Positions 1-64,000 of a DNA stretch of 64,000 bases are shown here, one piece after another (the first letter of the stretch is position 1; every line of letters begins with the position of its first letter). The stretch is from Fimbriimonadaceae bacterium. Its GTDB lineage: Bacteria; Armatimonadota; Fimbriimonadia; Fimbriimonadales; Fimbriimonadaceae. The notes below the pieces were generated by a model. The model was not told where the DNA came from and searched no databases. It saw only the letters and a list, made by a program, of their open reading frames with translations. The stretch is from contig CP075366.1 in assembly GCA_019454145.1 (NCBI GenBank), positions 1,777,564 through 1,841,563 of the forward strand, given 5' to 3'. The translations under genes were made by a program, and so were the position numbers.

Positions 1-125
1 GCAACCGTTGAACCATCTGGGGAGAGGGCAGGGTCTACGGTTCGTTTGATTTCATTTGGTGCGGCAATTGCTGCCGCGGATGCCAACACAGTGGTCAGTG
101 CAAATACAAAAGTGCTTAGGCGCAT
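1..125 (-). CDS. Secreted protein, N-terminal fragment (possible PD40 propeller)
   Basis: Only the first 41 codons lie inside the window; the rest runs off the left edge. Translation from the ATG at 125 gives a signal peptide (MRLSTFVFALTTVLASAAA, then IAA), so the product is exported. The mature start holds the short motif PALSPDGSTV, which resembles the strand-turn of WD40-like (PD40/TolB) propeller repeats found in prolyl oligopeptidases and amidohydrolases. That family assignment is a guess from ten residues. The start codon lies inside a perfect 16-bp inverted repeat. Confidence 0.6.
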   Translation of the reverse strand, partial: MRLSTFVFALTTVLASAAAIAAPNEIKRTVDPALSPDGSTV

Positions 126-158
126 GATTCCTAGTTCTACTCGGAATCATGCGCCTAA
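116..158. repeat. Perfect 16-bp inverted repeat over a start codon
   Basis: TTAGGCGCATGATTCC at 116-131 is exactly complementary to 143-158, with an 11-nt loop (132-142). The left arm contains the ATG (125-123) of the leftward secreted-protein gene, so in its mRNA the start codon and the bases just before it would be buried in the stem. No T-tract follows, so it does not look like a terminator. Confidence 0.8.
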
Positions 159-186
159 TGCTTCACAATTTAGTGATTTTGTGTCG

Positions 187-651
187 TTAGAGCTTCAAGT
201 CAACAATACCGCTGACGCCGACACCATCAACTGCCTTAAGATTCTTGGCGTCGGTTGGATTATCGGTAGCGACTGGGATCAATGCCCGAATCCGGATTTC
301 ATCACCGAACAGGCCACCTTCTGGGGACGCGACACATTTGACTTTATCAACATTTGACTTAGCTCCCATCACCTGAGCTGCACCAATAGCACCACGTGTG
401 TTAAGCCCAATAGTGATAATCGGAACCACCTTTGTATATGATTTGGAATTATCTTTGTGTCCCGTCAAGCCGTTAATAGCCTTATTGATATCTGGCCCGA
501 ATTGCTTGACAGCTGCACCTACACCTAGAATCTTGATGATCTCTCTGATTTGCGGCATACCCACCGCGGTCAAACCCATAACTGCGGCTACTGCAACTAA
601 AACACGAAGATTAGGGCGATACCCTCTGACTAAGCGGCGATTTGGCTTCAT
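187..651 (-). CDS. Hypothetical protein with one N-terminal membrane segment
   Basis: 154 codons from the ATG at 651, chosen because AAGGA lies about 8 bases upstream; a longer reading to 723 has no such site and would overlap the neighbouring terminator. The start is basic (MKPNRRLVRGYRP) followed by one hydrophobic segment at about residues 17-32, so it is an anchored or exported protein. The middle is rich in Gly, Ala, Val and Ile (ITIGLNTRGAIGAAQVMG). I do not recognise a family. It lies downstream of the SLH porin gene, separated from it by a strong terminator, so it is probably transcribed alone. Confidence 0.55.
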   Translation of the reverse strand: MKPNRRLVRGYRPNLRVLVAVAAVMGLTAVGMPQIREIIKILGVGAAVKQFGPDINKAINGLTGHKDNSKSYTKVVPIITIGLNTRGAIGAAQVMGAKSNVDKVKCVASPEGGLFGDEIRIRALIPVATDNPTDAKNLKAVDGVGVSGIVDLKL

Positions 652-707
652 TTTTCTGTCCTTCTCATTATTAAACGAACGAAAATGACCAAGAGTGACG
701 TTTCCGG

Positions 708-740
708 CAAAAAAAGCCCCCACTCCGAAGAGTGAGGGCT
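708..740 (-). terminator. Rho-independent terminator of the SLH porin gene
   Basis: On the minus strand AGCCCTCACTC, a TTCG tetraloop and GAGTGGGGGCT form an 11-bp stem (one G-T pair) followed by seven Ts. It sits 25 bases past the porin stop codon. Confidence 0.9.
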
Positions 741-764
741 TGTCCCGTTAGTTGAAGATCAAGC

Positions 765-2660
765 TTAGAACTTAATCTTGACTTGAGTGCCGAAGAGGCC
801 ACCTTGGAACTTGCCAGCGCCTGGTTGTCCAGGAACGCCAACACCCTTGCCGTCAGCATCGCTGTAAGCGTAGGTGAACATGATCGAAGAATTCTTCGAC
901 ATGTTGTAGCCCAACATCAGGGTGTACCATCGTTGGAACGGATCTGGAGTAGCTCCATCGAACTTGAAGTCATAGTTTTCGTACTTAAGACCAAGGTCGA
1001 AGTAGTTGCTCAGTTTGTAGTTGAGGCCCAATGCGATGCTGGTTGCATCATCATCTTCGCTCAAGTAGCCACTGAACGCGTTATCGTTACCAGAGAGCAT
1101 TTCGAACTTGCCCCAGATGGTCAAGTCGCTGCTTGGCATGAAGTGGAGCATTGCGTTGAAGCCTTCCACGTTGGTTGGGTTGTACCAGGTACCGACTCGG
1201 CCCCAGCTACCAGCTGCCATGTAGTTAGCTTCGATGACTCGGTAGCCAACTTTAGCGCCCCAGTTGTTACCGTGGTAACCAAGAGCAACATCCCATGCAG
1301 TGTTTTCTTCATCGAGAACGTTGTGGGTGTTTTCGCTGAGGCTGGTTTTGCCGTAGGTACCGTAGAAGTGAACGTTGCCGAACTTCAGGTTTACGTCAGC
1401 ACCATAGGTGTTCATTCGGTTAGCAGGTCCGCTAGCACCAGCAAAACCTTCGAGGTTATCGCTGTTTTGGAACAAGTAAGCGAGGTTGATTCCACCCATT
1501 TCGCCGATTGGGAAGCCCAATTGGATACCGAGAACTTTATCGATTTGCTCACCACCAAATGGGATGTAGCTGATTTCGTAGTAGTCGTCGGTGAAGAATC
1601 GGTCGCCAATGTTTCCACCGAATACGGTGAGGTTTACAGCACCGAAGTTGAAATCAACGATTCCACCATCGAATGTCCATTCGCCATTGTCGCGCCAATC
1701 TTGCTTGTAGTAGTCCTTGGTGTAGCTGGTTCGTTGGAACAGGTAAGGGCTAACTTTGTGGCTTACGCGACCAAGTTGTGCCTTCATGCCTTGTCCGACG
1801 AGTTCGCCGTTGAAGGTTACTGCCAAGCGAGCGATACCGAGGGTGTTTGTCCAATCATCGTAGAACTGGTCGCCGATGTTGCTGACGTAACCTTCGTAGA
1901 ATCCGATTTCATCGAAAGTGTTGCCACCAACGATAACTGCATCGAATTGTGGTTCGCCTTCTTTACCGCCCTTCAGGGTGATGTAGGCTTCGTGGAATAC
2001 GTTGAAATCCTTGTCCATTCCGACAGGAGTTCCGCTGTAATCGCCGTGGCCTTGACCCCAAAGACGACCGTCATGACCGAGACCATAGTTGTCGTCGTTG
2101 CTGTGACCAGCAAGCATCAGAACGTTAGCTTCTACACCAACAGTGATAGCGGTGGTTCGACCTTCTAGATCGTCCAGTCGCTTCTTCATGTCGGAGATTT
2201 CGTCCTTCATGCCCTTTACGTCAACGCCGAGTTGTTGGAGTTGAGGTTCGAATTCCTTCACGAGTCGTTGCATCGTGTCGATTGAACTCTTCCAACCCTT
2301 CATGCTGTTAACGTCAGCTTTCAGGTCATCAATTTGCTTTTGCAACGAACCGTCGTTGCTATTGCTGCCAGTTGGTCGGCCTTCCAGAGCCTTGATCTTA
2401 GCGTTAACGCCATCAAACTGAGACTGCATAGCCTTCCAGAGCTTGTCAAGAGCAACTGCCAACTCATAGCGGCTGGTCATTCGGGTACCGCGGTAGAAAC
2501 CGTCGGTGTAGCCGAACAGAACCTTGTCCTTGAGATTCTTGAGTGCTTGATACGCCCAATGATTTTCCGGAACATCCGGGAAATTGTCTTGTGCGAGAGC
2601 TGGGGTAACCAGCGCAACGCCCAAAACTGCGCTCAGAGCGAGCTTAAGTGTTTTGTTCAT
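765..2660 (-). CDS. SLH-domain outer-membrane porin (SlpA/Som type)
   Basis: 631 residues. Seen: a signal peptide ending ALA-Q near residue 23; one SLH domain at about 26-75 (FPDVPENHWAYQAL ... FYRGTRMTSRYELA); a coiled-coil stretch at about 80-170 rich in K, D, L and M heptads; and a long region of alternating aromatic and charged strands ending in KIKF, with the terminal Phe typical of outer-membrane barrels. This is the architecture of Deinococcus SlpA and cyanobacterial porins: the SLH domain binds the peptidoglycan-linked polymer, the coil spans the periplasm, and the barrel forms a channel while tethering the membrane. AGGAG lies about 14 bases before the ATG. Uniform codon choice and a dedicated terminator suggest high expression as a single gene. 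A 265-bp structured leader precedes it. Confidence 0.9.
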   Translation of the reverse strand: MNKTLKLALSAVLGVALVTPALAQDNFPDVPENHWAYQALKNLKDKVLFGYTDGFYRGTRMTSRYELAVALDKLWKAMQSQFDGVNAKIKALEGRPTGSNSNDGSLQKQIDDLKADVNSMKGWKSSIDTMQRLVKEFEPQLQQLGVDVKGMKDEISDMKKRLDDLEGRTTAITVGVEANVLMLAGHSNDDNYGLGHDGRLWGQGHGDYSGTPVGMDKDFNVFHEAYITLKGGKEGEPQFDAVIVGGNTFDEIGFYEGYVSNIGDQFYDDWTNTLGIARLAVTFNGELVGQGMKAQLGRVSHKVSPYLFQRTSYTKDYYKQDWRDNGEWTFDGGIVDFNFGAVNLTVFGGNIGDRFFTDDYYEISYIPFGGEQIDKVLGIQLGFPIGEMGGINLAYLFQNSDNLEGFAGASGPANRMNTYGADVNLKFGNVHFYGTYGKTSLSENTHNVLDEENTAWDVALGYHGNNWGAKVGYRVIEANYMAAGSWGRVGTWYNPTNVEGFNAMLHFMPSSDLTIWGKFEMLSGNDNAFSGYLSEDDDATSIALGLNYKLSNYFDLGLKYENYDFKFDGATPDPFQRWYTLMLGYNMSKNSSIMFTYAYSDADGKGVGVPGQPGAGKFQGGLFGTQVKIKF

Positions 2661-2728
2661 TTTTGTTTTGTTTCTCCTAAGAGGGGAAACGCCAAATGAA
2701 AAAATCGCTCAACCCGAATAGGGGAGCT

Positions 2729-2919
2729 GTTCCTCACAACTTTCCTTAAGTTCCCTGTGAGAACCAAGCCCAACACCCTCGGCTCGGCGACGCCTCCAAA
2801 TTGCGTCTCCAGTAGAGAGTTACACTCTCCACCGGATGTAATTATGGTCCAACTGCCAGAGGCTCCCCGGACCCTGTTAGAATCACTGGGTACTTAGTCC
2901 TGAATCCAGGTTGGAGGCG
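2729..2919 (-). ncRNA. Candidate structured leader RNA upstream of the SLH porin
   Basis: The non-coding space between the phosphomannomutase stop and the porin start holds several exact helices, read as minus-strand RNA: a 9-bp closing stem 2791-2799/2911-2919; a 4-bp hairpin 2899-2910 abutting it; a 5-bp stem 2846-2850/2869-2873; an 11-bp stem 2809-2819/2825-2835 with a 5-nt loop and two G-U pairs; and a downstream hairpin 2729-2738/2756-2764 with one bulge. The strand 2791-2799 can alternatively fold into a local GACGC/GCGTC hairpin, which would be exclusive with the closing stem. I could not match it to a known riboswitch, RNase P, tmRNA or 6S consensus. It may be a cis-regulatory leader or an independent small RNA. 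Confidence 0.5.
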
Positions 2920-2925
2920 AACTTG

Positions 2926-4281
2926 TCATGCGCGGATAAGCGCAAGTAATTCCTCTGTTTTAGAGCGCATTAAATTGGCATCAGCACGGGTTTCTACGTT
3001 CAACCGAATGACCGGCTCGGTGTTGCTTCCACGCAGGTTAAACCGCCATTCGGGGAATTCAATGCTAATGCCGTCCGTCTTGTCCACAATTCCTCCCGGG
3101 TATGCGGCTTCAGCACGAGCCAGCACGGTAGGAACGTCGTCCACTGTACTATTGACCTCGCCGGAGCAGGGGAATTTTTCGATCATCGCGCCAACAAGCT
3201 CGCCTAAGCTCTTGCCGGTTTTCGCCATTAGTTTAAGAACTAATAGCATGGGAATCATGCCGCTATCGCAATACCAATGGTCGCGGAAATAGTGGTGCGC
3301 GCTCATTTCGCCGCCGTAGACCGCGTTTTCGGCGCGCATTTTTTCTTTGATAAATGCGTGACCGCTTTTGCACATCACTGCCCGTCCGCCAGATTCAGCC
3401 ACGATCTCTAGTGTGTTCCACATCAAGCGAGGATCATAGATAATAGTCGCTCCGGGATTATCAACAAGAATCGCCTGAGCAAGCAACCCAACTATATAAT
3501 ATCCCTCAATAAAGTTGCCTTTTTCATCCAACAAAAAGCACCGATCATAATCGCCATCCCATGCAATTCCTAGGTCATATCCACCCTTGGCAAGTTCCGC
3601 CTCGACTGGCGCACGACTCTCTTCCAAAATCGGATTCGGCACTCCGTTCGGAAAATGACCATCCGGCTCGAACATCATTTTTGTGACTTGCAATGGCAGG
3701 TGGGGCATCAGGGCTTCCATTGCAATTCCTGCCGCTCCATTGCCAGGGCTGGCAAGAACCTTGAAATTCTTTAACTCACTGGCGGGGCAGATTTTGAGCA
3801 GGTGCTGGACAAAGTCGGTGTAGCAATCCTTTTTGGTAATTGCGCCTCCACCTGCCCCTGCAGGCACTCCACCCTGGAGAACCTTATGCGCCAATTCCTC
3901 AATGTCGTACAGGCCAGTATCTCCGCTGATGGGTCGGCTTTCTTGCCGCACCATTTTCATGCCGTTGTATTCCGGCGGATTGTGGCTCGCCGTAATCATG
4001 ATGCCGCCATCGTAGCCATAGTGAGCGGTGGCAAAGTACACCATTTCCGTGCCAATCATGCCCAAATCAATTACATCACAACCTTCTTCATTTAGGCCGC
4101 GGCTAAGAGATTCCGCAAGTTCTGGCCCTGTGAGGCGAATATCGTAACCGACACAAACCGTTTTCGCGCCAGTTTTTTGGGCGTATGCACGACCAATCGC
4201 GTATGCCACTTCGGGATTCAATTCGCTCGGAACTTTGCCCCGCACGTCGTACGCTTTAAAGCACGCTAAATACTGCCCCAT
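2926..4281 (-). CDS. manB: Phosphomannomutase/phosphoglucomutase
   Basis: 451 residues, normal length for the alpha-D-phosphohexomutase family. It interconverts hexose 6- and 1-phosphates, supplying GDP-mannose or other nucleotide sugars for envelope glycans. Landmarks: N-terminal CFKAYDVRGK; phosphoserine loop TASHNPP (Ser99); metal-binding DGDYDRC (Asp242, 244, 246); sugar-binding GEMSAHHYF near 324; phosphate-binding RGSNTEPVIR near 425. The opening resembles enterobacterial CpsG/ManB. The gene is transcribed leftward toward the SLH porin but separated from it by the structured spacer. Choice between mannose and glucose specificity cannot be made from sequence alone. Confidence 0.9.
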   Translation of the reverse strand: MGQYLACFKAYDVRGKVPSELNPEVAYAIGRAYAQKTGAKTVCVGYDIRLTGPELAESLSRGLNEEGCDVIDLGMIGTEMVYFATAHYGYDGGIMITASHNPPEYNGMKMVRQESRPISGDTGLYDIEELAHKVLQGGVPAGAGGGAITKKDCYTDFVQHLLKICPASELKNFKVLASPGNGAAGIAMEALMPHLPLQVTKMMFEPDGHFPNGVPNPILEESRAPVEAELAKGGYDLGIAWDGDYDRCFLLDEKGNFIEGYYIVGLLAQAILVDNPGATIIYDPRLMWNTLEIVAESGGRAVMCKSGHAFIKEKMRAENAVYGGEMSAHHYFRDHWYCDSGMIPMLLVLKLMAKTGKSLGELVGAMIEKFPCSGEVNSTVDDVPTVLARAEAAYPGGIVDKTDGISIEFPEWRFNLRGSNTEPVIRLNVETRADANLMRSKTEELLALIRA

Positions 4282-4309
4282 GATTGATGTTCAGGGTACC
4301 CGTCTCAGC

Positions 4310-4315
4310 TAAACT
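4310..4315 (+). promoter_or_regulatory. -10 box TAAACT, leaderless spacing
   Basis: TAAACT lies 6 nt before the GTG at 4322, so transcription would begin at about the start codon. There is no Shine-Dalgarno sequence. Confidence 0.5.
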
Positions 4316-4321
4316 GACTCT

Positions 4322-5110
4322 GTGCTAGCACCAGCCTTAGCCGAAGATAATTTGCCGCCAAAACTATTCCTAATTCATGGTGGGCCAGGCGCGCAAGGCT
4401 CCTTGCACGGATTATCGAATTCGTTGCCTGTTAAGCTAAGGCCCCGCGAAATTCTCCAACGATATTCAGGCGACCTACCACTAACCGTTGACCAGCACAT
4501 CACCGACATGGCGGCAATCATTCAGGAACCCGCCAACATTCTTGGTCACTCCTGGGGTGCCATGCTGTCGCTTTCGTTTGCAAGCCAATATCCAAGTAGA
4601 TGCCAGCACATCATTTTAGTAGGGTGCGGCACGTACTCTACCAAAAGCAGGGCGGAATACGAACGGCGGATCAATGAAAGAACCAATCCGATCCGCAAGG
4701 CAGAATTGAAAGCAGCAGTTGCCAATGCTAATTCGGATACTGAGCGACAAGCTGCATTCAGAGCTTATGCAGAATACGCAACTTCTCTCCAAGCCTATTC
4801 ACCCATAGTTGATCCGTATCCCGATGCCTTAACTAAATTTGATCCAGATGGACATGCGGAAACGTGGCGAGACGCCATACGCTTACAGTCAGAAGACATT
4901 GAGCCATCCAGATTTGCTTCGATTACCTGTCCTGTCACTCTCATTCAAGGGCGCCAAGACCCACATCCAGGTGAATTGATTTTTCAAGATCTTAAACCAC
5001 ATCTGCCTCAACTTGAATACATTGAGATTTCTGATTGTGGACATGAACCTTGGTTAGAAAAATATGCGAGGCATAACTTTTTGAAATGTATTGAGCAACT
5101 GTTAGCTTGA
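4322..5110 (+). CDS. Alpha/beta hydrolase, proline iminopeptidase-like
   Basis: 262 residues from a GTG start, with no signal peptide, so cytosolic. Seen: the oxyanion motif HGGPG (residues 19-23), diagnostic of the proline iminopeptidase/tricorn-factor branch; nucleophile elbow GHSWG (Ser77); acid RQDPHPGE (Asp213); and DCGHEPW (His241). The triad is therefore complete, and the protein probably cleaves N-terminal residues from small peptides or related amides. The substrate is not determinable. The gene is divergent from the mutase gene, with only 40 bp between the two start codons, and stands alone. Confidence 0.8.
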   Translation: MLAPALAEDNLPPKLFLIHGGPGAQGSLHGLSNSLPVKLRPREILQRYSGDLPLTVDQHITDMAAIIQEPANILGHSWGAMLSLSFASQYPSRCQHIILVGCGTYSTKSRAEYERRINERTNPIRKAELKAAVANANSDTERQAAFRAYAEYATSLQAYSPIVDPYPDALTKFDPDGHAETWRDAIRLQSEDIEPSRFASITCPVTLIQGRQDPHPGELIFQDLKPHLPQLEYIEISDCGHEPWLEKYARHNFLKCIEQLLA

Positions 5111-5237
5111 AAAATCGGAATTTAGTTTCCTAAAGAATTACCTAACCCAGTATTTTTACCATCTGTCTTAACAATCTTTGTCAGTATATTGGGTTTTGCC
5201 ACCCGACGTTGTTCGGGTGTAGAGAGGAACTTTCACA

Positions 5238-5831
5238 ATGAAAAAACTAGCAATTACCGCCTTTGCAATGGCGGTCAGCAGTTCGGCATTTGCCGCAAAT
5301 CTGGTCTGGAATAACCAAGTCTTGTCATTCAATGATCCAGTCTTCGACCGCGTGGACGAATCAGGATCTATTGACTTTAGCGGACTCGAAGTCAACTACC
5401 ATTCATTTGATTTCTACGTCACACAATCAGGCACCTACGATATTGAGATGGCGATTCGTGCCAGCAACTCTAGTGCAGACACCTACCTTTTGCTTTACAC
5501 ACCGTCATTTGATTCATCCGACGCAACCGTCAACTTCCTTGCGGGAAATGATGATTCGAGTGCTGCGCTCAACGTTCTATCTGGCTCATATTTTTCGGGC
5601 AACGCAGGACGTTCTACACTTACGGGAATTGCACTGAATGCAAACACCCAATACATTGTGGTTGCGACCACGTTTGATTTCAGCGCGACCCTGTTTGATG
5701 ATCTCACATACGATCTTGGGATTGGAAACGGGCAAGGCGACGTCATAGCGGGGGCACCCGTTCCTGAGCCAGCATCTCTGCTTGTTTTGGGCGGAATCGC
5801 GCTTGCAGCCGCTCGTCGTAAACGCAAGTAG
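5238..5831 (+). CDS. PEP-CTERM sorting-domain protein
   Basis: 197 residues. A signal peptide (residues 1-19, ending SAFA) and a C-terminal sorting signal (VPEPAS, a hydrophobic helix LLVLGGIALAAA, then RRKRK) mark it as an exosortase substrate exported and processed at the membrane. The body is rich in Ser, Asp, Asn and aromatic residues with beta character, as in many extracellular PEP-CTERM proteins; it has the look of a pre-peptidase C-terminal (PPC)-like fold (SGTYDIEMAIRA, DTYLLLY). AGAGGAAC precedes the ATG. It is a single-gene unit closed by a strong terminator. No exosortase gene lies in this window, so it must be elsewhere. Confidence 0.85.
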   Translation: MKKLAITAFAMAVSSSAFAANLVWNNQVLSFNDPVFDRVDESGSIDFSGLEVNYHSFDFYVTQSGTYDIEMAIRASNSSADTYLLLYTPSFDSSDATVNFLAGNDDSSAALNVLSGSYFSGNAGRSTLTGIALNANTQYIVVATTFDFSATLFDDLTYDLGIGNGQGDVIAGAPVPEPASLLVLGGIALAAARRKRK

Positions 5832-5851
5832 TCAAAGTATCTCAGTAATTG

Positions 5852-5882
5852 AAATCCCCAAGACATTGCTTGGGGATTTTTT
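5852..5882 (+). terminator. Rho-independent terminator after the PEP-CTERM gene
   Basis: AAATCCCCAAG (5852-5862) pairs with CTTGGGGATTT (5869-5879) across a 6-nt loop, followed by a run of Ts to 5882. Confidence 0.92.
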
Positions 5883-5906
5883 GCGCTTACCTCATTTTCT
5901 GATAGG

Positions 5907-5912
5907 TAACCT
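5907..5912 (+). promoter_or_regulatory. -10 box TAACCT, leaderless spacing
   Basis: TAACCT ends 7 nt before the nfo ATG at 5920, and no Shine-Dalgarno is seen between them. Confidence 0.45.
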
Positions 5913-5919
5913 AAAATCT

Positions 5920-6783
5920 ATGCCAGCTACCCTTATTGGAGCCCATATGCCGACAGGAAAAGGATTGCCTGACGCGGTTCGCCGAGGCAAAACAATCGGG
6001 TGTACGGCGATTCAAATATTTACTTCATCGCCCCAGCAGTGGAAATCGAAACCGCTTGCTCCAGATGCCAGTGAAAAACTTGCGGAGGCGATTCAAGAAA
6101 CGGGCATCGACCCTCAAGCGATGGTGAGTCACGACAGCTATCTCATCAACTTGTGTGCTCCCGACCCCGAAAAGCAAGCAATGTCCCGCGAAGCCCTGAC
6201 CCGCGAACTCACACGATGTGCCGAACTGAAAATCCCGTACGTTGTTTCGCACATGGGCGCGCATTTGGGCCAAGGCGAAGATATTGGCCTTGAAATGGTC
6301 GCCGAGCAGACAATTGGATTACTGCAGGAAATCCCAGATGGAGTCACTCTGCTTATGGAAACTACCGCCGGGCAAGGATCTTCACTGAATTACAAGTTTG
6401 AACATCTCGCCAAGCTTCTTGAACTCACAAAAAGCCCGAAAAATCTCGCGATCTGCCTGGATACATGCCACATATTCGCGGCAGGCTACGATATCCGCAC
6501 CAAGGAAACTTATGAGGCGACGTTCGCCGAGTTCGACCGCCTGATCGGCTGTGAGGTTATCAAAGTCATCCACTGCAACGACAGCAAAAAAGCTCTAGGA
6601 ACCAAAGTGGATCGCCATAACCATTTGGGAGAAGGAGAAATTGGCGAAACTGCGTTCCGATGTTTAGTGCATGACGCCCGGTTTGAAAAGACTCCGATAG
6701 TGGTCGAAACGCCAGAAGCTGACACGATGCACGAGGTCAATGTCCAGCGGCTGTGGAATTGGGCGGGCGAAGCAAAACCTTAA
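5920..6783 (+). CDS. nfo: Endonuclease IV (AP endonuclease)
   Basis: 287 residues from the ATG at 5920 (MPATLIGAHMPTGKG). A longer reading from 5782 would start inside the PEP-CTERM gene and run through its terminator, so it is rejected. Endonuclease IV is a TIM-barrel trinuclear-zinc enzyme that nicks DNA 5' to abasic sites in base-excision repair. The metal ligands are all present: SHDSYLI, VVSHMGAH, METTAGQG, LDTCHIFAAGYD, HCNDSK, DRHNHLGEG and VVETPE. Length is standard. The gene stands alone. Its stop codon overlaps the stop codon of the convergent hicA remnant. Confidence 0.95.
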   Translation: MPATLIGAHMPTGKGLPDAVRRGKTIGCTAIQIFTSSPQQWKSKPLAPDASEKLAEAIQETGIDPQAMVSHDSYLINLCAPDPEKQAMSREALTRELTRCAELKIPYVVSHMGAHLGQGEDIGLEMVAEQTIGLLQEIPDGVTLLMETTAGQGSSLNYKFEHLAKLLELTKSPKNLAICLDTCHIFAAGYDIRTKETYEATFAEFDRLIGCEVIKVIHCNDSKKALGTKVDRHNHLGEGEIGETAFRCLVHDARFEKTPIVVETPEADTMHEVNVQRLWNWAGEAKP

Positions 6784-7004
6784 AGGATTTGCCACTCGGA
6801 TTCTGGAATCTGTGCCGCTAACATAATTTGTCGAAGAGTGCCGATTGGCAACTCCTTTGAACGATGCAACGGCACAATGACTGTAAGTCGGCTTTCCGCG
6901 TTATGCCACTTACGATGGCTCCCACGCTGACTGACCAGAGCGAAACCAAATCATGTAAGAATTTTTTCGACTTCCTGCGCAGGAAGCCGCTTGATCTTGC
7001 CCAC
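6780..7004 (-). pseudogene. hicA: hicA toxin remnant with in-frame TGA
   Basis: Reading from the GTG at 7004 gives GKIKRLPAQEVEKILT, a stop (TGA, 6953-6951, codon 18), then FGFALVSQRGSHRKW and a normal HicA tail ending ESEWQIL with a stop at 6780. HicA is a small double-stranded-RNA-binding-fold mRNA interferase whose active His is in the GSH motif, intact here. The stop sits where one Trp codon (TGG to TGA) would restore the frame, so full-length toxin should not be made. The GTG overlaps the expected hicB stop (TAG, 7006-7004), the usual coupling of this pair. A sequencing error is possible. Confidence 0.8.
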
Positions 7005-7203
7005 TAAACCGCGACCTGATCAATTTTGCCGCAGGATCTAAATTGAGAGGCGACTCTTCTAAATACAACTGAATCGCTTCCTTTATGTTTTGCTTGGCTT
7101 CGTTTTCGGTCATGCCGCTAGAAACACACCCTGGCAGTTCAGGGCACCAAACTGCGAACTCCCCCGTTTCAGGATCAGGTTCTAAAACAATTCGCCACTT
7201 CAT
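6910..7203 (-). CDS. hicB: HicB-type antitoxin, frameshifted C-terminus
   Basis: Residues 1-59 (MKWRIVLEPDPETGEFAVWC ... ELPGCVSSGMTENEAKQNI) are a standard HicB partial-RNase-H fold that binds and silences HicA. After Ala59 the frame leaves the family pattern and runs 38 residues through the hicA start region to 6910. Adding one A to the AAAA run at 7027-7024 would instead give KIDQVAV and a TAG at 7006-7004, the typical HicB ending overlapping hicA. So one base was probably lost. It is a short HicB without a DNA-binding domain. TATACT lies 9 nt before the ATG as a likely -10 box. Confidence 0.8.
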   Translation of the reverse strand: MKWRIVLEPDPETGEFAVWCPELPGCVSSGMTENEAKQNIKEAIQLYLEESPLNLDPAAKLIRSRFSGQDQAASCAGSRKNSYMIWFRSGQSAWEPS

Positions 7204-7251
7204 AACTAACTAAGTATACGGTTCACACAGAGTTTTTGTAACGTGATCAAT

Positions 7252-7458
7252 TTATTCCGGCACGTCGCCCATATCCGTTTCTGATGCGGAAACATTTTCT
7301 TCTTGAATCTGTTCGAAAATCTCTTTTCGGTGAACGACTACATCGCGAGGCGCGCGAATGCCGATTCGAACTTGTTCGCCGCGAACTTCTAATACAACGA
7401 CTTCAATTTCGTTTCCGATAACGATACTTTGGTTGACTTTTCTCGTCAGTACCAGCAT
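7252..7458 (-). CDS. csrA: Carbon storage regulator CsrA
   Basis: 68 residues, with the complete CsrA fold: [20 protein letters not shown] and the RNA-contacting strand [17 protein letters not shown], followed by a short acidic tail. CsrA dimers bind GGA-containing hairpins in mRNA leaders, typically the flagellin leader, and block translation. A good ribosome site (GGAGGG) precedes the ATG. It is the last gene of the flagellar run, immediately after fliW, whose product binds and sequesters CsrA in species studied. This is the conserved fliW-csrA arrangement that couples flagellin level to its own synthesis. Flagellin itself is not in the window. Confidence 0.96.
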
Positions 7459-7496
7459 AGGCTCTACCCTCCATGGCTTGCCGCTGGCAGCTTGCT

Positions 7497-7961
7497 TTAA
7501 GCTGCCTGGCTACCGTCGCTTCCTGAAGCAAACACCTTGTACCTGATCGGGTACCGATTGTCTTCCACAACCACTTGTTGGGCGAGCCTTGATTCTGCAT
7601 TGATCAAGATCGGCCCGGCTAGGTTCAGAGTCAAATCATCTGGCTTACCTTTCGGAATCGTCACAATAGTATAGACGAGTCGGGGCGTTTCTTCACTCAG
7701 TTGTAAATCTGTCGCCACTTGCTCCGGCATTTCGGGAGCGTAATCGGTCACGTAGTGCCCTGGATCAACGACCAAAAAGGCCAAGTCCCCTGACTCCACT
7801 GATTGGAGCCAGCAAAAAGGACTCCCTTCCTTATGCTGGATCACGATATAACGCTGGTTTTGCGGAAAGCCAAGCAGGCCATCCGGGAGAGTCACCACAT
7901 CCTCAGTGGAGAACTCAACCTTGCCAAAGCGCGTTGTTTCAATCGCGTTACTGGTCATCAT
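7497..7961 (-). CDS. fliW: Flagellar assembly factor FliW
   Basis: 154 residues, the usual size. It opens with the FliW pattern [25 protein letters not shown] and continues through [19 protein letters not shown] and [21 protein letters not shown]. FliW is the cytosolic antagonist of CsrA and a binding partner of flagellin. Its ATG (7961-7959) overlaps the flgL stop in ATGATGA form, so the two are translationally coupled; csrA follows after 38 bp. A second ATG directly follows the first. Confidence 0.96.
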
Positions 7962-8842
7962 CTCATAAAGTCCATGAGGCTCAGCCCCATGCCTTGGCTT
8001 GCTACTTGCAATGCCGCACTATAAGCATTTTCGGCTTGTTGGTACCGAACATAAGCCTCCGTAATATCAACTTCTTCAAAACCAGATATTTCGGCGGTCA
8101 GATCATCAATTCTGCGCGTGTTTTCGGTTGCTAGTTGCTGAACGTTTTGCAACCGAGCACCCATATTGGATCGCATACCCGTGACTTGCTCGCGCAAAGT
8201 TTTGAGGTTAGCCACGCTTTCATCGGAAAGCTTAATGATGTCTTGGCTCTGCAGGTTGGATTTAAGAGCTTCTAGCTCGTTGTAAACGTTCGCAATCGCG
8301 ACGTCCATTCCCTGTCCATTCACTCGAATATATTCGTTCGATCGGACTTCGGAAAGAATCGGCAAATCGTCGCCATTGAACTGCAAAGTTGTTCCGATTT
8401 CTGTAAACGGCTTGGTGTTTGATTTCTGCCCCGCAAAGATGTACTGGCCTTGCGAACCTTGCTTGTTGCCAAGTCGGATCAACTTTTCTTGAAGTGCGTC
8501 CACTTGGTCGGCAAGGCTTTGAGCCGCAGAAGGATCAAGTGCGCTGGAGGCTCCCTGAATCGCGAAGACAGAGGCTTGATTTAGAAGATCACTGATTTCC
8601 CCGAGTGCTTGCTCGCTATTTCCGAGATAATCCTTTGCGTTACGAAGATTTTTATCGTACTGCTCGAATCGCATCTTGAGTTGGCGAGAATTCATCGCCA
8701 AATGCGCGCTGATCGGGTCTTCGTTGGCCGATTCAAACTGGCGACCAGTCGAGATTTGCTTCTGCACCTTAAAGTACGCAGACTGCGCCTTTTGAATATT
8801 GTTCGTGTAAGTATCGAATTGAAAACCTGTGCTAATTCTCAT
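7958..8842 (-). CDS. flgL: Flagellar hook-filament junction protein FlgL
   Basis: 294 residues with flagellin-like ends: MRISTGFQFDTYTNNI and KQISTGRQFESANEDPISA at the N-terminus, and a C-terminal helix with AYVRYQQAENAYSAALQVA. FlgL (HAP3) joins the hook-associated FlgK ring to the filament and is exported by the flagellar type III system with FlgN as chaperone. It lies 11 bp after flgK and overlaps fliW. Confidence 0.95.
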   Translation of the reverse strand: MRISTGFQFDTYTNNIQKAQSAYFKVQKQISTGRQFESANEDPISAHLAMNSRQLKMRFEQYDKNLRNAKDYLGNSEQALGEISDLLNQASVFAIQGASSALDPSAAQSLADQVDALQEKLIRLGNKQGSQGQYIFAGQKSNTKPFTEIGTTLQFNGDDLPILSEVRSNEYIRVNGQGMDVAIANVYNELEALKSNLQSQDIIKLSDESVANLKTLREQVTGMRSNMGARLQNVQQLATENTRRIDDLTAEISGFEEVDITEAYVRYQQAENAYSAALQVASQGMGLSLMDFMR

Positions 8843-8853
8843 TTCCTAACTCC

Positions 8854-10239
8854 CTACCGTCGTAGCATCCCGATTAAGTCTTCAGTCACTTGGTCGAATA
8901 ATGTCAAAGCTCGCGCAGCCGCTTGGTAGGAACGCTGCAGCTTCATCAGATTCGCCATTTCGTCATCTATGCTCACTCCACTGACCGCTTGTTGTTGCTC
9001 TCCGATTTGGGTAACAACTGCGCTTTCAGTTACTTCAGCATTTTTGTAGTAGTTTCCGTCGTTAGCAACTTTAGAAACGATGTCGGAGAAAAACTTACCG
9101 AACGATTTCGCCCCAAGCGCGGCCTGAGTTGAATCTCTCATCCCCGCAAATAAATGAGCAAGTGATCCATCGCCGGGATCGCCGGTTAGCCCCGCCGCGA
9201 TCGCGTTCGGATCGGCTTTGACTTCAATGCTCAGCGAGAAATCAATTGCCCCAGTTTGCGGCGGCACTAATACATCGTTAAAGAAGTTCACGCCCGTATT
9301 GCCAAGTGCGTTTGTCCCCGTCATGTGGGTGCCGTTTATTTGAGTTCTTAGCTCGTTGGCAAGATTGTCCAGATTCGTCATCTGGGTTTGAGTTTCGTTT
9401 AGCGAACCCAACAAACCAGAAAGCGAACCCCCTCGGACGTTGTAAGTAAATGTGCCGTCTGTAACCGTGCCTGCCGCCGCATCAAAAGTTGATGGAAACG
9501 GTCGCGCTGTGGCACCTTGCACTAAAGTGAATCCTGAAGCGTAAACCGCGTAAGACCCGTCGGGGAATGTCTCTTTACTGATATTGACAAGCTTGCTTAA
9601 ATCAGCAAGTGCCAAATCTCTTTGATCCATCAAATCGTTTGGCGGGCCATTGGTGGCCGCGGCAGTTTGAATCTGCCGGTTGAGAGAAGCGATTTGCTGG
9701 CCCAAATTGTTGATCTGAGCAATTGTCGAATTAATTTGAAATGTCTGACTTGTCGCTAAGTTGGAAAAGTCGTTATAGCGACCCCGGATTCGATCTGTGA
9801 GAATTTGGCCCGAAAGTTGAACTTCGGCGCGTTCTGCCGCACCCGATGGATTCGAGCCCAAACCCGACCAAGAGTTAAAGAATCGGTCAAGAGCTTGGCT
9901 GATTCCTGTATCCGAAGGCTCTCCGTAGATGTTGTCAATCCGTTGGAGTCCGGCTGCTAACGCACCGTATTTGCCTTGCTGACCAAGTGCATTGTTCATG
10001 CTCGTATCTAGGTATCCATCGCGGATACGGTTGATCGAACTGATCAATGAGCCTTGACCGATTTGCTTTGTGCCGTTACTATAAAAGTTCAGGCTAGGCA
10101 TCGTGGTGAAATCCACGGTCTGGCGCGTATACCCGCGGGTGTTCACATTCGCAATGTTGTGACCCGCTGTATCAATCGCGCGCTGAAAGTTCCGCAGCGA
10201 CTGCGATGCCATGTTAATGCCGAGAAATGGACCTGACAT
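8854..10239 (-). CDS. flgK: Flagellar hook-associated protein 1 FlgK
   Basis: 461 residues. The N-terminal rod/hook signature (SLRNFQRAIDTAGHNIANVN, then TRGYTRQTVDF) and the C-terminal VSIDDEMANLMKLQRSYQAA with LTLFDQVTEDLIGML are both intact, as expected for a protein whose two ends pair in a coiled coil. FlgK forms the first ring on the hook. An AGGAG ribosome site lies just before the ATG. It is the second-largest protein of the operon's hook-junction block. Confidence 0.95.
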   Translation of the reverse strand: MSGPFLGINMASQSLRNFQRAIDTAGHNIANVNTRGYTRQTVDFTTMPSLNFYSNGTKQIGQGSLISSINRIRDGYLDTSMNNALGQQGKYGALAAGLQRIDNIYGEPSDTGISQALDRFFNSWSGLGSNPSGAAERAEVQLSGQILTDRIRGRYNDFSNLATSQTFQINSTIAQINNLGQQIASLNRQIQTAAATNGPPNDLMDQRDLALADLSKLVNISKETFPDGSYAVYASGFTLVQGATARPFPSTFDAAAGTVTDGTFTYNVRGGSLSGLLGSLNETQTQMTNLDNLANELRTQINGTHMTGTNALGNTGVNFFNDVLVPPQTGAIDFSLSIEVKADPNAIAAGLTGDPGDGSLAHLFAGMRDSTQAALGAKSFGKFFSDIVSKVANDGNYYKNAEVTESAVVTQIGEQQQAVSGVSIDDEMANLMKLQRSYQAAARALTLFDQVTEDLIGMLRR

Positions 10240-10266
10240 GATTGACTCCTAGTAAAATTGTCGGTA

Positions 10267-10746
10267 TCAAGCAGCCTGATTCATTAGTACATTTGCTTGG
10301 CTTCTTCGTGGAGCATATGGACCTTCGGCTTTTTGCGACTCATTTACGATCACGGTCATTGACCCATTAACGTAGGCAAGTTCATTTTCAATGAGTGCTT
10401 TGTTCTTATCAATCACTCGTTGAACGTTGCGTCCGGCAACGATGACTTTATTTGCTAAAGCTTGGATATGCTGCGCTTCGGCTTTTTCAAGCACCTGCAC
10501 GAGACTTCGAAGACTTGGCTCACAGCCTAGTTCTTCGGCCAGCCCTTTCGCGCACGCCGCCGCTTTATCGTCAATTGCTTGCATTTGATCCATCATGCCG
10601 TCGAGAGTGGGTTGAAGCATTTCAATCCGTTCGACTTGGCGCATTGTTAAAGCCGCTGTTTGTTGGTGCAGAGTTGCGACCAGTTCATCAGAGGTTTTGA
10701 GCCATGCATTCCAGAGTTGTTCCAGTTCTTTGGTTACTTTTGCCAT
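10267..10746 (-). CDS. flgN: FlgN-like flagellar export chaperone
   Basis: 159 residues, almost entirely helical with heptad pattern (WNAWLKTSDELVATLHQQTA, later KVIVAGRNVQRVIDKNKALI). FlgN is a cytosolic chaperone that delivers FlgK and FlgL to the export gate. Sequence conservation in this family is low, so the call leans on length, helical character and position directly before flgK. No flgM (anti-sigma-28) gene is found beside it, although flgM often precedes flgN. Confidence 0.75.
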   Translation of the reverse strand: MAKVTKELEQLWNAWLKTSDELVATLHQQTAALTMRQVERIEMLQPTLDGMMDQMQAIDDKAAACAKGLAEELGCEPSLRSLVQVLEKAEAQHIQALANKVIVAGRNVQRVIDKNKALIENELAYVNGSMTVIVNESQKAEGPYAPRRSQANVLMNQAA

Positions 10747-10767
10747 TGAGGTTTCCCAGTGTATGAG

Positions 10768-11220
10768 TTACGAATTTGTTGATTTGATTTCAGATTTGGT
10801 CAGAGGCTCGGCGGAATCTTGCACAACGCGCAGACCCTGAGCCAGAAAAACTGTTCGAGCGATACCGATGGATCCGTGGCCCTTCGCCGCTTGTCCGGCG
10901 ATGGCGTCATCCATCCCTTCCTTGGCAAAGTCCATCATCGGACTTGATTTTTCGCTAAAGCTGGTTGATCGCATTTGCGACAAGAGCTTCTTCACGAAGA
11001 ATCCTTCAAAATCTTCACTTGCCTTCTGGAGCTTCAGCAAATCGGCTTTCGCTTTATTTGGCAATTTGTCCAGATCGAGCTTGCCTTCGGTCATCAGGCT
11101 TTCGTAAACGCCTTCCAACCTCTTGCGAACCTCGGAGCCAGGGGCGCCGAGTCGGCGATCCAGTTCCTGCCGCAGTCCAGCCGCGAAATCTGCGCGGATT
11201 GGCTTAATGTTGACTGTCAT
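10768..11220 (-). CDS. flgJ: Rod-binding protein, FlgJ N-terminal type
   Basis: 150 residues. The central block LQKASEDFEGFFVKKLLSQM, followed by MMDFAKEGMDDAIAGQAA and GIARTVF, is the rod-binding (FlgJ N-terminal) domain. The C-terminal muramidase domain of enterobacterial FlgJ is absent, so another enzyme must open the peptidoglycan for the rod. The first 70 residues are charged and helical and are not recognised. The start overlaps the flgI stop by 4 bases, and the gene lies between flgI and flgN as in many flagellar operons. Confidence 0.88.
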   Translation of the reverse strand: MTVNIKPIRADFAAGLRQELDRRLGAPGSEVRKRLEGVYESLMTEGKLDLDKLPNKAKADLLKLQKASEDFEGFFVKKLLSQMRSTSFSEKSSPMMDFAKEGMDDAIAGQAAKGHGSIGIARTVFLAQGLRVVQDSAEPLTKSEIKSTNS

Positions 11221-12431
11221 TGAATTCGAATCCTTGCCTTCAGTGCGCCTTGATCCGCCAATGCCTGGAGGATCGCGATGATGTCTCGGGCGGAAACATC
11301 CATCGCTTGGAAAATCTTTGCGAGGTCATCCAGCGTTGCATTGGGTGCAACTACAACAACCTGCGGGATTTGTTCACTTGCGTTGACTTGCGAAACCGGG
11401 GTTACAGTGGTCTGCCCTTGGCTAAACGGAAGAGGCTGACTCGTAATGAACTCTGTATCAATCTGAACACGCAACGAGCCATGAGCGATCAAAGCCGGGC
11501 CAAGTTTAACGTTGCCACCAATCACGATAGTTCCGGTTCGTTCGTTGATCACAATCGTAGGCTCGGTGTTGGCATAAACTTCTAGCTTCTGAACTTGACT
11601 GATCACATCTACCGCGTCTTTTGCGTTCGGTAATTTGATTGCGATGGTGACTGCGTCTATCGCAGTGACACCGAGGCCAGGAAAGCTCTTGGCGATCTGG
11701 TCACGCACTCGCTGTGCAGTTGTGAAATCTGGTTGATCTAAGTCTAAGTAGAGGAATCCGTCGCCAAAAACGAATTGGGTATCCACCCCGCGCTGAATAT
11801 CCGCGCCATCAGGCACACGACCAACGGTCGCGTGGTTTTTACGGATAGAACTTCCGTTGCTGCCGCTGTTGAATCCACCAATACTCAGCGATCCACTGGC
11901 AATCGCAAACGAAATATTCGTGTCGTACATCGTTCCGAGAGGAGTTGGCAGGAGAAATCCACCTTCTAAACTCTTTGCATCGCCAATGCTCTGCACAGTG
12001 ATGTCAACTTTCCTACCAGGTGCTGCAAATGCGGGAAGCTCTGCAGTGACACTCACAATCGCGATGTTTTTGCTAGTGAACTTAGATGGGTCAACCAGAG
12101 TTCCCCATCGAGTAAGCGCATTTGCAAGTGCGGTCGAAGTTGCCGAAACTTGCTTGCTGTCGCCAGTACCAGCCAGACCAACCACCAAACCGTAGCCCAT
12201 GATCGTGTTGGATCGGGCACCTCGGAATCCACCAATTGCAGCGATTTCCACGGCAACACCGTTGGATTCAGCTTGCCGGATCGCGGTTTCGCGCTTTTGG
12301 GCGGCATCTTGAGCGGCCTTCATCGCGGCTTTTTCGTCCGCGGGAGTCGCTGAGCCGTTTTGGGCAAAAACAACTGCCGAAATAGTCAACAATGCCGCAA
12401 AAGAGACGAGTTTCAAAAATGAATTCTTCAT
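11217..12431 (-). CDS. flgI: Flagellar P-ring protein FlgI
   Basis: 404 residues from the ATG at 12431, chosen because it forms a TAATG overlap with the flgH stop; the alternative four codons upstream is a TTG. A signal peptide ends VVFAQ. Family hallmarks follow: GFRGARSNTIMGYGLVVGLAGTGD (in parts), NIAIVSVTAELPAFAAPG, GGFLLPTPLGTMYD and RTGTIVIGGNVKLGPALIAHG. FlgI forms the periplasmic ring in the peptidoglycan layer, implying an outer membrane. A stretch of about 28 charged residues (ADEKAAMKAAQDAAQKRE) after the signal peptide is not part of the family core. Confidence 0.95.
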   Translation of the reverse strand: MKNSFLKLVSFAALLTISAVVFAQNGSATPADEKAAMKAAQDAAQKRETAIRQAESNGVAVEIAAIGGFRGARSNTIMGYGLVVGLAGTGDSKQVSATSTALANALTRWGTLVDPSKFTSKNIAIVSVTAELPAFAAPGRKVDITVQSIGDAKSLEGGFLLPTPLGTMYDTNISFAIASGSLSIGGFNSGSNGSSIRKNHATVGRVPDGADIQRGVDTQFVFGDGFLYLDLDQPDFTTAQRVRDQIAKSFPGLGVTAIDAVTIAIKLPNAKDAVDVISQVQKLEVYANTEPTIVINERTGTIVIGGNVKLGPALIAHGSLRVQIDTEFITSQPLPFSQGQTTVTPVSQVNASEQIPQVVVVAPNATLDDLAKIFQAMDVSARDIIAILQALADQGALKARIRIQ

Positions 12432-13051
12432 TAGAACAACCAATCCAAGATTTGCGTCAGGATTCCCTTTCGCTGTCGTTCACTCACCTGGCCTTTGCCT
12501 TCCATCTTGATTTCGGCTTCGGCGATTTTTGTGCTAGAAATTGTGTTTTGCGGGGTGATATCAGTCGCCCGGATAATGCCGCTAAGAACAAAGGTTTGAG
12601 TTTCTTTGTTGGTGACCAGCGAGCGGCTGCCTTCAATAATCATATTGCCGTTTGGCAGAACATCTTTGACAATCGCGCTCATGGTCGCCGACATCTTCGC
12701 GGTTTGGTTTGTAGAACCAGTGCCGTTGGTAGTGCTCGTCGCACTGTTGGAAAGCGGCCCAAACAGCTGAGTTAGCAAACCAGTAAGAATGTTAGGGCTG
12801 ACACTTGTCGAATCGCCCTTTGCGGTCTGGGTGCTTGCCGCGAAATTTGAAGCAGAACGTTCATCAATAACGATCAGAACGATGTCGCCTTTCGCCCGCG
12901 CCACTTGGTCAATGTAAGGGTTCTTGACTTGACCCTCATAGATCGAACCAGCGTTCGACTTTCCGGTCGGGTCTTGTGATTCTGTGCCGGCTTCAGTTGC
13001 CCAGCTCAGACTCACGACGCTAGCTAACGCTAGAACAATCCATTTTTTCAT
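12431..13051 (-). CDS. flgH: Flagellar L-ring protein FlgH, lacking the lipid-anchor cysteine
   Basis: 206 residues. The core is clear: GDIVLIVIDERSASNFAAS, IVKDVLPNGNMIIEGSR and LSGIIRATDITPQNTISS. FlgH builds the outer-membrane ring around the rod and is normally a lipoprotein. Here the signal peptide (MKKWIVLALASVVSLSWA) has no lipobox and the whole protein contains no cysteine, so it cannot be lipidated in the usual way. It overlaps flgA upstream (ATGA) and flgI downstream (TAATG). Confidence 0.93.
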   Translation of the reverse strand: MKKWIVLALASVVSLSWATEAGTESQDPTGKSNAGSIYEGQVKNPYIDQVARAKGDIVLIVIDERSASNFAASTQTAKGDSTSVSPNILTGLLTQLFGPLSNSATSTTNGTGSTNQTAKMSATMSAIVKDVLPNGNMIIEGSRSLVTNKETQTFVLSGIIRATDITPQNTISSTKIAEAEIKMEGKGQVSERQRKGILTQILDWLF

Positions 13052-14271
13052 AATTGAACCTCTACTTTTCCTTCTTTATTGAGGGTGCCGACCAGTTCTT
13101 TTCCGGTGGCTAGCTCAACGGTCACTTGACCAGTAATTCGATCTACTTTCTTTACTTTGGCGGTGCTTTCCACTCTAACATCGCGGCTGATCACGATCAC
13201 GGTGACGCTATCGCCATTGCTGAGGGTGATGGGCACACTCTTGTTTACAAAGGTCAAGGTGCGGGAATTCACGCGTTTGCCATCCACATAAGCGACCACG
13301 GTCACTGATAAATTGCTTCCAGACTTCAAAGGCTGTTCTGCGCGCAGGTCAAGGGTTCCCTCTGGTGCTTCTAAGTCGGGCACAGGCTTTGTAGTTTCTG
13401 GCTCAAAGCTAGGGTACTGCTCGCTGATAGATGCGATAGCAGTATTGATAAACATCTGTTGGGTGATGGTTTGTCCAACCCGCTTGATTTGAATTCGTAC
13501 CGGGCCAGAAATTCTCACCTTCGCAATATCAAATCCAGCGGTCTTCAACCGGCTATTGATGAGATAACGGTCTAATACTCGTGGGACGCCAAAGGTGGGT
13601 GCATTGCCTAAGCTGATTTCGGCTAGGGCTCGAAGTTGGCTCTCAGGAGCATAGATGTCAGCAACCTCTCCCAATTTGATGTCGGTGCCAGACATCGAAG
13701 AGATATCAGGAAATGCAATTTCAATTCCGCCGTTCTTAATCCATGCCTCGTCAGCGATATGATCCGTCTTAGCGACTTTTTTGATCTGGGTAATTGAATC
13801 AGATTGTGTTTTGATCGGTGATTCTTCAGTGTCCAAATGAACTCGCACGTAGCTTTCTTCCGCCTTTTGTGAACTCCACGGGCGGATGACTCCAGCTAAA
13901 CCCTCGCCTGGCTCAACTAGCTTTGAATCGCCATAAATCTTTAAGAATTTGCCGCTAACTACGGGTCGAATATCATCTGGGAAGATCGAGAGAACTAATC
14001 TTCCCACTTCGATAACTTCGTTGGAGTAAACGGCTTGGATATGCCCTTGCAAATCCACCGACAATTCTCGGGGCTCTCGTTCAACTTTCACCAGCGGCCA
14101 CACCGGCAAGCCATCGGTGCTGATGACCTTTCCGGCCGACCAAGTGAGTTCAGTGTGTTTTGCAAACACAATCTGGTCACCTTGGGCAAACCTCATGTAC
14201 CCCTCGCCATCCACCTGAATCGGGGTGGCGATAGTACTACCAAGAACGAGACTAAGAATTGTCGCCAGCAT
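13048..14271 (-). CDS. flgA: FlgA-like P-ring assembly protein, extended
   Basis: 407 residues, against roughly 220-240 for typical FlgA. A short hydrophobic start (MLATILSLVLGSTIATPI) suggests export. The FlgA/SAF region is in the second half: DIKLGEVADIYAP, then PLKSGSNLSVTVVAYVDGKR, SNGDSVTVIVISRDVRVES and TAKVKKVDRITGQVTVEL. FlgA is the periplasmic chaperone for the P ring. The extra N-terminal 180 residues (GEGYMRFAQGDQIVF ... VVSGKFLKIYG) look like a separate beta domain. Position between flgG and flgH supports the call. Confidence 0.85.
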   Translation of the reverse strand: MLATILSLVLGSTIATPIQVDGEGYMRFAQGDQIVFAKHTELTWSAGKVISTDGLPVWPLVKVEREPRELSVDLQGHIQAVYSNEVIEVGRLVLSIFPDDIRPVVSGKFLKIYGDSKLVEPGEGLAGVIRPWSSQKAEESYVRVHLDTEESPIKTQSDSITQIKKVAKTDHIADEAWIKNGGIEIAFPDISSMSGTDIKLGEVADIYAPESQLRALAEISLGNAPTFGVPRVLDRYLINSRLKTAGFDIAKVRISGPVRIQIKRVGQTITQQMFINTAIASISEQYPSFEPETTKPVPDLEAPEGTLDLRAEQPLKSGSNLSVTVVAYVDGKRVNSRTLTFVNKSVPITLSNGDSVTVIVISRDVRVESTAKVKKVDRITGQVTVELATGKELVGTLNKEGKVEVQL

Positions 14272-14276
14272 CAGAA

Positions 14277-15065
14277 TTACCTCTTCAGGTTGTTCAGAAC
14301 CGAAAGCATGTCGTCGGAGGTTTGGATCGCCTTCGAGTTGATTTCGTAAGCGCGTTGAGCGGTGATCATCTTGACCATCTCTTCAACAACCTGCACGTTG
14401 GAACCTTCAAGAACCATCTGCAAAAGTGTTCCGCTGCCTTCTTGACCAGGAGTGACAACTTGAGCTTCGCCGCTGGCCCCGCCACCTTTGTATAGGTTTT
14501 GGCCCATGCGGGTCAAACCGGATGGGTTGGTAAACATGGCAATTTGAACCTGCCCCAACTCTTCAGGATCGTTGTTGCCCGGGAGAATCGCAGAAATAAA
14601 TCCTTCGCCAGAAATTGTAAGTGCCCTTGCTCCGCTAGGAAGTGTAATGTTCGGCACAATCGGATAGCCGTCGCTGGTGACCATCAAACCGTTTGCGTCA
14701 GTTTTGAAGGAACCATCGCGAGTGTAAGCGGTGGAACCGTCTGGTAATTGAATTTGGAAGAACCCATCGCCGTTGATCGCGATATCGAGGGCGTTCCCCG
14801 TGTTGCTCATGGAACCAGTTGTGAACAAGGTTGCGGAAGCAGAAAATCGTGAACCTAAACCGATTTGCGCCGACTGGGGTAGCCGAGCTTCGCCTTGGGT
14901 TGCGGCACCAGATGCGCGGTATGTCTGGTACATCAGGTCTTGGAACTCGGCACGCTGACCTTTAAAGCCAGCAGTGTTGACGTTTGCCAAGTTGTTGGCA
15001 ATGATGTCCAAGTTCATTTGTTGGGAAACCATTCCGGTTCCCGCTGTATTTAATGCTCTCATCAT
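14277..15065 (-). CDS. flgG: Flagellar distal rod protein FlgG
   Basis: 262 residues with the standard features: ALNTAGTGMVSQQMNLDIIA, NNLANVNTAGFKGQRAEFQD, the middle DIAINGDGFFQIQLPDGS, and the C-terminal VEEMVKMITAQRAYEINSKA. FlgG forms the distal rod and is secreted by the flagellar type III system. Two ATG codons are adjacent at the start. The flgA gene follows after 5 bp. Confidence 0.96.
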   Translation of the reverse strand: MMRALNTAGTGMVSQQMNLDIIANNLANVNTAGFKGQRAEFQDLMYQTYRASGAATQGEARLPQSAQIGLGSRFSASATLFTTGSMSNTGNALDIAINGDGFFQIQLPDGSTAYTRDGSFKTDANGLMVTSDGYPIVPNITLPSGARALTISGEGFISAILPGNNDPEELGQVQIAMFTNPSGLTRMGQNLYKGGGASGEAQVVTPGQEGSGTLLQMVLEGSNVQVVEEMVKMITAQRAYEINSKAIQTSDDMLSVLNNLKR

Positions 15066-15154
15066 AAGGGCGGATTTCTCTCTTTGTTTGTCTGTGGTTC
15101 ACCGCGCCTTCCTTGCTTTCTTCTGCATTTTCAATCCGTCGAATGCAGCCACTT

Positions 15155-15176
15155 CAGATGAAGCTCAGTTCATCTG
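15155..15176. repeat. Intercistronic 8-bp inverted repeat between flgF and flgG
   Basis: CAGATGAA (15155-15162) pairs with TTCATCTG (15169-15176), starting 12 bases after the flgF stop. There is no T-tract, so it may protect or process the mRNA rather than end transcription. The 123-bp gap is otherwise empty. Confidence 0.4.
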
Positions 15177-15188
15177 GCCAGTGTTGAA

Positions 15189-15920
15189 TTAGCCTTGAAG
15201 GATTCGGAGTAACCGTTCTGTTGATTCGTCTTGGCTTTGAGCTGACTTTTGAGCCATCTCAAATGCTTTATTCAATTTGATCATTGAGATCATTTCTTCG
15301 ATTGCGTTTACGTTGCTAGATTCGATGAATCCTTGCTGAATGGCGTACTCGCCGTCACCCAATTCCTTAGCAGAATCAGATGAATAGAGGTCGCCACCAA
15401 TCTTGATGAACTCGCCATCATAAACTGCGATCTTGCCGATGACCTTCTCATCTACTGAGACTTCGCCTGTTTCAGTAATCGAAATCTGTCCTCCGATTGG
15501 GATTACGATTGGATTTCCGCTTGCATCTAGTAGAGGCTCACCGGACTTTGTGGTGAGTTCACGGCTATCATTCAGAGTTAGGGCTCCCGATCGGCTATAG
15601 AATTCGCCTTGATCGGTCTGCACTTTGAATGCGCCTTTAGCAGTTGCAAATCCGATATCGAACGGATTGCTGGTTGGAACCAACATTCCGGCATCCCAAA
15701 TGGTGTATCGGCCTTTGTCCATTGGGCCAGCGCCGAGCTTTCCAATGGGATCACCCTTTCCGCCGCCTGCGGACATCATGCGTTCGAAGCCCTCGTTAAA
15801 AACGATTGCATCTCGTTTGTATGCGGTTGTAGAAGCGTTGGCTAAGTTGTTGCTGATTGTTTCCAGCCACTTGTCCGCCACCGACATTCCCGACGCCGCA
15901 GAATAAAGACCTCTTTGCAT
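15189..15920 (-). CDS. flgF: Flagellar proximal rod protein FlgF
   Basis: 243 residues: MQRGLYSAASGMSVADKWLE, TISNNLANASTTAYKRDAIV, DAGMLVPTSNPFDIGFATAK and a C-terminal NVNAIEEMISMIKLNKAFEM. It is shorter than FlgG and lacks the FlgG insert, which fits FlgF; the two are paralogues in tandem. This is the promoter-proximal gene of the whole leftward flagellar run. ACAGGATG gives a ribosome site overlapping the start. Confidence 0.92.
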   Translation of the reverse strand: MQRGLYSAASGMSVADKWLETISNNLANASTTAYKRDAIVFNEGFERMMSAGGGKGDPIGKLGAGPMDKGRYTIWDAGMLVPTSNPFDIGFATAKGAFKVQTDQGEFYSRSGALTLNDSRELTTKSGEPLLDASGNPIVIPIGGQISITETGEVSVDEKVIGKIAVYDGEFIKIGGDLYSSDSAKELGDGEYAIQQGFIESSNVNAIEEMISMIKLNKAFEMAQKSAQSQDESTERLLRILQG

Positions 15921-16027
15921 CCTGTTATGGTCATCGGTATAAATACGAGGATGCTAAGGGGCGAAACCTCGCAATCTACTTGAGGTTTTGAACCTGAGTG
16001 TGAAAAAAGTGCCGTTTTCGAGCCGAT

Positions 16028-16501
16028 TTATTCGCGTTTATAAGTCGCTTCAACCGCCCATTCTTCTTCTTCGCCGTGCGGCATATTGATCATTTTCATT
16101 AGAAATGTATCCTCGCTTGGCATGCTCAATTCAATGCGCCAGCCCCAGTCTGGACTGCCGTCGCCAGTGGGATAACTGCCAGTGGCCCGAACCAAGTCGT
16201 GATTGAATTCATCTGCAGTCAGATGAAGAACACTAGAGTTCTGGTGCCAACTATCCACCCAACCGATGCTTGTCTTTTTGCTCTTTTCAGCACTGCAAAT
16301 GTGCATCGAGCCTTCTTCGACTTTTCCTTCAAACACCCATGTATAAGTAATCGTGGCAAACGTATGCTTCATGTCTAAATCAACATGGAGTTTGGACTCG
16401 GATTTAGTGATCCGCTTGTCCTCTGGCAACCAAGGAAGGTTGAGTTTGGATTCTCCTTTCCAAGATCCGACGGCTTTTTGAATTAATTTTTGGGTTGCCA
16501 T
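16028..16501 (-). CDS. DUF1579-like lipocalin-fold protein
   Basis: 157 residues, no signal peptide. The pattern fits small beta-barrel proteins of the DUF1579 type: GSWKGESKLNLPWLP at the start, then alternating strands (TFATITYTWVFEGKVEEGSM, DWGWRIELSMPSEDTFLMKM). Function of the family is unknown and my assignment is tentative. The gene is divergent from metK with a 99-bp shared spacer; AATACT lies 6 nt before the ATG as a possible -10 box. Confidence 0.6.
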   Translation of the reverse strand: MATQKLIQKAVGSWKGESKLNLPWLPEDKRITKSESKLHVDLDMKHTFATITYTWVFEGKVEEGSMHICSAEKSKKTSIGWVDSWHQNSSVLHLTADEFNHDLVRATGSYPTGDGSPDWGWRIELSMPSEDTFLMKMINMPHGEEEEWAVEATYKRE

Positions 16502-16580
16502 GGCCCAAGTATTACACCCGAATGCCTACTCAAGCAATCCCCGTTCACTGCGGACCCTTGGGGGTTTGACCCCCCTTCGG

Positions 16581-16586
16581 TATCCT
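16581..16586 (+). promoter_or_regulatory. -10 box TATCCT of metK with upstream palindrome
   Basis: TATCCT lies 14 nt before the metK ATG. Just upstream, GGGGGT (16560-16565) and ACCCCC (16569-16574) form a tight palindrome in the -35 area. No SAM riboswitch is recognisable in the 99-bp spacer. Confidence 0.35.
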
Positions 16587-16600
16587 GACCCCGACCTGAA

Positions 16601-17734
16601 ATGGCATACCGACACATCTACACTTCCGAAAGCGTGAGCGAAGGCCACCCTGATAAACTCGCCGATCAAATTTCCGATGCGATCCTAGATGCAGTGTTTA
16701 TTCAAGACCCCATGGCGCGTGTTGCGATTGAAACCATGGTCGGACACGGATTTGCGGTTGTTTCTGGTGAACTCAGTACCCACAACGCTTATGTAGATGT
16801 TGCCCAGTTGGTTCGGCAGACGATCAAAGACGTCGGCTACGTCAGCACCGATCTCGGATTCGATGGTGGCACGTGTGGTGTTATGGTCGCTATCCACGAA
16901 CAAAGCCGCGACATCGCAATGGGTGTTGATCGTGGTGGGGCAGGTGACCAAGGCATGATGTTCGGCCTTGCCACCACTGAGACCCTCGAACTGATGCCTC
17001 TGCCTATCGCAGTTGCTCACGCTCTCACTCGCCGAAGCGCAAGCATCCGCCGAGAAAAGCCATCCCTCGGCCTACGACCAGATGCCAAGAGCCAAGTTTC
17101 TGTGACTTACGAAAACGGGATGCCAGTTGAAATCAACACGATTGTTCTCAGCCAGCAACACTCACCAGATGTCGAAAACAGCATCCGCGACATTGTGCGA
17201 GCCGAAGTCATTGATCCAGTTCTTGCCGAGTACTCCAAGTTTGTAAAAGGCGACATTACCTTCCACATCAACCCAACTGGACGATTCGTGACTGGAGGTC
17301 CAGAAGGTGATACCGGACTCACCGGACGTAAAATCATTGTTGACACCTACGGCGGGCTGTGCCCTCACGGTGGCGGTGCATTTAGTGGAAAAGACCCCAC
17401 AAAAGTAGACCGATCAGCCGCTTATATGGCACGCCACATCGCTAAGTGCGTGGTTGCGGCTGGATTAGCCGAAAAAGCTCAAATCGGACTAGCCTATGCC
17501 ATTGGGGTTGAACAGCCAGTCAGCGTCAACGTGGAAACATTTGGAACGGAATCAATTGACCTCCAAACGATTGCCGACCGAATCAAGAATAACTTCGATA
17601 TGTCCCCGGCGGGAATTATCAAGCATCTTGACTTGCGAAGACCAATCTATTTGCCAACCGCAAAGAATGGCCACTTCGGCAACGCATCTTTCCCATGGGA
17701 AGATACAAACCCAGCCGCCGCCCTCAAAAGCTAA
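16601..17734 (+). CDS. metK: S-adenosylmethionine synthetase
   Basis: 377 residues, normal for MetK, which makes SAM from methionine and ATP. Motifs: [51 protein letters not shown], and the signature [19 protein letters not shown]. The active-site His of GHPDK and the glycine-rich phosphate loop are intact. It is monocistronic, ends at a strong terminator, and is not linked to other methionine-cycle genes here. Confidence 0.97.
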
Positions 17735-17746
17735 CCGGCAAACAAA

Positions 17747-17782
17747 AAAACACGCCCTGATTAAATAATCAGGGCGTGTTTT
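17747..17782. terminator. Bidirectional terminator between metK and the TPR gene
   Basis: AAAACACGCCCTGATT (17747-17762) is perfectly complementary to 17767-17782 with an AAAT loop. The flanking A- and T-runs serve both strands, and the flanking genes converge. Confidence 0.92.
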
Positions 17783-17794
17783 CGTTTACTTATC

Positions 17795-18217
17795 TTAGTG
17801 GATCAGTACCGACCCCATGATATGGGATTGGTACATATCTGGAATTTGTGCGGCTCGTCTTTCGCCTTTGCGAATCTCAGTGCCTTCTTCTAACCACAAC
17901 TCAACTGCATCCAATGCAGAGGCTACTTGGGCTTTGAAAGCAGGATTTCCACTTTGCAAATAAGCTCGTCGTAAATCTTCAGCGGATCGGTGAAGTTGGC
18001 CTAAAGATAAATATGCCATTCCCCGTGTATATCGATATCCTGGCTCGTGAGGATTGAGACGCAACAAATGGTTGGTGGTGACGATCACTTCTTTATACTG
18101 ACCGCCGAGCCACTGCGCCTTTGCCAACGTTTCGAGCGCACCGAGGTGATCCGGATCGTCTCTCAAGACTTCCGAACACGATTCCAACGCGCCCTGCCAA
18201 TCAAAAGATTGCATCAT
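17795..18217 (-). CDS. Small TPR protein
   Basis: 140 residues from the ATG pair at 18217, preceded by GAGAGGAA at good spacing; a longer reading begins with an unsupported TTG. It contains about three tetratricopeptide repeats (DWQGALESCSEVLRDDPDHL, QYKEVIVTTNHLLRLNPHEP, AYLSLGQLHRSAEDLRRAYL), so it is a protein-interaction scaffold. No signal peptide. Partners are not evident; it is convergent with metK. Confidence 0.7.
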   Translation of the reverse strand: MMQSFDWQGALESCSEVLRDDPDHLGALETLAKAQWLGGQYKEVIVTTNHLLRLNPHEPGYRYTRGMAYLSLGQLHRSAEDLRRAYLQSGNPAFKAQVASALDAVELWLEEGTEIRKGERRAAQIPDMYQSHIMGSVLIH

Positions 18218-18404
18218 TAAGTTCAAATTCCTCTCTTGCAAAACAAACCTTCGCGATTCACGCCGCTTAGGCAGGCAAGTTTCTAATCCAATTGGCGGCT
18301 TCACAACCGACCACCACACCAAGAGCTGGAGTTGGGCCGCCTTGATAACACTCTATCCCAAATGACGGCCTCCATGTACCTGTCATTCCTGCTGAATTCT
18401 TGTC

Positions 18405-20318
18405 TCAACTTGCTACCTCCTGAGAAACCTGGCGTTTTTGCGGGCTAAACGGCGCGACCTTTGCTCGAACATTCATGGGAATCTTCAGTCGTCCGTCGGG
18501 AGTAGTCAGTCTGAGACCGTTCACCATCGCCGCATTGTCGTTCGCCCACGCCTGAGCGTTGTCGTTGGTCATGCCCGAAAGATAGGCAACAAAATCGCCT
18601 TCGTCGCGTCGGCACAAACCGCCCGAAGTTGGGAGCTTGCCGCGTAAGCGGTGAGTGATCTTTCGCATTACGGCATCTATCGCCGGCTGCCCGAACTCTT
18701 TGATTAACGATTCACGATTCAATATGTCGAAGTAAACAAAGTGACCCCCTCCACCATCTCGTACAGAAGCGAAAAACTCTTGTGGAGTCATTACTCCGTG
18801 CTGGATTGCCGACCCACCATTTTGTCGAATAACGGCTTGACCGAGTTCTCCAACTACGGCACGTAGAGTTTCAAGACGGGCGCGGTCAATGCCTGCAATT
18901 CGGTTTGTAGAAGCAGTGACGTAGCCAATCGCTTGGTCACCGTTCAGGATTGGTAGCAACACAAAGCTGCCAATTCGGTTCTTGAGCGCAACCGTTTTAT
19001 CAATCCGGTCATCTTCTAAAGCATCGGGGGCGATAACTTCCGGCGATCCGGTCATCAGCCATCCCGCTTGACCTGGGCCATAGGCAAATGAAAGGTCTTC
19101 CATCACCCGATGAGTAGCCCCGTAAGAACTGACCATGGTGGAAGAATCGCCATCCAGCATGAACGCGGCAAGATGATCAACGTCAATCACGGCTCCGACT
19201 TCTCGGATAACGCGAGCGATTAACCCCTGCTGGCTTTCTGCGCCAATGGTGACCGAAGCCACACCGTACAGGATTTCTGCTTCTCGCAGTCTTCGCGATT
19301 CATCTTCTTTCTTGATAATTTGAGCGAGGAGTCCGCCAAGATATTCGGTGACAACTTTGAGAGCATCAATTCCTGCCATCAATGCAGGTGGAGATGCCTC
19401 AAATAGCCCAACACATCCACAGGGTTTGCCTTGATTTTTAAGGATTAAACTCGCACATTTTATGGCTCGTTCTGGGTCACGCAGTTCACTCAGTTGTCGG
19501 TCCAACCGATCGCGCATTTGCGCTTCACTCAAGCCTTTAGCGAGACTGAGTGATGATTCGCGAGCTTGTGATGGCACCTTGCCACTCACACTGCTCACAA
19601 CAAACTTTCTTTCTTCTGGGTCGAGCGTGTAGAGGATTACGCCTTCGACCATTGCTTCTTCGCGGAGCTTAGCCGCGAGCGCGGTGAGTGGGTTCTCGTT
19701 AGCACCGTTTGCTACGGCCCAGAGCTTCATACCAAGACGTTCTTTTTTCGTAGATTGCTCGAGTTCCTTGACATGGTTTTTGAGCGTTGCATAGCTTTCC
19801 TTCATGCGGATAGAGCCTTCACTTTCCACTTCAATTTCGCGAGTGACTTCGACTGGAATCTGGGTTTCTTTGTGGATCACCTTGGAATGATTCGTGAGTA
19901 ATCCAACGACCAAGATGCCAAGCGTGTGCATCATGATCGGCAAAGTGAAGCCCGGGCCGCCGAAGAAGTTACTCGTGACCATGACCGAAGCCGCGACCAG
20001 CGGGGCCATTGCGGCGGCATCGGTTGCATAGCGCCCAGTTGCCCACATCATCGGGGCCAGAACCAAAAATCCGAATCGGTCAAGTTGACCTGTGGCACTC
20101 AAAACTGTGGCGATAAACAGAGCATCGAATACTGCAACAAATCCTGCGATGCCACTGTTGCGCCGCTTGTATTTATCCAGCCCGAAGACCGCGAGCGCAA
20201 TCAGCGAATAAACCGTTGGAGCTTGCCATCCAATTTCTCCGGCTGGCTGTTTCAGTAGAAGTGAACACGCCACCACTACTACTGCCAAACCTAAACGAAC
20301 GCCCAGTTCAACTATCAT
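18405..20318 (-). CDS. Membrane protein with two GAF domains and degenerate GGDEF domain
   Basis: 637 residues. N-terminal 150 residues form four or five membrane helices; a short coiled linker follows; then two GAF-like sensor domains (about 200-335 and 345-500; note EVGAVIDVDHLAAFMLDGDS and RIGSFVLLPILNGDQAIGYV). The C-terminus, about 515-610, has diguanylate-cyclase-like spacing but the catalytic GGDEF is replaced by RRDEGDF, so it probably cannot make cyclic di-GMP and may act as a ligand-binding or regulatory domain. It begins with ATG at 20318, divergent from the nucleotidase gene. The signal sensed is unknown. Confidence 0.75.
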   Translation of the reverse strand: MIVELGVRLGLAVVVVACSLLLKQPAGEIGWQAPTVYSLIALAVFGLDKYKRRNSGIAGFVAVFDALFIATVLSATGQLDRFGFLVLAPMMWATGRYATDAAAMAPLVAASVMVTSNFFGGPGFTLPIMMHTLGILVVGLLTNHSKVIHKETQIPVEVTREIEVESEGSIRMKESYATLKNHVKELEQSTKKERLGMKLWAVANGANENPLTALAAKLREEAMVEGVILYTLDPEERKFVVSSVSGKVPSQARESSLSLAKGLSEAQMRDRLDRQLSELRDPERAIKCASLILKNQGKPCGCVGLFEASPPALMAGIDALKVVTEYLGGLLAQIIKKEDESRRLREAEILYGVASVTIGAESQQGLIARVIREVGAVIDVDHLAAFMLDGDSSTMVSSYGATHRVMEDLSFAYGPGQAGWLMTGSPEVIAPDALEDDRIDKTVALKNRIGSFVLLPILNGDQAIGYVTASTNRIAGIDRARLETLRAVVGELGQAVIRQNGGSAIQHGVMTPQEFFASVRDGGGGHFVYFDILNRESLIKEFGQPAIDAVMRKITHRLRGKLPTSGGLCRRDEGDFVAYLSGMTNDNAQAWANDNAAMVNGLRLTTPDGRLKIPMNVRAKVAPFSPQKRQVSQEVAS

Positions 20319-20432
20319 GATCTACTTTAGGTTTTCGGGCTAGAAAGTTAAATCTATAGGGGAGATTTCGCACTTAATTAACATACAGGCGCAAACCCCA
20401 GTAATTTCCACGGGTATACCAACCTTATCGTG

Positions 20433-21986
20433 ATGAAGTTTTTGAATCGTTTGCTGGTGATTGGTGGATTAGCTTCTTTAGCCGTCTTGGGATGGGCGCA
20501 GGAAAAGTCGTTTACTATGACCGTTCTGCACACCAACGACCTCCATTCTCATATCGAGCCAGTGGTTGTAAAAGGCAAATCAGTTGGGGGCTACGCACGA
20601 CAAGCTTCGGTAATCCTCAAACTGCGAGAAGAATCAGTCAACCCAGTGCTCTTTAATGCTGGCGACGTATTCCAAGGGACTCTTTACTTCAACGAATACG
20701 ATGGATTAGCCGACCTCGCATTTATGAACCTGGTTGGCTACCAGGCAATGGCAGTTGGTAACCACGAATTTGATAAAGGCATCGCCACGCTCACCAACTT
20801 TGCGCGATTGGCTCGATTCCCGCTACTCGCGGCAAACCTTGATCTGAGCAAGGAGCCAGAACTTGAAAAGTACGTCAAAAAATCAACCGTAATGGAAGTC
20901 GGCGGCGAAAAAATCGGCTTGATCGGATGCGTGCCTGACGAACTCATGCAAGTTATTCTGCCAATCCCAACCATTCGAGTTTTGGACTTCCAAAAGAGCA
21001 TTCAAACCGAAGCAGATAACCTAAAAAAACAAGGGATTAATAAAATCTTCTTGCTATCACATGCGGGCATTGAGCGAGAGATCGCTTTTTCGAGCAAGTT
21101 CAAGAACATAGACATGATCATCGGCGGACACAGCCACTCGCTTCTTGGCGAGGTGGATATTCCAGGATTTACTGGCTCACGCGGGGCTTACCCTTATGTT
21201 GGTAAAGATGCAAACAACGAGCCGATCCTTGTGGTTTCAGCATGGGAATGGGGCAAGGTTGTTGGCAAAATTGAACTTGAATTCAATGAAAAGGGTGTTC
21301 TCACTAAATGGCAAGGCGGCCCGGTTTTGGTAGACGACACATGGCCAGAAAATCCATTCGTTGCATCACTCGTCGCCGCGTTTGAAAAACCTATCAACGT
21401 GAAAAAGAATACGCCGATCGCCAAACTTGAGAACGATCTTTCCCAACGTTGGGATTTCGATTCCGGCGAAGGATTGATGGGCAATGTGATCGCCGATGCG
21501 GTTCTCGCAAAAACGAAAGGCTTAGGAAGCGTTGCCGCTTTCTGGAACGCAGGAGGCGTTCGTTCCTCTTTATCAGCTGGTCAAATCAATTACGGAAGTC
21601 TGGTTGAAGTCTGCCCCTTCGGCAACACGCTCGTTGTAATTGACCTCACCGGCAAAGAAATCATGGACTCCATCGAACTCGGTCTTCTTGGGGGCGGGAT
21701 GCTCTTACCAAGTAAAGGGTTCAGTTACACATTCGATCCGGCGGCAGCACCCGGGCAAAGATTAAAGTCAGCGTCACTGAATGGTCAAGCCATTGTTCCA
21801 ACCAGAACTTATAAAGTAACGGTTAGCAACTTCACGGTCGGCGGGGGTGATGGTCATGAGGTTCTTAAGAACGCCAAAGGGACAAGAATTGACACTGGGT
21901 TTATTGACTTGGAAGCACTGATCGAATACTTCCAGTCCAATACTCCAGTGAAAATGACCAATGAAGGGCGAATAAAAACAACGTGA
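20433..21986 (+). CDS. 5'-nucleotidase/UshA-family metallophosphoesterase
   Basis: 517 residues from the ATG at 20433 (a GTG directly precedes it). Signal peptide ends GWAQ. Metallophosphatase motifs: HTNDLHSHIEP, FNAGDVFQGT, AVGNHEFDKG, LLSHAGIERE and IGGHSHSLLG. The C-terminal substrate domain (AFWNAGGVRSSLSAGQINYG, VEVCPFGNTLVVIDLTGKEI) is complete. It hydrolyses nucleotides or UDP-sugars in the periplasm for phosphate and nucleoside salvage. Its stop overlaps the GTG start of the OYE gene, so the two are coupled. Confidence 0.92.
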   Translation: MKFLNRLLVIGGLASLAVLGWAQEKSFTMTVLHTNDLHSHIEPVVVKGKSVGGYARQASVILKLREESVNPVLFNAGDVFQGTLYFNEYDGLADLAFMNLVGYQAMAVGNHEFDKGIATLTNFARLARFPLLAANLDLSKEPELEKYVKKSTVMEVGGEKIGLIGCVPDELMQVILPIPTIRVLDFQKSIQTEADNLKKQGINKIFLLSHAGIEREIAFSSKFKNIDMIIGGHSHSLLGEVDIPGFTGSRGAYPYVGKDANNEPILVVSAWEWGKVVGKIELEFNEKGVLTKWQGGPVLVDDTWPENPFVASLVAAFEKPINVKKNTPIAKLENDLSQRWDFDSGEGLMGNVIADAVLAKTKGLGSVAAFWNAGGVRSSLSAGQINYGSLVEVCPFGNTLVVIDLTGKEIMDSIELGLLGGGMLLPSKGFSYTFDPAAAPGQRLKSASLNGQAIVPTRTYKVTVSNFTVGGGDGHEVLKNAKGTRIDTGFIDLEALIEYFQSNTPVKMTNEGRIKTT

Positions 21987-23056
21987 TTCACCTGTTTTCG
22001 CCCCTGACTCTCAGAGGCGTCACATTACGAAATCGCATTGGGCTCTCGCCGATGTGTATGTATTCGTGTGATGCCCAAGATGGCAAAGCTCACAGCTTTC
22101 ACATTCAGCATTTAGGGAGCCGTGCGGCTGGCGGTTGCGGGCTAGTCATGACTGAGGCGACCGCCATTCTTCCCGAAGGTCGAATTTCTCCGCAAGACCT
22201 TGGAATTTGGTCGGATGATCATATTCCTGGGCTAACACAGGTTACCAACGCAATTCATCAAGCGGGTGCAGTCAGTGCAATTCAGCTTGCCCATGCTGGG
22301 CGGAAAGCTGGCACCTATCGCCCTTGGTCACCAGTACGTGGATACATTCCTCTAGAGGAATATCCGAGTGCTCGGAATGCGCCATCACCGATCCCATTTA
22401 AAGCCGACACTCCCGTGCCGCACGAACTGACACTGACGGAAATTGAAGGTGTGAAGCAAGCATTTGTTGATGCAACTCACCGGGCGTTGGAATCGGGATT
22501 CGACGTTGTAGAGTTGCACTCAGCGCATGGTTACCTTCTCCACCAATTCCTTTCACCCCTCAGCAATCGACGCACAGATCAATACGGCGGATCGTTTGAA
22601 AATCGAACTCGACTTCACCACGAACTCGTGAAAGATGTTCGCAAGGTTTGGCCTGAGTCAAAGCCTTTGTTCATGCGTATATCTGGCACTGATTGGGTAC
22701 AAGGAGGCTGGACGCTTGAGGATTCAGTTCGCTTAACCAAAGACCTCGCACCTCTCGGAGTTGATCTCATTGATTGCAGCAGCGGCGGAACCGTAGCCGA
22801 TGCTCAAATTCCAATTGGGCCAGGTTATCAAGTGTTTATCGCCGAAGCCGTTAAGTCTCAAACAGATTGCTTGAGTGGAGCGGTGGGAGCGATTACTGAA
22901 CCAGATCAGGCGAATCAAATTATTCTCGCTGGACAAGCCGACATGGTGTTTTTGGGACGGGAAATGTTGCGTAATCCTTATTGGCCAATCCAGGCAGCTA
23001 AGGCATTAGGTGAAACTCCGACTTGGCCAGATCAATACGGCTGGGCGGTTGGTTAA
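21983..23056 (+). CDS. namA: Old yellow enzyme family NADPH:flavin oxidoreductase (YqjM type)
   Basis: 357 residues from a GTG overlapping the upstream stop (GTGA). FMN-dependent TIM barrel: LRNRIGLSPMCMYSCDAQDG carries the active-site Cys of the YqjM class; QLAHAGRKAG, VVELHSAHGYLLHQFLSPLS with the paired His residues and SNRRTDQYGGSFENR are typical. It reduces activated C=C bonds of enals or quinone-like electrophiles. Its stop overlaps the convergent tetR-like gene, which may regulate it. Confidence 0.92.
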   Translation: MIHLFSPLTLRGVTLRNRIGLSPMCMYSCDAQDGKAHSFHIQHLGSRAAGGCGLVMTEATAILPEGRISPQDLGIWSDDHIPGLTQVTNAIHQAGAVSAIQLAHAGRKAGTYRPWSPVRGYIPLEEYPSARNAPSPIPFKADTPVPHELTLTEIEGVKQAFVDATHRALESGFDVVELHSAHGYLLHQFLSPLSNRRTDQYGGSFENRTRLHHELVKDVRKVWPESKPLFMRISGTDWVQGGWTLEDSVRLTKDLAPLGVDLIDCSSGGTVADAQIPIGPGYQVFIAEAVKSQTDCLSGAVGAITEPDQANQIILAGQADMVFLGREMLRNPYWPIQAAKALGETPTWPDQYGWAVG

Positions 23057-23643
23057 GCAGGTAACACAGATTCAATAACTTGGTCAACTAGGTTGTAACT
23101 CAGTTCTTCGTGTCCTACAATCAAGCGGAAGTACAGCGGCGCATAAAGCATATCTAGAATAACTGCCGCATCCCGACCTTCTCCGATTTCAGATTGCAAA
23201 GCCGATTGAATCACGCACTTGCGCTTCATCATCCATGCAGAACGGAAATTCTCCGCAAGTTCCTCGTCGCTTTGCGTTGCGGCAAAGAGCGCTTTTAGGG
23301 CTTTGCGGTGAGGGCCGTTGAAAAAATCTACCAGGCCATACATTTGCCGCTTAAGATCAGCCGGGAAATCACCGGTTTCGTGAAAAACGATTGACTCGCA
23401 CGCGGTTTCCAGCAGTGCATCTAGCAATAACTCAGATTTGCCATGCCAGCGGCGATAAATAGTCGCTTTTCCAACCTGCGCACGGTGAGCAACACCTTCA
23501 ATCGTCAGGCCATCGTAACCGCTGGTTTCAAGCTCTTCTAATACAGAAGCAAGAATCTTTTGGTGTGCGACTGGGCACCGAGGTCTTCCCAATCTTTTAT
23601 CACAAGCTTCAGTTGCTTGTTCCAAGCATTCCAAATCATTCAC
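23053..23643 (-). CDS. TetR/AcrR family transcriptional regulator
   Basis: 196 residues. The DNA-binding domain spans about residues 25-75 (KILASVLEELETSGYDGLTI, VAHRAQVGKATIYRRWHGKS), with the usual TetR turn. The C-terminal helices (about 85-190) would bind an unknown ligand. The stop codon overlaps that of the OYE gene. The start faces the NamZ gene with a 40-bp gap, so a shared operator there would place NamZ or the regulator itself under its control. Confidence 0.92.
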   Translation of the reverse strand: MNDLECLEQATEACDKRLGRPRCPVAHQKILASVLEELETSGYDGLTIEGVAHRAQVGKATIYRRWHGKSELLLDALLETACESIVFHETGDFPADLKRQMYGLVDFFNGPHRKALKALFAATQSDEELAENFRSAWMMKRKCVIQSALQSEIGEGRDAAVILDMLYAPLYFRLIVGHEELSYNLVDQVIESVLPA

Positions 23644-23683
23644 TGCTTATCTGTTCTTAACGACGAAGATTATTCCATGACTG

Positions 23684-24943
23684 TTGCTGAGAAAACGACG
23701 TAAACTTAGTCTGATCGTGATTGCTGTTACTTTTGCCGTCGCCATTGCTTTGCAAACGAATCCGGTTCAAACTGGTGCCCAGATGCTTGCCAACCGTAAC
23801 TTTGCCCGACTTGAAAACCATCGGATCGGCCTTGTGACCAACCACACAGCCATGGTAAATGGCGAGCATTTGATTGATGTCATTCATCGCCAACCAAACG
23901 TAAAACTGACCGCTCTTTTCGGCCCAGAACACGGCTTGCGTGGACTCGCTGATGCTGGCGCAAAAGTAGGTGATTCTGTAGACGAAAAGACTCAGGTTCC
24001 GGTCTTTAGCTTATACGGATCAACTCGCCGCCCCTCAATGAAGATGTTAGAAAACGTAGATATCTTGGTATACGATATTCAAGATGTCGGGGCACGTTTT
24101 TACACCTACATTTCAACTCTTGGCCTGTGTATGCAGGCAGCGGCTGAGGCAAAGATTCCGTTTCTGGTGCTCGATCGCCCCAATCCACTCGGTGGTGAGC
24201 GAATCGGCGGGCCGATCCTCAAATTTGGATTTGAATCTTTCGTCGGTCAGTATCCTATTCCTATTCAATATGGCTTAACAACCGGCGAACTAGCGAAGAT
24301 GATTCAAGGCGAGCGATGGCTTCCTGGCCTCCAAGACCTGGATTTGCAAGTCGAAGAAATGAGCGGATGGAAGCGAGAAATGCTCTGGCCCGATACAGGG
24401 TTGCCCTGGATAAAACCCAGCCCAAACATCCCTGACTTCGAAACCGCCCTGCTTTATCCTGGCACTTGCCTTTTTGAAGCGTTGAATGCATCCGAAGGGC
24501 GTGGAACTTATGAGCCATTCCGAACCTTGGGAGCCAAGTTTATTGATTCGGGCAAGTTAGTCGAATCACTTGAACAGGCTAATCTGAAAGGAGTTAAGTT
24601 TAAACCTCTAGAGTTCGCTCCCGCCAGTATTGAAGGGATGTCTTCGAAACCCAGGTTTGAAAATAAAAATCTGAGCGGAGTTCAGATCGAAGTTACCGAT
24701 GCGGCTGAGGTGGATAGTATTTCCGTTGGCGTCCATTTGGTGTCCGCATTTTTGGAACAAACAAAGGGTTTGAATCGGGCGACTTTTATCAACAAATCTT
24801 GGATGGGCAAACTTGCAGGAACCGATGAATTTGCCGCTGGCTTGATCGCCGGAAAGACCCCCGACGAGATTTTGCAGTCGTGGCAACCAGGGTTGGCAAA
24901 GTTTAAGTTACTAAGCAAAAAGTATCTGATATACGGAAACTAG
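23684..24943 (+). CDS. namZ: DUF1343 protein, NamZ-like exo-N-acetylmuramidase
   Basis: 419 residues from a TTG at 23684; an in-frame TGA two codons earlier leaves no ATG option. The N-terminus is basic then hydrophobic (RKRRKLSLIVIAVTFAVAIA), so it is exported or membrane-anchored. Family landmarks: RIGLVTNHTA, LFGPEHGLRG, VYDIQDVGARFYTYISTLGL, VLDRPNPLGG, GLPWIKPSPNIP and NASEGRGTYEPF. Characterised members (GH171) remove terminal MurNAc from peptidoglycan fragments, which suggests cell-wall turnover here. It overlaps the prfA stop at its 3' end. Confidence 0.88.
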   Translation: MLRKRRKLSLIVIAVTFAVAIALQTNPVQTGAQMLANRNFARLENHRIGLVTNHTAMVNGEHLIDVIHRQPNVKLTALFGPEHGLRGLADAGAKVGDSVDEKTQVPVFSLYGSTRRPSMKMLENVDILVYDIQDVGARFYTYISTLGLCMQAAAEAKIPFLVLDRPNPLGGERIGGPILKFGFESFVGQYPIPIQYGLTTGELAKMIQGERWLPGLQDLDLQVEEMSGWKREMLWPDTGLPWIKPSPNIPDFETALLYPGTCLFEALNASEGRGTYEPFRTLGAKFIDSGKLVESLEQANLKGVKFKPLEFAPASIEGMSSKPRFENKNLSGVQIEVTDAAEVDSISVGVHLVSAFLEQTKGLNRATFINKSWMGKLAGTDEFAAGLIAGKTPDEILQSWQPGLAKFKLLSKKYLIYGN

Positions 24944-26007
24944 TTAGCGTTTTCGTCTTCGGCAAGTAGCCGTGCCTGATGCTCTTGAACCAACGCATCA
25001 ATGATGCGCTGCATATCGCCATCCATCACCATTGGCACTCCGTGAACGGTTAATCCAATTCGGTGATCAGTGATTCGGTCTTGTGGGAAGTTGTAAGTCC
25101 GAATTTTTTCGCTTCGGTCGCCTGTGCCGATCTGACCACGCCGCATTTCGCCTCGCTCAGCAGCAGCACGTTCTTGTTCGGCTTCCACGAGTTTTGTTCG
25201 CAAAACGCTCATTGCGCGAAGCTTGTTTTGTTGCTGGCTCCGCTCGTCTTGACAGGTTACGACGATACCGCTCGGTTTGTGAACGATGCGAATAGCGGTT
25301 TCGTTCTTTTGCATGTGCTGACCACCCGCGCTGGATGATCGGAACGTAGAAATTTCGAGATCGTTGGCGTTGATTTCGATTTCAGTTTCTTCGGCTTCTG
25401 GCATGACTGCCACCGTAGCTGTGCTTGTGTGGATTCGCCCACCAGTTTCAGTTGCGGGCACTCGTTGAACCCGATGCACGCCGCTTTCGTGCTTCAGTTG
25501 ACTAAATGCCCCGTCTGCGTTGATAGAAAACACAACCCGGTTTGCCCCGCCGATTCCCGTTTCTTCGAACTCAATAACCTCGTATTTCCAACCAATTCGC
25601 TCAGCATATCGGGTGTACATACGGAAAAGCTCGGCGCTGAATAAGCCTGCCTCGTCTCCCCCCGCCGCAGGGCGGATTTCGATGATCACGTTCTTGTCGT
25701 CGTTTGGATCTTTCGGCAGCAGCATGATTTTTAGCTGAGCTTCCAAATCCGGAACCTTTGGCTTGAGTTCATCCAGTTCGCTTTGGGCAAACTCTTTCAT
25801 TTCTGAGTCGCCAAGTAGTTCTTCCGCTTCTTCTATTTGCTGAAGCGTTGATTTGTATTCCCGTATAACTCCGACGATTGGCTCCAAAACCGCCCGTTCT
25901 TTTCCTAGCGAGCGCATCTCCTTTGGATCACTGACAATATCAGGATCAAGCAATCTGTCTTGAACCCGTTCAAACCTTCTTTCGACCTCAGTGAGTTTGT
26001 CTAACAT
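24940..26007 (-). CDS. prfA: Peptide chain release factor 1
   Basis: 355 residues. Recognises UAA and UAG stops: the tripeptide PAT (184-186) is the RF1 determinant, and the GGQ motif (228-230, in SSSAGGQHMQ) triggers peptide release. The N-terminal helical domain and C-terminal GDRSEKIRTYNFPQDRITDH are normal. Usually linked to prmC, which is absent here. It is divergent from ribH. Confidence 0.97.
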   Translation of the reverse strand: MLDKLTEVERRFERVQDRLLDPDIVSDPKEMRSLGKERAVLEPIVGVIREYKSTLQQIEEAEELLGDSEMKEFAQSELDELKPKVPDLEAQLKIMLLPKDPNDDKNVIIEIRPAAGGDEAGLFSAELFRMYTRYAERIGWKYEVIEFEETGIGGANRVVFSINADGAFSQLKHESGVHRVQRVPATETGGRIHTSTATVAVMPEAEETEIEINANDLEISTFRSSSAGGQHMQKNETAIRIVHKPSGIVVTCQDERSQQQNKLRAMSVLRTKLVEAEQERAAAERGEMRRGQIGTGDRSEKIRTYNFPQDRITDHRIGLTVHGVPMVMDGDMQRIIDALVQEHQARLLAEDENAN

Positions 26008-26095
26008 AATTTTGGAGCGAAGGAAGTGTACTAGCTGGATTCAAAACTGCCCCGGCCCCTGCACAATTGTTCGCTTTCCGCCCATACTTCAAAGC

Positions 26096-26551
26096 GTGAG
26101 CAATTCCATTCAAGGTCAATCATCCGCGCAAGGCAAACGCATTGGCGTCGTTGTCAGCCAGTGGAACGAGCTCATCACCAACGCGCTGCTTGATGGCGCA
26201 CTGGATACTTTGAAATCATCCGGCAATCCAGAGGTCACGGTGGTTAAGGTTCCCGGTACCTGGGAAATCCCCATCGTCACGCAAAAGCTGTTGGAATCGC
26301 ATGATGGGGTTGTTGCTCTCGGGTGCATCTTGCAAGGCGCAACTACTCATGCTCAACTATTAGCGCATGATGTCGGGTCGGCCCTCATGAAGCTCCAACT
26401 AGAACACAAGAAGCCGGTGACTTGGGGAATTTTGACTCCAGAAAATCAGGAACAAGCTCTGGAGCGAGCGGGATTAAAGCTCGGTAATAAAGGTCGAGAA
26501 GCAGCTGGCGCCTTGGTCGCAACGCTCAGCGCACTTGAGCAAATTCGCTAG
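26096..26551 (+). CDS. ribH: 6,7-dimethyl-8-ribityllumazine synthase
   Basis: 151 residues from the GTG at 26096; a longer reading from 25991 would overlap prfA and add sequence foreign to the family. It joins the pyrimidine and butanone-phosphate precursors in riboflavin synthesis and forms icosahedral or pentameric shells. Motifs: KRIGVVVSQWNELIT, KVPGTWEIPIVTQ, GCILQGATTHAQLLAHDV (catalytic His85) and the phosphate-binding NKGREAAGA. No other rib genes are nearby. The convergent MobA-like gene overlaps its stop by 4 bases. Confidence 0.94.
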   Translation: MSNSIQGQSSAQGKRIGVVVSQWNELITNALLDGALDTLKSSGNPEVTVVKVPGTWEIPIVTQKLLESHDGVVALGCILQGATTHAQLLAHDVGSALMKLQLEHKKPVTWGILTPENQEQALERAGLKLGNKGREAAGALVATLSALEQIR

Positions 26552-27309
26552 ATTTCGACTCGTTGCAAGCGGTCGTATTCGTCAACTGTATCAATATCGG
26601 CCATTGCCCACGGGTCGCAATCCGGAATCACTACCGCCAATCCACCGAAAAACTTACCCATCGTCTCTTCGCCATCAGCTATTGAAACCCTGTGGAATAT
26701 GTATTTGATGAGCGGAACGAGCCCAATTCGTAAGAGCATCTTTATTTGATTCTTGCGGTTCCGGCTGAAGTCTTTGAACAATTCCGCACCATTGAAGAAT
26801 CCTTCCCTACTCGTTGCGTAGAAAGCTCCACTCATATAATCGCCATCGCGCAGTTTGATGTGCGGATGTTCAAAGCCTGGCAAGACTTCTAAAAACTTTT
26901 TGTAGGGGCATAAACCAGCGGCGAACCAATTGTCCTCGTGGTCACCAATCCGCTCATCCACCGCGTTGACAAAGTGCAGAATAGCCTCAGCACTCAAAAA
27001 AGGAGTATCCGCCGGCATGAAAAGAATTCGGTCGCAGTCGGCAAGTTTTTCAACTCCTGCCTTAGCGTTTTCGATGTGACCCGTTGATTCCGGCACCCAG
27101 TATTCGTCGCCGATGACTTCGCGGACATCTTCCCCGCTGATCACCGCGATATCTCGGAATCCTGCTTTATGTACAGCATCCAACGTGCGGATAATACACG
27201 GTGCTCCGCCAATGTTCGCCAAAGCTTTGCGAGGCGTTCCTAGAGCGGTTGCAAGAGGATCTTTTACCAATCCGCCGGCTGGGATGACGACTGCCCACTT
27301 ACCTTTCAA
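26548..27309 (-). CDS. MobA-like nucleotidyltransferase
   Basis: 253 residues. Rossmann-like GT-A nucleotidyltransferase fold: AVVIPAGGLVKDPLATALGT at the start with PRKALANIGG replacing the usual Lys-containing loop, and acidic ILFMPADTPFLSAEA. The C-terminal part (DYMSGAFYATSREGF, MADIDTVDEYDRL) is typical of MobA/MocA-type transferases. It may activate a molybdopterin or a sugar or polyol phosphate; the substrate cannot be fixed. Its start lies within the end of the TSUP gene (11-bp overlap), so the two form an operon. Confidence 0.82.
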   Translation of the reverse strand: MKGKWAVVIPAGGLVKDPLATALGTPRKALANIGGAPCIIRTLDAVHKAGFRDIAVISGEDVREVIGDEYWVPESTGHIENAKAGVEKLADCDRILFMPADTPFLSAEAILHFVNAVDERIGDHEDNWFAAGLCPYKKFLEVLPGFEHPHIKLRDGDYMSGAFYATSREGFFNGAELFKDFSRNRKNQIKMLLRIGLVPLIKYIFHRVSIADGEETMGKFFGGLAVVIPDCDPWAMADIDTVDEYDRLQRVEI

Positions 27310-28111
27310 CTACCGCCCTCCAAACCATGTACCCCACCATCACCAGTCCATACACGACAATGCCAATGCGTAGTTTCTCGGATGAAATCTTCTGGGCGAA
27401 TTTCGCCGACACATATCCCCCGAACAACGCCCCCACCATCACAGCCCCTGCAAATTTTAGATCAACTAGCCCTTTGCTGAGAAGAATGACGCTTGCACCA
27501 AAGTTGATTACGACCGCTAACCAATTCTTGAGGCCGTTGAGGCGATGCAAATCAAGGCCTTCGTACAAGCTCATTATCGCTAGCATCATAATTCCCATCC
27601 CCGCACCAAAGTAACCGCCATATAAGGAAACCAAGAACTGAAGAACGGCAACTTGCCACGGCTTCAATTTGAAGTCTCCCTTTTCAGCGGCTTGTTTGAT
27701 CTTTCCTTGAAATGCCAGCAAGAGGGTCGCAAGCAAAATCAGGGCTGGCACGGCCACCTTAAAGACTTTTTCAGTGGTTTGTACCAACAAAAGCGAACCA
27801 AGCACGCTCCCGATGATCGTTGGTGGAAGCAAAGCTTTGAGCTGAGCTTTTGTTTCGCCGAAGTATTTATGAAAGCCCAATGCCCCCGTCGCTGAGCCAG
27901 GCCAGAGAGCAACTGCATTCGTGGCGTTGGCAACTCGGTCTGGTAAACCCAAAGCCATTAAGGTAGGAAACGAAATGAGTGTTCCTCCACCCGCGACCGC
28001 ATTGACCGCTGAGGCACCAAATCCTGCCACAGCCGCAATCAAATAGGGAATCAAGTTCTCCACCAAAACCGGGGGCAGTGTAGCCAATTTTTGAGTTTCT
28101 TGATGAAACAA
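27299..28111 (-). CDS. TSUP family (TauE/SafE) membrane transporter
   Basis: 270 residues, about eight membrane helices, from a TTG start with AAGG upstream. The two-fold repeat signature is present: GFGASAVNAVAGGGTLISFP and LYGGYFGAGMGIMMLAIMSL. TSUP proteins export sulfite, sulfoacetate or other organic anions. The downstream nucleotidyltransferase overlaps it. The substrate is unknown. Confidence 0.88.
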   Translation of the reverse strand: MFHQETQKLATLPPVLVENLIPYLIAAVAGFGASAVNAVAGGGTLISFPTLMALGLPDRVANATNAVALWPGSATGALGFHKYFGETKAQLKALLPPTIIGSVLGSLLLVQTTEKVFKVAVPALILLATLLLAFQGKIKQAAEKGDFKLKPWQVAVLQFLVSLYGGYFGAGMGIMMLAIMSLYEGLDLHRLNGLKNWLAVVINFGASVILLSKGLVDLKFAGAVMVGALFGGYVSAKFAQKISSEKLRIGIVVYGLVMVGYMVWRAVVER

Positions 28112-28148
28112 ATCTGCTGACCTTCATGCTAACCTAGTTAGATTCGTC

Positions 28149-29519
28149 ATGAATTGGGCAAGATTCGCTTCAGTTATTCCGATTGCCGCCATTATTTGGG
28201 CGGTTTTTGCGGGTGAAGCTGTAGTCAAAAAAACTCCTCGGACTGATGGGCGAATCGTTGTAACCTATTGGGAAAAATGGGGCGATTTTGAAGCCGATGC
28301 AATGCGTGCAGTTGTTGACGACTTCAACAAAAGCCAAGATCGAATCTTTGTCGATTTTCAAAGCGTGACAAATATCGGTCAAAAAGCCATGCTCGCAACA
28401 AGCGGAGGGATTCCGCCCGATGTTGCTGGTTTGTTCGGCCCCAACGTGGCTCAGTACGCATACAACAACGCAGTGATCCCCCTCGATGAGTTTGCTCAGG
28501 AAGCAGGAATCAAGCGCGAAGACTACATCACTCAGTATTACGATATCTGCACTTACCGAGGCAAATTGTGGGCGTTGCCCAGTTGCCCGGCTTCAACCGC
28601 TTTGCATTACAACCGCAAAATGCTTGCGGATGCGGGATGGGATCCTGATAATCCTCCGAAAACTATCGAAGAACTCACTCGGCTTGACGAGATGGTGTTC
28701 AAAAAAGATGGAGACACCATCAAAAAGATGGGATTCTTGCCGACCGATCCTGGTTGGTGGCCTTGGGCGTGGAGCGGGGTCTTCGGCGGAAAACTTTGGG
28801 ATGGCGAATCCAAAATCACCATGACCACGCCGGAAAATATCGAGGCGTTTACCTGGATGGGCAGTTTCGCTAAGCGGTACGGCAGTGCGACCGTTCAATC
28901 ATTCCAACAAGGATTCGGAACATTCAAATCTCCACAAAACGCCTTTATGGATAACAAAACCGCGACGGTTTTGCAAGGCGTTTGGATGGCGAACTTTATA
29001 GAAAAATTCAATCCGGATTTAGATTGGGGAGCAGTTGCATTCCCTTATCCAGAAGATCACCCAGAGCTCGCTAATTCCACAATCATTGATCTAGACATCC
29101 TTGTTATTCCTCGCGGGGCAAAACATCCTAAAGAAGCATTTGAATTCATTAAGTACGTTCAAACCCAGGCTGCGATGGAAAAGCTTTGCACCGGGCAGAA
29201 AAAGCAGTCTCCCCTCGCCCACGTAAGTGAAAGCTTCATCAAAAACCATCCGAACCCATTTGTTGAGCTATTTCAAGATTTAGCAAGTAGCCCGACTGCT
29301 TACTCCACTCCAAAGACCCCGATCTGGCCTCAGTGGGCGGACGAAATCAAATCCGCGACTGAAGTGATCAACGGAAAAAAAGAAGCTGAAGAAAATCAAG
29401 GCAGCGTTAGAGCCGCTCTGCAAGCCGTTCAAGATCGGATGCAGCCCAAGCTAGACAATGTTATTCGGCGAGAACGAGCACTTGGAATCTATCGTGAAAA
29501 AGGCAGTGTGGCGAATTAA
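28149..29519 (+). CDS. Sugar ABC transporter substrate-binding protein
   Basis: 456 residues, cluster-1 (extracellular family 1) binding protein. The N-terminal hydrophobic segment (ASVIPIAAIIWAVFAGEAVV) is a signal or anchor without a lipobox Cys. Recognisable parts: VTYWEKWGDFEADAMRAVVD, GGIPPDVAGLFGPNVAQYA, YRGKLWALPSCPASTALHYN and LVIPRGAKHPKEAFEF. It captures an oligosaccharide in the periplasm for import. It is the first gene of a three-gene importer operon and its stop overlaps the next ATG. No ATPase gene is present. Confidence 0.9.
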   Translation: MNWARFASVIPIAAIIWAVFAGEAVVKKTPRTDGRIVVTYWEKWGDFEADAMRAVVDDFNKSQDRIFVDFQSVTNIGQKAMLATSGGIPPDVAGLFGPNVAQYAYNNAVIPLDEFAQEAGIKREDYITQYYDICTYRGKLWALPSCPASTALHYNRKMLADAGWDPDNPPKTIEELTRLDEMVFKKDGDTIKKMGFLPTDPGWWPWAWSGVFGGKLWDGESKITMTTPENIEAFTWMGSFAKRYGSATVQSFQQGFGTFKSPQNAFMDNKTATVLQGVWMANFIEKFNPDLDWGAVAFPYPEDHPELANSTIIDLDILVIPRGAKHPKEAFEFIKYVQTQAAMEKLCTGQKKQSPLAHVSESFIKNHPNPFVELFQDLASSPTAYSTPKTPIWPQWADEIKSATEVINGKKEAEENQGSVRAALQAVQDRMQPKLDNVIRRERALGIYREKGSVAN

Positions 29520-30418
29520 TGAAGTTCACCAATCAATCTAAGGCTGGCCTCCTGTTTGCCCTGCCTTGGTTAATTGGTTTCAGCGTTTTCCTGCTTTATC
29601 CGTTGCTCAGGGCGTTTTATAACAGCTTCACCGAATACACCGTTCTCACTCCCGCCGTTTGGATCGGTACAGAAAACTACCATGCCTTGATGAAGGATAA
29701 GGTTTTTTGGCAGAGCTTGGGAAACACCTTTTATTACGCGATTTTTGCCGTGCCCCTCAGCACCATCGTTGCGATTGGCCTCGCTTTGCTCTTAAACACA
29801 AAAGTCAAAGGGCAAGCGTTTTACCGAACATTTTTCTTTCTTCCGGCTTTGGTGCCAGCCGTACCGATGGCGATCCTGTGGTTGTGGTTGTTCAACGGCG
29901 AAAAAGGCATTGTCAACTACGGAATTCAGGTTCTGAACGATCACAACTGGCTGTTTCAGGTTCCAAAGCCCAACTGGCTCGGCGACAAAACCGTTGCCAA
30001 GAATGTGCTAGTAATCATGTCCACCTGGACTGTTGGGCATGCGATGGTGATCTATCTGGCGGGGCTTCAGCAAGTGCCACTTGCGCTTTACGAAGCGGCA
30101 GACCTGGACGGCGCATCGCCGATCCGCAAAACATTTAAGATCACTCTGCCCATGCTTTCACCAGTGATTATGTTCAACGTGATCATGAGCATCATCACGT
30201 CGTTCCAGATATTCACTCAACCGTACATCATGTTCCCCGGTGGCGCGCCAGAACGGTCAACCTATTTTTACAGCATGTACATCTACGATGCCGCCTTTCG
30301 CGATAACAACATGGGTTACGCGAGTGCAATGGGCTGGATTATGTTCCTGATTATTTTCATTCTGACGTTCTTTGCAAGGAAATACATGGACAAAAAAGTT
30401 CACTACGAGGCGAATTAA
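29519..30418 (+). CDS. Sugar ABC transporter permease, MalF/UgpA type
   Basis: 299 residues, six membrane helices, start overlapping the previous stop. The EAA loop that contacts the ATPase is EAADLDGASPIRKTFKITLP. N-terminal AGLLFALPWLIGFSVFLLYP is typical of the family. Together with the next gene it forms the channel for the binding protein. Confidence 0.92.
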   Translation: MKFTNQSKAGLLFALPWLIGFSVFLLYPLLRAFYNSFTEYTVLTPAVWIGTENYHALMKDKVFWQSLGNTFYYAIFAVPLSTIVAIGLALLLNTKVKGQAFYRTFFFLPALVPAVPMAILWLWLFNGEKGIVNYGIQVLNDHNWLFQVPKPNWLGDKTVAKNVLVIMSTWTVGHAMVIYLAGLQQVPLALYEAADLDGASPIRKTFKITLPMLSPVIMFNVIMSIITSFQIFTQPYIMFPGGAPERSTYFYSMYIYDAAFRDNNMGYASAMGWIMFLIIFILTFFARKYMDKKVHYEAN

Positions 30419-30428
30419 GAATTTAGCG

Positions 30429-31307
30429 ATGGCAAAACGGACACGAACATTACAACAGCAAAACCTCGTCAGTGTGGGAATCCTTCACATTGTGCTGGCC
30501 TTGCTATCCATCGTTTTTCTTATTCCGCTTCTGTGGATGATTGCGACCTCACTGAGTACAGAAAAGGTAGCTGGCTCATTCCCTCCGCAGTTCATTCCAG
30601 AACCAATAGTTTGGAAAAACTACTACACCGCATTCAACTACCAATCGGAACAACTTGGCGGAGTTCCGCCTATGCTGATCTATGCCCGTAATAGCTTGAT
30701 CGTGTGTATTTTGGTGGTCGCAGGCGCAGTGATCAGCAATGCAATCGTCGCTTATTCATTTGCGCGGCTCAAGTGGCCAGGGCGAGACGTGGCCTTTTCA
30801 ATCACTTTGGCAACGATGATGATTCCGTTCCCGGTTCTCATGGTGCCCCTTTACGCAATGTATAAGGATTTCGGCTGGATTGGCACATTCCGACCGCTTT
30901 GGATTCCTGCCTGGTTCGCTGGGGCTTTTAATATCTTTTTGCTGAGGCAGTTTTTCCGCACGATCCCGCTTGAACTTTCTGAGGCGGCAAAAATTGACGG
31001 TTGTTCGGAGTGGGGCATTTTTGCCAAGGTGATTCTCCCCTTGGCAAAACCCGCCCTCGCTGTCGTTGCATTATTCAGCTTTATGGCGGCTTGGAACGAC
31101 TTCCTCGCCCCATTGCTCTATCTGCAATCTCAGGAAACTTTTACTCTCGCGCTTGGTCTGCAGAACTTCAAGGGTCAGGCCGGGGGTTCACCGATTCACC
31201 TGCAAATGGCGGCATCAACCATGGTTGTGGCCCCGGTCATCATCCTGTTCTTCTTCACCCAACGCCAATTCATTCAGGGCATCGCGACGAGCGGTTTGAA
31301 AGGCTGA
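30429..31307 (+). CDS. Sugar ABC transporter permease, MalG/UgpE type
   Basis: 292 residues from the ATG at 30429 (the longer reading from 30372 overlaps the previous gene deeply). Six helices with the EAA loop EAAKIDGCSEWGIFAKVILP and the conserved AWNDFLAPLLYL. It completes the importer; the missing ATPase is probably a shared MsmK-like protein encoded elsewhere. Confidence 0.92.
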   Translation: MAKRTRTLQQQNLVSVGILHIVLALLSIVFLIPLLWMIATSLSTEKVAGSFPPQFIPEPIVWKNYYTAFNYQSEQLGGVPPMLIYARNSLIVCILVVAGAVISNAIVAYSFARLKWPGRDVAFSITLATMMIPFPVLMVPLYAMYKDFGWIGTFRPLWIPAWFAGAFNIFLLRQFFRTIPLELSEAAKIDGCSEWGIFAKVILPLAKPALAVVALFSFMAAWNDFLAPLLYLQSQETFTLALGLQNFKGQAGGSPIHLQMAASTMVVAPVIILFFFTQRQFIQGIATSGLKG

Positions 31308-31353
31308 TATCGTGGAACGATTTGCCGAAAAGCACCAGTTAAGTTCTTGAGGA

Positions 31354-31875
31354 ATGTTTCAAGACGTTAATCGAATTGCCGTCATCGGCAACGGAGGCGG
31401 AGGCAAATCCACCCTCTCCAAAGCTCTGTCAGAGCATCTCAACCTTCCTTGGTTTGAAATTGATCAGGTTCAATTCGGCCCTAACTGGGTGCGCCCGCCG
31501 GAAGAAGAAGTCCGGCAACAAATCCGAGACATGATTGCTCAACCACGCTGGTTGATTGATGGGTTTGGCCCGTACGATACGATTCAGGAGCGGTTTGCCG
31601 CCGCCGACCAGATCATCTTCGTTGACTTCCCGCTTTGGATTCACTACTGGTGGGCAATGGAACGACAGATCGCGGCTCACCTCGGTGCAAAGCGGCTGGG
31701 CGGACGGGATGATTGCGACCTGCGCGATGTGAATAAGCTCATGTGCCAATCTTTGTGGCGGGTAGAAACCGAAATCAAGCCCAAGCTTCTGGAAGATTTG
31801 AAGCCGTATGTGGAGAAAACGATGACAATTTCGTCACCCGAAGAATTAGATGAGTTTATGGCTGGATTAAAGTGA
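31354..31875 (+). CDS. Small P-loop NTPase, adenylate-kinase-like
   Basis: 173 residues. Walker A IGNGGGGKST (residues 11-20) and the following LSKALSEHLNLPWFEIDQVQ resemble the FlaR/topology-modulation and AAA_17 adenylate kinase-like proteins. LIDGFGPYDTIQERFAAADQ and IIFVDFPLWIHYWW are also typical. It probably phosphorylates a nucleotide or small metabolite; the substrate is unknown. It overlaps the next P-loop gene (GTGA), so the pair is co-translated. Confidence 0.8.
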   Translation: MFQDVNRIAVIGNGGGGKSTLSKALSEHLNLPWFEIDQVQFGPNWVRPPEEEVRQQIRDMIAQPRWLIDGFGPYDTIQERFAAADQIIFVDFPLWIHYWWAMERQIAAHLGAKRLGGRDDCDLRDVNKLMCQSLWRVETEIKPKLLEDLKPYVEKTMTISSPEELDEFMAGLK

Positions 31876-32393
31876 CGATACTGATCGCAGGCGGATCGTG
31901 TTCTGGAAAATCTACAATCGCGCGTGCGTTGGCGGAAGCCATACCTGGCGCAACCCACATTCCGCTGGATCAGTTTTTCCGCCGCGACGACCCGAAGGGG
32001 CCACAAATTGAAGTCAACGGCGAGTTGGTTTTTGACTGCAATCATCCGGAAACTATTGACTTACAAGCCGCGCTCCAGGCGATTCAAAACACGCCTGAGC
32101 CGCGGATTATTGATAGCCACTTCGGGCTTTTTTATGCTGAACTTCGGGAATTAGCTACTCTCAAAGTCTTTGTTGATTGCCCCGACGACATCCGGGCGAT
32201 TAGGCGGATACTGCGCGATTCACCTGGCCGTGGCACTCCTCAAGAGGTAGCGGATTATTATCTGATCTGTGCTCGACCAGCGTATACCCAATATATTGAA
32301 CCAACCCGTCACTTTGCGGATGTCGTTTCGGATGGGAACCGACCGACTGAGCAACTATTGGCGCATATCGCGAATGCTTTAGAATTCTTCTAA
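31872..32393 (+). CDS. Small P-loop kinase, uridine-kinase-like
   Basis: 173 residues from a GTG that overlaps the previous stop. Walker A AGGSCSGKSTIA (about 6-17), a DxxF-type site (IPLDQFFRRDDPKG) and NHPETIDLQAALQAIQN match the uridine kinase/phosphoribulokinase fold. The Arg-rich lid is RAIRRILRDSPGRGTPQEVA. Likely a nucleoside or nicotinamide-riboside-type kinase; specificity unresolved. Confidence 0.82.
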   Translation: MTILIAGGSCSGKSTIARALAEAIPGATHIPLDQFFRRDDPKGPQIEVNGELVFDCNHPETIDLQAALQAIQNTPEPRIIDSHFGLFYAELRELATLKVFVDCPDDIRAIRRILRDSPGRGTPQEVADYYLICARPAYTQYIEPTRHFADVVSDGNRPTEQLLAHIANALEFF

Positions 32394-32422
32394 TTCATTG
32401 AATCTATTGTGCAGACTTCTGA

Positions 32423-32998
32423 TTATTTTGATTTTGGATTGCCAACTGTTCGCCAATCTGATGCAAAATTTTCCAGCTTTTCCTTGACCTTGTTCTCAAA
32501 TTCACGAAGTAGAGCACTTTTACTTTCTTCAGCGATTCGAAACGATCTCTCCCAGATAATGGCTCTTGATATGTTTCCATTTGAAAGTAAAGTCGCTTTT
32601 GTATCAAATTTAACCGAGCATTCGGCAAAGTAGATTCCGTTTAGCGGTGGAAGCGGGTAAAAATCTACATACCCCGACATGGACTTTCCATTGCGAGTGT
32701 CTTCGAGCTGTTGTTTCCACTCTGCATCCGACTTAGCGATTCCAGGAACACCTGATAATTCCAGCTTTAAACGGAATCTGTCGCCCAAATCTGCCAAAGT
32801 CTGACTTCCATATTCACTTTCCTGAGTTTCGCCCTTTAGCAAAAGAAAGACAACTGAGTTGTGTCCTTTTAAATTTGCAAGTTCTTTCTGTCTTGCCAAT
32901 TTCTCGAAATCAGGTTCTTGGATTGCTGTAGCAAATCCTACACTTAGCAGTAGAGCAGACACCATGTAATGTATTTTACCAATTTCCGCTCTTTTCAC
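32423..32998 (-). CDS. Hypothetical exported protein
   Basis: 191 residues from a GTG at 32998 with AAGGA about 8 bases upstream. A signal peptide (about residues 12-26, MVSALLLSVGFATAI) leads to a charged, mixed alpha-beta body (KLARQKELANLKGHNSVVFL; GYVDFYPLPPLNGIYFAECS). I do not recognise the family. It lies just downstream of a tRNA gene on the same strand and ends near the kinase gene, convergent. Confidence 0.6.
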   Translation of the reverse strand: MKRAEIGKIHYMVSALLLSVGFATAIQEPDFEKLARQKELANLKGHNSVVFLLLKGETQESEYGSQTLADLGDRFRLKLELSGVPGIAKSDAEWKQQLEDTRNGKSMSGYVDFYPLPPLNGIYFAECSVKFDTKATLLSNGNISRAIIWERSFRIAEESKSALLREFENKVKEKLENFASDWRTVGNPKSK

Positions 32999-33026
32999 CT
33001 TTCGTCCTTTTGAACACTTAAAATAG

Positions 33027-33102
33027 TGGCGACCCCGGCGCGATTCGAACGCGCGGCCAACGGCTTAGAAGGCCGTTGCTCTATCCACTGAGCTACGGGG
33101 CC
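33027..33102 (-). tRNA. tRNA-Arg (anticodon UCU)
   Basis: The minus strand folds into a complete cloverleaf of 76 nt including an encoded CCA. Acceptor GGCCCCG pairs with CGGGGTC (one G-T), the anticodon stem ACGGC/GCCGT encloses loop CTTCTAA giving anticodon TCT, and the T arm GCGCG/CGCGC holds TTCGAAT. It reads AGA (and AGG by wobble). Confidence 0.96.
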
Positions 33103-33199
33103 ACAAGCTGAGAGTGTACCAACCTGAATTAGAACTGCCTATTCTCCTAACCACCTATTGAAACTAATCCTGCAAGCAGAAAAGTAGAACGCGAAAAGG

Positions 33200-34000
33200 A
33201 TGGCTCAAGCAACTAAACCAGAAGATTCGGCAAAGCCATCACGGCAGCAACTCGCGCCAACGGGCACGTTGTTTCGGAAGTTCACTCTCCCAAGCCAGGT
33301 GCACATTATTCTGTTTCAGGGGATGCGGCTGACCGAATACAATTTGGACACATCGAAAGGGAACCGCCTTCATTGGTCACGAGGTGAAACTGGAACGGTT
33401 CAACTTGATGAATTTTCGATGCCAATTTCGGAAGCAGCAGCCATTTTCGCACGGGATGGAGAGAGAACCTGTTTTGCAAAGCACCCAGCGGCAAACACCG
33501 AGGTGATCGTGGTCAACTGGCCCGAGAGCACCCGATTTCCAAAAGGTCGGCAAATTTATGTATCCTCTGAGGCGGTTTTTACAGTAACTCAACAACTCTG
33601 GGCAACCTTGATCAGCGGCAAATCCGAATCTGAAATCAACTTGGTCGTAGAGCAACTCACACGAGAATTACAAGCAGAGCTTCCTTATAGCAACCAGTTC
33701 GCCACGGCCCTGGATGTGCTCAATACCCGCCTAGATGACCCGTTCGCCCCGCAAATCCTTTCGGAGTACCTTGGGTTGAGTGAGTCGCAGATTCGGCGGC
33801 AATTCAATGAATTTGTAGGTGTGTCACCTTCGCAATATCACCTTAAAAGCCGCCTTAACTTGGCGAAATACTATATTCAGACTTCAGCATCCCCGCTGGA
33901 AACCGTCGCTCTCAAATGCGGGTTCGCGAGCTACCCCACGTTTTCTGCTCAGTTCAAACGGCAGTTTGGATTCACACCAAAAAATGCGCGAATTAGATAA
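33200..34000 (+). CDS. AraC family transcriptional regulator
   Basis: 266 residues. The C-terminal 100 hold two helix-turn-helix motifs: APQILSEYLGLSESQIRRQF and LETVALKCGFASYPTFSAQF followed by KRQFGFTPKNAR. The N-terminal 160 residues form a beta-rich effector domain I cannot assign. AAAAGG lies just before the ATG. It is upstream of the Tat-exported ankyrin gene on the same strand, which may be a target, though that gene has its own promoter. Confidence 0.9.
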   Translation: MAQATKPEDSAKPSRQQLAPTGTLFRKFTLPSQVHIILFQGMRLTEYNLDTSKGNRLHWSRGETGTVQLDEFSMPISEAAAIFARDGERTCFAKHPAANTEVIVVNWPESTRFPKGRQIYVSSEAVFTVTQQLWATLISGKSESEINLVVEQLTRELQAELPYSNQFATALDVLNTRLDDPFAPQILSEYLGLSESQIRRQFNEFVGVSPSQYHLKSRLNLAKYYIQTSASPLETVALKCGFASYPTFSAQFKRQFGFTPKNARIR

Positions 34001-34021
34001 TTTTTTACTTTCATTCGCTCA

Positions 34022-34027
34022 TACACT
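34022..34027 (+). promoter_or_regulatory. -10 box TACACT, leaderless spacing
   Basis: TACACT is followed by 6 nt and the ATG at 34034, without a Shine-Dalgarno. Confidence 0.5.
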
Positions 34028-34033
34028 AGCGTC

Positions 34034-34546
34034 ATGAAGAATTCAATTTCGCGACGCGACCTCATCACCGTTGCCACCGGAGCCATCATTACAATGCCAA
34101 ATTTAGTAAACGCTAACTCCAACGAATCACAAGACCTCAAACCGCCACTTCCTGATGAACTTGTTAAGGAGTTTGTAGGAGCCGCCCACGGGAAATTAGA
34201 CAAAACAAAAGAACTCCTTGCCGAAAACCCAACACTGCTCAACGCAACATGGGATTGGAAAAATGGCGATTTTGAAACCGCACTTGGCGGAGCCGGGCAC
34301 ATGGGCCGCCGCGACATTGCTGAGTTTTTGATTAAATCCGGCGCACGAACCGACTTATTCGTCGAAACGATGCTCGGTCACATTGACATCGTCAAACCCA
34401 TTCTTGCTCGCTATCCTGAAATGATCAACTGTAAGGGGCCGCACGGCATTTCGCTGATTCGCCACGCAGAAATGGGCGGAGAAATGGCAAAGGAAACGTT
34501 CGACTTCCTGAAAACTTTGCAGAAATTGAATTCGCAGACTCAGTAG
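34034..34546 (+). CDS. Tat-exported ankyrin-repeat protein
   Basis: 170 residues. The start ISRRDLITVATGAIITMP is a twin-arginine signal, so the folded protein is moved to the periplasm. The rest holds about three ankyrin-like repeats (GKLDKTKELLAENPTLLNAT, GRRDIAEFLIKSGARTDLFV, GHIDIVKPILARYPEMINCK). Binding partner unknown. Nine bases separate it from glcF, which may be co-transcribed. Confidence 0.8.
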   Translation: MKNSISRRDLITVATGAIITMPNLVNANSNESQDLKPPLPDELVKEFVGAAHGKLDKTKELLAENPTLLNATWDWKNGDFETALGGAGHMGRRDIAEFLIKSGARTDLFVETMLGHIDIVKPILARYPEMINCKGPHGISLIRHAEMGGEMAKETFDFLKTLQKLNSQTQ

Positions 34547-34555
34547 ACTTGGCAA

Positions 34556-35761
34556 ATGCCACAGCTTGATGATCTCGCCTCGCAATGCATCCGCTGTGGC
34601 TTTTGTTTAGAATCTTGCCCTACGTTTCTCATCACGGGTGACGAGAGCCAGTCGCCACGCGGACGAATCACACTTGCCAAAGAAGCTCATGCGGCTAAGA
34701 AATATTCTCCTAGCACGGTAGCCGCACTCGATACTTGCCTTGGATGCCGGGCCTGCGAAACCGCTTGCCCTTCTGGCGTGCAGTACGGCAAAATCATCGA
34801 GATTGCTCGAGATGAAATCAAAGGCAAAAATCGACTTCAGAAACGGTTATTAGATTCAATCACACATCCCACTCTGGCAAAGTTGCAGTTCGCATTAGGC
34901 GGCATACTCCCTTCACGGAAGCCACCCGTACTGCTATCAAAACTGCTCAGCGGTCAACTCCCTCAAGCAGATACGCCGCAGCTTCCACTCGAATCCGCGT
35001 GGCCCCCGCTTGGTGAGAAGAATCTTCCCCCCATCAAAGGTCAAGTCTATTTATTAGAAGGCTGCGTGATGCGGGTTTTGTATCCTGGAGTCAACGATGC
35101 CACTCGCAGGTTGCTCCGCCGAGTGGGCTTTGAAGTGACCCCCACAAGAAGCGGATGCTGCGGAGCCCTTCATGCCCACAGTGGATATCTTGCCGAGGCA
35201 GAAGACCGAGCGCAAAAACTTGCGGCTTCCATGCCGGATGACTTGCCCGTCATTGTTAATTCCGCTGGATGTGGAAGCACAATCAAGGAATATGGCAGTG
35301 TTGTTGGAGAGGGGCTTGCAGAGTTCGGCAAGCGCACGTTTGACGCAACCGAATTCCTTCATCAACATGGTTTGATGGATCAACTCAAGCGGTCGAAAGG
35401 ATTAATTCCGACAAACGTGGCATATCACGAAGCCTGCCACCTTATTCATGGGCAGAAGATTTCTTCGATTCCCAAAGAGTTGATTTCGGCAATCCCAGGA
35501 GTTAATCTCGTTCCTCTTCCCGAAGCCGACGTATGTTGCGGATCGGCGGGCACTTACAACGTGTTCCAGCCGAAGATGGCGCGGCAACTCCTGAATCGAA
35601 AATGGGCGAACGTTGCAAATACGGGCGCGCAAATCCTTGCCACTGGCAATCCCGGGTGCCTCGCGTGGATTGAGCAAGCGAACCGAGAGCATGATCATCC
35701 TATCCGCGTTTTGCATACGTTGGAACTACTGGAATCTTCCTTCAGTGGACTGCGGGAATAA
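34556..35761 (+). CDS. glcF: Glycolate oxidase iron-sulfur subunit GlcF
   Basis: 401 residues. Two 4Fe-4S motifs, CIRCGFCLESCP (11-22) and CLGCRACETACP (61-72), and two CCG domains (SGCCGALHAHSG and VCCGSAGTYN) define the (Fe-S)-binding partner that passes electrons from a flavoprotein to quinone. In glycolate oxidase the partners are GlcD and GlcE; neither is adjacent here, so they are elsewhere or this serves a related lactate or glycolate dehydrogenase. Confidence 0.9.
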   Translation: MPQLDDLASQCIRCGFCLESCPTFLITGDESQSPRGRITLAKEAHAAKKYSPSTVAALDTCLGCRACETACPSGVQYGKIIEIARDEIKGKNRLQKRLLDSITHPTLAKLQFALGGILPSRKPPVLLSKLLSGQLPQADTPQLPLESAWPPLGEKNLPPIKGQVYLLEGCVMRVLYPGVNDATRRLLRRVGFEVTPTRSGCCGALHAHSGYLAEAEDRAQKLAASMPDDLPVIVNSAGCGSTIKEYGSVVGEGLAEFGKRTFDATEFLHQHGLMDQLKRSKGLIPTNVAYHEACHLIHGQKISSIPKELISAIPGVNLVPLPEADVCCGSAGTYNVFQPKMARQLLNRKWANVANTGAQILATGNPGCLAWIEQANREHDHPIRVLHTLELLESSFSGLRE

Positions 35762-35874
35762 GGAACTCTTTTCTGTTCTTTATTGGCATCACGCAAACAC
35801 CTGTTGAAATTCATCCGTAGTTTCATTTGGGCCTTTCTTTGCAATGGCCTACAATCTTTCAGTTGGACAACTCC

Positions 35875-36666
35875 ATGGATTTCGATTCTCAAACGAACCT
35901 GCCTGATATACAAAAGACTCCAGACAAGCGCAACATAGCGATTGACCGAGTCGGAGTTCGCAAGGTTAAGTTCCCTATCGTTGTCCTCGACCGCGCCGAT
36001 GAACGCCAGCACACTATCGGTAACTTCACGCTCACGGTTGATCTGCCGAGCGAGTTCAAAGGCACTCACATGAGCCGGTTCTTGGAAGTTTTGAACGAGC
36101 ACGGAAAAGAGATCAGTGTTCAAGCATTGCCGAGTTTGCTGAGCAAAATGAAGCAGAAACTCAAAGCCGAAAAAGCCCATGTGATCGTTGAATTTCCATT
36201 CTTTATGGAAAAGGCCGCCCCGGTTACGGGCAAAACCGGAATGATGCAATTCGACTGCGGTTTTGAAGCCCAAATCAACGGCGATTTTTCGGTGACAATG
36301 TTCATGACTGTTCCGGTTGCCACCCTCTGCCCGTGCAGTAAGGAAATCAGTAAATACGGCGCGCACAATCAGCGGGGCTGGGTGACCGTTCGCGTAAAAA
36401 CGAACGATCATGTATGGCTGGAAGAACTGATCGAGATGATCGAATCATCTGCCTCTTGTGCCTTATTCCCGGTTCTCAAACGACCAGATGAAAAAGCCGT
36501 CACTGAGCGAGCTTACGAAAACCCCAGGTTTGTTGAAGATATGGTTCGGGAAGTCGCCCTAAAGTTCGACGCAGAATCACGCATTACGCAATACAGCATT
36601 GAAGTGGAGAATGAAGAATCGATCCACGCGCACAATGCTTATGCGTTTCTTGAAAGAACCAAGTAA
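35875..36666 (+). CDS. folE2: GTP cyclohydrolase FolE2 (type IB)
   Basis: 263 residues from the ATG at 35875; the longer frame adds 16 residues unlike the family. FolE2 converts GTP to dihydroneopterin triphosphate, the first step of folate synthesis, and works with metals other than zinc. Family motifs: RVGVRKVKFPIVVLDR, GTHMSRFLEVL, VPVATLCPCSKEISKYGAHN (active-site Cys), and SIHAHNAYAF. TACAAT at 35850-35855 is a likely -10 box. Its stop abuts that of the convergent propeller gene. Confidence 0.94.
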   Translation: MDFDSQTNLPDIQKTPDKRNIAIDRVGVRKVKFPIVVLDRADERQHTIGNFTLTVDLPSEFKGTHMSRFLEVLNEHGKEISVQALPSLLSKMKQKLKAEKAHVIVEFPFFMEKAAPVTGKTGMMQFDCGFEAQINGDFSVTMFMTVPVATLCPCSKEISKYGAHNQRGWVTVRVKTNDHVWLEELIEMIESSASCALFPVLKRPDEKAVTERAYENPRFVEDMVREVALKFDAESRITQYSIEVENEESIHAHNAYAFLERTK

Positions 36667-37665
36667 CTAAGACTGGCTCCAGATCGCGATGCCATCTGGT
36701 AACTGACCACTTTTATGCGTCTTCGTTACCTTCAAAGAAGCGATGTCAATCTCTGCCACCGCGTTCCCCGTTACCAAAACCACAAACAGCCGCTTGCCAT
36801 CTTTGGAAATCGCGAAATTCATCGGCACGTGGCGGTCGCCTTGTTGAGGCTTTTCCACTCCGGGAAGATCGCTCATTGGAATTCGCTTCTTTTCCGACCA
36901 ATCCGATGTGTTGAACACAACCACTTCCCCGGTTCCTGCGGCAGAAACAAACATCAGTTTGTCGGAATCGGCGAAAAATGTTCTGATTGGTGCTGGGCAA
37001 GCCGCTAAAGATTTAAACGAATTCTTTTTGACTGTATCAATCAGGGTGACAGTTTCTTCGCCAACGTTTCCGACTGCGACCGTTCGTCCATCGGAAGAGA
37101 TCGAAATCCCTTCGGCCCGGTTGCCGCAAGTCACTTGGTAGGCGACTTCCCCTTTGACCAAATCAAAAGCCACCATTTTTTGGTCGTAGACACAAGAGCC
37201 ATAAGCTGTTTTTTTGTCTGGTGAAAGCACAACCATGTGCAGGCCCCGTGCTGGACTGAGGATGGACTTTTCTACTTTGCCTTCCACAACATTGATAACA
37301 TGCAGAGCTTCTGGTTCGTGGGTGGTGGTCACCATCCGTGTATTGCTGAGATAAGCCATGCCATGAGGTCGCTGGAATTCGCCAAGATCAATCGTGCGCG
37401 CAACTTTGCCTTCCGGCATTTCAAGGACAGTAATCGTTTTGTCTCGCTTTTGAGCGGTTCCCATGTTGGCAATCGTCGCCCATTTTCCGTCTGGAGAAAC
37501 CATCACTTCATTTGGACCATGACCAGTAGGAATTGTTTTTAGGGTTTTGCTCGCAGAAGTATCAATGAGGCTGACTGTATCTTCAGCTTTATTCAGTACC
37601 AGCAGAACTTCTTTTGGCTCCGCTATAAAACCGAGTACGGCGGCGGCGACGATTTGGGCGATCAT
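36667..37665 (-). CDS. YVTN-family beta-propeller protein
   Basis: 332 residues with a hydrophobic start (MIAQIVAAAVLGFIA), probably exported. About seven propeller blades follow with repeated SPDGK/ISSDGRT turns (HGPNEVMVSPDGKWATIANM, HMVVLSPDKKTAYGSCVYDQ, AEGISISSDGRTVAVGNVGE). Such proteins bind cofactors or surfaces and some are lactonases; no catalytic set is evident. It stands alone, convergent with folE2. Confidence 0.85.
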   Translation of the reverse strand: MIAQIVAAAVLGFIAEPKEVLLVLNKAEDTVSLIDTSASKTLKTIPTGHGPNEVMVSPDGKWATIANMGTAQKRDKTITVLEMPEGKVARTIDLGEFQRPHGMAYLSNTRMVTTTHEPEALHVINVVEGKVEKSILSPARGLHMVVLSPDKKTAYGSCVYDQKMVAFDLVKGEVAYQVTCGNRAEGISISSDGRTVAVGNVGEETVTLIDTVKKNSFKSLAACPAPIRTFFADSDKLMFVSAAGTGEVVVFNTSDWSEKKRIPMSDLPGVEKPQQGDRHVPMNFAISKDGKRLFVVLVTGNAVAEIDIASLKVTKTHKSGQLPDGIAIWSQS

Positions 37666-37718
37666 GAAATCAAATACTTATCGCAGAACGTAAGGGGTTC
37701 CAAACTCTGTCTAATTGA

Positions 37719-37788
37719 TACAATTAAGGCTGCCCGTGACCGGAAAGGGGAGACCAAAGCCGATTCGGTACAGCCGTAAACTATTGTA
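37719..37788. promoter_or_regulatory. Candidate structured RNA in the 384-bp gap before sdhA
   Basis: Nested complementary blocks: TACAAT (37719-37724) with ATTGTA (37783-37788), GGCTG (37728-37732) with CAGCC (37771-37775), and ACCG (37739-37742) with CGGT (37766-37769), around a purine-rich core (GAAAGGGGAGACC). It could act in the leader of the leftward propeller gene or belong to the sdhA side. I match it to no known riboswitch. The rest of the gap (37800-38025) shows no gene. Confidence 0.3.
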
Positions 37789-38025
37789 CGACTAAATTTC
37801 CTGCAAGTTTTTGCATTTGCAACTAATTTCAGATAAAAATTCAACGCTTTGCATTGTTTCTATGCAGTTTGATGCCAGAACTTTCAAAAAAATTGTTTAG
37901 TTCGGAGTCCCGAGTCGCGATTATTGCCGACTATTACACAGCATCCACGCCCCGACCATCGGCCCATATCCGCCGCTACTGGTACACTTTGACCTAGTTC
38001 AAACCCAGGGTAATCACCCCTCGCG

Positions 38026-38031
38026 TAGAAT
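38026..38031 (+). promoter_or_regulatory. -10 box TAGAAT of sdhA
   Basis: TAGAAT lies 18 nt before the ATG, with a weak AGAAG ribosome site between them. Confidence 0.4.
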
Positions 38032-38049
38032 CTAAATCAGAAGTAGACC

Positions 38050-39975
38050 ATGGCAGCAGAGCGAACCGTTATCGTTGTTGGAGGAGGCCTGGCTGGCCTT
38101 ATGACCACTATGAAACTAGCCGAAGCTGGTCACAAGGTCAAGTTATTCTCAATTGTTCCGGTTAAGCGAAGCCACAGCGTCTGCGCACAAGGTGGGATCA
38201 ACGGCGCGGTTAATATCCGCGGCGAAAACGACTCCCCTTATCTCCACTTTGAAGATTCTATTACTGGCGGCGACTTTCTCAACCACCAACCTCCCGTTAT
38301 GCGGATGGCCGAGCGCGCTCCGGCGATCATTTATCTGCTCGACCGCATGGGCGTTCCGTTTAACCGCACCGCCGAAGGGCTGCTGAGCTTCCGCCGGTTC
38401 GGAGGCACGCTCAAGCACCGCACGGCTTACGCTGGCGCGACTACCGGGCAACAGCTTCTGTACGCGTTGGATGAGCAAGTCCGACGATACGAATCAAATA
38501 ACCAAGTTCAAAAATACGAAGGCTGGGAATTTATTGGCCTCATCAAAGATGAAAAAGGTGTAGCCCGAGGAATCGTTGCTCAGGATTTGCGGACAATGGA
38601 AATTCAATCGTTCACTGCCGACGCGACCGTGATCGCCACCGGTGGAAACGGCGTCATTTTTGGACGATCCACCAACTCCATTATCAACACTGGTTCGCCA
38701 GTTGCGATTTGCTACCAGCAAGGTGCCGTTTACGGCAACCCGGAAATGGTGCAGATTCACCCAACCGCGGTTCCGGGTGAAGATAAATGCCGCCTCATGT
38801 CGGAATCGGTGCGTGGCGAAGGCGGAAGGCTGTGGGTTCCGCGCGATGTAAATGATTCACGCAAACCGTTTGACATTCCCGAAAAGGATCGCTGGTACTT
38901 CTGCGAAGAACTTGATCCGGTTTACGGCAACCTTCTTTCCCGCGACTTGGTCAGCTTTATCATCTACTGCGTCTGCCGCAAAGGGATGGGCTACAAAAAT
39001 CGTCAGCAAGTTTTTCTCGATATCACGCATCTCCACCACAAGAAAGGAATGTCGCGCGAACTCATCCGCGACAAGCTAGGCGGTGTTCTCGAAATCTACG
39101 AGAAGTTCATGCGCGAAGACCCCATTGATACGCCGATGCGGATATATCCAGCAGTTCACTATACGATGGGCGGCCTCTGGGTGGATTACGAAACCACCGG
39201 AAATGACATAGCACTGGATGAAAACTCCGCGCGCAACCAGCAAACCAACATTCCTGGATTGTTTGCCGCTGGTGAATGCGAATACCAGTACCACGGCGCG
39301 AACCGCTTGGGTGCTAACGCGTTGCTCTCCTGTCTAAGTGGTGGCGAACTCGCCGCCCTCGGCGTTCAGGCATATTTGCAAAATCTCGACATGGGTCACG
39401 AAGATTTGCCTACCTCCCTGGCAGATGACGCTCGCCACTATCGGCAGTCGGAATACCAAAACCTCAAGGTCAGCAAAGGTTCTGAAAATCCCTATCAACT
39501 TGCCGCTGAACTCAGCGAAACTATGTGGAACTACTGTGGTATCTGGCGGCTACAAAGCGAACTCGAAGGCGCACGCAACACCCTGGATGAACTCACAAAA
39601 CGTTCGGATCAGTGCAACTTGCTTGATGACGGAAACTGGTCGAATCAAGCAGTTCCGTTCACCCGCACGCTCAAGCACATGATCGAAATGTCGAAGGCGA
39701 TTGTGGGCGGGGCACTTGCCCGAGACGAAAGCCGGGGCGCGCACTTCAAGCTGGATACTCCTGAACGTCACGACGACACTTGGCTCGTTACCACCAAGGC
39801 AACTTGGAATGAGTCCGGCCCGTCGCTTGATTTTAGCGAGAAAGTGGACGTCCGCGCGTTGGCGCCCCGCCCTCGTAAGTACAAGATCAACCAAAACCAA
39901 GTGGCACGGTTCATTTTGGGCGAAGACGTGTTGCCAAAGTCCAAGGAACCAACCGCTCCGCCAACTTCAGGATAG
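38050..39975 (+). CDS. sdhA: Succinate dehydrogenase/fumarate reductase flavoprotein subunit
   Basis: 641 residues. FAD site VVGGGLAGLMTTMKLAEAGH; the covalent-flavin His lies in KRSHSVCAQGGINGA; substrate residues are in QIHPTAVPG and SVRGEGGRLWVPR. Length and insertions fit the Bacillus/Bacteroides (menaquinone, B-type) enzymes. It oxidises succinate or reduces fumarate at the membrane. Unusually, no iron-sulfur (sdhB) or membrane anchor (sdhC) gene adjoins it; the next gene is a small ferredoxin. Confidence 0.93.
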   Translation: MAAERTVIVVGGGLAGLMTTMKLAEAGHKVKLFSIVPVKRSHSVCAQGGINGAVNIRGENDSPYLHFEDSITGGDFLNHQPPVMRMAERAPAIIYLLDRMGVPFNRTAEGLLSFRRFGGTLKHRTAYAGATTGQQLLYALDEQVRRYESNNQVQKYEGWEFIGLIKDEKGVARGIVAQDLRTMEIQSFTADATVIATGGNGVIFGRSTNSIINTGSPVAICYQQGAVYGNPEMVQIHPTAVPGEDKCRLMSESVRGEGGRLWVPRDVNDSRKPFDIPEKDRWYFCEELDPVYGNLLSRDLVSFIIYCVCRKGMGYKNRQQVFLDITHLHHKKGMSRELIRDKLGGVLEIYEKFMREDPIDTPMRIYPAVHYTMGGLWVDYETTGNDIALDENSARNQQTNIPGLFAAGECEYQYHGANRLGANALLSCLSGGELAALGVQAYLQNLDMGHEDLPTSLADDARHYRQSEYQNLKVSKGSENPYQLAAELSETMWNYCGIWRLQSELEGARNTLDELTKRSDQCNLLDDGNWSNQAVPFTRTLKHMIEMSKAIVGGALARDESRGAHFKLDTPERHDDTWLVTTKATWNESGPSLDFSEKVDVRALAPRPRKYKINQNQVARFILGEDVLPKSKEPTAPPTSG

Positions 39976-39989
39976 GTTAATTTTCGTGC

Positions 39990-40020
39990 CCCTACCTTTT
40001 GAATTTTTCGGAAGGTAGGG
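39990..40020 (+). promoter_or_regulatory. Hairpin covering the ferredoxin ribosome site
   Basis: CCCTACCTT (39990-39998) pairs with AAGGTAGGG (40012-40020) across a 13-nt loop. The right arm is the GGTAGGGA ribosome site of the next gene. No T-tract follows. Confidence 0.5.
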
Positions 40021-40028
40021 ATCCTCCC

Positions 40029-40268
40029 ATGTACAATCTAACTATGTCCAAAGAAACCCACACCTACACTAACGACGAGATCACCGTTCTCTGGCAACCG
40101 AAGCTTTGCATCCATTCAGGAATCTGCGCCCGTGGACTCAGCCAAGTGTTCAAACCCCGAGAGCGACCTTGGATTCAGCTTGAGCAAGCCACAACCGAAG
40201 AGATCAAGGCCCAAGTTGACAAGTGCCCATCTGGGGCGATCTCCTGGTTTCCCAACGAAGACCAATAA
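40029..40268 (+). CDS. Small iron-sulfur protein, Fer4_19 (YjdI) family
   Basis: 79 residues from the ATG at 40029, chosen for the GGTAGGGA site 7 bases upstream; another ATG at 40044 lacks one. The body EITVLWQPKLCIHSGICARG, IKAQVDKCPSGAIS and the overall size match the YjdI-like divergent 4Fe-4S family. Only three cysteines are present, as in that family. Function is unknown. It follows sdhA by 53 bp; whether it substitutes for an electron-transfer subunit is speculation. Confidence 0.8.
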   Translation: MYNLTMSKETHTYTNDEITVLWQPKLCIHSGICARGLSQVFKPRERPWIQLEQATTEEIKAQVDKCPSGAISWFPNEDQ

Positions 40269-40271
40269 TCT
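40266..40271 (+). promoter_or_regulatory. -10 box TAATCT, leaderless spacing
   Basis: TAATCT overlaps the ferredoxin stop codon and lies 6 nt before the ATG at 40278. Confidence 0.4.
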
Positions 40272-40277
40272 GATTCA

Positions 40278-40883
40278 ATGAGGTTGCTGGATGTCGTCAC
40301 CCTGCTGTTCACGGCGTACATCACCGTGGACATGGTGCGGTATCTGCGGAGCAAGCAACTCAAGAAAGATTTTTCGGCGTTCCGTACTCTGAAAAACTAC
40401 CGCTGGGTTGGAGCAATCGCAGGTTCGATCCTCCTTATTTTTGTAACTTTGTTAATTGGTCTTGGACTTTACTACTCGGTTCCGGCTTCTCGTTGGAGTT
40501 GGCTGATGCTGCTGCAGGCTCCCGGTGATCCGAATCCACAACCGACTAACCTCATGACCGCTGGGTTCCGAATCCCTTGGTTCACGATGATCTTTATCCC
40601 TCTATTTGCGTTGAACATCCCGCGTTTGGCAAAGCGGGAAGAGGAAGTATTTCGTCACCGTATCCGCTCACCCAAGGAAGCGATTATCAAAAGCATCAAG
40701 TTCGGCTACGTGCACTGCCTGGTGGGAGTGCCGCTGGCGATCGGAACCGCGCTCATCATTCCCGGACTGATCTTTAGCTACATTTATACGAAAGGCGGGA
40801 CAAGGCTTTCTACCGCTTGGCACGCGGTTTATAACTACATCATTCTGACGGTCGCGGTAATTGCGCTGGTTTTCTGGACTTAA
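40278..40883 (+). CDS. CPBP-like intramembrane metalloprotease
   Basis: 201 residues with about five membrane helices. The three signature motifs of the CAAX-protease/bacteriocin-processing (ABI) family are present in order: EExxxR at 121-126 (EEEVFR), FxxxH at 142-146 (FGYVH) and HxxxN at 182-186 (HAVYN). It is shorter than usual and the spacing between motifs 1 and 2 is tight, so the assignment is moderately sure. Substrate unknown. It overlaps the convergent dppA stop by 4 bases. Confidence 0.65.
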   Translation: MRLLDVVTLLFTAYITVDMVRYLRSKQLKKDFSAFRTLKNYRWVGAIAGSILLIFVTLLIGLGLYYSVPASRWSWLMLLQAPGDPNPQPTNLMTAGFRIPWFTMIFIPLFALNIPRLAKREEEVFRHRIRSPKEAIIKSIKFGYVHCLVGVPLAIGTALIIPGLIFSYIYTKGGTRLSTAWHAVYNYIILTVAVIALVFWT

Positions 40884-41710
40884 CCTACTAGTCCCGCAAA
40901 GCCGATAGCCCGCCGAATCCCGATATGTGCTTCGTACCAGGTGGCGAATTCGCATTCCATTGCATAAGCATCAAGCCGATTCCATCCCCCGATTTGAGAT
41001 GCCTCGTCGGTCTCTTCACTACGATTGAATTCAAGTTTAGCGACGACTGGTTCTTCGCAAACAACTGGCGTGGCAAATTCTAATCCAGCGACTGCTTTTC
41101 GAGCGGCTTCTTCAATTTCTGGCCACACTACCGAAGGATGCCGCAACTTCGCCATGTAGCGGCCCATGCCGAATTTTGTGGTTGTTGTTTCGATTCCCGG
41201 AACTAAACCTTGAGCCTCAGCAACACCTTTGTCATCGCTTGAAACAAACACGAGCGGCACTCCGTGGCGGCCCGCCGCATAAAGGGAATAAATCATTTCC
41301 CCAGCCGGAATTCCGTTCACCCAGGCTCGGTGGACACGGCCGCTGATCGTGTGCTCCATTACGCCTTCAGTCGTCCCCGCCATTCCGTGATAGCCCACCA
41401 AAAAGCATCCGGCAAACGAAGAATCAATGCCTTCCATCATGCCGTCGTTGCTGGCCCGACTGCCGCTGATGAGTTCGACTCCAGGCTCAAGTTCGTCAAT
41501 GAGTAGGTTTCGGCTGACATTATGAGAATCTTTGATAACAACTTCTGTGGCACCGGCCGCGCGGGCTCCTCGGATAGCCGCATTCACATCTCCGGTCATC
41601 ATGCGGCGAGCGAACTGCCAGTCGTAATGTTCGCCGGATGGTGAACCGCACTGCTTCCAGCTCACAACTCCGGTTGCACCTTCGATATCCGCAGATATGT
41701 AGATTTTCAT
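40880..41710 (-). CDS. dppA: D-aminopeptidase DppA (M55)
   Basis: 276 residues. The M55 zinc site is complete: ISADIEGATG, VIKDSHNVSRN, FLVGYHGMAG and MEHTISG. DppA-type enzymes remove N-terminal D-amino acids from peptides such as D-Ala-D-Ala and form decameric rings. Its start overlaps the stop of the upstream unknown gene by 4 bases, so it is the last gene of a three-gene operon. A role in peptidoglycan peptide recycling is inference. Confidence 0.92.
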   Translation of the reverse strand: MKIYISADIEGATGVVSWKQCGSPSGEHYDWQFARRMMTGDVNAAIRGARAAGATEVVIKDSHNVSRNLLIDELEPGVELISGSRASNDGMMEGIDSSFAGCFLVGYHGMAGTTEGVMEHTISGRVHRAWVNGIPAGEMIYSLYAAGRHGVPLVFVSSDDKGVAEAQGLVPGIETTTTKFGMGRYMAKLRHPSVVWPEIEEAARKAVAGLEFATPVVCEEPVVAKLEFNRSEETDEASQIGGWNRLDAYAMECEFATWYEAHIGIRRAIGFAGLVG

Positions 41711-42213
41711 CGCTTGTCAACCTTCATCGACTGAATGTACCAAGTCTCAATTCGCTTATTTTTATCTCGGGGATCGATTTCACCCGTGGAAAGGCTCCTA
41801 ATCGTCATCCAGACTTTGGCTGGCCCCTTTTCGAACTGACCAATAAATTCAACTTCGGCGTAAACAACCCCGACGTCATCTTCCTCTCGGGCGCGGGTGC
41901 TGCTTGCCCGGAGTTTGGTGACTGATTGGAGCTTGCCGAATTCATCGGAAATGCGTTTATATTCTCCATCACGGAGAGTATCGGCGTATTCGGGAGTGGC
42001 GAGGTCGAGGATTTCAGGTTCACTCCATTCCTTCATTGCGGGAATGACGTGCACGTTTGCAAATCGTAAAGCTTGATTGCGGATCTTTGCGTGACCGTCT
42101 GTCCAAACAAGCAAAACGCCAGAAATCGGAATCAGAAGAAAGAATAGCAAGAAGAATATCTTCAGTGCTTTGGGGTCTTTGGATTCTATTCGTTCGATTA
42201 CTTCTTCGCTCAT
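41707..42213 (-). CDS. Hypothetical protein with one membrane helix
   Basis: 168 residues: a charged N-terminal tail, one membrane helix at about 19-37 (IFFLLFFLLIPISGVLLVW), and a mixed alpha-beta domain outside (VGVVYAEVEFIGQFEKGPAK). I do not recognise the family. Overlaps of 4 bases on both sides place it firmly in an operon between a polytopic membrane protein and dppA. Confidence 0.65.
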   Translation of the reverse strand: MSEEVIERIESKDPKALKIFFLLFFLLIPISGVLLVWTDGHAKIRNQALRFANVHVIPAMKEWSEPEILDLATPEYADTLRDGEYKRISDEFGKLQSVTKLRASSTRAREEDDVGVVYAEVEFIGQFEKGPAKVWMTIRSLSTGEIDPRDKNKRIETWYIQSMKVDKR

Positions 42214-42764
42214 GCTCTGCCTCCGGCAACTTGTTCAAACAATATCCATTGCACGCCCAGCATGCCAATCCACAACGCGATCTTGGTCATGGTTTGGGCG
42301 AACTTGCCAATTTCACCCATCGGCAATTTAAGCGCGATGTAACCCACAAAAACTCCTGCGCCGAGAATCCCCATGTTGTTCACCGGATAAAACGGCAGGC
42401 CTTCTAACTGATACACGCGCCCCGAAATCGGCTGAACCGCCCGGATTAACTCGATCCAGATGATTCCCGCACCTAGGGCGCAGAAAATCATGATTCCGGT
42501 TCCCCAAACCACAGCTTTGCGCCAAACAAATATCCAAAATGCCACACATAAGACTATGAGGAGGTCAACCGTCATCGCGGCAACGTGGAAAACACGAATT
42601 CCTGGCTCTTGGTAATAGTAGCTCAGAGCGGTTTGAGGTGCGACATCTTCGAGGAACGATCTGAGCTGAGTAGCGGCGAGTGCAGTAGCGGCAAAACCAA
42701 GTAACCATTCTGCCCAACCTGGGCCGTGATACTTTCCTTTTGCCGGTGCTCCGGGTTCTGACAT
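42210..42764 (-). CDS. Hypothetical polytopic membrane protein
   Basis: 184 residues from the ATG at 42764 (a TTG precedes it), with GGGGAA as ribosome site. About five membrane helices (WLLGFAATALAATQL, VDLLIVLCVAFWIFVW, TGIMIFCALGAGIIWIELI, ILGAGVFVGYIAL, IALWIGMLGVQWILF). No family recognised. First gene of the operon with the anchored protein and dppA. Confidence 0.65.
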   Translation of the reverse strand: MSEPGAPAKGKYHGPGWAEWLLGFAATALAATQLRSFLEDVAPQTALSYYYQEPGIRVFHVAAMTVDLLIVLCVAFWIFVWRKAVVWGTGIMIFCALGAGIIWIELIRAVQPISGRVYQLEGLPFYPVNNMGILGAGVFVGYIALKLPMGEIGKFAQTMTKIALWIGMLGVQWILFEQVAGGRA

Positions 42765-42831
42765 CAATTCCCCTACTGGAACCTATTTTGACCGTCAATC
42801 ACGAGGTGCCCAGGGAAACTTGGAGCAAGGT

Positions 42832-43482
42832 TCACTCGGTTGGTAAATGAGCCTCGACTTTAGCGAATAACTCTTTCTCTGATCGTTTTCCAACCCACTG
42901 ATCAACGACCTGCCCATCTTTCACGATAAAGAAAGCCGGGATAGACCGTACGTTCCACCTAGCCCAAACTTGCTTATCATCGTGCAAAACCGGATTAGCA
43001 AATTTGTTCTTTGTCAAATGTTTATCGAGCACACTGCGATCCTCATCAATACTAATACTGAGTACTTCAAATTTTTTACTGAGGAACTTTGCTCTCGCCT
43101 TTTCGACCAGAGGCTTCATTTCTTTGCACGGTGCGCACCACGTTGCCCAGAAATCAACTAATATCACTTTTTCTTTTAGTGCCTTTTCGTCCCAGAGCTT
43201 TCCGCTGAGGTCAGTTAAGTTAAGCATTGGAACTAGGCGCGGCAGAACAGGAGGCATGTAAGCTTCCGGATCTTTCTTAAACTCAGCGATCTCCTTTGAA
43301 TTACAGAAGTAGAAAACTTTATCTTTGTACCGAACCCCACCTGCTGGACGCTCTTCACCGTGATCTTCCCCTCCCGCCGAGCAAATAACGCAGACTGCCT
43401 TGCTTGGTAACTCCGCTTTCGGAATATCTACTGGAGTCTCTTGTCTAAGGAGGACGGCGAAGGCTATTGCAGTAAACGTCAT
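42832..43482 (-). CDS. YHS-domain/TlpA thioredoxin fusion protein
   Basis: 216 residues. A short hydrophobic start suggests export. Residues about 28-77 look like a YHS-type metal-binding domain (AVCVICSAGGEDHG ... GVRYKDKVFYFCNSKEIAEF with CxxC and a later Cys). Residues about 95-215 are a TlpA/ResA-type thioredoxin with the redox pair WCAPC (VDFWATWCAPCKEM) and the cis-Pro RSIPAFFIV. A plausible job is metal-linked periplasmic thiol reduction, for example cytochrome or copper-site maturation; this is inference. The broken porin-like gene lies 10 bp upstream. Confidence 0.82.
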   Translation of the reverse strand: MTFTAIAFAVLLRQETPVDIPKAELPSKAVCVICSAGGEDHGEERPAGGVRYKDKVFYFCNSKEIAEFKKDPEAYMPPVLPRLVPMLNLTDLSGKLWDEKALKEKVILVDFWATWCAPCKEMKPLVEKARAKFLSKKFEVLSISIDEDRSVLDKHLTKNKFANPVLHDDKQVWARWNVRSIPAFFIVKDGQVVDQWVGKRSEKELFAKVEAHLPTE

Positions 43483-43492
43483 TTCTTTCTCT

Positions 43493-44143
43493 CTAGAATT
43501 GCCAACTAAAGCTGATCCCTGGATGCTTAAACCATACCCAGATGAAGGAGACGCTGGATGAACCTCCTCGATAAGTCAACATCAGGTGCGACTTGCGACC
43601 ATCGTTCATTGGCAACAGAACCCAGTTCTGATTAAGGAAAATGCTCACACCGAAAGGAAAGTTCAATCCATCTTCAAACTCTGAGTAGTTCAGCGAAACG
43701 TAAGGCAAGAGATGAGTTCCAACCGTTTTGGCAAAAGTGACGTAATATGATCTCGGCCCGGCGGGGGTTCCAATCCGGTCGCTAGACGTTCCAAAATTCA
43801 TCATCGGCAGCGATTCTGTTTCAGGCTGAATCATGTAATTCAAGAGCGGCCCAACTTCGTTTGCACTCGGATTCGCCTCAATCCCTAATGCTAAACGAGG
43901 ATTCACTTGATACATTCCAGTGAAGCGATAACGTGGACGATCCAGATCAATATCAACTAATCTGAATGACAGCATCACTTTTTTACTTGTGTCCCCCGAA
44001 CTGAGGAACCCCCCTTCACCGGGTCATCCGGTTCACGTAGGGACAGAGACTGGCGGACGCTGCGTATTTTGACTCTGCCCAGATTCTTGGGCGTAAACAA
44101 ATACAGATGTCATGAACAAAAGCACTCCGAGCACCGACTTCAT
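43493..44143 (-). pseudogene. Outer-membrane protein gene broken by two small indels
   Basis: From the ATG at 44143 (AAGGTGG upstream) a signal peptide MKSVLGVLLFMTSVFVYAQ is followed by two in-frame TGA codons at 44035-44033 and 44026-44024. The same frame reopens and gives a 161-residue beta-rich tail ending in Phe, as in outer-membrane barrels (YRFTGMYQVNPRLALGIEAN; HPGISFSWQF). The frame +1 bridges the gap: LREPDDPVKGGSSVRGTQVKK. So one base gained near 44040 and one lost in the A6 run at 43984-43979 would explain the lesion. Whether it is a real pseudogene or homopolymer sequencing error cannot be told here. If repaired it would encode about 216 residues. Confidence 0.7.
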
Positions 44144-44230
44144 TTCCACCTTGCCAGGTAGTTTACCTACTCAGTCCAGTCATTTCAGGCCCGGGCAAAT
44201 CGAACCTAACAAGCCATAATTAAGCCTCCC

Positions 44231-45385
44231 TTGCCTACCCATTACCAAGTCCTCGGCATACCACAGAAATCTAATATCAAAGAGGTGCGCGAGGCGTATC
44301 ACCGGCTCGCAAGGGCATACCACCCAGACGTGAATTCTGAAAAGGACGCGCACGAAACAATGGCGCGCATTAATAACGCTTTTGAGGTGCTGGGCGACCC
44401 AGTCCGACGCTCAGAATACGATGCTTCTCTCGGATACACAGCTAACGAGCGAGAAGCCCGACAGTCACAAGAGAGCCGTCCAGCAACTGTCGTTGCAGAA
44501 ATTCACCGCCGACTCCGGCAACACAACACCCCGGTTTACGGAATCGCATTTGAACCCACCACCGGGCGAATGGTGAGCAGTTCTTTTGATAACGAGGTGA
44601 TCTGGTGGGATGACCGGATGGAGCACCCACTTATTCGCCACAAGTTTGAAGGCGGGGTAGTAAATGCCATTTCCGTTCCCGGCGTAAATTCCGTTGTCGC
44701 CGCGGGAAATACCGAGCAGATTTTGAGTTGCTGGATTCACTCGCCCGATCAAAAAACTTCCTGGCGGCAAACACCTAAATCATGGGTGTGCAGCGTGGCT
44801 CCTTCGCCGGATGGAAAGAGTCTTGCTTACGGAACCGTAAACCGCTCCGTGCACATCGCCCGCACCACCGATGGCTTTACACGAGTTTCAACTTTTTCGC
44901 ACGAAGAAGCAGTGACCGCCCTTGCTTGGAATGCAAGTTCATCTATCTTGGCAACCGGTTCTGCTGATGCCACAGTCAAGCTGTGGGATCCGAAATCCGG
45001 GAGAGAGCTACACACGCTGAACCGGGTTCTCTCAACTGTAACCTCATTGGCTTTTTCGCCTGATGGTCGTTGGCTCGCCGTAGCGGCAGTTGATCTTTCG
45101 ATTCGAATTTTCCGAATAAAGGATTACGCGCTCACGAAAACGTTCTTTGGTCACACAAGACCGATTGAGGCAATGGCGTTTCATCCTCGGAGTTGGCTGC
45201 TGAGTACTGCATCCCGCGATGGCAGTGTTGGCCTCTGGAACGTCCGCCAAGGAATTGGCCACGGGCAAATCGAAGCTAGTCACCAGCCGATCAGTTGCGT
45301 TGCGTTTTCGCCGAATGGCCGTCATTTAGTAGCGGGCGGGTTGGATAAAATCCTTCGCGTTTGGCGGCTGAGTGCGGCCCAGTAA
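44231..45385 (+). CDS. J-domain/WD40-repeat fusion protein
   Basis: 384 residues from a TTG start; there is no in-frame ATG before the J domain. Residues 4-65 are a DnaJ J domain with the HPD motif at 31-33 (AYHPDVN), which would stimulate an Hsp70. Residues about 95-384 are WD40 repeats (YGIAFEPTTGRMVSSSFDNE, LAWNASSSILATGSADATVK, LAFSPDGRWLAVAAVDLSIR, VAFSPNGRHLVAGGLDKILR). No signal peptide. It probably recruits DnaK to proteins bound by the propeller. The fusion is uncommon. The next genes on the strand are a zinc-finger membrane protein and an STN protein. Confidence 0.85.
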   Translation: MPTHYQVLGIPQKSNIKEVREAYHRLARAYHPDVNSEKDAHETMARINNAFEVLGDPVRRSEYDASLGYTANEREARQSQESRPATVVAEIHRRLRQHNTPVYGIAFEPTTGRMVSSSFDNEVIWWDDRMEHPLIRHKFEGGVVNAISVPGVNSVVAAGNTEQILSCWIHSPDQKTSWRQTPKSWVCSVAPSPDGKSLAYGTVNRSVHIARTTDGFTRVSTFSHEEAVTALAWNASSSILATGSADATVKLWDPKSGRELHTLNRVLSTVTSLAFSPDGRWLAVAAVDLSIRIFRIKDYALTKTFFGHTRPIEAMAFHPRSWLLSTASRDGSVGLWNVRQGIGHGQIEASHQPISCVAFSPNGRHLVAGGLDKILRVWRLSAAQ

Positions 45386-45485
45386 TTTTTTTAGCAATTA
45401 CCCTAAATAATTCCCTTTCTAATACCGACAATCCTACCGGGAGAACTAGAAATTCTCGTTCAAAACCTCACAAAGGACATTAGGA

Positions 45486-46418
45486 ATGGTCGTTCAAAAC
45501 ATTGAGTGTCAGCTATCAACCGTGCTGATGAAGCGTTTCTTGGATGGAGATAATCTCCCTCAAGAGGTGCTGAATGACCTTGAAAAGCACCTTCGCGTCT
45601 GCCCGACTTGCCAAAACGTGATTGACAACGAAAAAGTTTCGTTGGAAGAAGTTCTTGATGGCCCCGCCCACGCACCAAGCGGAATCGCGGCAATGATGGG
45701 CAAGATCACTGGCAAAGCGGCAACCCCCGGCGGATTCGTCACGGCTGGCCCGGCCGAAGCGCTTCTCCATGCTTCGAGCCGAACCTACGCACCCGCGGCT
45801 CCCGGCATGGCGGCGTTCAAGAATCCGAAAGTTTTATTCCTCAGCGGCGCACTTGCGTTGGTTCTCATCGCGATGAGCACGATCTTGAAGAATCCTTCGA
45901 ACTTGCTCGGCCCTAAGGCGGCGGCAGTTTATGGTCAGACCAGCGAAGAAAAAACCACCCCCGCAAAGGATGAGCACGCTGAGGAACCAAAAGACGAAAC
46001 CTCAGGCGATGGTTCTGAAACGACCGACCCTCACGCAAATTCAACTGAACATGGGGCCGAAGAAACTAAGCCACCTGAAGATACGCAAAAAACGGATCCT
46101 CATACAACCGATTCACATTCCACAACCACCGATGAAAGCGGTCGCGTTTTTGTGAACGACCCCCGGGTTCCCGGCAAACCAACGGTTGACACATCCGATT
46201 TAATCGTAGCGGGCGGAAAGAACTCTGAGACAGAGCACAAAGAACCACCGAAAACGACAACCGCACACAAACCTGCGCCGAAAACTCAGACTCCCAAAAA
46301 GAGTAGTGGCTCAACAAAGCGCAAGCCATCTGGTTCGACCGCAAAGAAACCATCAAGCGGCGGTGGATCAGGCAGCGGAATTAAAGTTTACGACCCCTCC
46401 GGAAAGCCAATCGGCTAA
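45486..46418 (+). CDS. Zinc-finger (anti-sigma-like) membrane protein with disordered tail
   Basis: 310 residues. The N-terminal cytosolic part has an HxxxCxxC site (His35, Cys39, Cys42 in HLRVCPTC), as in zinc-binding anti-sigma factors. One membrane helix at about 115-133 (VLFLSGALALVLIAMSTIL). The outer 170 residues are low-complexity, acidic and Thr/His/Pro-rich at first and Lys/Ser/Gly-rich at the end, probably unstructured and wall-exposed. No sigma factor adjoins it, so the anti-sigma role is unproven. AAGGACATTAGGA precedes the ATG. Confidence 0.7.
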   Translation: MVVQNIECQLSTVLMKRFLDGDNLPQEVLNDLEKHLRVCPTCQNVIDNEKVSLEEVLDGPAHAPSGIAAMMGKITGKAATPGGFVTAGPAEALLHASSRTYAPAAPGMAAFKNPKVLFLSGALALVLIAMSTILKNPSNLLGPKAAAVYGQTSEEKTTPAKDEHAEEPKDETSGDGSETTDPHANSTEHGAEETKPPEDTQKTDPHTTDSHSTTTDESGRVFVNDPRVPGKPTVDTSDLIVAGGKNSETEHKEPPKTTTAHKPAPKTQTPKKSSGSTKRKPSGSTAKKPSSGGGSGSGIKVYDPSGKPIG

Positions 46419-46442
46419 CCGCATGACCAAAGGATCAAACCA

Positions 46443-47141
46443 ATGAAACTTGTCACCCCTCTCCTCGCAATCCTCCTTGCCAGCATGGCTTGGGCAAGCC
46501 CCCAAGATACAGAAACCAAGAGCCCCGTCAGCACCGAAGGCACTTACGTTAGCGTGAGTTCCAAAGGCGACGACGTCCGCTCGGTTCTGTACGATATGTT
46601 CCAGCAATCAGGCAAGAACTTTGTTCTCGATGCCGGCGTTCGTTTCGTGCTGTATCTCAATTTAGAAAAAGTGAGCTTCCAAGAAGCACTTGACATCGTA
46701 GTCACCAACGCAGAAATTGGATACGAGGTCAAAAACGATGTTTATTACATCGGTAAGAACCGCAAAACGGTTAAGTCTCCAGAAGCAAAACCAACGAATC
46801 AACCGGAGCAGAAACCTACTAACAAGCCAGTTGTTCCGCCACCTCTTCCAGATGAAAATCCTGCCACTGAAAAACCTCCGGTTAGCAAAAAACTGGACGA
46901 ATCAGTACTGCAGAGCCGCTTGACTACCCGGTACAGTATCACGCCAATCCGAAAAGTGTTCACCGAGTTCACTCGCCAAACCAACGTAAAAATTGAGATT
47001 GATGCGGCGGTACCGGACTACAAACTGGATGCATTCCTGATTGATACGAGTCTGAAATATGCACTGGATGTGATCTGTGACGCAGCCAAGCTCAAATGGA
47101 GCTTTACCGACCATGGCACGATCAAAGTAGAAAAAGCATAA
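46443..47141 (+). CDS. Exported protein with two STN-like (secretin/TonB N-terminal) domains
   Basis: 232 residues. Signal peptide ends AWAS. Two similar domains, about 36-103 (VSVSSKGDDVRSVLYDMFQQ ... LNLEKVSFQEALDIVV) and 155-232 (YSITPIRKVFTEFTRQTNVK ... TSLKYALDVICDAAKLKWSF), match the short STN fold found at the periplasmic entrance of secretins and transducers. A Pro/Lys-rich linker joins them. No secretin channel is attached. It lies 24 bp after the zinc-finger gene and before a terminator, so the two form an operon. Confidence 0.75.
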   Translation: MKLVTPLLAILLASMAWASPQDTETKSPVSTEGTYVSVSSKGDDVRSVLYDMFQQSGKNFVLDAGVRFVLYLNLEKVSFQEALDIVVTNAEIGYEVKNDVYYIGKNRKTVKSPEAKPTNQPEQKPTNKPVVPPPLPDENPATEKPPVSKKLDESVLQSRLTTRYSITPIRKVFTEFTRQTNVKIEIDAAVPDYKLDAFLIDTSLKYALDVICDAAKLKWSFTDHGTIKVEKA

Positions 47142-47167
47142 GCAAAACAGGGAGCAAGAATCAAATC

Positions 47168-47200
47168 GGGCTGGATGAATCATCCGGCCCAGTTTTTATT
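47168..47200 (+). terminator. Rho-independent terminator after the STN gene
   Basis: GGGCTGGATG (47168-47177) pairs with CATCCGGCCC (47181-47190) across an AAT loop, followed by a T-rich run to 47200. Confidence 0.9.
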
Positions 47201-47849
47201 TGAGCCAAGATTTCAATAATTCTTCGTTAACTTCTTCTAAAGTTGTTAGTTGGACGTCGGCCCCGCTCAGGTCAAAGTTCTTTGTGATCGGATTTGGTAC
47301 AGCTATCGCAGTCATTCCGGCTCGTTTTGCGGCAAGAATCCCGTTGGGCGAATCTTCAAAAGCGATTGAGTTTTCCGGTGCAATTTGTAGAGCTTCACAA
47401 GCAGCCAAGTAAAGCCTTGGGTCAGGTTTTTTCGCACCAACCATATCCCAGGTTTTGATGACCGAGAACTTATGCCGAAGACCGTGGTTGGCAAGGAATC
47501 CTTCCACCCACAGACTCCGAGAGCTGGAAGCGATTCCGAAGGGAACATTGAGTTCCTCCAGCAGAGCGAAAACGGCAAGCGCGCCAGGTTGGAGTTCCAA
47601 GTCAATCAAGATTGCATCGCGAATTTCGTGAACTTGCTTATGGACTAATTTGAGATCAACGCTTGGCACCAACGCCAAAAGATGTTGATCCACTCGCCAG
47701 GGCGGATTCCCGCCGCCAACGCACTTCGCCCACTCGTGCATTTCAAGTGTGACCCCGTAATGCGAAAATACCGAGCCCCAGGCATGGAATTCTGGTGTCT
47801 CGGTATCTAGTATCAAGCCGTCAAAATCAAAGACGACTCCTCCCAACAT
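47196..47849 (-). CDS. HAD-superfamily phosphatase, beta-phosphoglucomutase-like
   Basis: 217 residues. HAD motif I VVFDFDGLILDTE, motif II IASSSRS, motif III KKPDPRLY and motif IV AFEDSPNGILAAKRAGM are all present with a helical cap. The DGLILDT start is common to phosphoglucomutase and phosphoglycolate-phosphatase-like members. It begins 2 bp after the histidine-kinase stop, so it is co-transcribed with it. Its stop lies in the T-run of the opposing terminator. Substrate unknown. Confidence 0.88.
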   Translation of the reverse strand: MLGGVVFDFDGLILDTETPEFHAWGSVFSHYGVTLEMHEWAKCVGGGNPPWRVDQHLLALVPSVDLKLVHKQVHEIRDAILIDLELQPGALAVFALLEELNVPFGIASSSRSLWVEGFLANHGLRHKFSVIKTWDMVGAKKPDPRLYLAACEALQIAPENSIAFEDSPNGILAAKRAGMTAIAVPNPITKNFDLSGADVQLTTLEEVNEELLKSWLK

Positions 47850-47851
47850 AT

Positions 47852-49606
47852 TTAGCTGTTGAGTTCCTTCGCTTTTTCGATGTCGATTTCCTTCGGCATG
47901 GTGAAGAGGAACATCGAACCTTTGCCGACTTCGGATTCAACCCAGATTTCGCCAAGGTGGACTTCTTCAACAAGGTGTCGCACCAAGAAGAGGCCAAGAC
48001 CTGTTCCGTAAATCTTTCGGTTGTCTTCGTTGTTAACACGGTGGAATCGTTCAAACACTTTGCCCAAGTGCTCTTTGGGAATACCAATTCCGTGATCTTG
48101 CACACCGATCTTTATCTTATCGTCGCCTTCTGACCAAGCATGAACGATGACGTCGCCACCCTCCGGCGAGTATTTGATCGCGTTGTTAAGCAGGTTGGTA
48201 AGAATTTGATCGAATTTGTCTTCGTCGCCGATGATCTTAGCAGGAATTTCGCCGTGGATTTCCAGTTTGACTTCGTGCCGCGCCGATGCTTGATTCTGCA
48301 CTCGAACAACCTTTTCGAGGATATTGGAAAGCTCGAATTGTGTATAGTTTGGTGTCAAACTTTGACCAGATTCAATTCGTGCAGTGTTCAGCAAGTCGTC
48401 AATTAAGCGGCGCAACCGGTCGCATTCTCCAACGATGATGCCCAGGAATTCTTTTTGGTCGTTCGCATCGTAAAGGTTGTGATCAACACCATCTAGCAAC
48501 GTGCTGGAGAAGCCTTTGATCGCTGTCAGAGGCGTTCGGAGTTCGTGTGACGCCATGGCTACAAACGAACTCTTCATCTTGTCCAGATTCTTTTGCTCGG
48601 TGATGTCTTGGATGATGGTAACAAATCCAAGTTGCTTTCCATCTTCGTTTCGAACTTGCGCGCCTTGGACACTGTAATCACGAAGAGTTGCTTTCAGGTC
48701 GATTTCAATTTCGATCGGCGTTGGCTCACCGCCCGCAAGTCCAGATTCAAGGAATTCGATGAGATGCGGATTTTCGGTGACCTTAGTGTAGTGCTCGCCG
48801 ATCACTTCGCCTTCCATACGGAACACCGCTCGGGCAGAAGCGTTCATTTGGCTAATTTTTCCTTCCGGGGTGATGAGCACCAAGCCACTGGTAAGAGATT
48901 CAAAGGTTTGAAGAAGCTCTTCGCGCTCCTTCATCACCGCTTTGTAAAGCTGGAGGTTGGCGATAATTGAGCCAACGTTCTTTGCCATTCGTTCGAGCAA
49001 TCGAACGTCTTCGTCGTTGAAATCTTCGCCGTGTCGCTTGTTGAATGCGTGCAAGACCCCGATTGTCGTTCGGTCGACGATACGGTTTTCATCGTCGCGC
49101 TTTTCGATGATCAGAGGAACGGTGATTCCGTTGTTCACATGGAACAGGCTTACTAAATCTTTCTTTGTGCGGTCATCATTAGCCGCATTGTGGAAAATAG
49201 CTGGAACTGCTTCGCGGAAAACTTCGCCAGTGATGCCTTGGGTTGCTCTTACTCGGAAGTGAGCCAGTTTTTCATCGTCAACCCCGTACGCAGGTGGGAT
49301 TGCAACAAGCTCGCTCGTTTCAGTTTCGTAAAACATGATGACGATTTTTTCCGCTTGCAGAATCATTGCAATGCGTTGAACTAACCGTCGGAGAGTGATG
49401 TCGCCTTCTTGAATATTGCCGACTTCAACGCCGCTTTCGGCGGGAGTCGAACGGACTTCTGGTGCTGAAGTTGCTTCAGTGGAACCTTGAGATTGAGATT
49501 TTAAGGAACTATTTTCTTGTCGTAAGGTCTCGAGCTGTTGCGTCAGTTGCTCAATCTGCCGCTTCAGATCTTCTGATTCAAATGTTCCCATCGTGTTAAT
49601 ACTCAT
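47852..49606 (-). CDS. Soluble GAF-PAS sensor histidine kinase
   Basis: 584 residues, no membrane helix. Coiled coil at 10-40, GAF domain at about 70-220, PAS domain at about 230-338, dimerisation domain with phosphorylated His354 (MASHELRTPLTAIKGF), and HATPase at about 460-575 (NLLNNAIKYSPEGG, VQDHGIGIPKEHL, GTGLGLFLVRHLV). It senses an intracellular or redox/ligand cue and phosphorylates a response regulator not encoded nearby. The GAF-PAS order resembles NreB/DosS-like cytosolic kinases but no heme or Fe-S cysteines stand out. Confidence 0.9.
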   Translation of the reverse strand: MSINTMGTFESEDLKRQIEQLTQQLETLRQENSSLKSQSQGSTEATSAPEVRSTPAESGVEVGNIQEGDITLRRLVQRIAMILQAEKIVIMFYETETSELVAIPPAYGVDDEKLAHFRVRATQGITGEVFREAVPAIFHNAANDDRTKKDLVSLFHVNNGITVPLIIEKRDDENRIVDRTTIGVLHAFNKRHGEDFNDEDVRLLERMAKNVGSIIANLQLYKAVMKEREELLQTFESLTSGLVLITPEGKISQMNASARAVFRMEGEVIGEHYTKVTENPHLIEFLESGLAGGEPTPIEIEIDLKATLRDYSVQGAQVRNEDGKQLGFVTIIQDITEQKNLDKMKSSFVAMASHELRTPLTAIKGFSSTLLDGVDHNLYDANDQKEFLGIIVGECDRLRRLIDDLLNTARIESGQSLTPNYTQFELSNILEKVVRVQNQASARHEVKLEIHGEIPAKIIGDEDKFDQILTNLLNNAIKYSPEGGDVIVHAWSEGDDKIKIGVQDHGIGIPKEHLGKVFERFHRVNNEDNRKIYGTGLGLFLVRHLVEEVHLGEIWVESEVGKGSMFLFTMPKEIDIEKAKELNS

Positions 49607-49788
49607 CTACGCCCCAAATTTCAAGTACGAAGCCGCACTGGCGCAGTCACCAGAATACCCATGTTGGGCAGGCTCCAAATTGATCGTTCCAGTTCGACGT
49701 AACCTAGCCGGACTTTGTGCCCGCCAATTTCACAATTTAGTTCATTTGCCCCTGTTTTGTTAACAAAACATCAAGGCGGATCCGTGGA

Positions 49789-49794
49789 TATAAT
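49789..49794 (+). promoter_or_regulatory. -10 box TATAAT, leaderless spacing
   Basis: A consensus TATAAT ends 7 nt before the ATG at 49802. A TG two bases before it adds extended -10 character. Confidence 0.6.
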
Positions 49795-49801
49795 AAAACT
49801 C

Positions 49802-50476
49802 ATGATGGATCAGTTAGAGGAACTTCCGTTGTTCCCGCTGAATGCGGTACTACTGCCTTTCGCCCGCATGCCGATCCATGTATTTGAGCCTCGTTACCAA
49901 GAGCTCATTCGTAACTGCCTGCGTAGCGAAACCGGATTTGGAGTTTGCCTGATCAAATCAGGCGATGAAGTCGGCGGAAATGCTGAACCGTACCTTGTGG
50001 GAACTGCTTGTCGCATCATCAGCGTTCAAACCCACGCCGATAATACGATGGATGTCCAAATTGAGGGCAAGCGCAGATTTCGAGTACGTAAGTTAGATGA
50101 AGATTCCTTCCCCTACTTGGTTGGCCATGTGGAATCCATTCAAGAAGAGGAAGTTGATGACGAAAACCGACTTCATGCGTTAGCTGCTAAGACTCGTGAA
50201 CTAACAACTAGTTTGATTTCGCACGCTCTAGAGCATGCGAATATGCAAATTTCTCAAATTCGGTTGCCGGAAGATGCGTACGCCCTTTCATTTGTTGTCG
50301 CCGAGTTCTTGACTCTGGAAAATATTGAACGCCAACGATTGCTCGAATACACAGACACCGCTGAGCGACTAGTTGAACTGATTCCAATTATTACAAATCA
50401 CCTGGATGCAAACACGGAGCCGCATTATTCCAACATTTCGCTCGAAGAAATGAGTGAGTGGATTACTCCTAACTAG
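49802..50476 (+). CDS. LON substrate-binding domain protein
   Basis: 224 residues from the ATG at 49802 (a second ATG follows at once); the longer reading upstream would begin before the -10 box. It is a stand-alone LON N-terminal domain: ELPLFPLNAVLLPFARMPIH, VFEPRYQELIRNCLR, GTACRIISVQTHADNTMDVQ and IEGKRRFRVRKL. The ATPase and protease domains of Lon are absent. Such proteins may act as substrate adaptors; function is unproven. Its end overlaps the convergent DUF5615 gene. Confidence 0.88.
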   Translation: MMDQLEELPLFPLNAVLLPFARMPIHVFEPRYQELIRNCLRSETGFGVCLIKSGDEVGGNAEPYLVGTACRIISVQTHADNTMDVQIEGKRRFRVRKLDEDSFPYLVGHVESIQEEEVDDENRLHALAAKTRELTTSLISHALEHANMQISQIRLPEDAYALSFVVAEFLTLENIERQRLLEYTDTAERLVELIPIITNHLDANTEPHYSNISLEEMSEWITPN

Positions 50477-50801
50477 GTGCTTCTTCAATTTCCACGAGTT
50501 GCCCAGGAACGAATTTTCCCAACTGTACTAAAAGCTTCGGTAAAAGCTTTAGCAACGACTTTAATCTTCCATCTGGTGTTCTCAGCACAAAAATACTGAG
50601 AGACGAAGCTTCGTGATTGTGCTGGTAGAGAATCCCTCGATCAAGTGTAATAAGGACGTCAAAATCTTTGCGTGTTTGCGCAAGAAGCTCACCATTTTTG
50701 AGACCTCGCCACCCCATCGAGTTTACAGTTTGAACGTTGAAATTAGTCAAAGATTCCGCAAACTGTGGATCAATGTTTTCATCTAAGAGTATACGAATCA
50801 T
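50469..50801 (-). CDS. DUF5615 PIN-like toxin
   Basis: 110 residues. The start MIRILLDENIDPQFAESL carries the acidic cluster (Asp7, Glu8, Asp11) and DVLITLDRG a further Asp, the metal-binding set of the DUF5615 branch of PIN-like nucleases. The ATG overlaps the stop of the upstream DUF433 gene by 4 bases. The pair is a recognised type II toxin-antitoxin combination, and both frames are intact here. Confidence 0.85.
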   Translation of the reverse strand: MIRILLDENIDPQFAESLTNFNVQTVNSMGWRGLKNGELLAQTRKDFDVLITLDRGILYQHNHEASSLSIFVLRTPDGRLKSLLKLLPKLLVQLGKFVPGQLVEIEEAPS

Positions 50802-51025
50802 GCAGCTTCAAATTCGTGCAGTAACCCTTGTTCAGCGATCCGTAAAACACCGTTCACCATATCTTTATCGAGCTCCCAATGTTCACAGAACTCAGGTACA
50901 GATTTGCCTTCTGCAAGCCATTCAAACAACCTAGCCACGGGCAAACGGGTGCCGTAAAAACAAACTGCACCGCTGACCCGATCTGGGTTTTGCCAAATTA
51001 AATTATCAATTACCCGGTCTGCCAT
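50798..51025 (-). CDS. DUF433 antitoxin
   Basis: 75 residues. The DUF433 pattern is clear: NPDRVSGAVCFYGTRLPVAR, LFEWLAEGKSVPEFCEHWEL and VNGVLRIAEQGL, a helix-turn-helix fold that binds DNA and its toxin partner. It is preceded by TACAAT exactly 6 nt before the ATG and followed by the overlapping DUF5615 gene. Confidence 0.88.
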   Translation of the reverse strand: MADRVIDNLIWQNPDRVSGAVCFYGTRLPVARLFEWLAEGKSVPEFCEHWELDKDMVNGVLRIAEQGLLHEFEAA

Positions 51026-51031
51026 GATGAT

Positions 51032-51037
51032 ATTGTA
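51032..51037 (-). promoter_or_regulatory. -10 box TACAAT, leaderless spacing
   Basis: On the minus strand TACAAT is followed by ATCATC and the DUF433 ATG. Confidence 0.5.
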
Positions 51038-51086
51038 TACGAATGATTTTCATACCCGCCAAAACTCAGGTCGGCGGGTACGAAAT

Positions 51087-52706
51087 TCACTTCAGCTTAA
51101 TCGGAAGCACCCGAATTCGTCGCTCGGGATCTTGACCAACAGATTCGCTTGCTAACTTTTGCGACTCAACGTATTGATGTTGCTGCTTACGCAGTCGGGC
51201 ATCGCGCGGTGGAAGTTCGTACGGTTTGTTCGATTGCAAAACAATCTTAACCGCTTCTTCCGCTTCTGTGATCGCCGCATCCATGCCCGAATCTTGACCG
51301 GTCGAGTGCCGCATCACTTCTTCTAACGCGCCAGAAATTTGGCTGAACGTATTGGATTTCACGGTCACGATCTTCACATCTTTGCTGATGTCGCGAAGTT
51401 TGCCCGGGCGTTCTTGCTGGACACTCCGAATGGAAATCACCGCATCGGCTTGGTGAATATCGTTCGTGATAAGTGCCGGAACCCGTTTCTCGCGAATCGC
51501 GCGTTCTAACCTCGTTCGAGCAATTCCATACGGATAAATCCGAACGGTTTTTTTGTCGAGTTTCGGGCCGTCTTGCGATTTCGGTTTCTCACGTTGACCA
51601 TCTTTGGAACGGCGTGAAAACGATTCGTTCGGAACCTCAGTATTTTGCTTTTTGCTCAGACTTGGGAACCGTTCATTGAAACCAGGCTCTTCCAGTTCTG
51701 GAGAGAACTCCTTCTGAACCACTTCGACTTCACCAAGGTCAGTGCGAACCCGGAGTTCGGGCCGTGGTGCGATACCTCGGAGCATCACGTCTACCGTTTT
51801 CATTACGTTGTGGTGAACTGCTAGTCGGTCGAAGTCCAAGAGTTCAATCACGACATCGAATGTAGGCGGAGCTTTGCGCTCAAGAACCGTTTTTTGCGAA
51901 CCCCGTCGTTTGGCTTCATCATCGCTCAAAGTAACCGCTTGGATTCCCCCAATAAGGTCACACAACGCCGGGTTGAGCATGAGGTTTTCGAGCGATTGTC
52001 CGTGCGCGGTGGCAATCAGTTGTACGCCTCGTTCTGCGATGGTGCGCGCGGCTTGAGCTTCACTTTCGTTGCCGATTTCATCAATCACGATGACTTCCGG
52101 CATGTGGTTTTCAACCGCTTCGATCATGACCGTGTGCTGCATCGCGGGTGACGGCACTTGCATTCGCCGAGCACTGCCAACCGCGGGGTGTGGTACATCT
52201 CCATCACCGCCGATTTCGTTGCTCGTATCAACGATGACAACTCGTTTGTTGACTTCATCGGCGAGCACGCGCGCGACTTCGCGGAGCTTAGTGGTTTTCC
52301 CAACACCGGGGCGGCCGAGGATGAGGATAGATTGACCACTGCGAACAATGTCGTCAATGATGTCAATCGTGCCTTCCAAAGCTCGACCAACTCGGCAGGT
52401 TAAACCGATCACACGCCCTTGCCGATTTCGGATTGCTGAAATTCGGTGGAGAGTGCGTTCAATTCCTGCCCGGTTATCGCCACCAAAGTCACCGATTTCT
52501 TTAACGGTGAATTCAATGTCATGCTCGGTGATTACATTGCCCGGCCATCGTTCCACGCTTCGGAGGAATCGAGCTTCGGCGGGCCGACCATAGTCCATCA
52601 CAACTTCAACAAGACCGTTGACATCGGGATGGTTGTCGAGTTTCTCACGTATAACCGGCGGGAGGACGTCCAATAGTTGGAGCAGACCGTCAGGAAGTTT
52701 CGCCAT
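51087..52706 (-). CDS. R3H-domain AAA ATPase (Ycf45/SpoIIIAA-like)
   Basis: 539 residues. Walker A GRPGVGKTT (131-139), Walker B VIVIDEIGNESEAQAA and TIAERGVQLIATAHGQ match the Ycf45/SpoIIIAA ATPase branch; the C-terminus (about 470-530) is a helical R3H-type single-stranded nucleic-acid-binding region. A basic, Lys/Ser-rich linker (about 350-395) joins them. The role of these widely conserved bacterial proteins is not settled; nucleic-acid remodelling is inferred from the domains. Single gene, about 60 bp downstream of nothing related. Confidence 0.88.
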   Translation of the reverse strand: MAKLPDGLLQLLDVLPPVIREKLDNHPDVNGLVEVVMDYGRPAEARFLRSVERWPGNVITEHDIEFTVKEIGDFGGDNRAGIERTLHRISAIRNRQGRVIGLTCRVGRALEGTIDIIDDIVRSGQSILILGRPGVGKTTKLREVARVLADEVNKRVVIVDTSNEIGGDGDVPHPAVGSARRMQVPSPAMQHTVMIEAVENHMPEVIVIDEIGNESEAQAARTIAERGVQLIATAHGQSLENLMLNPALCDLIGGIQAVTLSDDEAKRRGSQKTVLERKAPPTFDVVIELLDFDRLAVHHNVMKTVDVMLRGIAPRPELRVRTDLGEVEVVQKEFSPELEEPGFNERFPSLSKKQNTEVPNESFSRRSKDGQREKPKSQDGPKLDKKTVRIYPYGIARTRLERAIREKRVPALITNDIHQADAVISIRSVQQERPGKLRDISKDVKIVTVKSNTFSQISGALEEVMRHSTGQDSGMDAAITEAEEAVKIVLQSNKPYELPPRDARLRKQQHQYVESQKLASESVGQDPERRIRVLPIKLK

Positions 52707-52842
52707 GAGTCATCAATTCTGACGATCAAAACGGAGGAATGTCTGCGAAATCCTAGGAACAATTAATGTTTTGGCATCAAATCTTGTTAAGTGCGATTCT
52801 AAACCCAGTATTTTCACTTGCTCAATCAGGTGTTTTGTCACA

Positions 52843-52866
52843 AGTTTTCAAAAAATATTGAAAACT
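52843..52866. promoter_or_regulatory. Palindrome upstream of ubiE
   Basis: AGTTTTCAA (52843-52851) is perfectly repeated in inverse at 52858-52866 with a 6-nt spacer; outside it TGTC and GACA extend the pairing past a 2-nt bulge. It lies 15 bp before a possible -10 box (TAGTAT, 52881-52886), so it could be a repressor or activator site. Confidence 0.45.
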
Positions 52867-52900
52867 GACAGTTTCGGCGGTAGTATTGAACTAAGGCACG

Positions 52901-53623
52901 ATGGATCAGGCCACCAAGATGAAGCCTTGGCAAACGGAAGGCGAAGAAAAACGAGAGGCGGTTCGCGAGATGTTCGCGGGCATTGCTCCCACCTATGATC
53001 TCGCTAATTCCATTATGTCAGCCAAAGGCCATCTGCGATGGCGCAGAATGGCGGTTTGTCTCATTAATCTTCAGCCTGGAGAATCTGTACTTGATCTCTG
53101 CTGTGGCACGGGCGACTTTTTGATCGCTGCGCGTGAACTCACTGGCCCGACTGGGCAACTGATTGGCTTAGATTTTTGCCAACCGATGCTGGATGTCGCC
53201 GCTAAGAAAGTCGATTCAGCAATTCAACTCACTCTGGGAGATGCAACCGAATTGCCTTTCGCAGATAGACAGTTCGATGCAATTACCGTCGGCTGGGGAT
53301 TGCGCAACGTGCCTGATCTTGCCGCCGCCTTAGCTGAATCAGCAAGGGTTCTTAAGCCGGGTGGACGGTTTATCACAGTTGATATGGCTCAGCCAAGCGG
53401 CCCTCTCGGCCCGATCAGTCGCTGGATGTACCACGTCACAGTTCCACTTCTTGGCCGCATTCTGGGGCAAGCCGATGCTTACGCATATCTCCCCAAAAGC
53501 ACAGAAAAATTTGTTTCACGCGAAGAACTAAAATCCGTAATGGAATCCGCCGGATTCAAAGATGTGCAAATGAAGAGCCTTTACTTTGGCAACATTTGCA
53601 TGCATTGGGGGGTGAAAGCGTGA
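52901..53623 (+). CDS. ubiE: Demethylmenaquinone methyltransferase UbiE/MenG
   Basis: 240 residues. SAM-binding motif VLDLCCGTGDFLIAAREL and the family signature YDLANSIMSAKGHLRWRRMA plus TVGWGLRNVPDLAAAL. It adds the last methyl group to menaquinone (and, where present, ubiquinone). The adjoining polyprenyl synthase supplies the side chain, which supports a quinone role; no coq genes are seen, so menaquinone is the likely product. The stop overlaps the next gene's GTG. Confidence 0.93.
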   Translation: MDQATKMKPWQTEGEEKREAVREMFAGIAPTYDLANSIMSAKGHLRWRRMAVCLINLQPGESVLDLCCGTGDFLIAARELTGPTGQLIGLDFCQPMLDVAAKKVDSAIQLTLGDATELPFADRQFDAITVGWGLRNVPDLAAALAESARVLKPGGRFITVDMAQPSGPLGPISRWMYHVTVPLLGRILGQADAYAYLPKSTEKFVSREELKSVMESAGFKDVQMKSLYFGNICMHWGVKA

Positions 53624-54648
53624 AGGTCGCCAGCTTCTTTTCAAAAATCGCGGAAAACGTCACCGGGCTAAACATCACCCCAAAGCTCGTAGATGAAATG
53701 TCGCGTTGGACGGAGGAAGTAGAAGCGGAACTTCATCGTCAAATTGGCTCACCCATCAAGCTAGTTGAAGATGTCAGCGCGCTCACCCTTGACGCAGGTG
53801 GAAAGCGACTTCGACCTGCTTTGGTTCGCTTATCCGCGGCCGCAACCGGTCAGCCGTACGATGCCCAGCGAGTGATCAAACTCGGTGCCGCAATGGAGAT
53901 GATCCACATGGCGACTCTCATTCACGATGACGTGATTGATGATGCTGCCACCCGCCGTGGCAAACCAACCGCATTCTCGCAGTACGGCAACACTGCCAGC
54001 ATCTTGGGCGGCGATGTTCTGCTCGCCAAAGCAATGAAAATCTTGGCGGAAGACGGCGATTTACCAATCATCCGCACGGTGAGCCAAGCAGTGGTTGAGC
54101 TTGCAGAAGGTGAAGTCAGAGAACTAGAACTTCGAGGCGAGTTAGCGATTTCACGGGAAGATCATTTGCAGGTTCTGCGAATGAAAACTGCGAGCTTTAT
54201 CGAATGCTGTTGCCGAATCGGAGCAATGATCGCTACTCCGAATGAGCAAGTTCAGAATTCACTCGGGGCTTACGGCCACCACTTAGGCATGGCATTCCAA
54301 ATCGTTGACGACCTGCTTGACTTCCGGGGCGACACGAAGAAAACGGGCAAACCGTTGGCAACCGATTTCCGAGAAGGCCAAGCGACCTTGCCGCTTCTGT
54401 ATCTGATTCCTGAACTTAACGCGGAAGAATCTGCTTTTGTTGGCAAGAAGTTTGGTAACGGCTCAACCGATGCTGAAATTGATCGAATTATCGGTTGGAT
54501 GAACATGCGGGGTTCACTCGGGCAAGCCGATCAAGATGCTCGGGAGCACGGTAGTTTGGCAAACTTGAGTCTGGAAACCCTGCCCGATTCCCCCGAGAAA
54601 AATCTGCTCCTCAGCGTGACTAAGTTTGTGCTGGCCCGGCAATCGTGA
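53620..54648 (+). CDS. ispB: Polyprenyl diphosphate synthase
   Basis: 342 residues from a GTG overlapping the ubiE stop (GTGA), with a GGGGGTG ribosome site. The two aspartate-rich motifs are DDVID (in LIHDDVIDDAATRRGKPT) and DDLLDFRGD; AGGKRLRPALVRLS is typical. The enzyme extends prenyl chains for quinones; the residues ahead of the first motif suggest a long-chain (hepta- to decaprenyl) product, but length is not certain. Co-translated with ubiE and the HAD gene. Confidence 0.92.
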   Translation: MKVASFFSKIAENVTGLNITPKLVDEMSRWTEEVEAELHRQIGSPIKLVEDVSALTLDAGGKRLRPALVRLSAAATGQPYDAQRVIKLGAAMEMIHMATLIHDDVIDDAATRRGKPTAFSQYGNTASILGGDVLLAKAMKILAEDGDLPIIRTVSQAVVELAEGEVRELELRGELAISREDHLQVLRMKTASFIECCCRIGAMIATPNEQVQNSLGAYGHHLGMAFQIVDDLLDFRGDTKKTGKPLATDFREGQATLPLLYLIPELNAEESAFVGKKFGNGSTDAEIDRIIGWMNMRGSLGQADQDAREHGSLANLSLETLPDSPEKNLLLSVTKFVLARQS

Positions 54649-55421
54649 GCCACTTCGATCCTGATAATATCAAAGCTGTCTTGCTCGATTTAGACGGTAC
54701 GGTTTACCGAGGTTCGGAAGCCTGCCTCGATGCAGAAGAAGCTATAAAAAGTCTTATTGGGCAGGGCTATGCGATCCGGTACCTGACAAATAATTCTGCT
54801 GCCCGCCCGGAACAGATCACACAAAAATTATTGAATCTGGGTATTCCCTGCGAACCGAGTTGGGTTCTTAGCTCGGGCATGGCTGCCACTCAATATCTCA
54901 AAGATTCTCTGCACAAAACGTATTCATATGTAGGCGAAGCTGGACTTGCCGAATCACTTGCAGAATCGGGGCTAAACAAAGTGCCCCTCGCACAACCAGC
55001 AGACGCCATAGTTGTGGGAATTTGCCGCTCATTTGATTACGAAAAGCTCCGACTTGCATCCGATTCAGTTCGTAATGGGGCGCAGTTTATCGCCACTAAT
55101 CTTGATCCGACTTACCCCTTGGAAGGAGGCGCATTGATTCCAGGGGCAGGAAGCATCGTCGCGGCGGTAGCAACCGCATCTGGAGTGAATCCGTTGGTGG
55201 TGGGTAAGCCTCAACCTCAAATGGTTTTGCAGGCGTGTTCTTCTCTCCGCATTGAACCTGGGCAAGCGATTGTAGTCGGCGACCGCCTTGACACAGATAT
55301 TGCTTGCGGGGTCGCGGCTGGGGCAACGACTTGGTTAGTTTTAACGGGAGTAACCGATGAGGTTCCGCAAGGTCAACTGGGAAGCAAAACTCTTCGAGAG
55401 CTTATTTCTTGGTTGGATTAA
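54645..55421 (+). CDS. HAD-IIA phosphatase, NagD/phosphoglycolate phosphatase-like
   Basis: 258 residues from a GTG overlapping the previous stop. HAD motif LLDLDGTVYRGSEA, TNNSAARPEQITQKL, GKPQPQMVLQ and VVGDRLDTDIACGVAAGATT are all intact with the IIA cap. These enzymes dephosphorylate small sugar or nucleotide phosphates. It shares the operon with quinone genes but no quinone role is known for the family. Its end overlaps the convergent unknown gene by 20 bases. Confidence 0.88.
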   Translation: MSHFDPDNIKAVLLDLDGTVYRGSEACLDAEEAIKSLIGQGYAIRYLTNNSAARPEQITQKLLNLGIPCEPSWVLSSGMAATQYLKDSLHKTYSYVGEAGLAESLAESGLNKVPLAQPADAIVVGICRSFDYEKLRLASDSVRNGAQFIATNLDPTYPLEGGALIPGAGSIVAAVATASGVNPLVVGKPQPQMVLQACSSLRIEPGQAIVVGDRLDTDIACGVAAGATTWLVLTGVTDEVPQGQLGSKTLRELISWLD

Positions 55422-56664
55422 ATTCATAGACCATTTTCACATCGGTCAGAGTCGAATTAGCGGGAATCAGATTGCTGGGTTCTGCAAAAATCTTAAAACC
55501 ATTGGCAATGCGCTGGTAGGTAAATTCCTTCATTCCAATAACACTGGTTCGCTTACAATCAAACTTTTCAGGAAAACCATCATGACTTACCGATAACACT
55601 TCCAACGTCTGAATAGTTAGTTGAAGTAACTCTTCAGACAGAAGCCAGTCCACTGAGCCAGCACCGGTTTTTGCTGAAGCCAAGTCCCACAATCGTTGCA
55701 AAGGCATTTGCGTTTGTTCTGGATTTGTTCTCAGAACATTCACTTTATTTGCCAGCAACAGAAGTTGCTCCAGTTGCGATTTGCCTTGAGCTTCAGCCAA
55801 GGCACTATTCCAAAACTTGAGTATTTCCGAACTCCCCGCGTCAATCATGGATGGGTGATCACGAGGAATATCTTTTAACAGCTTCTTCTGGTCGTCGGTT
55901 AGCTTGTCGTAATTCTCCCATGTATCGTATTGAAGATAAGCCGTGGTTCTCCAAACAGAGAGAGGATCTATCGGTTTAGCGGATTCCAATGTCCTAATTA
56001 AATCGCGGCAGAGTTCTGAACTAACAGAGTTTTTGTTCCAGCTTTCTTCCAGCGACTTACCCACCTGGGTTAGCACTGCTCGTCGTACTTCTCCTGCCGC
56101 TCTGAGGGATCCCGGATCGTCACTTGCCAAAATGTGATTTGCGACCTGGATTGGCGATTCAATATCAGACAGGGTAAATGGTGACTTCGCTAATTGCAAC
56201 ATATTCACATTCACGCCATCTACTACCGCTGGCCAAACAGGATAAGAAGAAAATGCTCCGGCAGAGTAATCGATACTCCATTGCGCTTTAGGAGTTGTGC
56301 CAGCTTCAGTAACTAAGTCCGTTACGGGTTTAAAGAACCGCACGATTTGGTCAGTATCTTCGCCCGCCGTGCCATTTAGAACAGATTCCCAACGCTCATC
56401 AGAAATTTCGGGGCGGCGTAACTGCCATTCATCAAATGCGTGTTTTAAGATCACGGCCGCATTTTCTGTTGGAGGCAAAGATCTTTCTGGCTTGTCTCCC
56501 GCTAAGATGCCATTCTTGATTGCAAGCTGTTCTTGACTAGCTAAATCGTTTGCCGATTTCATCAGCCCTTGATAAATCCACGTTCCACCGATGGCGCAAA
56601 GCAGAAGCACCGCTCCAAAGAGAATTGCCCCCACGATTAGAACTTTTTTGAGTCTTGCGTTCAT
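55402..56664 (-). CDS. Hypothetical membrane-anchored protein
   Basis: 420 residues. One N-terminal membrane helix at about 8-30 (VLIVGAILFGAVLLLCAIGG) leads to a large helical outer domain (DERWESVLNGTAGEDTDQIV; ESWNKNSVSSELCRDLIRTL) with few cysteines and no motif I recognise. The start faces the VOC gene across a 50-bp promoter region. The function is unknown. Confidence 0.7.
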   Translation of the reverse strand: MNARLKKVLIVGAILFGAVLLLCAIGGTWIYQGLMKSANDLASQEQLAIKNGILAGDKPERSLPPTENAAVILKHAFDEWQLRRPEISDERWESVLNGTAGEDTDQIVRFFKPVTDLVTEAGTTPKAQWSIDYSAGAFSSYPVWPAVVDGVNVNMLQLAKSPFTLSDIESPIQVANHILASDDPGSLRAAGEVRRAVLTQVGKSLEESWNKNSVSSELCRDLIRTLESAKPIDPLSVWRTTAYLQYDTWENYDKLTDDQKKLLKDIPRDHPSMIDAGSSEILKFWNSALAEAQGKSQLEQLLLLANKVNVLRTNPEQTQMPLQRLWDLASAKTGAGSVDWLLSEELLQLTIQTLEVLSVSHDGFPEKFDCKRTSVIGMKEFTYQRIANGFKIFAEPSNLIPANSTLTDVKMVYEFNPTKK

Positions 56665-56702
56665 TTTTGTGAAAAAGTAGACGTAAGTCTATCTTTTTTT
56701 GA

Positions 56703-56708
56703 TATAAT
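56703..56708 (+). promoter_or_regulatory. -10 box TATAAT, leaderless spacing
   Basis: Consensus TATAAT followed by GAAATC and the ATG at 56715. Upstream, TAGAC-GTAA-GTCTA forms a small palindrome in the -35 area. Confidence 0.6.
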
Positions 56709-56714
56709 GAAATC

Positions 56715-57098
56715 ATGTCCGCTCGCCTTGATGCCATAGGCATCGTCACCGCCAACATGTCTCGTTCGCTGGAATTTTACGCAATTCTGGGAGTACCCGT
56801 TCCGCAACCGACCGATGACCACGCTGAAGCCACCTTGCCAAATGGTCTGCGCCTGATGTGGGACACGCTGGAACTGGTCAAACAGATTGACCCATCGTGG
56901 CAGGCACCAGTTGGTCATCGCACGGGAATGGCCTTCCTATGCGATTCTCCCGCAGATGTTGATGCCACTTACCGAAAGGTACTCGATGCCGGATTTGAGA
57001 GCTCGTTGAAACCTTGGGATGCCTTTTGGGGACAGAGATATGCTCAGGTGTGCGACCCAGACGGCAACAAAGTTGACCTTTTTGCACCGTTAGGCTAA
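56715..57098 (+). CDS. VOC (glyoxalase/bleomycin-resistance) family protein
   Basis: 127 residues with the paired beta-alpha-beta modules of the family: AIGIVTANMSRSLEFYAILG at the start, GMAFLCDSPADVDATYRKVL in the middle, and VCDPDGNKVDLFAPL at the end. It may be a glyoxalase-like enzyme or a binding protein; metal ligands are not obvious. The FAD oxidoreductase gene follows after 36 bp with its own promoter-like box. Confidence 0.88.
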   Translation: MSARLDAIGIVTANMSRSLEFYAILGVPVPQPTDDHAEATLPNGLRLMWDTLELVKQIDPSWQAPVGHRTGMAFLCDSPADVDATYRKVLDAGFESSLKPWDAFWGQRYAQVCDPDGNKVDLFAPLG

Positions 57099-57121
57099 AG
57101 CCAAGGCCAGACTCCAATAGG

Positions 57122-57127
57122 TACGCT
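57122..57127 (+). promoter_or_regulatory. -10 box TACGCT, leaderless spacing
   Basis: TACGCT ends 7 nt before the GTG at 57135. The GGAGAG between them is too close to serve as a normal ribosome site. Confidence 0.4.
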
Positions 57128-57134
57128 GGAGAGC

Positions 57135-58676
57135 GTGACGCAACTGGAGTGCGATGTCTGCATCGTTGGCGGTGGAACCGGGGGCACGGCCGCCGCCCTG
57201 GCCCTGGCTAAAACTGGACTGCGAGTTGTGCTCACAGAAGAAACCGATTGGCTTGGCGGTCAACTCACCAGCCAAGCGGTTCCGCCCGACGAACACCCGT
57301 GGATCGAAACGACGGGGTGCACCGCTTCCTACCGTGAATTCCGAAATCGAATCCGAACCGCTTATCGGGCGAATGGGAATCTTACGGATCAGGCTTTACT
57401 TTTTTCTCGACTTAACCCCGGTGGTGGTTGGGTCAGTCATTTATGTTTTAGCCCCGCGCTTGGTCATCAAGTTCTGCAATCTATGCTTGATGAGGTTATC
57501 CATCCCGATTTGACCGTCCTCTACAATTCGATTCCTATTACAGCAAATGTCTTGAATGATGCCGTTCAATCAGTAAGCGTTCAATCTTCAGTCACAGGAG
57601 AATTAAGTGAGATTTCGGCAAAGTATTTTCTCGATGCAACCGAGCTTGGAGATTTGCTTCCACTCACTGGAACCGAATACAACCTCGGTGCAGAATCGAA
57701 ATCGCAAACCCAAGAACCGAACGCACTCGACGGAGAGCCAGAGCCAACGAATGTACAGTCGTTCACATGGTGTGCAGCCATTGGTTACGACGAACAAGGC
57801 GACCACACAATTGAAAAACCTGCGGAATACGACTTTTGGGTGAACTATCAGCCGCCGAACTGGCCAGACAAGCTTCTCAGCTTCACGATGCTCAATGTCA
57901 AAACGGGTGAGCCAGTGCATTTCCCTCTTTTGGGTGAGAACTGGTTCAACCTATTTTCTTACCGTCAGATTATCAAGCCAGAACACCACGCTAATCCGGT
58001 TGAGCCAGCCACGATCATGAACTGGCCAATGAACGATTATGAACGTGGCACCGTGATTGATGTTCCAGCGGAGCAAGCTAACGCGCACTATGAATCGTCA
58101 AAGCAACTCACCCTCAGCATGCTTTACTGGCTTCAAACAGAGCACGGCTACAAAGGATTGCGACTCCGCCCAGATTTGACGGGTACGCCCGATGGATTAG
58201 CTAAATCAGCATACATCCGCGAATCCCGAAGAATTCAAGCCAGGCATACGGTGAAGGAACAAGATTTAGCGGCGTACACAAATCCTAGCTTGAACATAGC
58301 GCCGGAAATGCCAAAAAGTGTTGGCGTGGGAGCCTATCGTATTGATCTTCACCCCAGCGCAAACGGCAGCAGAACGATTGACACGAGCACGCTTCCTTTT
58401 CAAATTCCGCTAGGAACACTTATTCCTATCCGAATCAAAAATCTACTTCCCGCTTGCAAAAACCTGGGTGTCACCCATATCACAAACGGCTGCTACCGAT
58501 TGCATCCCATTGAGTGGAACATCGGCGAAGCCACTGGTTACTTAGCGGCCTTTGCGATACAAAATAACTGCTCCCCTGCAGATATTTTAGAGGGCGACAA
58601 GCTCTTTGAAGAATTCCAGAATCTCTGCTGGAGTAAAGGAATCCAAACCGATTGGCCTCGGCTAAGACCACTGTAA
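57135..58676 (+). CDS. FAD-dependent oxidoreductase (FAD_oxidored family)
   Basis: 513 residues from a GTG. The dinucleotide fold CIVGGGTGGTAAALALAKTG and LTEETDWLGGQLTSQAVPPD are characteristic of the PF12831 family, as are LDATELGDLLPLTG and the C-terminal IPLGTLIPIRIKNLLPACKN. These proteins act on unknown, often carbohydrate-related, substrates. No signal peptide is evident. Neighbouring genes give no substrate clue. Confidence 0.85.
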   Translation: MTQLECDVCIVGGGTGGTAAALALAKTGLRVVLTEETDWLGGQLTSQAVPPDEHPWIETTGCTASYREFRNRIRTAYRANGNLTDQALLFSRLNPGGGWVSHLCFSPALGHQVLQSMLDEVIHPDLTVLYNSIPITANVLNDAVQSVSVQSSVTGELSEISAKYFLDATELGDLLPLTGTEYNLGAESKSQTQEPNALDGEPEPTNVQSFTWCAAIGYDEQGDHTIEKPAEYDFWVNYQPPNWPDKLLSFTMLNVKTGEPVHFPLLGENWFNLFSYRQIIKPEHHANPVEPATIMNWPMNDYERGTVIDVPAEQANAHYESSKQLTLSMLYWLQTEHGYKGLRLRPDLTGTPDGLAKSAYIRESRRIQARHTVKEQDLAAYTNPSLNIAPEMPKSVGVGAYRIDLHPSANGSRTIDTSTLPFQIPLGTLIPIRIKNLLPACKNLGVTHITNGCYRLHPIEWNIGEATGYLAAFAIQNNCSPADILEGDKLFEEFQNLCWSKGIQTDWPRLRPL

Positions 58677-58678
58677 AA

Positions 58679-59743
58679 TCACTCGCCGGAATCTTTTTTA
58701 AATCGACCGACCACGCTTGAAATTAGAGTCCTTTCCTGGTCAGCTCCGTAGCCAGCCCATGCTCCCAATACTATTGATTTAGAATCAATTGCATAGAGAT
58801 ACGGTGTCACTGGGGGTTGAAATTGCTTTTCAATTTTTCCATCGGCGTCGGAGATAACTGACCAATTCCGCTTGAGCTGAGATGCGTCATTACCTAATCT
58901 GATTTCGACAATTTTAACGCCTTGTTGATCAAGTGCTTTTCCCAATTTATCTAATGTTCCGGCCGCTTTTTTGCTTGGTTCACAATCAGATGCAGTGAAT
59001 AAAACAACCAGACCCTTTTTGTTCAAATCAGAAACATTGAGTGAGCCGCCTGTTCCTTTTTTCCAAGTGCCTAACTTTGCCTGATACCCGGCTCCCAGGG
59101 GGCTTGCTTTGTAGGGTATTTGCCCCGGCATGTAGCCCAGCGGTGGCTGATATTTCCATCTCTTTAATTCGGTCGGGTTTGTGTTTAAAGAAAGGACATC
59201 ATAAGTCATTTCCACATCTTCATCTTCCAGCTTCTGTTTAAAAATAAACCGGACGGGGATACCAAACTCGTCAATAGCGATTTGAATATTGAATTGGGAA
59301 AAATCATCTTTAAACGTCTTTGTTACCGATTCATACGCTCGGTTACTTACCGTGATTTTTGCCGCAGCTTTTAAATCTTGTAATCCGTTTTTAGTACTCA
59401 AATGCTCTAGAAAAACAGGAAACAATAAGCTGCAAAACCCAACTTCTGGAGGAGGGGGAAATCTTTTTTCAAAGCCACTGTATTCCCAATATTGGCGTTC
59501 TGAGTCATTCGCCGCAAGAATATGATTCGGCACTTGCCAAAATCTTTCTGCAACACCTACTCCCTTAACTTCAAAATATTGATAGGTGCCTTGATCCCAA
59601 ATTAGCTTTGTTTCGTAGGTTGCGTTATTGAGTCTGACTTTTGTCGCCATAGTCAATTGAGTTGACTTTTCAATAAACGATGTGAAACGCTCCACCGGAC
59701 TGCCTTGAGTGGCGGTTAAGAATACGAGTGTCGCAGTCAGCAT
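58679..59743 (-). CDS. LolA-like/thioredoxin-fold fusion, exported
   Basis: 354 residues from the ATG at 59743; a GTG one codon upstream is also possible. After a short signal (MLTATLVFLTATQGSP) about 200 residues resemble the LolA/LppX-type half-barrel seen in proteins that bind lipid or lipoprotein (RFTSFIEKSTQLTMATKVRL, FNIQIAIDEFGIPVRFIFKQ). The last 120 residues have a thioredoxin fold (LVVLFTASDCEPSKKAAGTL) but only one cysteine of the usual pair, so it is not a classical disulfide reductase. Function unknown. Confidence 0.7.
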   Translation of the reverse strand: MLTATLVFLTATQGSPVERFTSFIEKSTQLTMATKVRLNNATYETKLIWDQGTYQYFEVKGVGVAERFWQVPNHILAANDSERQYWEYSGFEKRFPPPPEVGFCSLLFPVFLEHLSTKNGLQDLKAAAKITVSNRAYESVTKTFKDDFSQFNIQIAIDEFGIPVRFIFKQKLEDEDVEMTYDVLSLNTNPTELKRWKYQPPLGYMPGQIPYKASPLGAGYQAKLGTWKKGTGGSLNVSDLNKKGLVVLFTASDCEPSKKAAGTLDKLGKALDQQGVKIVEIRLGNDASQLKRNWSVISDADGKIEKQFQPPVTPYLYAIDSKSIVLGAWAGYGADQERTLISSVVGRFKKDSGE

Positions 59744-59817
59744 CACTATTTACGATCATAACCCAATCTCTCGGAGATTTATCAGGATTCGGAAATCAAA
59801 TTAACGGAATATTCTGA

Positions 59818-60288
59818 ATGGATGGGCTTATGTCTGAAACCAAATATCTGATATTTCGCTTGAACAAACAAAAATATGGCTTACCCATTAACCGAATTGA
59901 CCGAGTTCTTGACGACCAACCTATGACACTACTTCCTTGTATGCCGCCGATGGTGATGGGAGGATTTGAGCATCGTGGCGAGCTGATTGCCGCCATTGAT
60001 TTGCGTGTCCGACTCAACTTTGAACCAAGCTCCCTTCCCGCAAACTATCTGATCTTTGCTGGAGAGTTTGGTCGCGCCGCCCTCCGCGTAGATGGGGTTG
60101 ACGGAATCGAAGCCTTCAGTGCAGAAGAAGCCGAGAACTGCCCCAAATCGCTCAAACCTATTACCGAGGCAGTTTTTTCTCGAACTGGGAAGAAAGGCGA
60201 CCAAAAAATCGTCATCCTGTCCGCCGACCAAATTATTACTAAGCCAATAGCGGAAGCAATTTCCCAATTGCAAACCGTAGCGGCTTAA
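59818..60288 (+). CDS. cheW: CheW-like chemotaxis adaptor
   Basis: 156 residues with the CheW beta-barrel pattern: YLIFRLNKQKYGLPINRIDR, VLDDQPMTLLPCMPPMVMGG and FEHRGELIAAIDLRVRLNFE, then ALRVDGVDGIEAFSAEEAEN. CheW links receptors to the kinase CheA. No receptor or CheA gene lies beside it. The gene is bounded downstream by a strong hairpin. Confidence 0.9.
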   Translation: MDGLMSETKYLIFRLNKQKYGLPINRIDRVLDDQPMTLLPCMPPMVMGGFEHRGELIAAIDLRVRLNFEPSSLPANYLIFAGEFGRAALRVDGVDGIEAFSAEEAENCPKSLKPITEAVFSRTGKKGDQKIVILSADQIITKPIAEAISQLQTVAA

Positions 60289-60299
60289 CCGCGACCTCT

Positions 60300-60331
60300 G
60301 GTACCCTTTTGCAACGGCGCAAAAGGGTGCC
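60300..60331 (+). terminator. 13-bp hairpin after cheW, no T-tract
   Basis: GGTACCCTTTTGC (60300-60312) pairs with GCAAAAGGGTGCC (60319-60331) with one G-T pair and a 6-nt loop, 12 bases past the cheW stop. Lack of a T-run makes it a weak candidate as an intrinsic terminator. Confidence 0.45.
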
Positions 60332-60433
60332 TCCACGTCTGCGGAAAGGGTTTAACCCACCCCAAACAAATTACAAAACACAACGGCACTTTGTGCAGCC
60401 CGAAAGCAGACGACGGGCAACTGCATAAAGGCT

Positions 60434-61891
60434 ATGAATAACCAACCGAAACGCACTCTACCGCGTCATCCGCATCTCGACCATCTTCGCGCCGAAGCGA
60501 AATCGTTACTCAAATCTTGGCAGAGCGGCGAATCTCAGCTTCCTGGCGAACCTAAACTCACGCTGGCCCAGTTTGTACTCGCTCAAGAATACGGCTTTGA
60601 AAGTTGGCCCAAGCTTCATGCTCATGTTGAGAAACTGACCTTTGATCGCTTGGACTCAGCGACCTGGCTAAAGCGAGTTATTAATTCCCCACACCGCGAC
60701 CCCCATCCCGATTATCAATCCGATTGGTGGCTGGCTCTTGCCGCCGGGGACGTTGAAAGCGTTCGTCAATTCCTTAAAAGCCATAAGGCGGACGAACCAG
60801 GTGGCCCGCTGAATTGGTATCCGATCAATTATGTTTGCAACTTGTACGTCAACTCATTTGATCCTTCGAGCACGGTGAAGTTATTGCTCGATGCCGGAGC
60901 CGACCCACACACGCAATACATCCATCCCGACTATCCGAACGATCCGATGACCGCGCTTTGGGGAGCCTGCCGCATCAAACAAGATATTGAAACGGTAAGG
61001 ATTCTGCTGGAGGCGGGCATGACTCCCAACGACAACGAATCGCTTTATCACACAGTAGAAATTGATCGACCGGACATCTTACAGCTTCTTATTGATTACG
61101 GTGTAGAAGAAAAGGGCTCAAATGGATTGCTCCGTTCCTTAGACTTTGAACGACCACTTCAAATTAAAATGGTGCTTGATAACGGTGCTGACCCAAATGG
61201 CACGATGGGCGAAGGCGCTCTTCACCACGCGATTCGGCGAGGACGGAGCCCGGAAATCCTTCAACTGTTGGTAGATGCGGGGGCAAACCTTAAAGCTCTT
61301 TCAAAAGAACGGCTCACATTGCTGACTCATGCTTCTTTGCGGGGATCACCAGGGGTTTACGAGTGGGCGGTGCAGGTGACTGGAGAATCTGTGGATGATC
61401 CGCTTCAAAATTACGTTCATGCGGTGAGGTCCGGAAATCAAGAGAAGGCGCAAGAAATCCTCGCTCAGCACCCCAACCTACCGAGCAAATTTGCCCCTAT
61501 TCACCTTGCGCTTCCCTGCCAGGCGATTATGTCTGGCGAAACGGATGCGGTTTTGCGAATGCTGAAATACGGCTGGCCTGTGCAGGCTCCAGATGATGGT
61601 TCTTCTACCGGCAGTAGAGGTGCTACCCCGTTGCATACTGCGGTTTACGTAGGGAATCTTGCGCTTGTGGATGCACTGATTGAACTAGGCGCCGACGTGA
61701 ACTACGTCGAACCCGGATACAACGGCACCCCATTAGGGTGGGCAGTGCATAGTTCGATGTTCGGCAACTACGGCGGAGATTTGGTCGGCTGTATTCGGTC
61801 TTTGCGAAAGGCGGGGGCAAAATTGGAGGAAGGCGATTCCTCTAATTGGCCCGACAAAATCTATGAAGCCATGACCGAACCTCTAGATTAG
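60434..61891 (+). CDS. Cytosolic ankyrin-repeat protein
   Basis: 485 residues, no signal peptide. The N-terminal 70 residues (RHPHLDHLRAEAKSLLKSWQ, FVLAQEYGFESWPKLHAHVE) are a helical pre-domain often seen in such proteins. About eight ankyrin repeats follow (TVKLLLDAGADPHTQYIHPD, TVRILLEAGMTPNDNESLYH, EILQLLVDAGANLKALSKER, ALVDALIELGADVNYVEPGY). It is a protein-binding scaffold with unknown partners. Confidence 0.88.
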   Translation: MNNQPKRTLPRHPHLDHLRAEAKSLLKSWQSGESQLPGEPKLTLAQFVLAQEYGFESWPKLHAHVEKLTFDRLDSATWLKRVINSPHRDPHPDYQSDWWLALAAGDVESVRQFLKSHKADEPGGPLNWYPINYVCNLYVNSFDPSSTVKLLLDAGADPHTQYIHPDYPNDPMTALWGACRIKQDIETVRILLEAGMTPNDNESLYHTVEIDRPDILQLLIDYGVEEKGSNGLLRSLDFERPLQIKMVLDNGADPNGTMGEGALHHAIRRGRSPEILQLLVDAGANLKALSKERLTLLTHASLRGSPGVYEWAVQVTGESVDDPLQNYVHAVRSGNQEKAQEILAQHPNLPSKFAPIHLALPCQAIMSGETDAVLRMLKYGWPVQAPDDGSSTGSRGATPLHTAVYVGNLALVDALIELGADVNYVEPGYNGTPLGWAVHSSMFGNYGGDLVGCIRSLRKAGAKLEEGDSSNWPDKIYEAMTEPLD

Positions 61892-61914
61892 GCAACTGGG
61901 AAGTGTTTGGCCAT

Positions 61915-62042
61915 CTCCCTCCCCGAGTCTGGGGAGGGTTAGGGTGGGGTTGCTCTTGCACATCTTTCGGCATGAACAACCCTCCTCTTGACCTCCTCCC
62001 AAACTTGGGAGGAGAAATTGCTCTACCTAAGCGTGTACAAAA
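61915..62042. repeat. Direct repeat copy A
   Basis: A 128-bp block matching copy B at 62173-62299 closely, starting with the palindromic CCCTCCCC...GGGGAGGGTTAGGGTGGGG and ending GCGTGTACAAAA. It contains a second palindrome (CTCCTCCCAAACTTGGGAGGAG). A shorter GC-rich palindromic remnant follows at 62065-62107. No gene is supported in this 467-bp gap. Confidence 0.85.
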
Positions 62043-62121
62043 ATGAGATGGTTTGGAAAAAAAGATTCCCTCCCCAAGCTTGGAGAGGGCAGGGCCGGGT
62101 TGATTGTACGAGTAGAACTTT

Positions 62122-62139
62122 TCACTGGCTAGCGCCAGT
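62122..62139. repeat. 7-bp inverted repeat between the direct repeats
   Basis: CACTGGC and GCCAGTG flank TAGC in the spacer between copies A and B. Confidence 0.4.
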
Positions 62140-62172
62140 GCCACCCTAATACCCAAACTCGGCTCTTTCTCT

Positions 62173-62299
62173 TTCCCTCCCCAAGCCTGGGGAGGGTTAG
62201 GGTGGGGTTGCTCTTGCACAACTTTCGGCATAAACAACCCTCCTCTTAATCTCCTCTCAAACTTGGGAGGAGAAATTGCTCTATCTAAGAGTGTCAAAA
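62173..62299. repeat. Direct repeat copy B
   Basis: 127 bp, about 258 bp downstream of copy A and with the same order of palindromes (TCCCTCCCC...GGGGAGGGTTAGGGTGGGG, then CTCCTCTCAAACTTGGGAGGAG). A short palindromic remnant at 62320-62350 follows it, as one follows copy A, so a unit of nearly 190 bp was probably duplicated. Confidence 0.85.
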
Positions 62300-62358
62300 G
62301 GAGACGATTCGGAGAAAGGATTCCCTCTCCAAGCCCAGGGCGGGGTTGGCTCAGAAAT

Positions 62359-64000
62359 CTAAAGCGAAGCCAACACTTCTTGCGCCTTCGCCAACGCCGC
62401 TGGAACTTGCGAAACATCGCGACCGCCCGCCGTAGCGAAATCAGGCCGACCACCCCCGCCACCGCCTGCAATCTTGGCTACCTCGCGGACGATATCGCCA
62501 GCTTTTGCGCCAGATTTTTGGGCAGATTCACCGACTTTGCAAACAAACGTGACCTTGCCATCCGCAATGTTTGCAATCAACGCGACAGCATCGGGGGCAC
62601 CATCAACCAAACGGTCAGCAACCAACTTTGCATCAGCGGCTTCTGCGTCGTTCATGGTTTGAACTTTCAGCTTGATTGCGCCGATTGCATGCTCTTCGAC
62701 GTTTGCCGCGCCGACTCCCGACTGCGCTAGTTTTTCGCGCTTTTTGCGCTCTTCACGCAAAGTTTCCAGAGTTTTTTCGATAGCGTGCGCAAGTTCACGC
62801 GGCTGGGTTTTGAGTTTGTTAGCCGCTTCCTGAATCAAGGTTTGTTGGTCGCTGACCCAATCGAAGGCGTTGGTTCCAGTGACGGCAGTGATCCGCCGAA
62901 CCCCGCTTGCCGCCGAACTTTCATGAGCAATCTTGAACAAACCGATCTCGCCCGTGGTTCGGACATGAACACCGCCGCATAATTCGCGGCTAAAACTCGG
63001 CACGGACGGAGGCATTTCGCCGATCTGGACGACCCGCACAAAGTCAGCGTATTTTTCGCCGAACAAAGCCATCGCGCCCATCGCGCGGGCTTCGTCAATC
63101 GGCACGTCGGTATACGTCACCACACCTTGTGAAGCGAGGATTTGACCGTAAACAATTTCTTCCACTTGCTTGATGTCGGCATCGCTCATTGCCGCTCCGT
63201 GAGTGAAGTCGAATCGCAGAATTTCGTCGTTAACCAGCGAACCGGCTTGTGTGACGTGGGTTCCCAATACCTGGCGTAAAGCCGCGTGCATCAAGTGGGT
63301 TGCCGTGTGGTTTCGCGTGATCGCCGCGCGGCGTTTGGCGTCAACTTCGCATTCAACAACCTGCTTAAACAACTCCCCATTAAGCTTGGCAATCGCCTCT
63401 TCTTCGCCGAGTCCTTCGACGAGCGAGCCGTTCGATAATTCAACCAAATGGACGAAAATGCCGTCGCTTTTTGTAACGTCTTTGACGTTGAGTGTAAACC
63501 CGTTGCCGTAGATCACCCCGGTATCGGCAACTTGCCCGCCGGATTCTGCATAAAACGGAGTGGATTCCAGCGCGATGACGAATTCGTTGGTCGCCTTACC
63601 TTCTTCCAAAACCGGGTGTGCGCCCGTGATGATGGATTCACCCGTGGTTTGCGTGTAGCCGATGAATTCGGTTTGACTGGGTTTTTCATCTTGGGTGGCA
63701 AAAATCGTAACGACCCCAACACCGCCGTACACCGTGTCCATCCCCGCCGATGCGCGTGATCGCTCTTGAGCTTCCAGCATCGCGGTTCGGTAGCCTTCGG
63801 TATCTACGGTGACTCCGGCTTCGGCGCAGATTTCTTGGGTGACTTCGAGCGGGAATCCGTAGGTGTCGTAGAGTTGGAAGGCTTCCTCACCTGATAATTC
63901 AAACAATTCTGGGGCTGTGGAATCAAAATTATCCGAACTTTCAATGAGCTTTCGATGTTCCGAAAGCGCATACACTTGAACTTGAGTACTCAAATTTCGG
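62359..64000 (-). CDS. alaS: Alanyl-tRNA synthetase, C-terminal part
   Basis: 547 codons are in the window; the frame stays open to the right edge, so the N-terminal catalytic core lies outside. Landmarks: AFQLYDTYGFPLEVTQEICA, the editing-domain zinc site RNHTATHLMHAALRQ with SRELCGGVHVRTTGEIG, and the C-Ala tail GGGGGGRPDFATAGGRD. It charges tRNA-Ala and hydrolyses mis-charged Ser and Gly. The apparent start at 63993 is a TTG inside the gene, not a real start. The repeat-rich spacer ends a few bases past its stop codon. Confidence 0.96.
   Translation of the reverse strand, partial: RNLSTQVQVYALSEHRKLIESSDNFDSTAPELFELSGEEAFQLYDTYGFPLEVTQEICAEAGVTVDTEGYRTAMLEAQERSRASAGMDTVYGGVGVVTIFATQDEKPSQTEFIGYTQTTGESIITGAHPVLEEGKATNEFVIALESTPFYAESGGQVADTGVIYGNGFTLNVKDVTKSDGIFVHLVELSNGSLVEGLGEEEAIAKLNGELFKQVVECEVDAKRRAAITRNHTATHLMHAALRQVLGTHVTQAGSLVNDEILRFDFTHGAAMSDADIKQVEEIVYGQILASQGVVTYTDVPIDEARAMGAMALFGEKYADFVRVVQIGEMPPSVPSFSRELCGGVHVRTTGEIGLFKIAHESSAASGVRRITAVTGTNAFDWVSDQQTLIQEAANKLKTQPRELAHAIEKTLETLREERKKREKLAQSGVGAANVEEHAIGAIKLKVQTMNDAEAADAKLVADRLVDGAPDAVALIANIADGKVTFVCKVGESAQKSGAKAGDIVREVAKIAGGGGGGRPDFATAGGRDVSQVPAALAKAQEVLASL

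Follow-up and report, generated by a model that had tools for sequence, protein, structure and literature searches.

In the window, a 64 000-nucleotide stretch of a Fimbriimonadaceae genome, the genes for phosphomannomutase and for an SLH-domain outer-membrane porin are separated by 265 bases that are non-coding according to the list of open reading frames (2661–2925). The question raised by this locus is whether the porin mRNA carries a structured leader here and, if so, what recognizes it. An initial annotation had placed an undescribed structured leader in about 190 nt of this gap, and the interval was confirmed to be free of genes between two minus-strand genes. As both flanking genes are on the minus strand, the leader RNA was assigned to that strand as well. 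For the minus strand of 2729–2919 the folding energy is −78.5 kcal/mol (z −4.1, lower than in any of 200 shuffles), but the plus strand also outfolds its shuffles (z −3.65), and folding energy alone therefore decides little. The features discussed below are as follows.

765–2660, minus strand: SLH-domain outer-membrane porin gene downstream of the leader (open reading frame, 631 residues)
2658–2835, minus strand: leader of the SLH porin mRNA, by comparison with relatives
2674–2678, minus strand: Shine–Dalgarno sequence AGGAG, from the sequence
2733–2835, minus strand: conserved element H1 to H4, to which the ribosome-binding region is added, by comparison with relatives
2733–2761, minus strand: hairpin H4, CTCACA-GGGAACTTAAGGAAAGT-TGTGAG, with a covarying outer stem and the invariant loop GNAAC..GG..A, from covariation in the family and the motif across the phylum
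2763–2788, minus strand: helix H3, 2781–2788 with 2763–2770, of the GCCAAGC/GCTTGGY type with a variable spacer inside, from compensatory events on the porin tree
2789–2807, minus strand: hairpin H2, GACGC..GGA..GCGTC, with GGA in the loop, from covariation
2809–2835, minus strand: hairpin H1 at the predicted mRNA 5′ end, from folding of 42 leaders
2841–2846, minus strand: predicted −10 box CATAAT of a sigma-70-type promoter, by comparison
2882–2890, minus strand: putative upstream promoter element, CCCAGTGAT here and TCCTAGTAA-like in relatives, seen by eye
2926–4281, minus strand: phosphomannomutase gene, the upstream neighbour of the gap

Residues 23–103 of the porin match an S-layer homology domain of known structure (8bz2, E 3e-6), and residues 26–75 give a weak match to NCBIfam por_somb. 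A porin of this type, which links the outer membrane to the cell wall, is present as a single copy in the genome of the window. Upstream, csrA is 4.6 kb from the porin start. Second SLH porin paralogues were seen in the same order (L172–L177), and their leaders appear to be without H4.

A search at the DNA level showed that relatives also carry the leader ahead of this porin. A covariance model of the H2–H3–H4 part (R1), built from 16 relatives, matched 70 of 85 Fimbriimonadaceae genomes at E≤1, and across 291 genomes of the phylum its matches were confined to this family except for one marginal match (E=0.1). Seventy-five of the 80 matches examined sit 56–89 nt before an SLH porin start and were judged to be genuine leaders, the remaining five being the weakest. 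Among the porin leaders read by eye from family genomes without an R1 match, most showed degenerate forms of the hairpins. Searching the whole window against Rfam 15 returned only a tRNA (33030–33102) above the gathering threshold and nothing at the leader. Permissive thresholds gave no plausible match for the leader region or for 20 relatives, whose leaders, searched up to E 3, matched nothing except two microRNA models. Outside the phylum, one exact-pattern scan found two exact 20-mer matches (L122 and L129), which is about the number expected by chance; neither precedes a porin, and the presence of the element outside the phylum was rejected on this basis. The first of these, at 2430–2485 of L122 (a Eubacteriales MAG), is an exact 20-mer of the H4 core with an R1 score of 32 bits, is not located before a porin and is probably due to chance.

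Compensatory changes across relatives, which the initial annotation had named as the support to be sought by covariance modelling, were found. RNAalifold recovered H2, H3 and the H4 stem unguided. The 77 aligned R1 matches contained 145 double-change cells compared to 46 in shuffles and 15–45 in slid versions, a count above every shuffle and every slid version, although the alignment was fitted to R1 and this favours the covariation count. Compensatory events were also inferred on a phylogeny of the porins encoded downstream, which is independent of the RNA, giving 61 events compared to 1–4 in slid controls. By helix, H3 accounted for 26 events but also 101 breaks, the outer stem of H4 for 18 events and 4 breaks, and the inner stem of H4 for 3 events and 23 breaks. 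With so few compensations and so many breaks, and without a counterpart in other families, the inner AACUU/AAGUU stem is probably not a helix; it was rejected and treated as loop. Compensatory changes in helices and a fixed position before one gene family are both features of a structured cis-acting leader, and both were found here. Comparison with relatives shows the predicted leader to be conserved, covarying, specific to the porin and without an Rfam match, which upholds the initial description of it as undescribed and structured.

Of 75 leaders, 42 have such a −10 box at the right distance, where chance would give 6.7, and distant relatives carry TTGxxx approximately 17 nt ahead of it. We infer this promoter and an mRNA 5′ end at about 2834, which would place H1 within a few bases of the predicted transcript start. 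Across the 42 leaders H1 had a mean folding z of −3.0, with 93 % below −1, and its sequence varies between leaders while the fold is kept. An 11 bp stem (2825–2835 with 2809–2819) and a GACGC/GCGTC hairpin (2789–2807) had both been described from the window alone, and both are present with structures conserved in relatives. The element at 2882–2890 is possibly an activator site. The spacer from −35 to −10 contains inverted repeats (2846–2874, also seen in L004 and L006), which differ in sequence between species of the genus and are a possible operator.

The larger architecture of the initial annotation did not survive this comparison. It had proposed a 9 bp stem closing a 111 nt multi-branch domain, one strand of which could switch to the GACGC/GCGTC hairpin. 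The arms of this stem are 2911–2919 and 2791–2799. The 5′ arm is located beyond the predicted −10 box, around 70 nt further upstream and immediately next to where the upstream gene ends. The sister species L002, with a leader that is 98 % identical, does not have this arm, and neither do the leaders of the other five relatives checked. As the predicted transcript does not include the 5′ arm and these relatives lack it, the 111 nt domain and the switch are both very unlikely, and the closing stem was rejected together with the switch. The true conserved element is shorter, running from H1 to H4 with the ribosome-binding region added, and its most conserved part, the H4 loop, had been overlooked.

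A hairpin following the scheme stem-AG-(GNAAC..GG..A)-CU-stem is found in porin leaders of other families and orders, and its stem shows compensatory changes. A strict pattern was matched in 32 of 50 leaders outside the family; shuffled leaders gave a mean of 3.8 matches and reverse-complement leaders gave 3. A few of these 32 matches fall on other sites, and the pattern misses several clear cases. In 28 aligned hairpins from the phylum, the stem showed 38 double-change cells versus 15.5 when shuffled, and the AG/CU closure was invariant. A second model (R2), built from the phylum hairpins without any Fimbriimonadaceae sequence, was run on 18 family loci (49 kb), where 8 of its 9 matches fell exactly on H4; none of these matches is strong by itself, and R2 missed the copy in the window. 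The Fimbriimonadaceae H4 is taken to be the same element as the phylum-wide hairpin, with a longer loop. As one hairpin recurs before the same gene throughout Armatimonadota, it is considered to be a real, undescribed regulatory RNA. An upstream reading frame at the AUGG in the H4 loop was rejected, since the AUG is not conserved. A segment of 16S rRNA, GUAACAAGGUAACC, which we take to be E. coli positions of about 1497–1510, fits GNAACANGGNNAC at every fixed position; however, it forms a linker between two helices there rather than the hairpin loop of H4, and the likeness could be chance.

On balance, these comparisons favour the porin 5′ UTR being a porin-specific cis leader in which H1 protects the message, H4 binds a putative trans factor and CsrA probably acts at H2. 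H1 would protect the message from decay at its 5′ end, in the manner of stable mRNAs for outer-membrane proteins. That the loop is invariant while the stem covaries suggests recognition in trans, and H4 may be the recognition site of such a factor, most likely an RNA-binding protein, which would set the lifetime or translation of the porin mRNA from a position approximately 75–110 nt before the start codon. H2 would add, in the order of the host, one or more CsrA-type GGA hairpins to this arrangement and, given these, CsrA probably binds there too.

Of 75 family leaders, 67 have GGA in the H2 loop and 55 have CAGGA(A/C/T)G there, matching the CsrB repeat CAGGA(U/A/C)G that marks CsrA sites (PMC7652899). 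All 70 good family genomes carry csrA and its presence therefore does not discriminate. GGA hairpins 5′ of H4 were found in 18 of 23 leaders from other families of the same order (6.1 expected), in 6 of 15 from other csrA-positive groups (3.7 expected) and in 0 of 6 from csrA-negative genomes (0.9 expected), a contrast based on only six csrA-negative leaders and confounded by kinship. This distribution fits CsrA at H2 but follows kinship as well, and binding of CsrA to H2 is plausible. FliW is absent and csrA kept in nine of the 70 genomes (G063, G064, G065, G072, G074, G076, G077, G079 and G095), two of which (G074 and G076) carry a second csrA, and most of these FliW-less genomes keep the porin leader. 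In G077, the sole one of the nine tested for flagellin, flagellin is absent too. csrA has therefore outlived FliW and, at least in G077, flagella, which suits a non-flagellar target without naming it.

A stronger role for CsrA, in which H2 and H4 are both CsrA sites and a bridging dimer stabilizes or represses the porin mRNA, seems unlikely. At least two GGA sites in single-stranded hairpin loops are found in CsrA leaders; here there is one in the H2 loop, with its CsrB repeat, and further GG(A) in H4, where two GGA motifs occur in the window. The H4 bulge ACAGGGA resembles the CsrA SELEX consensus RUACARGGAUGU (PMC7652899), the H4 loop contains AAGGA, and csrA is present throughout the family, also where FliW has been lost. 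Leaders bound by CsrA/RsmA, such as the flhDC leader, likewise have GGA in hairpin loops near the 5′ end and far from the Shine–Dalgarno sequence, in genomes with csrA (PMC7652899). Here, however, H4 is phylum-wide even without csrA and keeps GG rather than GGA. It occurs in the csrA-negative genomes of families f6 and f10 that were tested, often with GG not followed by A (AUGGCAA, ACGGCCA), and its long invariant loop exceeds what CsrA needs. CsrA was rejected as the ancestral partner of H4 because H4 is present in csrA-negative genomes, and the literature searched did not report an SLH porin as a CsrA target.

Equally improbable, in our estimation, is a leader without any regulator, whose hairpins would act passively, delaying decay and keeping the ribosome-binding region accessible. 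Stabilizers of the ompA type place a 5′ hairpin on the mRNA of an outer-membrane protein, and the 42 porin leaders with a hairpin at the predicted 5′ end are alike in this respect. Strong Shine–Dalgarno sequences in many leaders of the phylum agree with such a role, as does an SLH porin mRNA that is probably abundant. However, the porin leader adds covarying helices and an invariant loop, and a passive stabilizer leaves this phylum-wide loop motif unexplained.

Small RNAs control porins in other bacteria, and pairing of a small RNA with the H4 loop would account for an invariant loop on a covarying stem, as in kissing targets. Cyanobacterial porins also carry SLH domains. The string GGAAACA is shared with a hairpin loop of the cyanobacterial small RNA Yfr2 (PMC1242208), whose partner Yfr1 has a nearly complementary motif (PMC6778093). 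Yfr2, though, is a freestanding small RNA, and the likeness to it is this one short string; a partner RNA for H4 is not known, and none of the 20 porin leaders searched had a plausible match in Rfam. We regard this explanation as less probable than the two before it.

There is little likelihood that H4 is the aptamer of a metabolite riboswitch, which its conserved loop and cis position would allow, as the genes controlled are all of one kind, what is shared across the phylum is one short hairpin, a conserved terminator was not seen and the proposed switch stem fails. Least probable of all is a separate small RNA ending before the porin at a terminator-like hairpin (2707–2727) followed by six T (2698–2727 as a whole), which was rejected since the run of T is broken up in L002, the sister species, and was not seen in the other leaders inspected. 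The element also stays 56–89 nt from the porin start.

With the preferred reading of a cis leader recognized in trans, a wider proposal can be made, tentatively and at somewhat under even likelihood: that H4 is a phylum-wide RNA motif read by a dedicated putative trans factor controlling the main SLH porin, with CsrA sites added in one order. RNA control of outer-membrane porins is best known from proteobacteria, through small RNAs, and less so from cyanobacteria. The present element would give a diderm phylum outside both groups its own conserved leader RNA on an SLH porin. H4 is a defined RNA motif and an obvious bait for pull-down, and the leader can be used to ask whether CsrA acts on an envelope target in bacteria after the loss of flagella. 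A second conserved stretch, GAAAGGAGGTGAAA..ACCTTGAA..GGTGATAG, which has no Rfam match, was observed upstream of H4 in L216, L222, L223 and L224, within porin leaders of families f32, f34 and f35, and also looks structured.
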